DNA from: a virus
Virus record (IMG/VR): IMGVR_UViG_3300020385_000003
Span: 1 to 37,022 of that record
DNA: 37,022 nucleotides
Strand: one strand, 5' to 3'
Below the pieces are notes generated by a model. The model saw nothing but the letters and a program-made list of their open reading frames with translations. It made no database searches and was not told the DNA's origin. Each line of letters opens with the position of its first letter. Within the stretch, counting starts at the first letter, position 1. The position numbers were made by a program, and so were the translations under genes. Shown here piece after piece: positions 1 to 37,022 of the stretch.

Positions 1-28
1 TCTCAGCGAGCTGTGAGTGACAGCGTTA
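1..28. repeat. Terminal overlap, left copy (circular assembly)
   Basis: Bases 1-28 are identical to 36995-37022. The tail fibre frame passes through this point without interruption, so the overlap marks a circular contig cut at an arbitrary place, not a biological terminal repeat. Confidence 0.9.
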
Positions 29-1038
29 CGTCGAACAGTTCAAACGTAGCAGCAAGCTCTAAAGCGGCGACGACTGCTTACAATAAAGCTAAATCAGCAT
101 ACGATTTGGCTTTAGGGCTTGGTAGTCGGATTAATCCTAACTATCTGATTAATTCCGATTTCAGCTTAAATCAGCGGGGGCATGTTGGAAAGCCAGATTT
201 TGAGGGTCAGTTTGTCATCGACGGGTGGTGTGTGACTGATGTTGATAACGCTGTTTCAGTCAAAAACTCGAAGCTATCTACTGATCATGACCAGGCATTC
301 ACGCATTACATGCAACTTGATGGGCGAGGTAAGATTACGTTTACTCAAAGAATAGAAAGATTATCTGTTTTTGTCGGGCAAACAGTAACGATGAGCCTGT
401 GGGTATCGGAGGCATCTTTAGTCAAAGATGATGGTTGGATTGTGCTTTATAATCCTATTGATGGTTATCTTTCCCGTTCATTAGTTAAGTTGACGCTTAG
501 CGCAACGGGAGAACGAGACAACTATGGATGGGTTAGGTACTCCGCGACCTGTCAGGTTCCAAGAACGAATAACACCGCCTTTCTTGATGATGATGCATTT
601 TTAGAGCTGAATATAAAATTTTCTGTGAGCGGAAATAATCAGGGCTTTTCTGGTGTTAAGTTTGAGAAAAGTTCAGTTGCTACGGAATATGTTGCCGACA
701 CATTATCAGTGAACAAAGCTAACTGTCAGCCCCGTTTTTATTCGGCAACATCTTTCTTTTACGTAAACCACAAAATGACTGCTGAATATGAAAAGGAAAT
801 CCAAATTAGTTTGCCGTATCAGCTTCGAAAGCCTTCTGAGTGGACTTACATCACATCGGCGGGGGCAATTAAAAGCGACATTTTCCAGTTTGTTGGTGAT
901 GCAGATGTGGGATTAATTTGGTTTCAAGGCACACTGAGAAACAAATATGCAGCAGCGATTGGCGACTCTTGGGTTTCGTGGAAAGTTGATGCTGAGCTAA
1001 GACCGACGCAAACTCATAACCAAACCCGCCCGAAATGA
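1..1038 (+). CDS. H: Tail fibre protein, C-terminal part (gpH-like), continues from the right end
   Basis: This is the 3' portion of the tail fibre gene whose start is at 35516. The frame is open from base 1. Joining the two window ends across the 28-base overlap gives one reading frame of 838 codons plus stop. The part here begins with a Ser/Ala-rich helical stretch and ends in a beta-rich region without a recognised enzymatic motif, as expected for the receptor-binding tip of a fibre. A GTG at 13 could be mistaken for a start, but it lies inside the longer frame. No tail-fibre assembly chaperone gene of the P2 gpG type follows; the next gene is a small unrelated one at 1109. The fibre role follows from the P2-like N-terminal half and the position after gpI. 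Host specificity cannot be read from the sequence. Confidence 0.85.
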   Translation, partial: SQRAVSDSVTSNSSNVAASSKAATTAYNKAKSAYDLALGLGSRINPNYLINSDFSLNQRGHVGKPDFEGQFVIDGWCVTDVDNAVSVKNSKLSTDHDQAFTHYMQLDGRGKITFTQRIERLSVFVGQTVTMSLWVSEASLVKDDGWIVLYNPIDGYLSRSLVKLTLSATGERDNYGWVRYSATCQVPRTNNTAFLDDDAFLELNIKFSVSGNNQGFSGVKFEKSSVATEYVADTLSVNKANCQPRFYSATSFFYVNHKMTAEYEKEIQISLPYQLRKPSEWTYITSAGAIKSDIFQFVGDADVGLIWFQGTLRNKYAAAIGDSWVSWKVDAELRPTQTHNQTRPK

Positions 1039-1067
1039 TAAGAATCACCCAATAATCACAAACTAAG

Positions 1068-1090
1068 CCGCCCAACGAGGCGGTTTTTTT
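1068..1090 (+). terminator. Rho-independent terminator after the tail fibre gene
   Basis: The stem CCGCC / GGCGG with a 6-base loop is followed by seven T. It lies 30 bases after the fibre stop and 18 bases before the next start, so it separates the baseplate-fibre genes from the sheath-tube genes, or attenuates between them. Confidence 0.8.
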
Positions 1091-1108
1091 ACGCCTAAAG
1101 GAAAGCCA

Positions 1109-1294
1109 ATGGCAGATAAAAAAGCAGTACCCAAAGCGCAAAGCGCGTCGAACGAACCGCAAGATTACGAAGTGTTGAGAAAGTTTCGATTATCCGGTCG
1201 CTACCATCCGAAAGGTTCAACGCTCTCCCTTAAACCTTCACAGGCGAATTACTTCGTCACAACTGAAAAACTGAAACTGAAAGGGGCGAAATAA
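1109..1294 (+). CDS. Small protein preceding the tail sheath, function unknown
   Basis: A 61-residue basic protein with a good ribosome binding site (AAAGGAAAG) before the ATG. Its stop overlaps the sheath start in a TAATG arrangement, so the two are translationally coupled. The N-terminal third is Lys/Ala/Ser-rich and probably disordered. The rest (KFRLSGRYHPKGSTLSL, then a segment ending in LKLKG) has the look of a small beta-barrel with a 'G-x-x-x-x-G-x-x-L-x-L' pattern that I have seen in short proteins placed in front of sheath genes in Mu- and VHML-like tails. No function is known to me. A structural or assembly role is inferred from position only. Confidence 0.6.
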   Translation: MADKKAVPKAQSASNEPQDYEVLRKFRLSGRYHPKGSTLSLKPSQANYFVTTEKLKLKGAK

Positions 1295-2427
1295 TGGCAG
1301 CAACAACAAATATGAATCACAACGGTATCACGGTTGAAACCAGTGAGCCGTTGCCGTCTCTTGGTGGCGTCGGCGGTCAACGCGGCGGGGTTATCGGTGA
1401 AGTCGCAGCAGTAAAAGAGGGAACGCAATTTAACTTCCCGTTTACGGTGCGTAGTGAGAAAGATTTAACGCTCATTGACGAAACAAGCACGCTCTACCAT
1501 TCGGTGAAATTCTTGCTTGAAAAGGCGGGTGTACCGATTGAAGTCGTGGTCGTTGAAAAGGCCGCAAAAGATGCCGATACGATAAAAAACATCATCGGTG
1601 GTGTGGATGAAATCGACGGCCAATTACTTGGCCTCGAAGCGTTTAAAGCGTGTCGTGATGTGCCGACTAACATCGGTGTGGCTTCCTTTTGTGATGTCAG
1701 CCTTTCGAATGCGGTCGCGGGTGTATGTGAAAAGGTGTACGCCGAGGGGTGGGTGAATGCCCCCGATACCAACACGAAACAAGCGCTCGATTTCGGCCTT
1801 CAACACGGCGAAGCACACAAGAAGGTGTGGTCGGTAGACGTTCGCGGTGAGCGTTGGGATCACCCAATCCCCCCTGCCATGTATGGCATGGCGGCGCGGC
1901 TTTCGGTGAAGCCGTGGCAAACCCCGAACGGTAGCACTTTGTTACTGGACGACCTCGCGCGTGATGTCAGTTACACGGTTAATGATTCGGGCAGCGAAGC
2001 GGTTGAGCTGAATAAAAAAGGGGTATCGCTTGCCGTTGCCGACCCGAACGGCGGGATCATGTTTCTTGGCAACCGAACCCTGTCGGGGGATTTTGGCAAT
2101 ATCATCGGTATTGAAAACCAATTGATACGTGAAATTATCAAATCACACCGCGACACGATGAAATACAACTTAGATTTGGATTTCTTCAAAAGCCGCATTG
2201 CACAGCTAAACAATTGGGGTAAGACGCTCAAAGCCGACGACGCACTGATTGATTTTAACGTGTACTTACACCCAACGCGCAACACCGTAGACCGTTACAA
2301 CAACGGTGAATGGGTGCTTGTGATTGATTGGGCGGGATACCGTCCAAACGAGCACAGCATTGTTGAGCTAAACCAAGTTAATCACATCGTCGAAACGTTT
2401 GTTGGCGAAATCGTAAAAGGAATCTAG
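1294..2427 (+). CDS. FI: Contractile tail sheath protein (P2 gpFI type)
   Basis: A 377-residue protein forming the contractile outer tail tube of a myovirus. The N-terminal region shows the typical sheath opening (GITVETSEPLPSLGG, then R-G-G-V-I-G-E-V). The C-terminal third has NYHPTRN-like features: around residues 325-340 it reads VYLHPTRNTVDRYNNGEWVL, as in P2/Mu sheath C-termini. The length is close to P2 FI (396 residues). It is immediately followed by the tube gene with a 3-base gap, the normal P2 order FI-FII. The ATG overlaps the preceding stop. This is one of the most certain calls in the tail module and shows that the virion is a myovirus. Confidence 0.92.
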   Translation: MAATTNMNHNGITVETSEPLPSLGGVGGQRGGVIGEVAAVKEGTQFNFPFTVRSEKDLTLIDETSTLYHSVKFLLEKAGVPIEVVVVEKAAKDADTIKNIIGGVDEIDGQLLGLEAFKACRDVPTNIGVASFCDVSLSNAVAGVCEKVYAEGWVNAPDTNTKQALDFGLQHGEAHKKVWSVDVRGERWDHPIPPAMYGMAARLSVKPWQTPNGSTLLLDDLARDVSYTVNDSGSEAVELNKKGVSLAVADPNGGIMFLGNRTLSGDFGNIIGIENQLIREIIKSHRDTMKYNLDLDFFKSRIAQLNNWGKTLKADDALIDFNVYLHPTRNTVDRYNNGEWVLVIDWAGYRPNEHSIVELNQVNHIVETFVGEIVKGI

Positions 2428-2430
2428 AGC

Positions 2431-2889
2431 ATGTCAGGTCGAGTAATACGAGCGCGTAAATTCGTAGTGGGTGGCGTTAAGGTTACAAACTACATTGAAG
2501 ACTTTGAACAACCCGAGTTCAACAAGGTATACGACAAGCTCGGTGGTTCATTCGTTGAATCGAGTGAGCACGTTGGCTTTGAAGAAGTGAAGTGGAAAAT
2601 CACCATTAAAGGCATTAATGCTCAAATCGTGCGTGACGCCTTAACGATGGGTGATGAAACGGTGTGTATCTTTACTGAAAAAGGCAAAGACGGCAGCGCA
2701 GACTATAACAGTGTTCACACGATGACGGGTGAGGTATCCGTTAAGTTCTCACCAAGCAAGATGAAAGAACGTCAAACCATCACGCTTGAAGGCAGCATTC
2801 AGCGTTACAGTTGGCTAGAGAACGGGACACCAATTCACGATATTGATATCCCGAACGGTGATTACCTCATTGGCGGTAAAAAATACTAA
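2431..2889 (+). CDS. FII: Major tail tube protein (P2 gpFII type)
   Basis: A 152-residue inner tail tube protein. The family pattern is visible: an N-terminal segment on charged residues (RARKFVVGGVKVTNYIEDFEQPEF), a central W-K-I-T-I-K-G segment near residue 55, and a C-terminal beta strand with 'ITLEGSIQRYSW'. P2 FII is 172 residues, so this is slightly short but in range. It lies 3 bases after the sheath stop and is followed by a terminator. The tube polymerises inside the sheath and is the channel for DNA ejection. The call rests on order plus the general pattern. Confidence 0.88.
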   Translation: MSGRVIRARKFVVGGVKVTNYIEDFEQPEFNKVYDKLGGSFVESSEHVGFEEVKWKITIKGINAQIVRDALTMGDETVCIFTEKGKDGSADYNSVHTMTGEVSVKFSPSKMKERQTITLEGSIQRYSWLENGTPIHDIDIPNGDYLIGGKKY

Positions 2890-2903
2890 TCAGTTAATCA
2901 TAT

Positions 2904-2935
2904 AAGAGGGGGCGTGTTTGCTCCCTCTTTTTTTT
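2904..2935 (+). terminator. Rho-independent terminator after the tail tube gene
   Basis: The stem AAGAGGG / CCCTCTT is followed by a run of T reaching 2935. It lies between tube and chaperone and probably lowers expression of the downstream chaperone and tape measure relative to the abundant sheath and tube. Confidence 0.8.
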
Positions 2936-2947
2936 GGACGAAAGACC

Positions 2948-3505
2948 ATGAAAAATTCAAAAGCGACCAAGCCCCAAGACTTTTTAGAAAAGACCTTTAC
3001 GCTACTTCAACCCGTTGGTGATGATAATCAAACTGAAAGTGTCACCGTCAAACCGATCACTGTGGCTCAAAATGTTGAACTTAAATTGCCCGATGAGAAG
3101 TTTGAGTTAGAAGACCAAGTACGCCTTGTCATTGTGTCGACGGGGTTAACGGAAGATGAAGTGTATTCACTGACTAAACCGGATTTTAATTCGATCTTTG
3201 AAGCCGCTTATAACTTTCTTACGCTCGATGCTTATCACTTAGCGGGTAAAGATATCAGCGAATCAAAATTTGAACTGAATTTGTTGTTTACGGGTGATCG
3301 TCACATCCAGTTTAAATACCCAACGTTACGCCTGTCTAAGCAATCCCAAGACTTTACCGACGACGTAGAACGCGCCGTATTCATTATCTCGAACATCACC
3401 GATTTAGACGGGGATGAAGTCGAAAATATGGTGATGCCTGATTACCGTTCGCTTGTGAGTCATACCAATGATTTTTTATTGAATCCGGCGGCATTTTATC
3501 AGTAG
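2948..3505 (+). CDS. E: Tail assembly chaperone, short form (gpE type)
   Basis: A 185-residue acidic cytoplasmic protein. It lies between tube and tape measure, where P2 E and lambda G sit, and it carries an overlapping -1 reading frame downstream. I chose ATG 2948 (MKNSKATKPQDF). An upstream in-frame TTG at 2918 falls inside the terminator hairpin and is unlikely. Tail assembly chaperones bind the tape measure protein while the tube polymerises and are absent from the finished virion. The short form ends at TAG 3503-3505. Its last codons contain the heptamer T TTT TTA, which is in frame for a -1 slip (see the separate entry). It is larger than P2 gpE (91 residues). Confidence 0.85.
   Translation: MKNSKATKPQDFLEKTFTLLQPVGDDNQTESVTVKPITVAQNVELKLPDEKFELEDQVRLVIVSTGLTEDEVYSLTKPDFNSIFEAAYNFLTLDAYHLAGKDISESKFELNLLFTGDRHIQFKYPTLRLSKQSQDFTDDVERAVFIISNITDLDGDEVENMVMPDYRSLVSHTNDFLLNPAAFYQ
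3472..3478 (+). promoter_or_regulatory. Slippery heptamer for -1 ribosomal frameshift
   Basis: T TTT TTA lies exactly in the X XXY YYZ phasing relative to the chaperone frame (codons GAT TTT TTA TTG). Nine codons later the zero frame stops, while the -1 frame stays open for 52 codons and ends just where the tape measure begins. This is the classical arrangement of tail chaperone genes (lambda G/GT, P2 E/E'). Confidence 0.88.
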
Positions 3506-3636
3506 AAAGCGTTGAGCGAATCATCGACGTGACGACGCTCAAGGGAACACCCGAGAGCGACGTTTTGAACTGGACGAATCAAAATGCACTTCGTCGGTAT
3601 GAGTTAATCCTCTCGGGGTTCGGGGTTAAATTGTGA
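3478..3636 (+). CDS. E': Tail assembly chaperone extension, reached by -1 frameshift (gpE' type)
   Basis: This open segment in the -1 frame relative to gpE has no start codon of its own with a ribosome binding site. It begins at the slippery site and reads IESGGILSVERIID... to ...YELILSGFGVKL before TGA 3634-3636. The fused product would have about 229 residues. In the family, the minor frameshift product links the chaperone to the tube protein. The TGA overlaps the GTG start of the tape measure. The frame is clear by eye. Frameshift efficiency cannot be judged. Confidence 0.85.
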   Translation: MESGGILSVESVERIIDVTTLKGTPESDVLNWTNQNALRRYELILSGFGVKL

Positions 3637-6491
3637 AAAAAAACATATCGCTTGGCATCACCGCCGACGCGACTAGAGCGGTCGCAGAAATTAACAAGGT
3701 TTCTAAAGCTCAAGGAATCCTTGAGGACGCCACCAAAGCGCAAGCAAAAACCCTCAGAGAAACGAAAAAGGGGATCAGTGATGTAAGGTCATACGACACC
3801 TTAAAAACCTCTCTAGGCTTCACTCGTGGCGAAATCGAACAAACGAACACGCGCTTAGAAACCCTTGCGAAAAAACAGAAACAACACGTCGGGTTAACTG
3901 AGGCGGAAACCGTCTCACTCAAGCAGCATCAAAACACGCAAAAATCGTTAAACGAAAAGATCGCGAAAAACATCACGCTGACCGTGACTGAGCAAAACCG
4001 ATTGATTAAATCCACGTCGGAAGTGGAACGATTAACGAAGAAAAAAACCGCTTATGTAAAGCTCACTAAAAAAGAGCAAACCGAAGTTGAAAAACTGACG
4101 GTCAAGCTCTCCTCGTTAAACGCGAAGGAGAAAGCGCAAGTCCGAACCCTTGACGAGTTAAACGGCAAGCTTAAGAAGGCAGGACTAAACACCAATAGCT
4201 TATCAATGGCGCGCAGTGTGGCGAATCGTCGAGCTGAAAAAGCGGCTCAATTGCTTGAGAGAGAGAATCGCCTTTTAGCGCGTTCGGCGGCGTTACAAGA
4301 CCGCAAACGTCAAGCGCTCGACTCGATGCCTAGCGCGCAAATGGTGGGGGTGGGTGTGCTCGCTACCGCTGGGTTTTCCGCGCGACAGTCTATGAATAAC
4401 GAAGCGAATTTTGTGGATGTGGCGAAAAACGTGGAGTTTAAAGACGACACGGATAAAGCCGCTTTTCGTCGTGAACTTAATACGCTTGCCGTTGAAATGG
4501 CGGGGGTGAGTGACGCTGATGTAATGAAAATTGCGGCGGGTGGTGCGAATGGGGGTATTGGTCGAGATAAGCTAGGCCAATACACCGAGGACACGATTAA
4601 AACCGCGACCGCGTGGGATATGACCGCCGAGGAAGCCGCGAGCAAGGGTATGGCCTTGCGTAATTCGATGGGCTACAAGGACGACCCGACCACCGAAGGC
4701 GACGAGGGTCGCGATCAATTCCTCATCATGAGCAACATGATCAACGACGTTGCGAATAAAAACGGCGGTGTGAGTGGTAAAGACTTGCTCGGCGTGATGA
4801 GTCGTCGAGGGGCGCAGTTAACGAACGCAGGATTCACCGAACAAGGGGCGCTTGCCTTATCGGGGGCGCTGTTGTCGAAAGGCGCAGCCGAAGAAGAAGC
4901 CGCCACCGCAACAGCAGGTATAACCCGCGCCCTAGTAGCGGGGGAGAACGCGACAGGCTCACAAAAGGAGGTGTATGAAAAGCTCGGCATGGACTCCGAA
5001 AGCGTGGCGGAGGGCATGCAAACCGATGCGATGGGAACGTTAACGGGCGTACTCGATGCAATCAACGATCTCGATGCAGTTGAGCAAAGTTCAACAATCA
5101 GCAAACTGTTTGGTGAAGAGGCCGCTCCTCATGTTCAAAAAATCCTTAAAGACACGCAGACCCTAAAGAAGATTCAAGGGGATGCGTTAGCCGCAGAAAA
5201 AGACTATCAAAAAGCCAAGACCGACCCGAACGCGGTCGATTCCATCACCGCCGAATACAACAACATAGCAAGCACCAATAAAGCGAAATTTGAGGAAACC
5301 GGAAAGGCGCTCAATAACCTAGCCATTGCGCTAGGTGATCGCTTAATGCCGATGCTCGATCCCGTTTTAGGGGTGACGACAGATATTGCGATGGGGCTTG
5401 CTGACTTCGTGAATGACGGCGGGGCGGCGGTCGATATCTTGTTAGGTATCGGGGCGGCAGTGCTCACGGTAGGCGCAGCGAATACGGCGATTAAGGGCAT
5501 GAAAGCCGTTAAGAACATCGTCGGGATAGGCAAAGAAACGCTCGCGCTCAATGCCGCAGCGAAAGCAACAGAGAAGCACACGAAAGCGCTAGAACGTCAG
5601 GCGGCAGCGTCAGAGCGAGCCGCACGCAATGGCGGCGCTCATGATAGTGCTAGGCGTGATTCTGGTCGAAGTCGCAAACCGTCTCGAAGTCGCCGCCGTG
5701 GTGGAAAGCTCGCGGCTCTTAGTGGCGTTGGAACCAATGTGCTCAACCGACTGAATACGGTTCAATCGAGTGAATCCTTTCAACGAGTACAAAGCTCCAC
5801 CCTTGAAACACGCGCAGGCTCGCGACGCAAAAAGGGAATGCTTGGTATGGGCGTGGGCGCACTTTCCCTACTTGCTGCCCCTGCTTTTGCGGGGGGCGTT
5901 GAGAGTGTCGGCGGTGATGCGTTAGCCACTGCCGCCGACACAGCAGGCGCGGCGGGGGATATAACAGGAGGGCTAGGGAAAGCGTCTAAGCTTGCCAACG
6001 CTGCTAAGTTTATCCGTCCGTTGTCGTTGGGGCTTGATGCGCTTTCGCTCGGCTCTCAAGTTGCCAATGGGGACGCAAAAGGCGTTGCTCAAACAGGCGG
6101 CGGGATTCTCGGAGGTATGGGGGGCGCAGCGCTTGGGGCGACCATTGGTTCATTCATATTACCAGGTATAGGGACGGCGGTTGGCGGTGCGATTGGTGGC
6201 ATGGTGGGCGACGGTATCGGTGCCAATATTGGCGAGTCAATTTTTAATTGGTTCTCATCCGATGAACTGCCCGATAAGACCGAGGAGATTAAAAAGGTAC
6301 AAGAGAAGCAAGCCATAGCGAAACAAGCCGCGCCGACCACGTTTGCGCCAGTGTTAACCGTTGAGGGAACAAGCAACCCGCAAGAAACCGCCGCGCTAAC
6401 TCTCGACGCTATGCGAGCAATGTTCGAGCAGTGGCAGCGAGAGCAAGCCGCTGATATCGGTCAAGATATCGCTCATTCATTAGGGGATTAA
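3633..6491 (+). CDS. T: Tail tape measure protein
   Basis: A 952-residue protein starting at GTG 3633, overlapping the preceding stop. Residues 1-220 are a Lys/Glu/Thr-rich coiled coil. Around residues 250-480 lies a segment typical of the phage-related minor tail / TP901 tape measure core (NVEFKDDTDKAAFRRELNTL, then repeated A-A-G-G patterns). Glycine/alanine-rich hydrophobic stretches near 575-640 and 795-870 fit the membrane-inserting parts released on ejection. Between about 665 and 700 there is a strongly basic RS-type segment (SRKPSRSRRRGG). It sets tail length and helps DNA entry. By the usual 1.5 A per residue rule the tail would be about 140 nm, which is an inference. Confidence 0.9.
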   Translation: MKKNISLGITADATRAVAEINKVSKAQGILEDATKAQAKTLRETKKGISDVRSYDTLKTSLGFTRGEIEQTNTRLETLAKKQKQHVGLTEAETVSLKQHQNTQKSLNEKIAKNITLTVTEQNRLIKSTSEVERLTKKKTAYVKLTKKEQTEVEKLTVKLSSLNAKEKAQVRTLDELNGKLKKAGLNTNSLSMARSVANRRAEKAAQLLERENRLLARSAALQDRKRQALDSMPSAQMVGVGVLATAGFSARQSMNNEANFVDVAKNVEFKDDTDKAAFRRELNTLAVEMAGVSDADVMKIAAGGANGGIGRDKLGQYTEDTIKTATAWDMTAEEAASKGMALRNSMGYKDDPTTEGDEGRDQFLIMSNMINDVANKNGGVSGKDLLGVMSRRGAQLTNAGFTEQGALALSGALLSKGAAEEEAATATAGITRALVAGENATGSQKEVYEKLGMDSESVAEGMQTDAMGTLTGVLDAINDLDAVEQSSTISKLFGEEAAPHVQKILKDTQTLKKIQGDALAAEKDYQKAKTDPNAVDSITAEYNNIASTNKAKFEETGKALNNLAIALGDRLMPMLDPVLGVTTDIAMGLADFVNDGGAAVDILLGIGAAVLTVGAANTAIKGMKAVKNIVGIGKETLALNAAAKATEKHTKALERQAAASERAARNGGAHDSARRDSGRSRKPSRSRRRGGKLAALSGVGTNVLNRLNTVQSSESFQRVQSSTLETRAGSRRKKGMLGMGVGALSLLAAPAFAGGVESVGGDALATAADTAGAAGDITGGLGKASKLANAAKFIRPLSLGLDALSLGSQVANGDAKGVAQTGGGILGGMGGAALGATIGSFILPGIGTAVGGAIGGMVGDGIGANIGESIFNWFSSDELPDKTEEIKKVQEKQAIAKQAAPTTFAPVLTVEGTSNPQETAALTLDAMRAMFEQWQREQAADIGQDIAHSLGD

Positions 6492-6902
6492 ATGCATCAT
6501 TTGGCAATCAACGATCATGTTTTTAGCGTTGTAAAAAACACGGAGAAGAGAAAAAACCCGCTAGAGGGCAGCACTCACACGCTCGATGGTGGTTGGACTA
6601 TATCGGACGCCATCGAAAACCCAAGGCAGGTAAAAACGTCAAGGGCGCTCGATAAGTGGGTGTTAGATGTTATCGCTTTTCGGGGTGATGGAATGGACGA
6701 AGCCGAAGCGATTCGGGCAATCGCAAAGGCTCAGGAGGTGGTCACAATCACCGATGGTCGGGGTAAAAATTGGGGACGATGGACAATCCACAAAGTCAAA
6801 ACCAAGTACACCAAAATCATTGAGCGAGGCGTTTCTCAGGTAGTGAAAATCAATATTTCGTTAGTGGAGTATCGACAAGATGAAAGCACAAGCACGGTAT
6901 AA
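6492..6902 (+). CDS. U: Tail completion protein (P2 gpU type)
   Basis: A 136-residue protein whose ATG directly abuts the tape measure stop. In the P2 order T-U-X-D this position belongs to gpU. The sequence carries the expected small beta-rich pattern (WVLDVIAFRGDGMDEAEAI, later GRGKNWGRWTIHKVKTKYT), resembling the GpU family, which finishes the tail end next to the baseplate. Its 3' end overlaps the start of the X gene by 23 bases. The call is driven by order with fair sequence support. Confidence 0.75.
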   Translation: MHHLAINDHVFSVVKNTEKRKNPLEGSTHTLDGGWTISDAIENPRQVKTSRALDKWVLDVIAFRGDGMDEAEAIRAIAKAQEVVTITDGRGKNWGRWTIHKVKTKYTKIIERGVSQVVKINISLVEYRQDESTSTV

Positions 6903-7095
6903 GGAAACCGTTGGGGGGTTACTTTTTCGCTTGTTTGGCGAGGACTCCGACAAGTTAGAGTCGAAGTTTTACGAAATAAACCCCGAACTGAAAGACCATT
7001 TTTTAGCAGCAGGGCAAGAGGTCAATATCCCTGTCATTGATCCCACGCCCGAAAGCGCCGCAGAGGTTGAGCAAGTGATCGAGGTGTGGGAATGA
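6880..7095 (+). CDS. X: Tail protein X (LysM-like, P2 gpX type)
   Basis: A 71-residue protein with the compact LysM-like pattern of the gpX family: ARYKETVGGLLFRLFG, then 'YEINPELKDHFLAAGQEVNIP' with a final hydrophobic turn. It lies between U and D as in P2. Its stop overlaps the D start in an ATGA arrangement, giving tight coupling. LysM-like domains bind peptidoglycan or pack in the baseplate hub. The acidic C-terminal tail (ESAAEVEQVIEVWE) is less conserved in the family. Confidence 0.85.
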   Translation: MKAQARYKETVGGLLFRLFGEDSDKLESKFYEINPELKDHFLAAGQEVNIPVIDPTPESAAEVEQVIEVWE

Positions 7096-8045
7096 TCATC
7101 AAACTTAAGGGGGCGAGGTCACAAGACCTTGAAACCGCCCTTACCCGTTGGTCGCTGACCGACGAAAGCGGGGATAGTGCCGACCGCGCAAGTCTGACAC
7201 TGGATGCGGATGAGCTGGACTTTATACCATCAAGCGGCAGTGAGTATGCGATTACGGTAAACGGTGAGGCGAGAGGGGTTTTTGAAGTGTCAGCCATTGA
7301 GGAAATGCTTCACCCTGCAAAAATCATTGTTCAACTGTCCCCCGCTAAATTCAACATCAAAGACCCGACCGGATTTCGAGAACCTAGAAAAAAGACGTTT
7401 CCGGTCGCCACGGTTGCCGACGTAGTAACGGCTGTGATGCAGCCGCATGGCTACACGGTAAGAGTTGATCCAGAACTCGCCAATCTAGCAACCCCCCACC
7501 TCAATCAAAACGAAGAAACCGACGCCGCTTTTATACGACGTATCGCGAAGAAATTCGACGCCGTAGCGAAGCCCGTTAACCGTCTTTATATCTTTGGAAA
7601 AAAGGGGAACATCACCACGCTTTCGGGCGGCGAAAAACGTTCAGTTTCGATAACCCCGAAAACTTTACTCAAAGATACAGGGAAGATTCAGCACCCCTCG
7701 AACGTGAGAAAGAAAGGTGTTAAAGCCAGTTATCGAGAGACGGAATCCGGCGTGAACGGTGAGGCATTGGTTGGTGATGAACCTTTTCACTTTATCAAAG
7801 AGGTGTTCACCAATGAGGCCGAGGCAACCGAAAGAGCCAAGGCGAAATTGAAAGAACTCAGCCGAAAAGGTCAGACGTTCACAGGCACAGTGGAAGGGCA
7901 AGCGGGGTATTTTGCAGAGTCAGTTTTGACATTAGACGGCTTTAACAATCCTCGAACGGGGGGCAAGTGGTCGGTTGATTCTGTGACGCTCTCCGGCTCC
8001 CGTACGTCCTACACCATTTCAATCAAAGCAACACGACCTACCTAA
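7092..8045 (+). CDS. D: Baseplate hub protein (P2 late control gpD type)
   Basis: A 317-residue protein. I chose ATG 7092 (MIIKLKGARS) in an ATGA overlap with the X stop rather than the in-frame GTG at 7086. The sequence follows the gpD/Mu gp44/T4 gp27 hub pattern. There is an early 'SLTLDADELDF' strand with a Gly-Ser-x-Tyr motif, a middle 'QNEETDAAFIRRIAKKFDAVAKPVNRLYIFGKKG' segment characteristic of the family, and a C-terminal 'GGKWSVDSVTLSGSRTSYTISIKATRP'. It forms the hub to which the gpV spike attaches. It is the last structural gene before lysis, as in P2-like phages with permuted order. Confidence 0.92.
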   Translation: MIIKLKGARSQDLETALTRWSLTDESGDSADRASLTLDADELDFIPSSGSEYAITVNGEARGVFEVSAIEEMLHPAKIIVQLSPAKFNIKDPTGFREPRKKTFPVATVADVVTAVMQPHGYTVRVDPELANLATPHLNQNEETDAAFIRRIAKKFDAVAKPVNRLYIFGKKGNITTLSGGEKRSVSITPKTLLKDTGKIQHPSNVRKKGVKASYRETESGVNGEALVGDEPFHFIKEVFTNEAEATERAKAKLKELSRKGQTFTGTVEGQAGYFAESVLTLDGFNNPRTGGKWSVDSVTLSGSRTSYTISIKATRPT

Positions 8046-8060
8046 TTTAATGGAGCAATT

Positions 8061-8588
8061 ATGAAGTATCCGCAAGCGTTTCTAATCGCGTTTGAGCGCG
8101 TGATTGGTCATGAAGGAAAGTATCAGAACCTATACGACGACCGTGGGAACTGGACAACGGGCGTCGTTGGCGAGGGTGAGCGTAAAGGTACTAAGTTTGG
8201 TATTGCTTCGATGAGTTACCCTCACCTCAATATTAAGCGGCTCACTATCGAGCAAGCTAAAGAGATTTACTACCGTGATTTCTGGCTCAAGCTTGGCGGT
8301 GAAGCGTTTCACAAGGCCGTGATGTATCAGTTATTCGATGCATCAATCAATCACGGTGGTTGGCGGGCTATTCGTTTCTTACAACGTGCCGTAGGCGCTA
8401 AAGACGATGGTTATTACGGCAGGCTCACCGAGGCAGCTATTAAAGCCTCTGATCACAATGATGTGCTTTTAAAGTTCTTAGCAGAGCGTTTGGACTTTAT
8501 GAACGACATTAAAGCGTGGTCTCAGTTCTCGCGTGGGTGGTCGCAACGAATTGCGGAAAACCTCCGCTTAGCAGCAATTGATAATTAA
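8061..8588 (+). CDS. Endolysin, GH108-type lysozyme with peptidoglycan-binding domain
   Basis: A 175-residue protein with a good ribosome binding site (TGGAG). Residues 1-90 match the glycoside hydrolase 108 (DUF847) pattern: FERVIGHEGKY with the catalytic Glu at residue 18, then YDDRGNWTTGVVGEGERKGTKFGI. The C-terminal half (about 95-150, YQLFDASINHGGWRAIRFLQRAVGAKDDGYYG) is the predicted peptidoglycan-binding domain 3. It cleaves the glycan backbone during lysis. There is no N-terminal signal or SAR segment, so release to the periplasm needs a holin; candidates are the product at 8662 and the one at 22562. It is followed at once by one of the five 22-bp palindromes. Confidence 0.92.
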   Translation: MKYPQAFLIAFERVIGHEGKYQNLYDDRGNWTTGVVGEGERKGTKFGIASMSYPHLNIKRLTIEQAKEIYYRDFWLKLGGEAFHKAVMYQLFDASINHGGWRAIRFLQRAVGAKDDGYYGRLTEAAIKASDHNDVLLKFLAERLDFMNDIKAWSQFSRGWSQRIAENLRLAAIDN

Positions 8589-8610
8589 TGTATATCATTG
8601 GTCATATACA
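8589..8610. repeat. 22-bp palindrome, copy 1 of 5 (candidate parS-like site)
   Basis: TGTATAT-N8-ATATACA with N8 = CATTGGTC. It starts at the base after the endolysin stop. The same palindrome with related N8 recurs at 12889, 14143, 23358 and 24397, always between genes. Confidence 0.8.
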
Positions 8611-8621
8611 TTTGTTTTTAG

Positions 8622-8648
8622 GGTGGCGTTAGCTGCCCTTTTTTATTG
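8622..8648 (+). terminator. Hairpin terminator after endolysin
   Basis: GGGTGGC and GCTGCCC pair (with two G-U pairs) around a 4-base loop, followed by six T. It lies between the palindrome and the membrane protein gene at 8662. Confidence 0.6.
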
Positions 8649-8661
8649 GAGAAACAACAAT

Positions 8662-8979
8662 ATGAAATACATTTTTGCTTTAGTTTTTGCACTGTTTTCT
8701 AGCCTAGCTTTAGCTGAGGCAACCCCTTTAACACCAGAAGAAGCAGGCTTGATTTTTGGCGCGATTAAATGGGTGGCGGGCGAGTATTACGCCATCGTTA
8801 TTCTTGGCTTGTTAGCGCTTGGGTTTATTTGGGCGCAGCTGAGACAGTTCATTAAACCAGAAACCTTAGCCAAAGCCCCTGATTGGTTGATCTCCATTTT
8901 AGAGTCTATCGCTGCCAACCGTGGACACGCTAAGAACGAGCTCGATAAGAACCCGATTCATTTTAAAAGAATGCAGTAA
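8662..8979 (+). CDS. Small membrane protein of the lysis cassette, candidate holin
   Basis: A 105-residue protein starting at ATG 8662 (MKYIFALVFALFSSLALAEA) with GGAG upstream. The in-frame upstream start at 8578 lies in the palindrome-terminator region and was discarded. The first 19 residues are a clear Sec signal peptide with an Ala-x-Ala-like cleavage site. A second hydrophobic helix lies around residues 45-62 (YYAIVILGLLALGFIWAQ). The cytoplasmic tail is charged. Between endolysin and spanins this is the normal holin or antiholin place. A second holin-like gene exists at 22562, so one of the two may be an antiholin or serve another role. It overlaps the next start in TAATG. Confidence 0.6.
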   Translation: MKYIFALVFALFSSLALAEATPLTPEEAGLIFGAIKWVAGEYYAIVILGLLALGFIWAQLRQFIKPETLAKAPDWLISILESIAANRGHAKNELDKNPIHFKRMQ

Positions 8980-9209
8980 TGCAGTATCTGAGAATCTTGT
9001 TAGGGGTATTGAAACTTGCCCCTTATATCGCGACGGCCTACCGAAAGTGGCAAGCAGCCAAAGCCCAAAAGCAGAAACAAGAACAGGTGAACTCTATTAA
9101 TGAAAGCCCGAAAGAAACTTTTGCTGATGAGTTTGGTGCTGCTTCTGGTAGCGTGCAGCTTACCACCGTCAAGCCCAAAAAATTGCCCCCCGACACCGAT
9201 AAACCTTGA
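8979..9209 (+). CDS. Inner-membrane spanin (Rz-like)
   Basis: A 76-residue protein. There is a hydrophobic N-terminal segment (YLRILLGVLKLAPYIATAY), then a Lys/Gln-rich predicted coiled coil (KWQAAKAQKQKQEQ) and a Pro-rich C-terminus. A lipoprotein gene is embedded in another frame from 9100, the hallmark of Rz/Rz1 pairs. i-spanins join an outer-membrane lipoprotein to fuse the two membranes in the last step of lysis. The sequence itself is too divergent to name. The call rests on the topology and the nested gene. Confidence 0.75.
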   Translation: MQYLRILLGVLKLAPYIATAYRKWQAAKAQKQKQEQVNSINESPKETFADEFGAASGSVQLTTVKPKKLPPDTDKP

Positions 9210-9315
9210 ATGGTATGAAGTGGAAGGAAGCAACGGGGCTTACTTCCCTGAACGCAGCTTTAAGAACTTGCAGCTTTATCTACTCGATCTTAAACAATGT
9301 GCCTCCCTAACATGA
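9100..9315 (+). CDS. Outer-membrane spanin lipoprotein (Rz1-like)
   Basis: A 71-residue protein with a typical lipoprotein signal: MKARKKLLLMSLVLLLVAC with the lipobox L-V-A-C and the lipidated Cys at residue 19. The mature part begins SLPPSSPKNCPPTP, the Pro-rich stretch usual for Rz1 proteins. The first 110 bases overlap the i-spanin gene in another frame. The C-terminus extends beyond it, so the pair is overlapping rather than fully embedded. The lipobox at this place makes the identification strong. Confidence 0.88.
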   Translation: MKARKKLLLMSLVLLLVACSLPPSSPKNCPPTPINLEWYEVEGSNGAYFPERSFKNLQLYLLDLKQCASLT

Positions 9316-9379
9316 GCTTTTAAAGCTTCGCGTAAACGGGGCAACTTCAACCCCAATCAATAATTAGCATTATAAAATC

Positions 9380-9416
9380 AAGCGCGGCGAGCCTTTCGGT
9401 TCGCCGCGCTTTTTTT
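9380..9416 (+). terminator. Strong terminator of the late (tail-lysis) transcription unit
   Basis: A stem of about twelve pairs (AGCGCGGCGA... / ...TCGCCGCGCT) with the loop TTTC, followed by seven T. It is the strongest hairpin in the window and closes the late operon. Confidence 0.92.
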
Positions 9417-9422
9417 GTTTGT

Positions 9423-9517
9423 GCTATCAATTTGTTTGTTGCCGGCTTTCTGCAGCGCGCCTCTTTGCTATCAATCAGGGCGACATCGAGCGTTTACCAG
9501 GATGAAAAATGCTATCA
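9423..9517 (+). repeat. 44-bp-spaced GCTATCA element, copy A
   Basis: GCTATCA occurs at 9423, 9467 and 9511, exactly 44 bases apart. Between the boxes are GTTGCCGGCTTTCTGCAG, GCGCGCCTCTTT and ATCGAGCG...TACCAGGAT, which are repeated almost unchanged at 33368-33462 and, in inverted orientation and for one unit, at 11204-11254. Confidence 0.85.
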
Positions 9518-9558
9518 CATACCAAAAGTCATTAAATTAAAATAGTTTGAATTTTTGG

Positions 9559-9587
9559 TTGAAAAATTCAAACAGTTTGAGTATTAT
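9559..9587 (+). promoter_or_regulatory. Sigma-70 promoter with built-in palindromes, copy 1
   Basis: -35 TTGAAA (9559-9564), a 17-base spacer, and -10 TATTAT (9582-9587). The spacer contains the palindrome TCAAAC-A-GTTTGA (9568-9580). A further inverted repeat, TTTGAATTTTT / AAAAATTCAAA, covers the -35 box. These are probable operators for a repressor. Confidence 0.8.
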
Positions 9588-9597
9588 TCTTTTCAGA

Positions 9598-9617
9598 GGT
9601 TAGAGAGGGCTCTAACC
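9598..9617 (+). promoter_or_regulatory. 5' leader hairpin, copy 1
   Basis: GGTTAGAG / CTCTAACC with the loop AGGG, in the transcribed leader about 10 bases after the expected start of transcription. It is conserved as a structure in copy 2, where one A is replaced by G so that A-U becomes a G-U pair. Confidence 0.75.
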
Positions 9618-9637
9618 CATCCAAAGGGATAAAAACA

Positions 9638-9916
9638 ATGAACAACTTCAATTCAGTAACTAAATCAATCTACTCTCTAAACAACCAAGCGCACCTAGAA
9701 GAACACAAAGAGCAATTCGAGCTTTCTTCTGATGAGTGGGCGGGTTTTCAGCAATGGAAAAGCGCAGGACGCAAGGTCGTAAAAGGTGCGAAAGGTTGTA
9801 AGATTTTTATGGTTTGTGAGAAGAAAATGGAAGCAAAAGAAGGCGAAGAGACAAAGAAACGCCAAGTTGTTAAAGCGCTATATGTTTTCAATCTGGATCA
9901 CACTGAAGAAGTCTAA
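9638..9916 (+). CDS. ArdC-like N-terminal domain protein (possible anti-restriction or ssDNA-binding)
   Basis: A 92-residue protein, first gene after promoter copy 1. Residues 30-88 read DEWAGFQQWKSAGRKVVKGAKGCKIF...VVKALYVFNLDHTEE, which fits the N-terminal domain of ArdC-type proteins (pattern W-x-x-F-x-Q-W-x-x-x-G-R-x-V-x-K-G-x-x-G-x-x-I, then V-F-N). Full ArdC proteins also have a metalloprotease domain with HExxH. This one stops after the ssDNA-binding-like part. Such short versions are frequent in phages and plasmids and may guard incoming DNA. Anti-restriction is an inference, not shown. The gene is in an island of five plus-strand genes that share one or two promoters. Confidence 0.6.
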   Translation: MNNFNSVTKSIYSLNNQAHLEEHKEQFELSSDEWAGFQQWKSAGRKVVKGAKGCKIFMVCEKKMEAKEGEETKKRQVVKALYVFNLDHTEEV

Positions 9917-9956
9917 CTAATAGAAAGGGGGTGAAAGCCCCCTTATAGGCGGAATT

Positions 9957-10220
9957 ATGTATTTTATAGTCGATACGAAAACTCAAGATGTTAAAGCCTA
10001 CGGCAAGCAAGGGGATGCGGCTCGCGCTGCATTAGCCTTACTTAATGTCTCTACGGGGCAGGGGAAAGACCCTGTAAAAGCATTTCGTGAATTGAATAGC
10101 GACGCGGTGGCGGTGCTGAATTTATCTGATGCTTTTGAATCTGTTGAACAAAGCGACAACCACGCCGCGCAAGAGTTAGCGCGCAGTTTTAAAGAGGCTG
10201 TCGAGGCTTTTTATGGGTAG
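9957..10220 (+). CDS. Hypothetical protein of the accessory island
   Basis: An 87-residue acidic protein with a start ATG preceded by AGGCGG. The first residues (MYFIVDTKTQDVKAYGKQGDA) form a probable beta-hairpin, followed by Ala-rich helices (ARAALALLNVSTG and QELARSFKEAVEAFYG). No signal peptide, membrane segment or catalytic motif is visible. The stop overlaps the next start by 8 bases, so the two are coupled and may act together. I do not recognise the family. Confidence 0.65.
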   Translation: MYFIVDTKTQDVKAYGKQGDAARAALALLNVSTGQGKDPVKAFRELNSDAVAVLNLSDAFESVEQSDNHAAQELARSFKEAVEAFYG

Positions 10221-10608
10221 TTCAGAAGTAATGAAACCTTATCAAGTTGCAAAAGAGGCGGGGCTTGACGGATTGAGTGAGCTTGCCGAGCTGAGCGAGC
10301 AGTCAGAGCAAACTTTGAATAACTGGTTTAAGAACCCGAATAAACGCAAGTTGTTCGATTGTGTGGTATTGGGTGCGGCGGTCATGAAGCGTCAACTAAC
10401 GGATAGCCCTTTAAAATATTGGGCTTACGGAACGGCTAGAATCGAGAAAAAACACGCATTGAATAGTGAGCGCTATTCTGATGATTTATTGAAGTTTGCG
10501 CGAGAGTGTTTAGAGCGTTTTCCGGCTTTTTTCAAACACCCTGATAATTGTGGTCGCGGTACGCCTCAAGCGGTAATAGAGGCAATTAGTGGTAATAAAT
10601 TAAAATAG
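10213..10608 (+). CDS. Possible helix-turn-helix regulator of the accessory island
   Basis: A 131-residue protein. Residues 7-50 (MKPYQVAKEAGLDGLSELAELSEQSEQTLNNWFKNPNKRKLF) have the spacing of a helix-turn-helix with a recognition helix at SEQTLNNWFKN. The rest (DCVVLGAAVMKRQ and further helices) is of unknown type. I chose the start at 10213, with GAGG 8 bases upstream and overlap with the previous gene; ATG 10231 is an alternative. Its stop TAG lies inside promoter copy 2, so the two elements are physically merged. It is a natural candidate for the protein that binds the palindromes in the two duplicated promoters. That is inference. Confidence 0.55.
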   Translation: MGSSEVMKPYQVAKEAGLDGLSELAELSEQSEQTLNNWFKNPNKRKLFDCVVLGAAVMKRQLTDSPLKYWAYGTARIEKKHALNSERYSDDLLKFARECLERFPAFFKHPDNCGRGTPQAVIEAISGNKLK

Positions 10609-10699
10609 TTTGAATTTTTGATTGAAAAATTCAAACAGTTTGAGTATTATTCTTTCAGTGGTTAGGGAAGGCTCTAACCCATCCAAAAAGGGGATAAAA
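10596..10699 (+). repeat. Promoter-leader duplication, copy 2
   Basis: Second copy of 9533-9635. It begins inside the last codons of the preceding gene and ends at the ribosome binding site of the gene at 10701. This suggests tandem duplication of a promoter-gene cassette within the island. Confidence 0.9.
10622..10650 (+). promoter_or_regulatory. Sigma-70 promoter with built-in palindromes, copy 2
   Basis: TTGAAA (10622-10627), a 17-base spacer, and TATTAT (10645-10650), with the same palindromes as copy 1. The leader hairpin follows at 10660-10679 (GGTTAGGG / CTCTAACC, loop AAGG). Confidence 0.8.
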
Positions 10700-10700
10700 C

Positions 10701-10943
10701 ATGTCAAATATCTTACTAGCTAAGAAATGCGTCAAAGAGCACGGCGTAAAAGGCTTTAGAAAGTTAAAGCTGAAACGTGAGACTTATGTCATCGGTAGGC
10801 AGTGTGCGTATTTAAATAAGTTTGTTGTTCAGAACATGATTAAGCGCTTGGAGCTATTAGGCTTTGAAGTCCAGCAAAAGCGCGTTTGTTTTGAATTGGC
10901 AGAGAAAGGCCAATTAGACACACTCACCATTCAGCCGCAATAG
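10701..10943 (+). CDS. Hypothetical small basic protein
   Basis: An 80-residue basic protein directly after promoter copy 2, with a strong ribosome binding site (AAGGGGAT). The sequence MSNILLAKKCVKEHGVKGFRKLKLKRE...NKFVVQNMIKRLELLGFEVQQKR suggests two helices around a short strand, perhaps nucleic-acid binding because of the clustered Lys/Arg. No family is recognised. It has its own copy of the island promoter, so it can be made independently of the three genes before it. Confidence 0.65.
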   Translation: MSNILLAKKCVKEHGVKGFRKLKLKRETYVIGRQCAYLNKFVVQNMIKRLELLGFEVQQKRVCFELAEKGQLDTLTIQPQ

Positions 10944-10954
10944 GGGGTGTTTCC

Positions 10955-11206
10955 ATGGCGTTTACAGTCCGACCAACCGAAGAAGAAACTGCGACAATTG
11001 AAAAGGCCGCAAAATTACTCGGTGTGAAATCAATGTCTAAAGCTGTCATTCAAGCTTGTTACCGTGTTATTGCTTTGACTGACAAAGTTAAGAAGTTAGA
11101 GCGCGAGTTAAACGAGCAAACAGTAAGAGCGAATAAAGCGGAAAAGGTAATCAATGATTATCGAAAAGCTCAATCTGCTTTACTCAATCACCATAAGCAA
11201 AATTGA
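10955..11206 (+). CDS. Small protein with ribbon-helix-helix-like start and coiled coil
   Basis: An 83-residue protein with ribosome binding site GGGGTG, 11 bases after the preceding stop. The N-terminus (AFTVRPTEEETATIEKAAKLLGVKSMSKAVIQACYRVI) follows the ribbon-helix-helix pattern: a short strand 'FTVRPTEEE', helix A, then helix B starting at S-M-S-K-A. The rest is a charged coiled coil (TDKVKKLERELNEQTVRANKAEKVI). Such proteins are often DNA-binding antitoxin- or Arc-type regulators. There is no obvious toxin next to it. The stop lies inside repeat copy C. Confidence 0.55.
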   Translation: MAFTVRPTEEETATIEKAAKLLGVKSMSKAVIQACYRVIALTDKVKKLERELNEQTVRANKAEKVINDYRKAQSALLNHHKQN

Positions 11207-11254
11207 TAGCAGTTTTAGAACCGGTAAGCGCTCGATTCACGTTTTGCTGATAGC
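11204..11254 (-). repeat. 44-bp-spaced GCTATCA element, copy C (inverted)
   Basis: On the minus strand GCTATCA occurs twice, exactly 44 bases apart (plus-strand TGATAGC at 11204 and 11248). The intervening sequence contains ATCGAGCG-N-TTACC and is preceded by GCGCTCTTTT, as in copies A and B. Copies A and C face each other around the accessory island. Confidence 0.8.
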
Positions 11255-11287
11255 AAAAGAGCGCGAACCTTACCGAAAGGGATGCAA

Positions 11288-11461
11288 ATGGAAGAGAAAG
11301 TTGTAGCAGCGGTAAAAAAGGCTTTGAATCAAAATGAGGCTTTAAAACTGAGCCTTGCCGACCGTGGGATTGAGTTTGATTTTTACATGAGCAGGGAAAT
11401 TGAAAGACAGCTTTCGATAGCAAGGCTTCATCGCGAACTTGAAGCCTGTCGTATTAGGTAA
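11288..11461 (+). CDS. Small hypothetical protein after repeat copy C
   Basis: A 57-residue protein (MEEKVVAAVKKALNQNEALK... to ...RLHRELEACRIR). An ATG at 11282 is also in frame, but the ribosome binding site AAAGGG at 11275-11280 fits ATG 11288 better. It is a predicted all-helical, highly charged protein. No family is recognised. It lies just outside the segment bounded by copies A and C and is followed by another small gene. Confidence 0.55.
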   Translation: MEEKVVAAVKKALNQNEALKLSLADRGIEFDFYMSREIERQLSIARLHRELEACRIR

Positions 11462-11477
11462 TAATGGAGAAGGGATT

Positions 11478-11639
11478 ATGTATAAAGTAATGGGGCAAAA
11501 GGTTTTTTATCAGGGACGATCACTAAGAGTACGGGGTGTTGCTCCGGCAGAAAAGGTAAGGTGCGGTTCTGGTTACGCTGTTCTACTTATCGTTGATGGA
11601 AAATCCCAATACGTAAACACAAAAGAACTGTCAAATTAA
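11478..11639 (+). CDS. Small hypothetical protein, beta-rich
   Basis: A 53-residue protein (MYKVMGQKVFYQGRSLRVRG...) with ribosome binding site GAGAAGGG at the correct distance. I use ATG 11478, not the in-frame TTG at 11439. The pattern of short strands separated by glycines and a terminal 'VNTKELSN' suggests an SH3-like mini-barrel, similar in style, though not visibly homologous, to the small gene at 33520 that also sits by a GCTATCA element. Function unknown. Confidence 0.55.
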   Translation: MYKVMGQKVFYQGRSLRVRGVAPAEKVRCGSGYAVLLIVDGKSQYVNTKELSN

Positions 11640-11668
11640 GTGAAAAATAGAAATCTACAGATAAAACA

Positions 11669-11699
11669 AACCCCGCAGTGCTGCAACACTAACGGGGTT
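11669..11699 (+). terminator. Hairpin after the accessory genes (weak terminator)
   Basis: AACCCCG / CGGGGTT with an inner AGTG / CACT stem. There is no T run after it, so it may be an attenuator or simply an RNA end structure. Confidence 0.45.
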
Positions 11700-11746
11700 C
11701 GTAATCACAACAACCTGAAAGCCGATCAAAACTAATAGGTAACATT

Positions 11747-11938
11747 ATGATAAATCCGATTTTAACGTATCCACAAAACCAACTCAACACGCCTAAACAG
11801 GTGTCACGTCGTTTACTGTCTGACTGGTGTCGTCTTGTGGGGCGTTACTCCAAATACAACGCTCGATGTGCTCCGAACTATCGCTCTCATGTATCAGCCA
11901 CAAAACACCAATTTATACCGCTTTCAGCCGTGAATTAG
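11747..11938 (+). CDS. Small basic hypothetical protein next to two DnaA boxes
   Basis: A 63-residue protein with an upstream AGGT. It is rich in Arg, Tyr and Ser (QVSRRLLSDWCRLVGRYSKYNARCAPNYRSH) and has no membrane segment. It lies alone between a hairpin at 11669 and a strong terminator at 11980. The two DnaA boxes begin 10 bases after its stop. No family is recognised. The coding call is only moderately supported, because no second line of evidence exists. Confidence 0.45.
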   Translation: MINPILTYPQNQLNTPKQVSRRLLSDWCRLVGRYSKYNARCAPNYRSHVSATKHQFIPLSAVN

Positions 11939-11947
11939 AAAGCGCGG

Positions 11948-11970
11948 TTATCCACAGCCACTTATCCACA
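11948..11970 (+). promoter_or_regulatory. Two perfect DnaA boxes, 14 bases apart
   Basis: TTATCCACA occurs at 11948-11956 and again at 11962-11970 in the same orientation. Perfect boxes are rare by chance, and a tandem pair suggests DnaA binding for replication or gene control. A third perfect box (opposite strand) is at 15894-15902 behind the replication gene. Confidence 0.7.
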
Positions 11971-11979
11971 AAAAACAAC

Positions 11980-12020
11980 AAGGCGAAGCCGTCAGTTTTA
12001 GACGCTTCGCCTTTCTTTTT
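11980..12020 (+). terminator. Strong terminator closing the accessory block
   Basis: The stem AAGGCGAAGC / GCTTCGCCTT, extended by GTC/GAC inside, is followed by a T-rich tract. It isolates the decision and plasmid region from read-through of the accessory island. Confidence 0.85.
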
Positions 12021-12071
12021 GCGTCAAGCCGTCATAGTTGCAATGGCTTGGTGCAGATTAGGTACTATATG

Positions 12072-12242
12072 TTAAATAGAGCTTGGTACTTCTAAGTTCT
12101 TCAACGCCTTTTCAAGTTTCCTCTCTATTTCAATAAACAAGCTCACCAAATGCTGTTGCTCCCAGTTTGTCGCTGCCTCACTCCCGCAAGCCGCTAATCC
12201 TTTCGCTTCTTCTAATAGTTCTAGGTTTTCGACCCCCTTCAT
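12072..12242 (-). CDS. Small 56-residue protein divergent to an XRE regulator; candidate antirepressor
   Basis: On the minus strand ATG (12240-12242) is preceded by AAGG at 8 bases. The protein begins MKGVENLELLEEAKGLAA and ends KALKNLEVPSSI. It is acidic and predicted all-helical, without signal peptide. It faces away from the regulator at 12550 across a 307-base intergenic region with an inverted repeat at 12326-12345. A small gene divergent to a DNA-binding regulator in a phage-plasmid decision region resembles the transcription-factor/small-protein pairs that inactivate CI repressors in Vibrio phages (VqmA-Qtip logic). Its C-terminal half weakly resembles the SOS-controlled protein at 14166. 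The antirepressor role is inference. Confidence 0.6.
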   Translation of the reverse strand: MKGVENLELLEEAKGLAACGSEAATNWEQQHLVSLFIEIERKLEKALKNLEVPSSI

Positions 12243-12549
12243 AGCTTTAGCCTTTTCGGTAAGTTAGTAGCCCTGTTAATAGCTGCTTTTAGCAGTAAGA
12301 CGTGCGAAAAGAGAATTAATTTGCAAAGTGATAGATTGGTCACTTGAGAGATTGCATAATAAGATTTTAGCCTAGAGTTATATAAAGCCATACTGAACCC
12401 ATTTATTTTTATTTTTTATAAAAGCTGTTGATTATTAATTAGTTAGCATATGCATCATATCCTCTATAAAACTAAGGTAAATAGCTTTGTCTTGGCTGGT
12501 CTCAATTTTGCTTATATAGGGTTTATATAGTCACTTTTAGGTGTTAGCT
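12243..12549. other. Divergent regulatory region between small gene and XRE gene
   Basis: AT-rich, 307 bases, no gene. It contains the inverted repeat AAGTGA-N8-TCACTT (12326-12345), a hairpin CTGC/GCAG near 12285, the palindrome GCATATGC near 12449 and two close TTATATAG-type repeats just before the XRE start. Confidence 0.6.
12326..12345. promoter_or_regulatory. Inverted repeat, candidate operator of the divergent pair
   Basis: A perfect 6-base inverted repeat AAGTGA / TCACTT with an 8-base centre (20 bp in all). It lies about 84 bases upstream of the small gene and 205 upstream of the XRE gene. The size suits an XRE dimer. Confidence 0.5.
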
Positions 12550-12879
12550 ATGTCACATCAAAGCTTAATGGTCGCTATAAAAAGAAGACGAGAACGCGAG
12601 CATATAACACAAATGGATGTGGCTAGGGGAATCGGAATTAGCAGGCGACATTATGTTAGGTGTGAATCCGGTCAGGCAGAGTTGAAGCTGTCGCAATTTG
12701 TAGCAGCAATGAACTTTTTGAACATGACTTATCTAGATTTGGCTCTGGATATGCTCAATCTTGCGCCTGTTACGGCTTGGGATGTAGCGGCTGCTGCAAG
12801 AACTTTGACAGCGGCATCTAGAAAATCATTAGTAGAGTTTTTGATGAGAAATCATGAGGATAAAGAAAAGGGCAGCTAG
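12550..12879 (+). CDS. XRE-family helix-turn-helix transcription regulator
   Basis: A 109-residue protein. ATG 12550 is preferred, with TAGGTG 6 bases upstream; the in-frame GTG at 12541 overlaps that site. Residues 5-62 are a Cro/CI-type helix-turn-helix: AIKRRREREHITQMDVARGIGISRRHYVRCESGQAELKLSQF, with the turn at G-I-S. The second half (AWDVAAAARTLTAASRKSLVEFLMRN) is helical and may dimerise or sense a signal. No peptidase domain is present, so it is not a classical CI. It lies divergently to the 56-residue gene. A 22-bp palindrome follows its stop. A role as the activator or repressor of the small gene is inferred from layout. Confidence 0.8.
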   Translation: MSHQSLMVAIKRRREREHITQMDVARGIGISRRHYVRCESGQAELKLSQFVAAMNFLNMTYLDLALDMLNLAPVTAWDVAAAARTLTAASRKSLVEFLMRNHEDKEKGS

Positions 12880-12888
12880 TGCTACCCT

Positions 12889-12910
12889 TGTATATCGCCA
12901 GTAATATACA
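12889..12910. repeat. 22-bp palindrome, copy 2 of 5 (candidate parS-like site)
   Basis: TGTATAT-N8-ATATACA with N8 = CGCCAGTA, lying directly at the 3' end of the ParB-like gene. Just before it (12870-12887) is a hairpin GGGCAGC / GCTACCC that may end the XRE transcript. Confidence 0.8.
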
Positions 12911-13318
12911 TTATCTTTGAGCGCGAGCCATAGAGAGCTTTGCCTCTCTAATCATTTCTACTTTTTCCTCGTCACTCAGCTTTTCGTAAGCTCGTAAAGC
13001 CGCGCGCATTTGGGTGTTGTTGCTCAGGTCGTCTTTACCACCAAGGCGATCATAGAATAACTCAGTACCTGCAATGCGCTTTGCTGCATCGGTCATGATG
13101 GTTTTCTCTTCACCGCTAATTCTAAACGGTACTGGCGAAAGCTTTGTGGTTGGCGTAACACCAAAAGTTTCATTTCGTTTTGGCTTAGGTGCGGCTGCTT
13201 TTTCTTCTTTCTTTGCTAGTCGTTCAAGGCTTTTGAGTTTCGCTTTTTCTGCTGGTTTAAGTTCGCGAGTTGGTTTTGCCTTTAACTCTTCCAGTAGCGC
13301 TATTTCTTCGTTAGTCAT
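12911..13318 (-). CDS. ParB-like partner of ParA (centromere-binding protein candidate)
   Basis: A 135-residue basic protein whose ATG overlaps the parA stop by 8 bases, so the two are co-translated. The N-terminal half is a charged, Lys/Pro/Ala-rich linker (LKPAEKAKLKSLERLAKKEEKAAAPKPKRN). The C-terminal half (VPFRISGEEKTIMTDAAKRIAG...) may fold as a small DNA-binding domain. There is no canonical ParB HTH domain, which is usual for the small partner proteins of type Ib partition systems. It probably binds the palindromes at 12889 and 14143 that flank the operon. This is inferred from location. No other function fits the operon. Confidence 0.7.
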   Translation of the reverse strand: MTNEEIALLEELKAKPTRELKPAEKAKLKSLERLAKKEEKAAAPKPKRNETFGVTPTTKLSPVPFRISGEEKTIMTDAAKRIAGTELFYDRLGGKDDLSNNTQMRAALRAYEKLSDEEKVEMIREAKLSMARAQR

Positions 13319-14087
13319 TGATCACCTCCGCCGCTAGATTGCTGTAGTAACGAGCTGCTACGTGACCTTTGTTAAATACTGACAAAGGTAAATGTTCGCG
13401 TTCTGCATCGTCGAAAACTGACCTATCCATGATTTTGGTTTTAGCTACTTTGTCAGGCCATCGCTCTAGTGTGTAGCTTTCACCATATTCGTTTTTGCGT
13501 TTCTTACGGTTATCAATCTTCACGGGCAAAACGGTGTAGTTAATCTCATCCTCTTCAATGAACAATACATCTTGAATATGAGTGAGTAGCTTCTCTATTC
13601 CATCAATAGAGTGCTCGCTGTAGTCGGTTGGGAAAATGAACTCAGTTGCCGCATTAATTGCGTTAAGTCCAAGTACGCTTGTTCCTGGTTGTGTGTCGAT
13701 AACGACAAAATCAAACGGTTCGCTGATCTTTTGGAGCTGCAGCTTAAGGCGTTCCTCTCGCTTAGGAGCTGAGAATAAATCCATGTCTAATTTAGTCATG
13801 GCATCATCAAAGCGAGCAGGGATGATAAATAGGTTTTCTTGAATTTCACCGTTTACAAGGGCGGGGTAGATAGCTTGGTTAATATCAAACTTTCTATCTA
13901 GGAGAACATCCCCAAGGTAATGCGGGGTTTCATCTTCTAAATAAAATTTGGTGGTATCGCCTTGTCCGTCAAAGTCGATAATAAGGGTGCGTTTCTTCTT
14001 CTTGCTAAGTTCGTGCGCTAGGTTCACGGCGGTAGTAGTCTTAGTAACCCCGCCTTTGCCATTGCCTACAGTAATGATTCGAGTCAT
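13311..14087 (-). CDS. parA: ParA-family partition ATPase
   Basis: A 258-residue ATPase for plasmid segregation. The deviant Walker A motif is KGGVTKTTT at residues 11-19, with Thr in place of the usual Gly before the second Lys. The A' motif is IIDFDGQGDTT (about 37-47) and Walker B is VVIDTQPGTS (about 130-139). The lack of an N-terminal DNA-binding extension places it with the short type Ib ParA proteins. It is transcribed leftward with the ParB-like gene. The upstream region carries a 22-bp palindrome at 14143-14164, a likely place for autoregulation. A partition pair in a phage genome is strong evidence that the prophage is maintained as a plasmid. Confidence 0.93.
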   Translation of the reverse strand: MTRIITVGNGKGGVTKTTTAVNLAHELSKKKKRTLIIDFDGQGDTTKFYLEDETPHYLGDVLLDRKFDINQAIYPALVNGEIQENLFIIPARFDDAMTKLDMDLFSAPKREERLKLQLQKISEPFDFVVIDTQPGTSVLGLNAINAATEFIFPTDYSEHSIDGIEKLLTHIQDVLFIEEDEINYTVLPVKIDNRKKRKNEYGESYTLERWPDKVAKTKIMDRSVFDDAEREHLPLSVFNKGHVAARYYSNLAAEVIND

Positions 14088-14142
14088 GTTTATGCCTTTT
14101 TCAGTGGTGCTGAAATGATAATATAACTCAGCAAGTTAACCA

Positions 14143-14164
14143 TGTATATTACTAATGATATACA
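14143..14164. repeat. 22-bp palindrome, copy 3 of 5 (candidate parS or par operator)
   Basis: TGTATAT-N8-ATATACA with N8 = TACTAATG. It lies 55 bases upstream of the parA start and just after the stop of the small minus-strand gene. Confidence 0.8.
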
Positions 14165-14165
14165 T

Positions 14166-14363
14166 TTATTTATTGTTAACGGTTTCTGCTTTCTGGATAT
14201 GCTTTTGGCACTCCCTACCAAGTCGTTCGATAACCTGAAAGCAGAGTGCTAAAGTGGGTTGATCTATCTGTTCAGCGGATTCACCTGCTGCGGTTGCAAC
14301 GGCTGTGAGTTGCTGTGTTTTGACTTCTGCGCGCTGCAGATGCTCGTTAGCATCGAAATTCAT
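14166..14363 (-). CDS. SOS-controlled 65-residue protein; candidate antirepressor
   Basis: ATG at 14361-14363 has AGAGGT upstream. An in-frame start 18 bases earlier is less likely. The protein (MNFDANEHLQRAEVKTQQLT, then GESAEQIDQPTLALCFQVIERL, ending AETVNNK) is predicted helical and soluble. A near-perfect LexA box lies 30 bases before the start and overlaps the probable -10 TATAAA, so the gene should be silent until DNA damage. Because the CI-like repressor at 20177 seems unable to cleave itself, an SOS-induced small antirepressor is needed to explain damage-induced growth, as with Tum of phage 186. This gene is the best candidate. The role is inferred. Confidence 0.65.
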   Translation of the reverse strand: MNFDANEHLQRAEVKTQQLTAVATAAGESAEQIDQPTLALCFQVIERLGRECQKHIQKAETVNNK

Positions 14364-14392
14364 GACTACCTCTAGAAACAATAGAATTTATA

Positions 14393-14408
14393 CTGTATAT
14401 TTAAACAG
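14393..14408 (-). promoter_or_regulatory. LexA (SOS) box
   Basis: CTGT-ATATTTAA-ACAG, with TA before and TG after, is almost the E. coli consensus CTGT-N8-ACAG flanked by A/T. It overlaps the likely promoter of the minus-strand gene at 14166. It is the only such box I found in the window. Confidence 0.85.
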
Positions 14409-14784
14409 TGTTATTCATTCATTTCCATAAGAAATTTTAGGAACATCAATAAGAAATAGAAGATCGTTTATTTGCCAATCATCTACACTAAAATGCTTAT
14501 CAGGGTTGTTTTTGATGGTTTTTAATTACCAAGATTGATGCTATAGCTCATTTTTGAGCCTTTATTGGGTGGGTGGGGGTTTATAGGATAAGATCATTTG
14601 CTCAAAAACCTCTGTACATAAGGTTTCAAATAAGATAGTCGTTGCTCCCGATCTCCCTAAACGCTAATATATACACATCCGAGGCGCTTTTCGTAGGGCG
14701 CTTAACAAAAACAAGGTTCATTTCTTCCTTTGTTTTTGATTCGGGGAGCTGTGCCAGGTGGTGCTGAACAGCGAACAAATTGAC

Positions 14785-14816
14785 AAAAAAGCCTCGCCTT
14801 ATCGCGGGGCTTTTTT
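14785..14816. terminator. Bidirectional terminator in the rep leader
   Basis: AAAAAAGCCTCG / CGGGGCTTTTTT with a short loop, 120 bases before the Rep start. T runs exist on both strands, so it may stop transcripts in either direction. Confidence 0.75.
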
Positions 14817-14935
14817 GTATCTGTTACCTAGGCTGTGATCTAGCGCTTGATCTTTCTTTGGTTTATCAGATATAGTTTCTTTTGTCGGCTACCAACCGGC
14901 AATACCAACTACTACGAACAATTTGAAGAAATGAG

Positions 14936-15769
14936 ATGAACCTTACTAATAGTGTAAGTGCGCCTGCATTCAATCCAAAGGCAGAAGCGCTCGAAGACAA
15001 AGCCCTTATAGAGTCCTACTTTAATATTCAACTTGATGACAAGCGGGATTTTCGCATCTTGGGTGCAGTAGAAAGACTTATCCAAACTCACTTTCGTGGT
15101 GAGCGCCTGCCAAGATGTGAAAAGATTCGTTCTGATCACTACTTCAACCTACTTCGTTTCATTAGCGTAGCTATGCTTTACACCGATCAGGCTCAAAACA
15201 TGGTGGTTGCTAAGTCTCAGCGTTTGGATGGCAAAGCTTATATTGTGCCTGCGGGTAATTCCTTTTTTATGAAGAAGCTAGGCATCGAACGCAGCACGTT
15301 AGATGGCATCATAGCAACAGCCAAGCGCCTTGGTTGGTATATCTCAAATGTTCGCTTTGGTTACTACCAATGCGGTACGGGTAAACGTCATTACGGTAAG
15401 AACTCTATAAAGCGAGTATTCATTGGCCTTTATGACCTGTTCGGCATGGGGAAAAAGGTGCGAGACTCCGTTAAGAAAGCCGTTCAATACAAGCAGTATA
15501 GAGATAAGCAAGAAGCAGCTGCTGCGCTCAGAACGGCCAAGAAGAACATTGAGCTTGGTGAGTTTCATGATTTTGGTTATGGTGTCGAAAATCAACGCCG
15601 ATTCAATAAGGGTAAAGAAAAACGCCTTTCAAAAGCAACAGCCAATCGCGCTAATCATGACGCTCTTTTAGCTGAACAAATCGAACTGCAAGCCAAAGGC
15701 TACTCGCTTGAAGAAATAGCCAACCATCAAGCTGGCACAGCCATTATCGACGATAATATTCCTTTCTAG
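14936..15769 (+). CDS. Candidate plasmid replication initiator protein
   Basis: A 277-residue basic protein. I do not recognise the exact family. The middle (about 95-175) includes GNSFFMKKLGIERSTLDGIIATAKRLGWYISNVRFGYYQ, a plausible winged-helix with the recognition helix at R-S-T-L-D-G-I. The C-terminal third is a long charged helix (KKAVQYKQYRDKQEAAAALRTAKKNIE). It sits beside parA and in front of a non-coding region with a perfect DnaA box and AT-rich tract, and behind a leader with RNA hairpins and a terminator: the standard plan of a theta-replicating plasmid rep gene. No other replication gene is visible in the window; there is no P2 gpA-type rolling-circle protein, no helicase and no primase. 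The replication role is inferred from this context. Confidence 0.6.
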   Translation: MNLTNSVSAPAFNPKAEALEDKALIESYFNIQLDDKRDFRILGAVERLIQTHFRGERLPRCEKIRSDHYFNLLRFISVAMLYTDQAQNMVVAKSQRLDGKAYIVPAGNSFFMKKLGIERSTLDGIIATAKRLGWYISNVRFGYYQCGTGKRHYGKNSIKRVFIGLYDLFGMGKKVRDSVKKAVQYKQYRDKQEAAAALRTAKKNIELGEFHDFGYGVENQRRFNKGKEKRLSKATANRANHDALLAEQIELQAKGYSLEEIANHQAGTAIIDDNIPF

Positions 15770-16495
15770 CTCCTCTCTTTTCGCTATCGCCTTAACTGGC
15801 GAGGCTTTCGTACGTCTGCGATAAAATACCAACTAATTCAAACGCATAGCGCTTAAAAATGATATAATTCAAGGTGAAAATCGCCTTGCCGTCTGTGGAT
15901 AACTTCATTTTGAATTCACTTATCCCTGCATAACTCGTGTTATGGATAAGGAATAAGTAAAGCATGTTCTATATACACTAAAAAAATATATATACTTAAA
16001 GAAAAAGTGCCTCACTACCATTTACTTCTACCTGCTTCGCAGGTGCGTAAATGCTAACGTGAGAAATGATCTCTTAACCACCTCATACCTTAGCCATTAC
16101 CTAGGCCACCTATATTTTTCTTTTGTCATTCGACAGGAACCCACAGAGCAATCTAAAGGTCTAGTGGAACCCCCTCTCAGACTAAACCTACCTCTCAACC
16201 TAAACACCAAACCATGGTCTAGCAGGAAGGTAACCTTTTTCCTCCTTTGGCTCCTCACAGGCTGATAGAGCATCGTTTTTATAACCTTTGGAGGGTGGAA
16301 GGTTCACCGCTCGCAAGCTCGCTGCATGCCCTGCGGGCATCGTATAAGCGCGTATCAGGCTTGTCGATAACAGGAAAACTCCTTTAAATCAATAAGTTAA
16401 CACACAAAATCCTAAGGGAGTGGTATAATTAATAGGCAATGTTCTATGCGTAATTGTGAGATTAAGGGACACAAACAGCATAGTTACAGGTAGCT
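15770..16495. other. Non-coding region, candidate replication origin
   Basis: 726 bases without a supported gene. It contains a perfect DnaA box (15894-15902), a nested inverted repeat CTTATCC...ATAAC / GTTAT...GGATAAG (about 15919-15953), an AT-rich tract (15965-16003), a hairpin CCTGC-TTCG-CAGG near 16030, a pyrimidine-rich plus-strand segment (16070-16240), and a hairpin ATGCCC / GGGCAT near 16325-16340. No array of iterons is evident. The region lies between Rep and the recombinase, so an attachment or resolution site may also be here. Confidence 0.5.
15894..15902 (-). promoter_or_regulatory. Perfect DnaA box
   Basis: TGTGGATAA on the plus strand is the complement of TTATCCACA. It lies 125 bases after the Rep stop and just before an AT-rich tract. 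Confidence 0.65.
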
Positions 16496-17797
16496 ATGCT
16501 CGATACGTTTAGAAGAATGAGTGCCCTATCTATGAACAAAAAACTAATCAAAAAGTGTGAACTTTTAGACTCTGTAATTGCTCGTTTTAAGAAAGATGAG
16601 AATGTACATGAGCTGAACTTCATTAACCTTCCATTGAAACTTCGATTCAACACTGCCCGTAATAAGGGCTCATGGCTTCTAGTCTTCCGAAAAGAAGTTG
16701 AACAGATTGGAAAGAATGGCGAGCTGGTTAAATCAAAGAAAGAGGTTTGGCGCAAAGTTGGCTCTTGGCCTCTGCTTTCTGCCAAGAACATTAAAGAACA
16801 ACTGCCAGCAATCAGCGCCAATGTTGCTGCAGGGCAGAACGTGAAGACGGTAAGCGCTGACCACTTTGAGACAGTTGGTGATTTGTTGTTGTGGTATTAC
16901 AAGCGCAACGAAGAAAACAATACCATCTCACCAGAGCGCCAAACTCAAATCCGCTGCACGATTAACAAGCAGCTTATGCCGTTGCTTGAGACCCTACCTG
17001 TTAGGGCAGTGTCGAAAATAAACATTGAAGAGAAAATGCTTTGGCCTCTCCAACGGGACAAGTACGCAATAGCGACCATTAAGGCATATTTCAACATCTT
17101 AAAGGCTGCATTTGAGCGCGCTAATGAGCTTGGCATGATCTCTTACAATCCTATGCTAGAGATTCGATTTAAGAACTCATTCCCCAAGGGCATACCAACC
17201 AAAGATGGAAAGTTAAAGCCCGGTCGTATCCCTGAGCTGATGAAGCTAACAGAAGGCGAACCATCATTAGTTAAAACTCTTATTTACATGATGTTGAGCC
17301 ATTCAACCCGCCAAGGCGAAACCCGCTTGGCTCGTTGGTCGCATATCGACCTATCAAACATGACTTGGTATTTACCAACCGAGAATATAAAGACCAAAGA
17401 GCATGAGCATACGTTGCCCATAACCGATGAAGTCTTTGAGTATTTAAAGCTACACCGTAACTTTTTGAAGGTGAAAGGTTATGAGGGTGATTACATATTC
17501 CCTAGCAATTTTCGCGGTCCTAGTAGCCCTCCAATATCGAAAGCCACTGCATGTAGGTTGATTAAGGCCATTTCAGGCGGTGAGTGGACGTCACATGATA
17601 TACGCAAGTTGGCTTCAACTACCTGGACTGAACAAAGCGAGGATCATTTGGTTATCAAGTTCTTGCTTAACCACCACATACCAAACTTAGATAGAACTTA
17701 CATCCAAGCCTATATCGAACCACAAAAGCGAGAGGTGTTAACTCGTTGGCAAGCGTTCTTAACTCAAGAAAAAAACAAGACAATCGCAAGATGGTAA
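16496..17797 (+). CDS. int: Tyrosine recombinase / integrase (P4-like)
   Basis: A 433-residue protein. The N-terminal part (about 40-110) is an arm-binding-type domain. Residues 125-215 are a core SAM-like helical domain (FETVGDLLLWYY...). Residues 240-425 are the catalytic domain. Active-site residues are visible: Arg272 in SHSTRQGE, the beta-hairpin Lys near 299-301, His367-x-x-Arg370 in HDIRKLAS, His393/394 in LLNHHIPNLD and Tyr402 in DRTYIQ. It could integrate the genome or resolve plasmid multimers. It is too short, and lacks the neighbouring long palindrome, for a protelomerase of the N15/VP882 type. ATG 16520 is an alternative start. Confidence 0.9.
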   Translation: MLDTFRRMSALSMNKKLIKKCELLDSVIARFKKDENVHELNFINLPLKLRFNTARNKGSWLLVFRKEVEQIGKNGELVKSKKEVWRKVGSWPLLSAKNIKEQLPAISANVAAGQNVKTVSADHFETVGDLLLWYYKRNEENNTISPERQTQIRCTINKQLMPLLETLPVRAVSKINIEEKMLWPLQRDKYAIATIKAYFNILKAAFERANELGMISYNPMLEIRFKNSFPKGIPTKDGKLKPGRIPELMKLTEGEPSLVKTLIYMMLSHSTRQGETRLARWSHIDLSNMTWYLPTENIKTKEHEHTLPITDEVFEYLKLHRNFLKVKGYEGDYIFPSNFRGPSSPPISKATACRLIKAISGGEWTSHDIRKLASTTWTEQSEDHLVIKFLLNHHIPNLDRTYIQAYIEPQKREVLTRWQAFLTQEKNKTIARW

Positions 17798-17952
17798 GTT
17801 GAGGTGATGATACCTAAGTGCATGAAAGTACGATTTAAAGCTCATTTTTGATGACTAAACTCAAAGGAATGTATCAAAAAGCTTCAAATGTGAGTTATTT
17901 GGGGTTATTGTTTATCCTGTGTCGAAAATAAACGCTTAAGGGGGGGGGCGGT

Positions 17953-18066
17953 ATGTTAACGAAATTACGGGATAAAAAATTGGCTGAGATAGCGGTTGGC
18001 TGCATCGTTATTGCTTGGGGTTTTAGTCAATTGGTTGAGCTTGCGGGCTCTAAGTTTGCGGGGTGA
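17953..18066 (+). CDS. Tiny single-span membrane protein
   Basis: A 37-residue protein (MLTKLRDKKLAEIAVGCIVI...). Residues 10-29 form one transmembrane helix, with positive charges before it (inside). A G-rich ribosome binding site precedes it, and it lies 3 bases before the next start. Such minute membrane proteins are common at the head of early phage operons. The function is unknown. It is probably the first gene of the rightward operon that ends at 20154. Confidence 0.5.
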   Translation: MLTKLRDKKLAEIAVGCIVIAWGFSQLVELAGSKFAG

Positions 18067-18069
18067 TTT

Positions 18070-18261
18070 ATGTCAATTGAACAGACGTTTGAGATAACAC
18101 TAGAGCAGCTTGCATATTTAACTAAATACGCTCGTTGTGGTTTGGCTGCTAATGGTCATGACAATAAGAAATTGATAGGGATTTGGGTTGATGTGGCATC
18201 GAAAGAGGTTGATCCGAAAATCTTAAAACCCGTGAGTGATCTCGATGGGGGGTTCTTATGA
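18070..18261 (+). CDS. Hypothetical small protein of the early operon
   Basis: A 63-residue protein, acidic, soluble (MSIEQTFEITLEQLAYLTKYARCGL...). Ribosome binding site GGGGTG is at 6 bases, and the stop overlaps the start of the next gene by 4 bases. The sequence shows a helix-rich N-terminus and a 'KKLIGIWVDVASKEVDPK' strand-turn segment. No family is recognised. Confidence 0.65.
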   Translation: MSIEQTFEITLEQLAYLTKYARCGLAANGHDNKKLIGIWVDVASKEVDPKILKPVSDLDGGFL

Positions 18262-18710
18262 ATTTTGATTCCCCTCCTGCATGGCTGCAGCCTTGCGTTT
18301 GCTACGGCGATTTGAATGTTCGAGAAAGGGAACCTCTGTGGAAGTTTCTGAGAAAGGTGTTTGGTGCGGTTGGGGTAGCGGAACAGTTCAAGTGTTTTAC
18401 TTGGAGTGAAGTTTCAATGGCAAAGGAGATTGGCGTGACAATTGTAGCTCAAGCGTTAGCTGAAACAATGGATGCATTACCACCTTCTTCGTATTACTTG
18501 GAGTTGATCGAGCGAGCTATTGGTGACTGGCAGACGGTTGATAAACACTTTAAGCACGACAACCCAGAAGAGTTAGCTCAAGTCATTGAAACGCTAGCCA
18601 AGAAGCGAGATGAAATCAGAGAAAACCTCCGAGAAGAACCGTATCTAAATGCGCCTGTAGGCGTTGCTCAAGGGCGATTCTCTTTGTATATAGCTGAGTG
18701 GGAAAGTTAA
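18258..18710 (+). CDS. Hypothetical protein of the early operon
   Basis: A 150-residue protein. The start overlaps the stop of the preceding gene (ATGA), with GGGGGG upstream. The composition is that of a soluble helical protein; 'EQFKCFTWSEVSMAKEIGVTIVAQALAETMDALPPSSYY' and a charged coil 'EELAQVIETLAKKRDEIREN' stand out. There is no known motif. Position in the operon opposite to cI suggests an early role such as regulation or host takeover, but the sequence does not say which. Confidence 0.65.
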   Translation: MNFDSPPAWLQPCVCYGDLNVREREPLWKFLRKVFGAVGVAEQFKCFTWSEVSMAKEIGVTIVAQALAETMDALPPSSYYLELIERAIGDWQTVDKHFKHDNPEELAQVIETLAKKRDEIRENLREEPYLNAPVGVAQGRFSLYIAEWES

Positions 18711-18859
18711 GAAAAAACCTCTCAGATGCGCTCAGAAAGGGCACGGTAGGTACTCTGAAAGCATATCAAACGAATGGCGGTCGGAAGACGCCGAGTTTAG
18801 AAAATTTTATTGATTCGCATGGAGTTGAGCACATCCATAGTCAAGGAATTGATTTTTAA
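18698..18859 (+). CDS. Possible small gene overlapping the preceding stop
   Basis: A 53-codon frame from GTG 18698 to TAA 18857-18859, starting 13 bases before the previous gene ends. The product begins MGKLRKNLSDALRKGTVG and ends VEHIHSQGIDF. It is basic at the start and otherwise unremarkable. The start is a GTG without an independent ribosome binding site, so translation would depend on coupling. It fills a 240-base gap that would otherwise be empty in a tightly packed operon, the main reason to list it. Confidence 0.4.
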   Translation: MGKLRKNLSDALRKGTVGTLKAYQTNGGRKTPSLENFIDSHGVEHIHSQGIDF

Positions 18860-18877
18860 GGAATTGCTACTCGTCCC

Positions 18878-18920
18878 ACTGATCACTTTTGTGCCACTAA
18901 GGTGATCAGTAGTGTGATCA
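18878..18920. promoter_or_regulatory. Operator cluster with three TGATCA cores
   Basis: ACTGATCAC (18878-18886) and GTGATCAGT (18902-18910) form a perfect inverted repeat. A third GTGATCA follows at 18914-18920. The TGATCA cores are 23 and 12 bases apart, about two turns and one turn. They lie 34-76 bases before the HTH gene at 18954. Another TGATCA is at 20905-20910 beside cI. Confidence 0.6.
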
Positions 18921-18953
18921 ATTAGATCCTCAAATTAACGTCAGGGTGAAGCT

Positions 18954-19481
18954 ATGAATCGCCTCCAAAAACTACATCAAGACTTGCAAGCAACCACCAA
19001 AGCCAAAGAAGTGAATAACGTTCACCTGGCTAACATTACGGGCTTTAGTCGTCCGTCGATTTCCGAAGCTATCCGAAAGGGAAAGATCAACAATCGAATG
19101 AACCGAGTTTTAGACCTGGTTGATTTGGTTATTGGCGCTTACGACATCACATCACTTTGGGAGCTGGCAGAGCCAAACCAAGGCGCTGCTCAAATTGATA
19201 TGCGCGCTTGGATTTCTAAGAAAGTGGATAAACAGCTTTCGGCTTGTCGCGTTCTTGAAGAAAACCAGCTAGATATCGTTGATGTTTACGGTAGGCCAGA
19301 AATGCCAGAATGGTTACCTCTGCAGTTCCAAGATGAAGCTGAGAAATTAACTGATGAGCAGCTACATGAAGTGGTGAAGATTGGCGAGATTTCACAACAA
19401 GGTGCTATCGGTGCATTCAAAGAATTAATAAAAAATTCGTCAGAAATCGACGCGAAAGGAAGTACGGAGCAGCCAAAATGA
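18954..19481 (+). CDS. Helix-turn-helix regulator of the early operon
   Basis: A 175-residue protein with ribosome binding site AGGGTG. Residues 18-45 (KEVNNVHLANITGFSRPSISEAIRKGKI) form a helix-turn-helix with the turn at G-F-S. The rest is helical, with a middle segment 'DMRAWISKKVDKQLSACRVLEENQLDIVDVYG'. No peptidase motif is present. It lies downstream of a three-box operator cluster (18878-18920), so it may autoregulate or oppose CI. A Cro-, Apl- or CII-like task is possible. The family is not recognised. It overlaps the next gene by 4 bases. Confidence 0.65.
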   Translation: MNRLQKLHQDLQATTKAKEVNNVHLANITGFSRPSISEAIRKGKINNRMNRVLDLVDLVIGAYDITSLWELAEPNQGAAQIDMRAWISKKVDKQLSACRVLEENQLDIVDVYGRPEMPEWLPLQFQDEAEKLTDEQLHEVVKIGEISQQGAIGAFKELIKNSSEIDAKGSTEQPK

Positions 19482-19816
19482 GTGCGCGCAATTCTCAAAA
19501 AATTTTAAAGTCTTTACTTACTAAGGAGCTAACTCGTTTAGAAAGAAAGCTTAAAACCCTAAGAGAAAAAACGGAACGCCCAGATTTTGATGAACTCCAA
19601 AAATTAAGGAAAGAAGCTTTTGAACTTGAAGGACAAGCATGCCTCGATGCTTTCAAAAAGCTAGAAGATGCAGAGGCCAAACAAGATAAATGGTTGGAGC
19701 AAGATTTTTCCAAACTCTATGATCAAGAATTCGATTTAGAGCGCGAGATTGAAACCGTGAAAGGTTTGATTCGTTCAGTAGAGTTAAAATGTGCTCTTGG
19801 GATGTTTATTAGATGA
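19478..19816 (+). CDS. Coiled-coil protein of the early operon
   Basis: A 112-residue, very charged protein made almost entirely of heptad-like helices (LLTKELTRLERKLKTLREKTER ... QKLRKEAFELEGQACLDAFKKLEDAEAKQDKWLEQD). Its ATG overlaps the stop of the HTH gene (4 bases), and its stop overlaps the next ATG (ATGA). It is probably an oligomerising partner of the neighbouring proteins. I see no catalytic residues and no membrane segment. Confidence 0.65.
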   Translation: MSARNSQKILKSLLTKELTRLERKLKTLREKTERPDFDELQKLRKEAFELEGQACLDAFKKLEDAEAKQDKWLEQDFSKLYDQEFDLEREIETVKGLIRSVELKCALGMFIR

Positions 19817-20154
19817 ATGCGATAGACCCATATCTAAAGAATGTCTTTGACCCGAACGCCAGTGAGTTAGAAAACGCATTGGCGCGAGTGGCTTACCTAG
19901 AATCTTTGATAGGCCAAAGCGATATCGAGAAGCAGCTCACCGAAGACAACGCACGATTTGCTCATGATGTTCAAAACCTGCGTGAAAAATTGAGGTTCCA
20001 AGAGGGGAAATATAAAGCGCAGTGTTTAATCACTGAGCAAAAACAGGAGACCAACAATCGGTTGATCTCCAAAGCTCAGCAAGATGGTGAAACCATCTTA
20101 TGGCAGAAGCGAGAACTGGAACAATTAGGCGCACTATTGGTTAAAAAAACATAA
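19813..20154 (+). CDS. Second coiled-coil protein, end of the early operon
   Basis: A 113-residue protein starting in ATGA overlap with the previous gene. The N-terminal part (MNAIDPYLKNVFDPNASELENAL) is followed by long helices rich in Glu, Lys and Gln (LTEDNARFAHDVQNLREKLRFQEGKYKAQC, ILWQKRELEQLGALLVKK). It resembles a small scaffold or adaptor and may pair with the protein before it. It ends 23 bases before the convergent cI stop. Confidence 0.65.
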   Translation: MNAIDPYLKNVFDPNASELENALARVAYLESLIGQSDIEKQLTEDNARFAHDVQNLREKLRFQEGKYKAQCLITEQKQETNNRLISKAQQDGETILWQKRELEQLGALLVKKT

Positions 20155-20178
20155 AAAAATCGTCAGATTTCGACGGTT
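20153..20178 (-). terminator. Terminator of the CI gene (minus strand)
   Basis: The stem CGTC / GACG is flanked by weaker pairs. On the minus strand it is followed by seven T. It overlaps the cI stop and separates the two convergent units. Confidence 0.65.
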
Positions 20179-20746
20179 AACCATTGCCAACCCAACCGAC
20201 AACGCGCCCTATTACTTCACCTTTCTCTATGGTTTCAAACTCATTATTTGCAGGAACGTATTTTCCACGGTACTTGCGTCTAAAGTGGAATGTGCCACCT
20301 GCTTTAACAATCACCAAAGTATTGTCGTTAACTGATTTCATTGGCTCTACGATGATGAAACAACCCACAGGGTAATTCATAGCAAAGTCAGGGGAGATCA
20401 TTGCAGCGTCACGAACCTTAAGTGCGTAGCTTTCAAGCTTGGTTCCATTTGGATAGAACACAGTGCCTTGCGGTTCTGGTTCTTCTTTACCGATATCAGC
20501 CCAGTTCAAAATATTCACATTCTTAGTGTGATAACCGTGTGTTTCTTCCGTTTCCATACGGGTGACAAACTCACCTAAAGTGATGTTCATTTTTCTCAGT
20601 GCGCGGATAAGTACCTGTGTTGGTAAATCGCCTTCACCCTGCTCAAATCTGCCGATAGTCGCACGGCTTGCAATACCAATGAAATCCTTCTGTTTCAGTT
20701 TCTTTGATTTTCGGATTGCTGCAAAAACCTCATGTGCTTCTGGCAT
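20177..20746 (-). CDS. cI: CI/LexA-like phage repressor with a seemingly dead S24 peptidase
   Basis: A 189-residue protein. The start at MPEAHEVFAAIRKSKKLK (ATG 20744-20746) has AGGAG 7 bases upstream; a longer frame to 20782 lacks this. Residues 5-60 are a Cro/CI helix-turn-helix (QKDFIGIASRATIGRFEQG). Residues 95-189 align by eye with the S24 peptidase domain (ALKV-RDAAM-ISP...GCFIIVEP...VVGWV). Where family members have G-D/N-S-M, this one has D-A-A-M: the nucleophile Ser is Ala115. The strand with the general-base Lys reads F-R-R-K (155-158), and no Ala-Gly cleavage site is visible in the hinge (NILNWADIGKEE). It should bind operators and dimerise but not self-cleave, so induction needs another protein. 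Confidence 0.85.
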   Translation of the reverse strand: MPEAHEVFAAIRKSKKLKQKDFIGIASRATIGRFEQGEGDLPTQVLIRALRKMNITLGEFVTRMETEETHGYHTKNVNILNWADIGKEEPEPQGTVFYPNGTKLESYALKVRDAAMISPDFAMNYPVGCFIIVEPMKSVNDNTLVIVKAGGTFHFRRKYRGKYVPANNEFETIEKGEVIGRVVGWVGNG

Positions 20747-21119
20747 GGTTTTACTCCTATACTTGCCCCGAAAGGGCGGCAACTCATTGTATTTATGTGT
20801 GTTTAATCAAATCGCTCAGAAAAAGCGCGCAGTAAGCCACTGGTAAGCCCCAGTTTTTTTATTATTTTTTTATGTTCCGTTTTATTTGATTATAAAACAT
20901 CTCGTGATCATAAGAACGTTTTTAGAGTGTTTTTTACCGTTAAAATCACTATATGTTACAAATGAAAACCTTTTGATGACGGTGTGAAGACACGGTGATT
21001 CAATATTCAGCTTTGTGCGTTCCTCTCGTAATTGGCTAAGCCAACCTCAAAACATTGTTCAAACATAGGTATAACTCACTACCCACTGTCGAAAATCTAC
21101 GCTAAAATAAAGCTCAAAT
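20747..21119. other. Divergent control region between cI and the 21120 operon
   Basis: 373 bases without a gene, AT-rich. It holds a 20-bp inverted repeat GTTTTAT-N6-ATAAAAC (20879-20898), one TGATCA (20905-20910), a tandem GTAAGCC pair 11-13 bases apart near 20831-20848, and at the right end the TGTCGAAAAT-NN-ACGCT box (21087) 33 bases before the start of the 21120 gene. CI operators are expected here. Confidence 0.55.
20879..20898. promoter_or_regulatory. Inverted repeat, candidate CI operator
   Basis: GTTTTAT / ATAAAAC, perfect over 7 bases with a 6-base centre. It is 133 bases upstream of the cI start, in the divergent region. Confidence 0.45.
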
Positions 21120-21749
21120 ATGAGCTATTTGTATTTAAACGTCAGTAAAGGGACTCTTAAAGTGAACAATAAACAATATCCAAACGAATCAGAAATCATC
21201 ATCCGTCATACACAGGCTTGGTTGTTCACCAGTAACGAAACGGTTAAATCTCTAGCAGTCGATATGCTTGCCCCGCGATTGAAAAAGTTTGCCCCTGAAA
21301 ACCCCACTGTATCTGAGTATGAAAATTGGGTAGCAAGCATTTCACGTACAGTTCACCGTTACATAAAAGGCACCCACCCGATGCCGCTTAGTTGGAAGTG
21401 GCAGTGGTTGGATTGCTTGCCTAAGAAGGTGCGTGAAGCGGCTTTGCAAGAAATCTACGCCGTGCATGGTTTCCTAGACACATTACCTCAAATAGACAAT
21501 GGGACGGCCTGTGAAGCATCACTTAACGAGGTGCTTGAAAGTGTTGCCTCAATGGTAAGCACTGCAGAGCCAGCTCATGATGGCAAGTACGATGAAAAGG
21601 ATAGCCTAGAGAGCTCAAATCAAATGATCGATAGCTTATTGGGTTTGGCTCGTAAATCTATAGACGAAGCAAGAAAGATAAACGCAGGAACGGGCGCAGT
21701 AGGTGCGCGCCATAACATCCATAACTTTTCAACGAGCGAGGCCGAGTAA
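21120..21749 (+). CDS. Possible regulatory protein, first gene of the CI-controlled operon
   Basis: A 209-residue protein. The N-terminal 110 residues (SYLYLNVSKGTLKVNNKQYP ... FTSNETVKSLAVDMLAPRLK ... SISRTVHRYIKGTHPMPLSWKWQWLDCLPKKVREAAL) are folded. The C-terminal 90 are acidic and low in complexity. I do not recognise the family. It has no strong ribosome binding site, and its ATG lies in the loop-stem of a small hairpin (AGCTCA / TGAGCT, 21111-21126), so translation may be controlled. It is divergent to cI and precedes the Q-like gene with 4 bases between stop and next ATG, hence probably part of the lytic switch. Confidence 0.55.
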   Translation: MSYLYLNVSKGTLKVNNKQYPNESEIIIRHTQAWLFTSNETVKSLAVDMLAPRLKKFAPENPTVSEYENWVASISRTVHRYIKGTHPMPLSWKWQWLDCLPKKVREAALQEIYAVHGFLDTLPQIDNGTACEASLNEVLESVASMVSTAEPAHDGKYDEKDSLESSNQMIDSLLGLARKSIDEARKINAGTGAVGARHNIHNFSTSEAE

Positions 21750-21753
21750 CGAA

Positions 21754-22350
21754 ATGATCAGCGACGAAGAGCTATTGGAAGAAACCCGCGCGCTGATCAT
21801 GGAAGCGCTCGCCACTTATCAGCCGTCGAAATCTAACGATGGTTCAGAAAGGGCGATTTTTAACGTTGGTAGCACTAAGCGTGTCACCAACGACAACGAA
21901 CGCCCAGCTGAACCATTAAGTGCAACGAGCTCTCGCCGTAAAGGAACGTCAAAACTTAATTGTTCCGAGGATGTGTTTGAGCATTTAAGAGTTGAAAAAG
22001 CCATTCAAAAGCTACCTTCGCACCTGGCTAAGTGGTTGGTCTATCGTTATGGCGAGAATCCATCATCTAGCTTGGTGCCTTCGTTGGTTAATGTCTTGGT
22101 TGATGAGCTGCCGTTAGAGAATTGCCGTAAGCCAACAAAGGAAAAAGTTCAAACCATGTTGGTTGAACGCCTTACCCGCCGTGAGTTTGTCGATTGTTTG
22201 CAGAGGAATTTGTTTGAGGCCATTGGTGTTGCAGAAAGAATTTATTACAGGCGCTACGCCTATCATAATGACAATATCACCAACCAATTTCATGCTTTAG
22301 ATAAATTGGCTTTACGGGCTTTTTACATGTTACATAACACTCAAAATTAA
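21754..22350 (+). CDS. Candidate Q-type antitermination protein (late gene activator)
   Basis: A 198-residue protein. I use ATG 21754 (MISDEELLEETRALIMEAL). An in-frame earlier start at 21703 would lie inside the preceding gene. The second half (FEHLRVEKAIQKLPSHLAKWLVYRYGE ... FVDCLQRNLFEAIGVAERIYYRRYAYHNDN) is helical and basic, with the look of lambdoid or phage-82 type Q proteins. The strongest argument is context: a promoter-like sequence (22401-22430), then a strong terminator (22485-22517), then a holin and all late genes, the lambda Q-pR'-tR'-S plan. No Ogr/Delta-type zinc-finger activator exists in the window. Confidence 0.5.
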   Translation: MISDEELLEETRALIMEALATYQPSKSNDGSERAIFNVGSTKRVTNDNERPAEPLSATSSRRKGTSKLNCSEDVFEHLRVEKAIQKLPSHLAKWLVYRYGENPSSSLVPSLVNVLVDELPLENCRKPTKEKVQTMLVERLTRREFVDCLQRNLFEAIGVAERIYYRRYAYHNDNITNQFHALDKLALRAFYMLHNTQN

Positions 22351-22374
22351 GCCTTGATTATTCCTCCAAAAATA

Positions 22375-22399
22375 AAAAAGCTCACATCTGAGTCTTTTT
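22375..22399 (+). terminator. Terminator after the Q-like gene
   Basis: AAAAAG-CTCA / TGAG-T-CTTTTT with the loop CATC and a one-base bulge, 25 bases after the stop. Confidence 0.65.
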
Positions 22400-22400
22400 G

Positions 22401-22430
22401 TTGCAAAAGGGTCAGGTTGTGGTGTAGTAT
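22401..22430 (+). promoter_or_regulatory. Candidate late promoter (pR'-like)
   Basis: TTGCAA (22401-22406), an 18-base spacer, and TAGTAT (22425-22430), between the Q-like gene terminator and the leader terminator. The fit is only moderate. The position is what suggests the role. Confidence 0.45.
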
Positions 22431-22484
22431 TTTTCCATCGTCGAAGAGTCCCTTAATTCTCACGATAGCCAACTGACGTTGACC

Positions 22485-22517
22485 AAAGCCCCTTAGCATT
22501 TGCGAGGGGCTTTTTTT
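22485..22517 (+). terminator. Strong leader terminator before the late genes (tR'-like)
   Basis: The stem AAAGCCCCT / AGGGGCTTT with an 11-base loop runs into seven T. It lies upstream of the holin with no gene between it and the candidate promoter, as expected for a site that an antiterminator must overcome. Confidence 0.85.
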
Positions 22518-22561
22518 ATGCCGTCATTTCTCAAACATTAAAACTAATCAGGTTGTGCTTT

Positions 22562-22843
22562 ATGTTTACAGATAACAAAGAGACAAACGGCTTTTTGTTG
22601 TTTGTTGCAGTCTTTATTATTGCCAGATTAGGCGTACTGTTGAAAAAATCAGAAAAGATCTCACCCAAAGTGTTTTGTGCTGAGCTGTTCATTGCCTTAG
22701 CAATGGCGTTTGGGGCGTGGCATTTGGGCTTAATGCAGGGTATGTCATACAGCCAAACGGTGGTTTACGGCATCTTTGGTGCGCTTGGTCATATTCATAT
22801 TATCAAGTTCGTTGCACAGCAAGCCTTTAAAAAGGGCGTATAA
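22562..22843 (+). CDS. Holin (LydA / phage holin 3-like)
   Basis: A 93-residue membrane protein. I prefer ATG 22562 (MFTDNKETNGFLLFVAVF) over the GTG at 22553. Three hydrophobic segments are visible: FLLFVAVFIIARLGVLL (about 11-27), FCAELFIALAMAFGAWHLGL (about 40-58) and TVVYGIFGALGHIHIIKFV (about 67-85), ending in a basic tail. This matches the plan of class I-type holins such as LydA. It would open the inner membrane for the endolysin at 8061. It heads the late unit, separated from the endolysin by the whole structural block, which is unusual for a lysis gene pair. Confidence 0.7.
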   Translation: MFTDNKETNGFLLFVAVFIIARLGVLLKKSEKISPKVFCAELFIALAMAFGAWHLGLMQGMSYSQTVVYGIFGALGHIHIIKFVAQQAFKKGV

Positions 22844-22903
22844 CCGTTGACATGCATATACGCATTTATGACAATGCTAGGGCGTTGGCAAAATCCAGCG
22901 CCG

Positions 22904-23033
22904 AGATTAGAACCCTCGTAAACAACCAGTAAGCCACAGCGTAACGCTGTGTGTCTTCGCACACCTATTCTATGGTGAGCTAGGGCGGGGCTGCTTCGGC
23001 AGGCCGTTGCTTACTGACGGTAGGTTCTAACCT
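22904..23033 (+). ncRNA. Candidate structured non-coding RNA (branched)
   Basis: The outer stem AGATTAGAACC (22904-22914) / GGTTCTAACCT (23023-23033) has one mismatch. The second closing stem CAGTAAGC (22927-22934) / GCTTACTG (23009-23016) is perfect. Inside are hairpins CACAGCG-TAA-CGCTGTG (22935-22951), CACC / GGTG (22962-22977) and CTGC-TTCG-GCAG (22991-23002), the last with a stable UUCG tetraloop. There is no tRNA T-arm or anticodon pattern. The transcript direction is assumed from the flanking late genes and the terminator at 23171. It is not a family I recognise, and it could instead be a DNA packaging site. Confidence 0.5.
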
Positions 23034-23044
23034 CGTTCTAGCTT

Positions 23045-23073
23045 GCCACCCAAGATTAGAACCCTTGGCTGGC
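23045..23073 (+). other. Hairpin carrying a second GATTAGAACCC copy
   Basis: GCCA...CCAAG / CTTGG...TGGC with GATTAGAACCC in the loop region. The same word occurs at 22905 and, reverse-complemented with one change, at 23023, so alternative pairings of the three copies are possible. Confidence 0.5.
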
Positions 23074-23170
23074 TCAAAATTGCGAATCAGTAAGGTCATA
23101 TTATGTGTAGACATAGCCAAGCCGCTAACCCCGTAGGGTGTAGCGCATCAAACAAACTTATTCAGACATA

Positions 23171-23212
23171 AAGCCTAGTGATAACCCAAGCGGTTGTTAC
23201 GGGCTTTTTTTG
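23171..23212 (+). terminator. Terminator ending the structured block
   Basis: AAGCC...GTGATAACC / GGTTGTTAC...GGCTT (two G-U type pairs) followed by seven T. Confidence 0.75.
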
Positions 23213-23228
23213 TTTTCTAAGTTTGCCA

Positions 23229-23304
23229 AAAGGGAACCTTCTATTAGGGGGTTAGGCGAATAAACCTAATCATTTTTAACGTTGGTAACTTGCTGGTTCC
23301 CTTT
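23229..23304. other. Large stem-loop closed by a perfect 10-bp stem
   Basis: AAAGGGAACC (23229-23238) and GGTTCCCTTT (23295-23304) pair perfectly. Inside is a further hairpin GGTTAGG / CCTAATC. It lies 193 bases before the next gene and about 1.2 kb before the small terminase gene. Confidence 0.6.
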
Positions 23305-23357
23305 CTCGACTGGTAATCGAGCCTACTTAAAGGCAATTATCGGTAACGCTGCATTAG

Positions 23358-23379
23358 TGTATATCACCAGTAGTATACA
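23358..23379. repeat. 22-bp palindrome, copy 4 of 5
   Basis: TGTATAT-N8-GTATACA with N8 = CACCAGTA, one base off the ideal right arm. It lies 118 bases before the gene at 23497. Confidence 0.75.
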
Positions 23380-23496
23380 TTTACACACTTAACTGTGTGC
23401 GGGTTCGTTCACCCCAATAAAGGCAAAAAATAATAATCACCACAATGCTAATTATTTGGCGTTGCGATCAGTTGCACCAGTAACGGAGCTAGGTAA

Positions 23497-23931
23497 ATGG
23501 AACATGGCGCTTTATCCCCTTCGCATCTTAAAGATGCTTGTTTTCTTGTAGGCCGCGCATTTGGTGTGCGTAACCTTGGACGTTTGTTATATGAAATCAC
23601 ATTGATTGAGTCGAACGCAGGCCAAGTAAAAAGTCAGTTTGGTGGTGTGTGCTCAATTTCGCACTGTCAGTTTGGGCTTATGCAGAAGCACCACGGATTT
23701 TATGAATACCGCAAAGAGATTCTCAAAGCGTTCGGTATGGATTTAAAGCTGATCAAATATGCTCAGCTAGCCAGTAATCCGACACTATCTCTTATTGTTG
23801 CAGGCGCTTGGGTGCTAGCGAACGTAGGAAGCGTACCGAAAAAGCGCATAGCTCGCGCTAAGCTGTACGCCAAGTGGTGGCGCAGCATTGATTATGGTGA
23901 CTACATGAAGATCACAAAAGAGCAAGACTAA
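23497..23931 (+). CDS. Lysozyme- or transglycosylase-like virion protein (tentative)
   Basis: A 144-residue protein with ribosome binding site CGGAGCTAGG. The segment LLYEITLIESNAGQVKSQFGGVCSISHCQFGLMQKHH (residues 30-66) follows the pattern E-x-x-x-x-E-S-x-x-G...G-L-x-Q seen in small transglycosylase-type phage proteins. Here the Glu in I-E-S-N would be catalytic and G-L-M-Q the second conserved block. The C-terminus is basic. There is no signal peptide, so it could be packaged with the virion to open the wall at infection, or act late. It lies upstream of the terminase genes. The fold assignment is by pattern only. Confidence 0.45.
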   Translation: MEHGALSPSHLKDACFLVGRAFGVRNLGRLLYEITLIESNAGQVKSQFGGVCSISHCQFGLMQKHHGFYEYRKEILKAFGMDLKLIKYAQLASNPTLSLIVAGAWVLANVGSVPKKRIARAKLYAKWWRSIDYGDYMKITKEQD

Positions 23932-23999
23932 CCTTAGTAACTGTCGATTTCTGACACTCCGTTAAATATGCTTGATGTTGAATACGTCAGGAGGTTTGT

Positions 24000-24380
24000 A
24001 TGGGTGTGTTGGAACAGTTGCAAACAGCGGCTGATAAAGATCGAAAGATAATGGTTGCCTATTATGGTGGAAGTAATCCTGGTGATATACGAGAGTTAAC
24101 CCCGATCAGTATTGATGAAGAGACAAGATGCTTTCAAGCGGTCTGTCATATCAGCAATGAAGTTAAAACATTTAGGGTTGATGATGCTGAAATCATAGGT
24201 CGGGCAACTAGCACCTACCATTGGGAACCTAAACCTAGTGAATTTTCCTTGATGTTTTCGGGGCTTAAATCTCGCCTAGAATTGGCAGGTTGGTTTGCTC
24301 TTGTGGGAGTTATGGGGTTAGGTATTCTCGCTGTCATTACTTTTGTACTTTGGATTGTGTATAAAATTATTTCTGCATAA
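24000..24380 (+). CDS. WYL-like domain fused to a C-terminal membrane helix
   Basis: A 126-residue protein with a textbook ribosome binding site AGGAGG. Residues 12-68 (DKDRKIMVAYYGGSNPGDIRELTPISIDEETRCFQAVCHISNEVKTFRVDDAEII) fit the WYL domain pattern: K/R-x-x-x-I-x-Y...G, then R-x-L-x-P, a strand ending F-Q-A-V-C, and T-F-R-V-D. WYL domains bind ligands (nucleic acids or nucleotides) in regulators and defence systems. There is no helix-turn-helix here. Instead, the last 30 residues form one membrane helix (LAGWFALVGVMGLGILAVITFVLWIVYKIISA). It sits alone between two 22-bp palindromes. Its function is unknown; a membrane-tied sensor is conceivable. Confidence 0.55.
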   Translation: MGVLEQLQTAADKDRKIMVAYYGGSNPGDIRELTPISIDEETRCFQAVCHISNEVKTFRVDDAEIIGRATSTYHWEPKPSEFSLMFSGLKSRLELAGWFALVGVMGLGILAVITFVLWIVYKIISA

Positions 24381-24396
24381 GTATTGAGTTTAATTG

Positions 24397-24418
24397 TGTA
24401 TATTACTGCTGATATACA
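24397..24418. repeat. 22-bp palindrome, copy 5 of 5
   Basis: TGTATAT-N8-ATATACA with N8 = TACTGCTG. It lies 16 bases after the WYL-like gene. Confidence 0.8.
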
Positions 24419-24459
24419 TTTGTAATTATCTGAAAAGTATAGGCAATTTTAAAATGCAT

Positions 24460-24490
24460 AAAGGCTGCTTCTTTTGAAGTGGCTTTTTTT
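24460..24490 (+). terminator. Terminator before the terminase genes
   Basis: A stem formed by GCTGCTTC / GAAGTGGC (two G-U pairs) with flanking A and T runs, and a run of seven T. Confidence 0.75.
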
Positions 24491-24524
24491 ATGCCTCACG
24501 TTTTACGCATAGGAGGCGCTCTCT

Positions 24525-25091
24525 ATGACCTCCAAGTACGCAATGAACAAAACGGAGGCGGCGAACTATTGGAAGAAATCACCCAACACAATCAAAAAGG
24601 TGATTGAAGAAAACGACATTAAACCGTGTGGTAAAGACGGGCGCGGGAATGATGTTTTCGAATGCAAAGACCTTGCGCCGTATTTGGTTGAGCAGAAGAA
24701 ACTAAGCAGGCGTCGAAATCGGACGCTTAGCGATAAGAAAGTTGAAGAAATCCAAGAGCTGTTAACGGCTTTTGGTTCAATGAAAGAGTTTAAAGAGTAT
24801 GAGCTGGCACTTGGTCAGCAGCAAAAGCGCGAGCTAGACCAAAGGCAGCTCGTTAAGTCGCATGAAATTATCACGGTTTGGGGTAGCACCTTTTCAATTC
24901 TTAAAAAGAAGGTTCGCCAAATTACCACCGAAGTAGAGCGTATTTGTGATACCTGGACGCCTAAGCATTCTGAGCGATTAGATAAGAAGCTCGACACCAT
25001 TTCTAACGAGATAACCAGAAAAGCGCAGGAGTTCGCCAATGAGTTACATGAGCATTGCGGAGGCGATGAGGGAAGCTCTAGCGGTCATTGA
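24525..25091 (+). CDS. Terminase small subunit (DNA-recognition)
   Basis: A 188-residue protein with ribosome binding site AGGAGG. Residues 5-55 (AMNKTEAANYWKKSPNTIKKVIEENDIKPCGKDGRGNDVFE) form a winged-helix-like DNA-binding domain as in lambda Nu1 and DUF1441-type small terminases. The remainder is a long charged helical region that mediates oligomerisation and contact to the large subunit. It recognises the packaging start (cos). Its 3' end overlaps the large subunit by 53 bases, so the two are co-translated. Confidence 0.78.
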   Translation: MTSKYAMNKTEAANYWKKSPNTIKKVIEENDIKPCGKDGRGNDVFECKDLAPYLVEQKKLSRRRNRTLSDKKVEEIQELLTAFGSMKEFKEYELALGQQQKRELDQRQLVKSHEIITVWGSTFSILKKKVRQITTEVERICDTWTPKHSERLDKKLDTISNEITRKAQEFANELHEHCGGDEGSSSGH

Positions 25092-27108
25092 TGTTGAAGA
25101 TATTCCCCCTGTAGAAGCTTGTGATAAATACCTGTTTATTGCAGATACAGGCGGCGTTGTTAAGTTTGATTCATCCATAGCCCCTTATATGAGAAAGCCC
25201 CTAGAACGCGCTTTTAGTCGTCTGTGCCGAGAGCTCATCCTTATGGGCTCGGCTCGTTCCACTAAAACCAAAACGCTGCTAGATGGTGTAGTGTTTTACC
25301 GAGTATGGCAAAACCCTTGCGACATCTTGTTGATCTTCGCAACGCAAAAAACCGCGCATGGTTATTCCGATAAAGAGCTAGGCCGTATGGTTCGAAATAC
25401 TGAACCACTGCAGAAGCTGCAGACAGGCAACCGCCATGATGATGGTATCGAGCGTAAGCGATTTAAAAATGATTCCACAGTTACCATAAACTCAGCCACA
25501 AACGATGCGCTATCCGCTCAGGGTTACGGTGTGGTTATCTTCACCGACTACGACAGGGCAGAAGATGACGGCAACGGGGCAGGTGGTAACGAGGGTGATA
25601 AGTTTGGTCGTGGTTCAAAGCGTACCTTACAAGCGGGTAGCGATGGCATCACCATAGCGGAAGCATCCCCATCACGCATCCCTATTAAAGACCAAGAGGG
25701 TTTAAGGCCGCATCAAGCACCTAGAGCAGCGGGTATCACTGCGCTTTACAACGATGGTACTTGCGAGATTTGGTATTGGCAGTGCCCCCATTGTCAAAAG
25801 TGGTTTATGGACAAGTGGGAGTGCTTGCAGTGGGAAAAAGGTAAGCCTGACACCGCAAAGGTAGTGTGTCCTTGTTGTGGTGAATCAATCAGCCCTGATG
25901 AGAAATACGACATCAACTTAGTTGGTGATTACATGTTTCCCGGTGAAGTCGATGAAAAAGGCGTTCGCCAAGTTATTGAACAACCCGATCTCTATCGTTC
26001 TTCGTTTTGGTTTGAAGGGCTATGTGCCGCTTTCAACGATTGGGGCGATATGGTCAAAGAGTACATAGTAGCCCAAGAGCACTATGAAAAGTTTGGTGAT
26101 GAGTCAAAGCTGCAGGTGTTTTTTAATACCACAGTTGGTAGGCCATACACACCAATAGCGGTTGATTCTGAATTGACAGGTGAAAACCTGCAAGAAAGAG
26201 CGATCAACTACCAACTACCGCAAGGCGTAGCCCCTGCAGATACCCGTTTCTTATTGGCAACCATCGACGTACAGGGCGGCGCAAACAGTCGCTTTGATGT
26301 TCAGGTGACGGCTTTCGCTGAGCAGTGCCAATGGCAACCTATAGACCGCTTTCAAATCCTGCTTAATGAGCAGAGAACGGAAGCAGGCGAACCTCAACGA
26401 GTTCAGCCTCATGTTTATGTTGATGATTGGCTACCTATCATCGACAAGGTGATAAACAAAGAGTACGCCATTGACGGAACCGACTTAACCATAGTCCCCC
26501 GTTTAACCTTTTGTGATTCCGGTGGTTCAGATAACGAGAACGGCGAGGGTAACACCACGTTTCACGCTTATCAGTTCTATCGAGAGCTCCAAAAGAAAGG
26601 TTTAGAGAGCCGCTTCTTATTGCTTAAGGGTAACCCGCGAGCATTCAGAGAAAAGGAGTGGGACGGATGGACAAAGATTAGTGAGCCTGATTCATCGAGT
26701 GATCACCCTATGGCGGCGCGTGGTGATATCCCTTTACTCAACATCAACTCAAACGTGGTGAAAAGCTCTGTTTACTCATCAATGATGAATGAGCAAAGCG
26801 ATAGCCCCCGTTATTTTCGTCCTCCATTTTGGGCGAAGCAGGATTGGTACAACGGCCTGCTATCGGAAGAGAAGAACGACAAAGGCCAATGGTACTGCCC
26901 GAAAGGGAAGAACAATGAGCCGTTTGACCATGCTCAGTACGCCTTTGCAGGGCTTTGGCATACACGAGCAATGGCAATTGATTGGAGTAAGCCACCTAAT
27001 TGGGCTGCTCCACTGAACATAAACGTGAACGTTTCAAGGCGAGGCGAGCACACCACCGCATCACAACCACGCAGGCGTAAGCGCGTGATATCAAGAGGTT
27101 TAACTTAA
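25039..27108 (+). CDS. Terminase large subunit, GpA family
   Basis: A 689-residue packaging motor and cos endonuclease. The ATPase domain has a Walker A-type loop GSARSTKTKT (70-79) and Walker B VVIFTDYD (165-172) followed by acidic residues. A zinc-binding insert is seen as CPHC (249-252) and CPCC (277-280). The C-terminal nuclease region has T-I-D-V-Q near residue 411 and 'FCDSGGSDNEN' near 493. This is the lambda gpA type, which cuts cos ends, so the virion DNA should have cohesive ends. Start ATG 25039 is inside the small subunit gene. The stop overlaps the next start (TAATG). Confidence 0.93.
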   Translation: MSYMSIAEAMREALAVIDVEDIPPVEACDKYLFIADTGGVVKFDSSIAPYMRKPLERAFSRLCRELILMGSARSTKTKTLLDGVVFYRVWQNPCDILLIFATQKTAHGYSDKELGRMVRNTEPLQKLQTGNRHDDGIERKRFKNDSTVTINSATNDALSAQGYGVVIFTDYDRAEDDGNGAGGNEGDKFGRGSKRTLQAGSDGITIAEASPSRIPIKDQEGLRPHQAPRAAGITALYNDGTCEIWYWQCPHCQKWFMDKWECLQWEKGKPDTAKVVCPCCGESISPDEKYDINLVGDYMFPGEVDEKGVRQVIEQPDLYRSSFWFEGLCAAFNDWGDMVKEYIVAQEHYEKFGDESKLQVFFNTTVGRPYTPIAVDSELTGENLQERAINYQLPQGVAPADTRFLLATIDVQGGANSRFDVQVTAFAEQCQWQPIDRFQILLNEQRTEAGEPQRVQPHVYVDDWLPIIDKVINKEYAIDGTDLTIVPRLTFCDSGGSDNENGEGNTTFHAYQFYRELQKKGLESRFLLLKGNPRAFREKEWDGWTKISEPDSSSDHPMAARGDIPLLNINSNVVKSSVYSSMMNEQSDSPRYFRPPFWAKQDWYNGLLSEEKNDKGQWYCPKGKNNEPFDHAQYAFAGLWHTRAMAIDWSKPPNWAAPLNINVNVSRRGEHTTASQPRRRKRVISRGLT

Positions 27109-27329
27109 TGAGCAGCATTGCAGATTTAGAGGCTCGCTTGGCTCGTTATAAAGCCACCGAACAAGAAATTTTAGAGCAAGGTCAACGCATCAAGGATGAA
27201 GATGAGCGGGATTTGCAACGCGCTAATCTCAGCACCGTTCAAGCAACCATTAAGGAGTTACAAACTCAGTTGGCTGCTTTGAGAAATCCTAAACGTGGAC
27301 GAACGCGCCAATACGCAGCAAGGGTGTGA
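27108..27329 (+). CDS. Head-tail joining protein, lambda gpW type
   Basis: A 73-residue protein (MSSIADLEARLARYKATEQEIL...). It is helical with a coil-like heptad pattern and a basic C-terminus (NPKRGRTRQYAARV). It occupies the place between large terminase and portal where lambda W lies and has nearly the same length (68 in lambda). gpW plugs the portal after packaging. The assignment relies on order, length and helical character. Confidence 0.75.
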   Translation: MSSIADLEARLARYKATEQEILEQGQRIKDEDERDLQRANLSTVQATIKELQTQLAALRNPKRGRTRQYAARV

Positions 27330-27330
27330 T

Positions 27331-28824
27331 ATGGGAAGCATGAATTTTATAGATAGAATCGTTGCTTACCGTGATCCCGAAAAAGGGTTAGCGCGCATGG
27401 CAGCGAGAAAGAAGCTCAACGCCAGTTACGAAGCCTTAACCCCAAAAACAGGAAAGCGTCCCCCGCGAGAGAAGAAGCTCGCCAAGGAGCTTGCCAAAAT
27501 CAGCCAATTACCATTGGCGCAGCAAGCAAGATGGTTTGAAGAAAACTACCCCATTATTGCTACGGCATTAGATGAGGTGGTGAAAAACGTGATTGGTGCT
27601 GATGGCCTGATAGTTCAGCCTCAGCCCAAGCTTAAAGACGGCAGTGTAGCCACTGACTTTGCAAAGCAAATTCAAAAGGCTTATGAAAAGTCGGCGCGTA
27701 CCTGGTGTATGGATGGTCGAACGTCGAGACCTGACAGTGAGCAATTGATTTGCCGTGCGATTGTACGTGATGGTGAAATCTTTTCACGAATATATGCCTT
27801 TGATGGTCATGATTATTTGGGTGATGTGCCTTTTGGTATTGAGCCGTTTGAATGTGATCACATACCTGCCGATCTCTACGACAAGAAAAACAACATCATT
27901 AACGGCTTTAAGCTTGGTGAGTACAACCGAACCAAGGGCTATTACTTTGTGCCGGACTTAACCGCCTTTGCTCAAAAACCATTGTTTGTTGAAGTTCAGA
28001 GCGTATTACACACCCGTTGGCAAACCCGAATAGGTGGCTTGCGTGGCATTTCAAAATTAGCACCTGCATTGCTCAGCATTCACAACTTAAAAGAGTATGA
28101 AGACGCTGTGCGCCTTGGTCGTTTGGTTGCCGCTCGAATTGTGTTGGTTCACAAAAAGGCAGGCGGTCAGTATGTACCTGGTCAGGATGATGAAGTTGAA
28201 GATGCCGAATACGACGAACCGTTAAGCTTTGAATACGGCAACGTACTAGAAGCCAATAAAAACGATGAGTTTCAAACCCTTGAATCTGCTAAGGGTGCTG
28301 AAAGTGCCGATGTGTACATGCAGCATCAACAACGCAATGTGACAGGCACGATAGGCGCAAACAACTCAGCCGTAACGGGTATCTACAACAAATCGTATTC
28401 AGCACAGCGACAAGAAATGATTGATCGCTGGGCGGGTTACATCATTTTACGTGCCTTAATGGTGCGTCAACATGTGCGCCCTGCTTACGAGGGGTGGCTT
28501 AACGCTGCCACGTTAAGCCGAACGCTTGTCCCACCAAAAGACCTTGATTGGTCAACGCTGTATGACGCCTCATTTACGGGCCCTGTCATGCCGTGGATTG
28601 ACCCATACAAAGAAGCGGCTTCAATCAAAATGCTCAAAGAAATTGGCATGCTTCCACTGACGCTAGCTCTTGCTCAGCGTGGTTTGGATGTGAGCTCAAT
28701 TCTTGAAATGTATAAGCAAGAGAAAGACGAAATTGAACGGTTAGAGCTAACCGAACTGCTTTCGATGGTTGCCGATGAAAACACAAACAAAACGGATAGC
28801 AAAGATGGCAAAAAAGACGAGTAA
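27331..28824 (+). CDS. Portal protein, lambda gpB family
   Basis: A 497-residue protein. I choose ATG 27331 (MGSMNFIDRIVAYRDPEKGL), directly after the gpW stop, with AAGGGTG upstream. A longer frame from 27295 would overlap gpW. Lambda-family portal features are visible: 'WFEENYPIIATALDEVVKNVIG', 'AIVRDGEIFSRIYAFDG', the 'GIEPFECDHIP' strand and 'LHTRWQTRIGGLRGISKLAPALLSIHNLKEYEDA'. The dodecameric portal is the entrance for DNA and the joint to the tail. It overlaps the capsid fusion gene by 20 bases. Confidence 0.92.
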   Translation: MGSMNFIDRIVAYRDPEKGLARMAARKKLNASYEALTPKTGKRPPREKKLAKELAKISQLPLAQQARWFEENYPIIATALDEVVKNVIGADGLIVQPQPKLKDGSVATDFAKQIQKAYEKSARTWCMDGRTSRPDSEQLICRAIVRDGEIFSRIYAFDGHDYLGDVPFGIEPFECDHIPADLYDKKNNIINGFKLGEYNRTKGYYFVPDLTAFAQKPLFVEVQSVLHTRWQTRIGGLRGISKLAPALLSIHNLKEYEDAVRLGRLVAARIVLVHKKAGGQYVPGQDDEVEDAEYDEPLSFEYGNVLEANKNDEFQTLESAKGAESADVYMQHQQRNVTGTIGANNSAVTGIYNKSYSAQRQEMIDRWAGYIILRALMVRQHVRPAYEGWLNAATLSRTLVPPKDLDWSTLYDASFTGPVMPWIDPYKEAASIKMLKEIGMLPLTLALAQRGLDVSSILEMYKQEKDEIERLELTELLSMVADENTNKTDSKDGKKDE

Positions 28825-30853
28825 GTTAAACGCCCAAGGTAAGCCTAAACAGGGCAACCAAAGTTGGTACAAACTAAAAGCGTCCGCTGAAGCCGTGACG
28901 CTTTTTTTATATGGCTATATCGGATATTGGGACATATCAGCCACAGATATGCTCTACGAGCTGAACCAGCATGACGGCAAAGATTTGATTATCCGTTTTC
29001 ATACGGATGGCGGCGACACGGATGAAGGCGCAGCAATTTACGCGGCGTTAAAAGATTATCCTGGCAAAGTAACAGGGATCATTGATTCGGTTTGTTGCTC
29101 CATTAGCTCTTTGATTTTCATGGCTTGTGATGAGCGTTTAATTCGCCCTACCGCGCGGATAATGATTCACCAATGCCGTGGCTATTGTGAAGGTACAGAA
29201 GCCGAAATGATGGCGCGAGCGAAAGAAGCAGGAATCGTCAACAACATTATGGTTGAGCGATTCGCTGAAATATCGGGTAAATCGGTCGAAGAGATTAACC
29301 AAGAAATTGCCTCTTCTGATTTTTGGTTAAGCGCGAAAGATGCCGTTGAATACGGTTTGTGTACTGGCTTGTATGAAAACGAGAAAGACACGCTAGAGGC
29401 GTCACTTTCTGACGCGCCAAAGTTAAAACATTTAAAAGATTTTAACGCTCCTGGTTCCCTTGTCGCGATGTGGCAAGACAACGGCGAGGATGATGAACCC
29501 ACCGCGCCAAATTCACAAACGGCTAATGATGAAAGCCAATCCTCTCCTAACAAATTAACCGCAGAGAATGACGACATGGACTTAGAAGAATTTAAGAAAC
29601 AAGAAAAGCAGCGTAAAGCAGGTATCAATCAACTGTTTGCTAAGCACCCTAAAGCGAAAAAGCTAAAAGCAGAGTGTTTGGATAATATGGATTGTGATAT
29701 TGAAACCGCTCGCGTTAAGTTGTTGGCATACCTAGAGCCGCAAGGTGACGATCTAGAAGATGGTAATCCTCAATCCCCAACCCCTGCAGGACAACACCAA
29801 GCAGGTTTAACAGCAAGTGCAGCCCGTGATCACCTAAGCAATTACTTTGGTGCTCGCCTTCAAGCGTGTAAGTGGGACGATAACAACCCTTACCGCCATA
29901 TGTCAGCCACCGAAGCACTACGAGCTCATGCAGGCTATGTGGGTGACACAGACGCCACTCAAATGACCAAGAAAAAACTTGTTGCTCATGCGTTCACTAA
30001 CAACACTCATTCACTAGGCGACATTATCGAAACGCATGTAGGTGCGCTGATCATTAATGAAGTGGCGAATCTGGAATCATGGCACTCGCCATTGGTGACA
30101 CGCCAACCAATGCAGTTTGGCACTAATGACATTCTGATCATGAATGACCTTGGTAAGCCTGGTGTGAAAACCGAAGGCGGTAAGTTTACTCAAGTGAAGC
30201 TTAAAGCTACTGGTGATACGGCGGTGCTTTCTACTTTGGGTTATGAGATTCAAGTGAGCCGCGAACTTATCATGAGCGATAAGTTTGATTTCATTACTTC
30301 TCAGGTTCAAAAGGCGGTGCGAAATTGTGCTCAAGCTCCTGCTGATTCACTGATTGCGTTGCTTAAGAACAACCCGAAATTGAAAGATGGTAAAGCGCTA
30401 TTTAGTAAGACGTTAGGCAATGAGCTTGACGGTCAGATTGATTCTACAACGTTAGCGGGTATGTCAGGAAAAATGGCAGATATGCAAACCAGTGAAGGCA
30501 ATCCGCTTTACCTTAAGCCAGAGGTTTACCTAACGTCGAATCAACGTGCGAAGAAAGCAAGCGCGCTGATGAAAGCGGAAACCATCAAAGACGAGCCAAA
30601 CGAAGCGTATGAAGCGTTTAATAAGGTGCAGGGCTTAGCTGACTTAGCGGGCGTTGATGTGGCGTATGCCTTTGCTCATAACGATCATGTTTCCTTTGTT
30701 GAGGGTTACCACGAAGACGCAGACGGCGTACAAGTGGAAACCAAAGAAGAGTGGAAATCAGACGGTGCCACTATCCGAATCTATATCGACTCTGTGATTA
30801 AGCCAGTTGATCGCAAAGGCGTGATGAAGCAAAACATTAAAGCCCCTGCTTAG
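28805..30853 (+). CDS. Prohead protease (ClpP-like) / major capsid protein fusion
   Basis: A 682-residue polyprotein. I prefer ATG 28805 (MAKKTSKLNAQGKPKQ), with GGA upstream, over earlier in-frame starts at 28769/28775. Residues 25-195 are a ClpP/S14-type protease: GG in FHTDGGDTDEG, the catalytic Ser99 in DSVCCSISSLIFMACDE, His122 in IMIHQCRG, and a 'SAKDAVEYGLC' segment near the end. Residues 250-325 are charged and scaffold-like. Residues 345-682 are an HK97-fold major capsid protein (HSLGDIIETHVGALIINEVA ... VSRELIMSDKFDF ... DGATIRIYIDSVIKPVD). Self-cleavage during maturation is expected. Such fusions are known in related phages, so this is not a frame error. Confidence 0.88.
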   Translation: MAKKTSKLNAQGKPKQGNQSWYKLKASAEAVTLFLYGYIGYWDISATDMLYELNQHDGKDLIIRFHTDGGDTDEGAAIYAALKDYPGKVTGIIDSVCCSISSLIFMACDERLIRPTARIMIHQCRGYCEGTEAEMMARAKEAGIVNNIMVERFAEISGKSVEEINQEIASSDFWLSAKDAVEYGLCTGLYENEKDTLEASLSDAPKLKHLKDFNAPGSLVAMWQDNGEDDEPTAPNSQTANDESQSSPNKLTAENDDMDLEEFKKQEKQRKAGINQLFAKHPKAKKLKAECLDNMDCDIETARVKLLAYLEPQGDDLEDGNPQSPTPAGQHQAGLTASAARDHLSNYFGARLQACKWDDNNPYRHMSATEALRAHAGYVGDTDATQMTKKKLVAHAFTNNTHSLGDIIETHVGALIINEVANLESWHSPLVTRQPMQFGTNDILIMNDLGKPGVKTEGGKFTQVKLKATGDTAVLSTLGYEIQVSRELIMSDKFDFITSQVQKAVRNCAQAPADSLIALLKNNPKLKDGKALFSKTLGNELDGQIDSTTLAGMSGKMADMQTSEGNPLYLKPEVYLTSNQRAKKASALMKAETIKDEPNEAYEAFNKVQGLADLAGVDVAYAFAHNDHVSFVEGYHEDADGVQVETKEEWKSDGATIRIYIDSVIKPVDRKGVMKQNIKAPA

Positions 30854-30901
30854 CGGTTCGATCATAGTTAACGGTAACTATGTTGGCCACAACCTCAAAA
30901 T

Positions 30902-30921
30902 CGCCACCTTAACGGGTGGCG
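30902..30921 (+). terminator. Hairpin after the capsid gene
   Basis: A perfect stem CGCCACC / GGTGGCG with the loop TTAACG and a weak T-rich tail. It may stabilise the capsid transcript or partly terminate it. Confidence 0.6.
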
Positions 30922-30951
30922 GTTTCGTTTCTTCTTTAAAGAGATTTGATT

Positions 30952-31284
30952 ATGCGTTTATTAGCTACTAACGAAAACCTAACCCTAACCGCACCCTCTG
31001 GCGGTGTTCAACATGGCGTCCCATTGAAAATGGGTGTGGTGTTGGTTATCCCTGCAATGACTGTTGCAGAAGGCCAACCATTCACAGGCGAAGTGCAAGG
31101 GGTGTTTGTTGGCTTCCCGCTTAAAGATGGTGACGAGCCGAATTACGAGGGTGAATACGCTTACTTTGACTCAGTAGCAAGCGAGTTCACAACAACTAAG
31201 CCAGCCGCGCCTGATGATAAGCCCGTTGGCGCATTCATCACCGAGCACGAAACACAAGCGCTGTACGTACCTGGTATCTTGTAA
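30952..31284 (+). CDS. Capsid decoration protein (DUF2190-like)
   Basis: A 110-residue protein; ATG 30952 has AAAGAGA upstream. The in-frame TTG at 30946 is less likely. The small beta-barrel pattern 'ENLTLTAPSGGVQHGVPLKMGVVLVIPAMTVAEGQPFTGEVQGVFVGFPLK' is that of DUF2190 capsid cement proteins, which sit on the shell surface and stabilise it. The position directly behind the major capsid gene agrees (lambda D, SHP-like place). Confidence 0.8.
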   Translation: MRLLATNENLTLTAPSGGVQHGVPLKMGVVLVIPAMTVAEGQPFTGEVQGVFVGFPLKDGDEPNYEGEYAYFDSVASEFTTTKPAAPDDKPVGAFITEHETQALYVPGIL

Positions 31285-31288
31285 GGCA

Positions 31289-31549
31289 ATGAATCATTTA
31301 ATTGATTCGGCTTTCGCCAAAGAATGGCAGATAGGCGGGGAATCAGTTCCCTGCCGTTATCGTTACAAAGACGACGCACACGAGCTGAAAAACCACAGTG
31401 GTTTGTTAGAAAAAGGCACGTTGTGTGTGCATCCCGATGGCGATAAGTACGAAGTGATCAGCAGCGAACGCTTTAACACCTCGACGTATTTACACACATT
31501 GCAGCCTCTTAACGACAAGCCGCAAACTGACTGGACGCCGCAACGATGA
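31289..31549 (+). CDS. Head-tail connector candidate
   Basis: An 86-residue protein. The proper start is ATG 31289 (MNHLIDSAFAKEWQIGG), 4 bases after the decoration gene. A longer frame reaching back to 31214 would overlap it. The short beta-rich sequence (VPCRYRYKDDAHELKNHSG ... GDKYEVISSERFNTSTYLHTLQPL) looks like the lambda FII / connector type that joins head to tail. The position between decoration and the gpZ-like gene supports this. Its stop overlaps the next ATG. Confidence 0.6.
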   Translation: MNHLIDSAFAKEWQIGGESVPCRYRYKDDAHELKNHSGLLEKGTLCVHPDGDKYEVISSERFNTSTYLHTLQPLNDKPQTDWTPQR

Positions 31550-32088
31550 TGGATTTGCATTTAACCGTAGAAGATGAGCGTTGGCTTGATAAAGAATACG
31601 TTAATCAATGCGCCTCTGCAGCGCTCAAAGTGGCGCAGAAATGGTTAACCAAGGAATCTATAAGAAGGATAGGGGAAGAGCTAAACATAAGCCGAAGGTC
31701 AATCTCTAGGCGCGTAAAAGCAGGCAAGGTTAAAGATGGTAAAACCTCAATGTGGTATGGATTGTTGCCGATAAATATAGCGTTTATCAATGATAGCAAA
31801 CAAGTTGATGGCGGGGTGGTTGCTAACAACTACCTCTACAACCGAGTGTTTTTTCAGTCCATGAAAAATAGCCCAATATTGGCTTGGCGACGAGTTCGAG
31901 AAAGGGCAAAGCAACCAAAACCTCGTCGAAAGCCCCTACCTAAAGGACAGCGCCGTAAGCGCAAATCACCGCCCGTTGAGAGAGTTTCCGATCATGTTGA
32001 AATTGATATGGAAAGAGAAATTCTACAGTTAGAGGCGGAAATTCAAGACGTTTACAGAGAGGCGTTTTTAGATGAACTACATCAATAA
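31546..32088 (+). CDS. Minor tail protein Z-like (tail completion)
   Basis: A 180-residue basic protein. Residues 18-75 (NQCASAALKVAQKWLTKESIRRIGEELNISRRSISRRVKAGKVKDGKTSMWYGLLPINIA) match the general pattern of lambda gpZ family proteins: helices with repeated Arg before a beta strand containing 'WYGLLPI'. The middle 'KQPKPRRKPLPKGQRRKRKSPP' is very basic. The ending is an acidic helix. gpZ ends the tail so that DNA can be positioned in the connector. It overlaps the next gene by 17 bases. Confidence 0.55.
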   Translation: MMDLHLTVEDERWLDKEYVNQCASAALKVAQKWLTKESIRRIGEELNISRRSISRRVKAGKVKDGKTSMWYGLLPINIAFINDSKQVDGGVVANNYLYNRVFFQSMKNSPILAWRRVRERAKQPKPRRKPLPKGQRRKRKSPPVERVSDHVEIDMEREILQLEAEIQDVYREAFLDELHQ

Positions 32089-32653
32089 TTTGGGTGATTA
32101 TGTTGAGCTGCTTCACTCGCTACTCACTAAGTCTGTGGGCGATAAAGCTACGGTTCAATATGACGATGAACCCGAAACGCAAGACAAGCCAAAACCGTTC
32201 ATTAAACTGCCTTTACCAGAAATTGAAGAGTTCAGTTATTCAGACGATGGACGACAACAAAACACGCTTAGTGTAACAGTGCTGATTAAAGTACCTAAGA
32301 ACGTTTCTCAGCCTACCATCGAAGCCGCCAACATTGGCGGCTTTGTTAGCGCCAAAATGAAAGGTCAGTATTTTGTTGAACCCGAACAAATGGGCGAAGA
32401 CGACAACGGCGAGAGCGTTGCATTAAGCCCTGATTTTTATTGCGTAGATGAGCCAGAAGAGATTCAAGGTTATCCGCTTAAGTGGGACTCAAACGAACAA
32501 GGTTATGCAATCACTTTTGAGCAAACAATTCGATATGGAAATTTAGTTAAAGAACCTTTCGAACTTGTTGCAATTGACCTTAAACAGCGTGACGGCGACA
32601 CAGTGAGGCTTTATGAATCAGGAAGTGATCAGGACAATCCTAGAACGCCTTGA
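32072..32653 (+). CDS. Tail terminator-like protein
   Basis: A 193-residue acidic protein between the gpZ-like and spike genes. The N-terminal part (INNLGDYVELLHSLLTKSVGD) is helical, followed by beta-rich segments with 'RQQNTLSVTVLIKVPKNVS' and 'GYAITFEQTIRYGNLV'. This is the usual place and size for the protein that caps the tail (lambda U or neck protein type). No diagnostic motif is visible, so the call is positional. The 3' end overlaps the gpV gene by 41 bases. Confidence 0.5.
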   Translation: MNYINNLGDYVELLHSLLTKSVGDKATVQYDDEPETQDKPKPFIKLPLPEIEEFSYSDDGRQQNTLSVTVLIKVPKNVSQPTIEAANIGGFVSAKMKGQYFVEPEQMGEDDNGESVALSPDFYCVDEPEEIQGYPLKWDSNEQGYAITFEQTIRYGNLVKEPFELVAIDLKQRDGDTVRLYESGSDQDNPRTP

Positions 32654-33356
32654 AACCTTAGAACGAAACCAAAGGAATTTGATTAGAGTCGGCAATGTTA
32701 AAGAGCTAAACGGGCGAAAGGTGGTCGTTGACTTCGAGCCGGATTCCGATTCGGATTATTGCTCGCCGCTTATCCCTTGGATTCCGCTCTATGCGGGTGA
32801 AGTGTTGAATTGGCGAGCGCCCACAGTAGGCGAAATGGTTATCGTCATGAATTTGTCAGGCGGTCACAACGAAGCAAATTCGATTGCATTACCCGCCGCT
32901 TATTGCGATGCCTTTTTACCTGATAGCCTCGACCCTGATAAAACGTACACCACGTTTAACGATGTGTTCCGAGTGGAGACAGATTCCGAAGGGAATCACA
33001 CGCTATTCGCCAAGAAATCAATCACGTTCGACACCCTAGAGTTTAATGTGAACGCTTCCAGTTCGATGAACGTTAAGACGAAGACTTATAACCGAATCGC
33101 GACCTCTGCCAACACGCAAGGCAAACACTCGCAAAAAGGCAATGTTGCTATTACGGGTGCGCTTGACGTGAGCGTTAGCCTTAAGACTCCGGCAATCGCC
33201 AGTTATGCGGCGGGGGCGTTCTCTATGAACGCAGGCGGCGCGGTGATAAATAATGTGACTTCGACAACTATAAAAACGGCCTCTTGCCGCGTGAACGGTA
33301 AGCTTGTTGAAGGTCACACCCACAACACCCCTGTTGGTGAGTCTTCACCTTTCTAA
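32613..33356 (+). CDS. V: Baseplate assembly protein / central spike (P2 gpV type)
   Basis: A 247-residue protein. It opens with a helix (VIRTILERLETLERNQRNLIRVGNV), followed by the OB-fold typical of gpV/gp45 (GRKVVVDFEPD ... WIPLYAGEVLNWRAPTVGEMVIVMNLSGG). The second half is a repetitive beta-helix (SSSMNVKTKTYNRIATSANTQG ... GAVINNVTSTTIKTASCRVNG) that forms the membrane-piercing needle. The end VEGHTHNTPVG carries the H-x-H motif that binds an iron ion at the spike tip in P2 gpV. It is one of the best supported baseplate calls. Confidence 0.92.
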   Translation: MNQEVIRTILERLETLERNQRNLIRVGNVKELNGRKVVVDFEPDSDSDYCSPLIPWIPLYAGEVLNWRAPTVGEMVIVMNLSGGHNEANSIALPAAYCDAFLPDSLDPDKTYTTFNDVFRVETDSEGNHTLFAKKSITFDTLEFNVNASSSMNVKTKTYNRIATSANTQGKHSQKGNVAITGALDVSVSLKTPAIASYAAGAFSMNAGGAVINNVTSTTIKTASCRVNGKLVEGHTHNTPVGESSPF

Positions 33357-33367
33357 ATCCTCTTACT

Positions 33368-33462
33368 CCTATCACTTTGCGCGTTGCCGGCTTTTTGCAG
33401 CGCGCCTCTTTGCTATCACTCGGCGCGTCATCGAGCGCGTACCAGGATAAAAATTGCTATCA
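33368..33462 (+). repeat. 44-bp-spaced GCTATCA element, copy B
   Basis: CCTATCA at 33368, then GCTATCA at 33412 and 33456, all 44 bases apart. From GTTGCCGGCTTT to the last box it is nearly identical to copy A at 9423-9517. It stands between gpV and the baseplate gene W, together with the small unrelated gene at 33520. Confidence 0.85.
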
Positions 33463-33519
33463 CTCAAATGGACTGTGAGCGGCTTGAAATCGTTCGCAGT
33501 GAAAAGGCAGGAGCACATT

Positions 33520-33687
33520 TTGACGTTATCAGAATTAAAACACGGTGAGCGCTTTCAAGTGGTTCGGACGGGTGAGTGTGGGCTATTGATTGGCCTCTTT
33601 GGTGATAAACGAAATCGGGTGGTGGTTTTAGATAATCACCCCCGCCTCACTAATTTCAACATTCAAACGCAAGTTAACCGTCTCTAA
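33520..33687 (+). CDS. Small accessory gene (moron) inside the baseplate operon
   Basis: A 55-residue protein starting at TTG 33520, which has AGGAG 6 bases upstream. A longer frame from TTG 33454 would run through the repeat. The protein (SELKHGERFQVVRTGECGLLIG ... NIQTQVNRL) looks like a small beta-barrel. It has no tail-protein counterpart, interrupts the conserved V-W-J-I order of P2-like phages, and is preceded by GCTATCA element copy B. Repeat and gene together look like an inserted cassette. The function is unknown. Confidence 0.55.
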   Translation: MTLSELKHGERFQVVRTGECGLLIGLFGDKRNRVVVLDNHPRLTNFNIQTQVNRL

Positions 33688-33705
33688 TCAATTCTAAGGG
33701 GAAGT

Positions 33706-34029
33706 ATGGAAGGTATCGACCCAATCACGGGATTGTCAGTTTCTGGCGCCGTACAAGCCGCCGAGCGCTTAAAACGAGCGATTACAACGGAGGTAGGTAC
33801 TCGTGAAAAGCGCCGAAAAGTTGGGGGCAAGCTTAGAAAGCTGTTTGGTATAGCGAACAACTACAACCGAATGATCATTATTAACCGAATCCACCGAATC
33901 ATTGAAGACCCTCACAACGATTTACAAGACATCAAAAACGCCGAAATAGACGTAAGGATTCACGGTGCAGGGTATCGAATTTCCATCCATTACGACTATG
34001 AAGGCCAACGTGAGAGCTTGAGTTTATGA
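33706..34029 (+). CDS. W: Baseplate protein W (gp25-like)
   Basis: A 107-residue protein of the GPW/gp25 family that forms baseplate wedges. The N-terminal MEGIDPITGLSVSGAVQAAERLKRAITTEVGTREKRRK contains the family's 'I-x-x-x-L-x-T-x-x-G-x-R' pattern with E-V-G-T-R-E. The middle is 'NNYNRMIIINRIHRIIEDPHND', and the end 'ISIHYDYEG' is a beta strand. The length is close to P2 W (115). Its stop overlaps the J start (ATGA). Confidence 0.9.
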   Translation: MEGIDPITGLSVSGAVQAAERLKRAITTEVGTREKRRKVGGKLRKLFGIANNYNRMIIINRIHRIIEDPHNDLQDIKNAEIDVRIHGAGYRISIHYDYEGQRESLSL

Positions 34030-35012
34030 CCATAGAAATTTTCACACCTGAACCTTTCGACACGGAAAGAGAAGCGGCGATAAACGATGTGTTTTATCCC
34101 TACCTTTTGGAACGTGTCGGCAAAGATAGAGCCGATAACATCATCCGTGGTCTTCGTAGCCCACATGAAACAAGCGCTTTGTTACTGGATTGCTTGGTGC
34201 TCTATAAGCAGAAACAAACCCGCATCAACAATTACAGCGCAAAGCAGCTATTTAGCGAGACGGTTTCAAACTCAAAAATGATTGATTTGATTGTGAAGCG
34301 TTACGGCTTAGAACGTCAGGTTTTAGAGCCAGAAGATACGACTACGTTTCCTATTAAACCCGCCGTTTTGGAGTCGGATGAATCGTTATTGCTTCGCTAC
34401 TCGCTTGCGCCCTATGGCTTATCGACCACAGGCACTAGAACGGGCTACAGGTTTCACTGTTTAACCTTGGGTGAGCGCCCTGTTATCACCGTAAGCAGTG
34501 AAGGTGAAAATACCGTTGTCGTGAAATATGAGTTTTCATCGACGCAGGGAATAGAGCGCCCAAAAGATGCCGATGTAAGAACAACGGAACCCTACTCAGG
34601 GAAAGTACAAGCCAGAGTGCTATCACACTCGGGAAGTGGTCAGCCAAGCCAAGCCTTAATGAAAACGGTGTTGGAATATTTATCGCGTCCAGACATTGCA
34701 CAAGAAACCGATGAGCTAACCGTGAAAGGCGCTGAGGTGGTTGATTATGAAGTTGAGATTGAAGCTAAAGAAATCTCAAAACCGAATCAGCTAGTCAACA
34801 GAGACGCACTAAACAAAGCACTAGAGCAGTACGCCAAAGAGCAACATAAGTTAGGCGGTGCAATCGAGCGAACCCGTTTGATTCAAATCGTTCATAACCA
34901 CAACGGCGAAACGCCGCAAATCATCAAGCCGGAATCCGATTTGATTTGCGAATGGTTTCAAGCCCCGTTTTGTGTAGGGATTTCAACCAATGTCAGACCA
35001 CGAGAGATTTAG
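34026..35012 (+). CDS. J: Baseplate protein J (wedge)
   Basis: A 328-residue protein of the Baseplate_J family. The start region PFDTEREAAINDVFYPYLLE, the SLAPYGLSTTGTRTGYRFHCLTLGERPVI block and 'GKVQARVLSHSGSGQPSQALMKTVLEYLSRPDIAQETDELTV' are as in P2 J, the last two being the most conserved parts. It forms the long arm of the wedge with W and I. It overlaps both neighbours (4 bases with W, 23 with I). Confidence 0.92.
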   Translation: MTIEIFTPEPFDTEREAAINDVFYPYLLERVGKDRADNIIRGLRSPHETSALLLDCLVLYKQKQTRINNYSAKQLFSETVSNSKMIDLIVKRYGLERQVLEPEDTTTFPIKPAVLESDESLLLRYSLAPYGLSTTGTRTGYRFHCLTLGERPVITVSSEGENTVVVKYEFSSTQGIERPKDADVRTTEPYSGKVQARVLSHSGSGQPSQALMKTVLEYLSRPDIAQETDELTVKGAEVVDYEVEIEAKEISKPNQLVNRDALNKALEQYAKEQHKLGGAIERTRLIQIVHNHNGETPQIIKPESDLICEWFQAPFCVGISTNVRPREI

Positions 35013-35514
35013 AACACTACTCCCCGATAACCGCACCCCCTTCGAAGAAGCGTTTGAGAAAACCATCGCCCGTTTGACGAAAAACGAGGACTTTCTTTCT
35101 TGGCTGACCGACCCGCAAAAAACCGACGCAAAGTTACTCGATATCATGGCGAAAGAGGCGGGGGTAGGAGATTGGTTCGCCTCTGATATTGAAAGTGATA
35201 AGCGAGCGTCGATAGAGAACGCGACAAAGATTCATCAAAAATCAGGCACTCGTGAAGGCATTCTTGACGCCCTTAGAGCGCTTGGGTGTCAAGCAGAGAT
35301 AGCGTCTGGAGATTTACCGTTTTCACTGCGTGTGTTCAATCTCATTGTCGATAAGCCACTGACCGCCGATTTACAAGCCCGATTAAAAGAGCGTGTGAAT
35401 AACACCAAGTCAGAGCGTGACACGGTCATGTTAGAGCTAGGCCGCTTTTGGCTAGACCGTTTTTATTACATGCCCCGCCTTTCTAAAGGTAAAGAGTTAC
35501 GTTTTAAGGATTAA
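34990..35514 (+). CDS. I: Baseplate protein I (tail protein I)
   Basis: A 174-residue protein of the P2 gpI family, which joins tail fibre to wedge. The pattern 'LLPDNRTPFEEAFEKTIARL' at the start, 'DAKLLDIMAKEAGVGDWF' and 'ENATKIHQKSGTREGILDALRALG' is characteristic. The length agrees with P2 I (176). One base separates its stop from the tail fibre start. Confidence 0.92.
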   Translation: MSDHERFRTLLPDNRTPFEEAFEKTIARLTKNEDFLSWLTDPQKTDAKLLDIMAKEAGVGDWFASDIESDKRASIENATKIHQKSGTREGILDALRALGCQAEIASGDLPFSLRVFNLIVDKPLTADLQARLKERVNNTKSERDTVMLELGRFWLDRFYYMPRLSKGKELRFKD

Positions 35515-35515
35515 C

Positions 35516-37022
35516 ATGAGCAGAACAACAGATACGAAAATCTATATTACGAAACAGGGCATAGCTCGTCACCTCGACGCGATAGCTGAAAGGCGAGAGA
35601 TAGCCGTTACTCATATGGTGGTTGATTCTGACTTATTACCAAGCAATCAAAACCCTGCCAACATCGAGAGTGTAAATCCAGCGCATGAGCCGTTTTTGGC
35701 ATATGTGAAGCGAGAAGAGAACGTATTAAAAATGTTTTCTGATATCCCTATCGGCGTGGGTGGCTTTCAACTAAACGGCATTGCTTTCTTGCTCGATGAC
35801 GGGACAGTATTCGCCTATGCGCGCGGCTTTGGTGACTACAAAGCCAAGACCGACCCGCTGCGTATCAAATTTGAAATCACCTCCATTGCGACGGATGGTA
35901 TAGCGAACAACTACGATTCGAGCGCGTTGTTTGTGACTCATGAAGAACTCAAAGAGCACATTCAAACGCATTTAGATCATGCTGACCCACACCCTCAATA
36001 TTTGCAAAAAGCGCACGCCGCCGTTGAGTCGGATATTGATAACAAAGTATCGAGCCGTCTTAAATATATTAATCTTTCGATGTTCTGGCGCGCTCTGGCT
36101 AAAAACCTAAGCGAAGCGAAGGCTTACACCGACACCAAACACGGCGAAGCGATAAACCATACCAATGTTGAAAAGGGCAATATCATTACCACGCTTAAAT
36201 CGTGGGCGAACGGCTTGTTCTTTCTTAAGTCTGGCGGCGACTTGTCGGGTGATATCCACATAAAAAAAGGCTCTAACGAAAGCGGTGAGGTGATAATTTC
36301 CGAAGCTAACGCTGAATACGGCGGCGGGATGCAATACCACGGACAAGACAACTTTTTGCAGCTTTTTACATGGTCGAAAGACGCAGCACGCCAGTGGTTT
36401 ATGCGTGTAGCGAGAGGTTCTAAAAACATCAATTTTGCGGGGGAGTTATACGCTCAAGTAACAAAGCGCGTGTATCACGACAGCTATCACCCTCGTGCTG
36501 ATGTTGCAACGAACGCCGATAAACTGAATGACAAAACTTACACTCAGATTATCGGAGAAGCGAATAGCTTCACAACCGAGCAGCACGAAGCGCAACAAGT
36601 GTACTTCGAAGATAAACATAATGACGCGATAACATACACCGATCATAAGCTTGTCGAAGCGAAGCAGTACACGGACCGTAAGCACAATACGCAGCAAGAC
36701 TACATTAATAGCGAAGTCGGTAAGGCGAAACGGTTCGCGCAAGGCTTACACGACACACAGCAAGAGTATGTAAACCAACAAATTGCGGCGGTCATCGGGG
36801 CGAATGTGCCGAGCGACTTGAACTCGATTAAAGAGCTTATCGAAGAGATTCAAAACAACCAAACCGCTATTGAGTTGATGCGAAACATTCAGACGAAAAA
36901 GCTCGATAAAGACGCCACTGCCGCGAACTCAGCCAAGTTCAATGGCAAGACTTACGAGCAAGCGCGGTCTGATTTTAGAAGCGGTCTCATTACATCTCAG
37001 CGAGCTGTGAGTGACAGCGTTA
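35516..37022 (+). CDS. H: Tail fibre protein, N-terminal part (P2 gpH-like), continues at base 1
   Basis: This begins at ATG 35516, one base after the gpI stop, and runs open to the right end (the frame is continued at 1-1038; total 838 residues). Residues 1-165 fit the N-terminal tail-fibre domain of P2 H: TKIYITKQGIARHLDAIAERREIAVTHMVVDSD, then 'IPIGVGGFQLNGIAFLLDDGTVFAYARGF', ending in the hallmark 'LDHADPHPQYL'. Further on are helical repeats of type KAYTDTKHGE / KQYTDRKHN and the motif N-x-x-K-L/F-N-x-K-T-Y seen twice, as in other P2-like fibres. It attaches to the wedge through its N-terminus and binds the host by its C-terminus. Confidence 0.92.
   Translation, partial: MSRTTDTKIYITKQGIARHLDAIAERREIAVTHMVVDSDLLPSNQNPANIESVNPAHEPFLAYVKREENVLKMFSDIPIGVGGFQLNGIAFLLDDGTVFAYARGFGDYKAKTDPLRIKFEITSIATDGIANNYDSSALFVTHEELKEHIQTHLDHADPHPQYLQKAHAAVESDIDNKVSSRLKYINLSMFWRALAKNLSEAKAYTDTKHGEAINHTNVEKGNIITTLKSWANGLFFLKSGGDLSGDIHIKKGSNESGEVIISEANAEYGGGMQYHGQDNFLQLFTWSKDAARQWFMRVARGSKNINFAGELYAQVTKRVYHDSYHPRADVATNADKLNDKTYTQIIGEANSFTTEQHEAQQVYFEDKHNDAITYTDHKLVEAKQYTDRKHNTQQDYINSEVGKAKRFAQGLHDTQQEYVNQQIAAVIGANVPSDLNSIKELIEEIQNNQTAIELMRNIQTKKLDKDATAANSAKFNGKTYEQARSDFRSGLITSQRAVSDSV
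36995..37022. repeat. Terminal overlap, right copy (circular assembly)
   Basis: Identical to bases 1-28. It indicates circular closure of the contig. Confidence 0.9.

Follow-up and report, generated by a model that had tools for sequence, protein, structure and literature searches.

An XRE-type transcription factor gene and a divergent small open reading frame (smORF) of 56 codons are separated by a region that holds a pair of putative operator half-sites, a predicted promoter and a leader ORF, and the whole arrangement adjoins a parAB partition locus (Table 1). The window analysed here, 37,022 nt in length, is the complete IMG/VR virus record IMGVR_UViG_3300020385_000003, and its genes include those for a contractile tail, ParA, an integrase and a CI repressor of the S24 type. 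Both ends of the record carry identical bases, forming a 28-nt terminal repeat, the closest relatives, 36-46 kb in size, are circular plasmids from Vibrio parahaemolyticus, V. alfacsensis and V. campbellii, and the TelN protelomerase (PF16684) had no match in either the window or the relatives' phage and plasmid records. Hence the window is best read as a circular phage-plasmid, and a linear telomere (plasmid-like) phage is not supported. A DNA search of the phage collection returned zero matches. The first-pass annotation had placed the XRE and small genes within a plasmid-maintenance region, which is borne out by the adjoining parAB genes (ParA, 13311-14087, matches phrog_164 with E=8e-55), and parAB likewise adjoins the pair in circular phage-plasmids of Vibrio. 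To the left of the module, as in several relatives, two perfect DnaA boxes (TTATCCACA) at 11948 and 11962 (together spanning 11948-11970) possibly mark a replication origin.

Table 1. Features of the window that bear on the putative induction module, with the evidence for each (., no strand).
Feature	Coordinates	Strand	Evidence
smORF, 56-aa helical hairpin, putative CI antirepressor	12072..12242	-	Codon conservation in 9 loci; AF2 model; tracks CI
Leader ORF, 50 codons, stop overlaps smORF start (ATGA)	12239..12391	-	Open, exactly 50 codons in 11/11 loci
Predicted promoter toward leader ORF and smORF, TTTACC-16-TATGAT	12454..12481	-	Same offset in 11 close loci
Putative XRE operator half-site 1, GTCTC	12499..12503	+	31-bp spaced pair; just upstream of smORF promoter -35
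Putative XRE operator half-site 2, GTCAC	12530..12534	+	31-bp spaced pair; adjoins XRE ribosome-binding site
XRE transcription factor, 109 aa, putative activator, TF63-like	12550..12879	+	HTH_3; dN/dS values; AF2 fold neighbours
parB-like and parA genes (partition), outside the switch	12911..14087	-	Pfam/phrog matches; smORF not tracked by ParA
65-aa small protein, putative SOS-driven antirepressor of CI, phrog_37129 (function unknown)	14166..14363	-	dN/dS values; tracks CI
LexA box TACTGTATATTTAAACAGTG before 65-aa gene	14391..14410	.	Only such site in window
Phage repressor CI, HTH and S24-like domain, putative target; catalytic Ser/Lys replaced by Ala/Arg	20177..20746	-	Pfam S24; lambda CI alignment

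The XRE gene has the coordinates and the DNA-binding domain originally assigned to it (HTH_3, E=1.6e-6). As its other hits were confined to HTH_31 and HTH_19, this 109-aa protein is without a match of the VqmA quorum-sensing receptor type, and so remains, as had been said of it, unrecognisable as VqmA. Its codon-level constraint (dN 0.073, dS 1.10) is on a par with that of the smORF, and its AlphaFold2 model is that of an HTH protein, with ClgR, C.Esp1396I, C.BclI and HipB nearest and SinR among the neighbours. Profile searches place it in a family of many members from Vibrio phages and plasmids, with 39-45% identity and the motif TPWDVAAAARTL. In most of these members, an ORF of 53-74 codons is transcribed divergently, its start as a rule 115-200 nt away from that of XRE, and this arrangement is found in L001-L003, L005, L017-L022 and others. 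On the 3' side of the XRE gene in the window come a terminator-like hairpin and the convergent parB-like gene.

The tiny helical protein gene that the first-pass annotation had proposed proved to be real. Its frame is conserved at exactly 56 codons in nine loci, with changes at third positions dominating (11, 10 and 48 variable columns at codon positions 1, 2 and 3; chi-square p=1.4e-9) and a mean dN of 0.081 against a dS of 0.95. Three of the plasmids already carry it as an annotated gene, and its AlphaFold2 model is a two-helix hairpin (pLDDT 90.6). A PDB search with this fold yielded nothing beyond generic helical hairpins, at E about 1, no relatives of the smORF were found in the phage collection, and no toxin family matched it. 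Homology to the SGDD-type smORFs of other phages was considered and rejected (hhalign probability 0.7%), as only size and position are held in common. At another locus (L035:9361-9854), tandem related smORFs of 58 and 66 codons lie upstream of a single XRE gene.

The DNA between the two genes is organised with a conserved geometry. An inverted repeat had been reported there, although only weak ones exist (an 11-nt repeat of 91% with arms 129 nt apart, and a 13-nt palindrome of 77%), and the conserved feature is instead a pair of G(T/A)C-type half-sites before the XRE gene, spaced by exactly 31 bp in 19 loci, the remaining spacings between 24 and 41 accounting for zero or one locus each. Where close relatives had no strict half-site match, alignment revealed an altered second site at the equivalent position. 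Facing the small gene is a promoter element, TTTAC(C/G)-16-TAT(G/T)AT, at an identical offset in 11/11 close loci, while many distant loci have the form TTTAC(A/T)-17/18-CATA(T/G)T. This half-site pair and the conserved promoter are new here. The putative operator also varies together with its reader: the recognition helix is SRRHYVRCE in the XRE protein of the window, in contrast to SLKTYQRIE in most phages of the GTCCT type, and this difference goes in step with that between the half-sites of the two phage types. Chromosomal XRE relatives (L048, L050-L057) keep GTC-type sites, and are without a comparable divergent small ORF or a LexA box.

Between this promoter and the smORF lies a 50-codon ORF, overlooked by the first-pass annotation, the stop of which overlaps the small gene's start. 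Because there is no constraint at the level of the peptide (46, 40 and 40 variable columns at the three codon positions; dN/dS about 0.7), it is not called a protein gene. Nevertheless, the frame has stayed open despite this divergence: in a neutral simulation on its own tree, all ten relatives remained open in 0 of 5000 runs, and a conservative pairwise product over five disjoint pairs gave 1.9e-3. Hence it is read as a translated leader, which would couple its translation to that of the smORF through the ATGA overlap. In most other phages, this slot is occupied directly by the start of the smORF, and a 50-codon leader with an ATGA overlap before the small gene is likewise new here. A hairpin that clearly sequesters the Shine-Dalgarno sequence of the smORF is seen in L001-L003; the window gives no such clear picture, and this explanation was therefore dropped for it.

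The likely partner of the small protein lies elsewhere in the genome. The CI profile aligns with lambda CI (E=5e-17), and, in lambda numbering, S149 has become alanine and K192 arginine in the window. The catalytic lysine is replaced by arginine in all eight CI proteins compared (those of the window, six relatives and L049), whereas the serine position is alanine in the window and the six relatives, but retains serine in L049. With the catalytic dyad lost, the CI of the window looks unable to cleave itself, a property that the first-pass annotation had not remarked upon. No CI operators were recognised in 20740-21119. A 175-aa HTH protein encoded at 18954-19481 is 66-90% conserved in phages sharing this CI, and in L062 (V. 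sp. S9_S30) the CI gene contains an in-frame TAG, yet retains the catalytic serine.

Among 17 phages, the similarity of the smORF tracks that of CI with rho of 0.89, falling only to 0.88 given ParA and to 0.82 given XRE, whereas smORF and ParA, despite the closer position of the latter gene, correlate at 0.10 once CI is taken into account. Because the sequences compared are related, and two main clusters account for part of these values, the correlations were also calculated within classes, and smORF and CI still covary in the class other than that of the window (Mantel 0.45, p=0.002). The confounding effect of linkage is broken by two discordant loci. In L049, ParA (21%) and XRE (39%) are distant from those of the window, but the smORF (47%) and CI (82%) are not; in L005, ParA (62%) and XRE (44%) are retained, while the smORF and CI are unrelated. 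L005 and L030 similarly have ParA in common at 62-64%, but not the smORF or CI. CI and the smORF also co-occur in the same plasmids, with the sole exception of L004. This pattern favours the CI of its own phage as the putative target of the smORF, and suggests that XRE and its operator, on the input side, have been exchanged separately from the output side, formed by smORF and CI, as in L049.

It would be an alternative for the smORF to act on XRE rather than on CI, as a feedback inhibitor or co-factor in the manner of SinI on SinR, the pair then forming a self-contained regulator of another phage gene. The divergent genes with their shared operator, and the likeness of the XRE model to SinR, would suit such an arrangement. 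Yet the smORF tracks CI far better than it tracks XRE, with correlations in the other class of 0.0 between smORF and XRE, and of -0.4 between XRE and CI, and in L049 the smORF and CI are of the window's class although the XRE is distant. We therefore regard action on XRE as unlikely.

The model that we favour, and which is probably correct, is that of a lysis-induction module of the TF63 type. Firstly, XRE would bind the pair of intergenic half-sites, which lie 31 bp apart, and, once bound, would activate the promoter at 12454-12481. Secondly, the resulting transcript would carry the leader ORF translationally coupled to the 56-aa smORF. Thirdly, the hairpin protein would bind its own phage's CI and inactivate it without cleavage. 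Fourthly, this loss of CI activity would end lysogeny, with no need for DNA damage. The direction of control by XRE could conceivably be the reverse, such that XRE mainly represses the smORF promoter to keep lysogeny, and its loss or inactivation, rather than any induction, frees the small protein. Half-site 2 overlaps the XRE leader, which suggests autorepression, and sequence cannot tell activation from repression. Half-site 1, however, is upstream of the -35 element of the smORF promoter (12476-12481), where an activator would be expected to sit, and TF63 and TF72, which have the same layout, activate their smORFs (PMC10432266), making a repressor role for XRE decidedly unlikely.

The comparison with known systems supports induction through CI. 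XRE-type transcription factor-smORF modules were described in 2023 (Silpe et al., PMC10432266), in which a par-adjacent XRE-like transcription factor and a counter-oriented smORF of 156-183 nt were shown to bring about CI inactivation and lysis of lysogens. Hence VqmA-Qtip of phage VP882 is not the nearest parallel, and the suggestion that the locus may be a new module does not hold for its kind, which was already known. The window shares with VP882 the logic of a transcription factor driving a small antirepressor in a Vibrio plasmid phage, but differs in having an XRE protein rather than a quorum-sensing receptor, a 56-aa hairpin rather than the 79-aa Qtip, and a position away from repA-telN. 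TF63-smORF63, of Vibrio cyclitrophicus 1F-97 phage 63, and TF72-smORF72 are closer. In both, a small XRE-like transcription factor has the same fold neighbours as here, namely C proteins and ClgR, and the counter-oriented smORFs are of 183 and 171 nt respectively, compared with 171 nt in the window; also common to them and the window are a plasmid-like Vibrio phage as host genome and a smORF for which no homologues occur elsewhere, and the module of phage 63, like that of the window, is par-adjacent (PMC10432266). This likeness is one of layout, fold neighbours and size, with the homology to TF63 indirect. The window also has its transcription factor and counter-oriented small ORF in one of the settings typical of such modules, near repA-telN or parAB. 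The par-associated XRE and counter-oriented smORF of the XRE-LuxR-smORF systems of Aeromonas phages ARM81ld and Apop are likewise similar (PMC10432266), but the window is without a LuxR partner, having the terminator-like hairpin and convergent parB-like gene after XRE.

Hence the logic put forward in the first-pass annotation holds, with layout, fold neighbours and size matching TF63-smORF63, and by this analogy the module most likely belongs to the TF63-smORF63 kind. It is nonetheless a variant outside the 2023 paper, its supplementary tables aside. Unlike in the TF63 and TF72 systems, the phage is circular without TelN, the Ser-Lys dyad is missing from CI, the smORF has a leader ORF ahead of it, the recognition helix departs from that of the majority type, and a second, LexA-boxed small protein tracks the same CI. 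Silpe et al. selected phages with an autoproteolytic CI, a property that is external to the mechanism and that the window, judged by the absent dyad, does not have; phages with non-proteolytic repressors were excluded because their induction requires other, unknown factors (PMC10432266).

This second small protein was also overlooked in the first-pass annotation. The window contains only one strong LexA box, none being found in 100 shuffles, and it precedes the 65-aa gene by 27 nt, a spacing kept at 27-28 nt in 13/13 homologues (twelve relatives). The gene is constrained (dN 0.06, dS 1.2) and occurs in the same four plasmids as CI. A LexA box accompanies the XRE-smORF pair in 24/24 counted phage loci, from which loci with short flanks and those of the L041-L044 type were left out, as against 0/9 chromosomal XRE loci (182 kb). 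This regular presence of a LexA box is new here, as are the tracking of CI by the smORF and the loss of both lambda-type catalytic residues from CI. Where the box is traceable, an ORF of 62-83 aa comes next, with a shared pattern in most phages. In the class other than that of the window, the LexA-boxed proteins correlate with CI (Mantel 0.78, p=0.0002), and less with ParA (0.32, p=0.06). In Gifsy phages (GfoA and GfhA; PMC3121763), and in 186 (Tum) and N15 (its antirepressor), a LexA-boxed small protein encoded outside the immunity region acts on an uncleaved repressor. As the 65-aa gene has a LexA box at its promoter, and CI appears non-cleavable from its residue losses, this protein likely has the role of a LexA-controlled antirepressor of this type, and it probably supplies the damage input against the same CI. 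For those phages, the LexA-driven input is the sole one described, whereas the window adds a small protein under an XRE promoter. The proposal that a transcription factor disables CI independently of damage is therefore upheld in its logic, by the operator and promoter, the co-variation of smORF and CI, and the agreement with TF63-smORF63, while the damage input is probably provided by a separate protein.

The two small proteins resemble one another in the window's phage class (hhalign P=0.0013 over 28 columns), with a mean z of 3.5 compared with 0.3 for mismatched classes, which suggests common ancestry or a common target, albeit unproven. At one further locus (L034:1882-2170), the interval between XRE and its adjacent smORF contains a LexA box, 44 nt ahead of that smORF, and both inputs may there meet on one small gene.

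The distribution of the module argues against functions tied to the plasmid. In the close family, the chromosomal prophages L045 and L046 carry the XRE-smORF pair next to tail genes; there (about 8300-10560), a LexA-boxed gene accompanies the pair, and a distance of some 21 kb separates these genes from CI, located on the same contig. The first-pass annotation had proposed seeking alternatives at the same site in other Vibrio phage-plasmids. L005 has an unrelated smORF, and L004 has the cassette corresponding to 12078-12837 swapped for unrelated DNA, while its flanks are 88% and its CI 97.5% identical. The module is thus dispensable for the L004 element, in which tail genes are duplicated and which may be a defective plasmid. 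The replacement DNA (L004:4131-4632, V. campbellii LJC011 plasmid unnamed4) includes a 56-aa ORF; in another plasmid of this strain (L006:6001-6134, unnamed2), only 134 bp of the left flank is in common, and umuD lies beside the cassette site in both, possibly marking a site of recombination.

It is very unlikely that the pair is a toxin-antitoxin or plasmid-stability cassette, with XRE as antitoxin or regulator and the small protein as toxin, for which the adjacent parAB and the weak similarity of XRE to the HipB, PezA and Y4mF antitoxins could be cited. The genes are divergent rather than in the single operon expected of type II systems, antitoxin models score far below curated cut-offs, no toxin family is matched, a toxin would have no reason to track CI, and the pair also occurs in the chromosomal prophages, where ParA is absent to a distance of 10 kb. 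A part in partition or copy control, as an accessory par regulator with a parS-like site, is just as improbable in spite of the neighbouring parAB and the flanking DnaA boxes, since ParA tracks neither the smORF nor XRE, L045 and L046 have the module without ParA nearby, and the L004 cassette was cleanly replaced beside a ParA of 99% identity.

Induction through CI, by contrast, extends to a broader hypothesis, the case for which is evenly balanced: that a single non-cleavable CI is met by two cognate, and possibly paralogous, helical-hairpin antirepressors, one responding to DNA damage through the LexA box and the other to a different cue through the XRE promoter, with input and output sides exchanged independently. 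The locus thereby offers concrete candidates for both inputs in phages with non-proteolytic repressors, together with a testable rule, that each small protein matches its own CI, and a defined putative operator for the transcription factor. The natural recombinants L049, L004 and L034 separate input from output, and a simple reporter makes it possible to search for the cue to which XRE responds. If true, the hypothesis would account for the ability of a phage whose repressor is not cleavable to respond to a second cue as well as to DNA damage.
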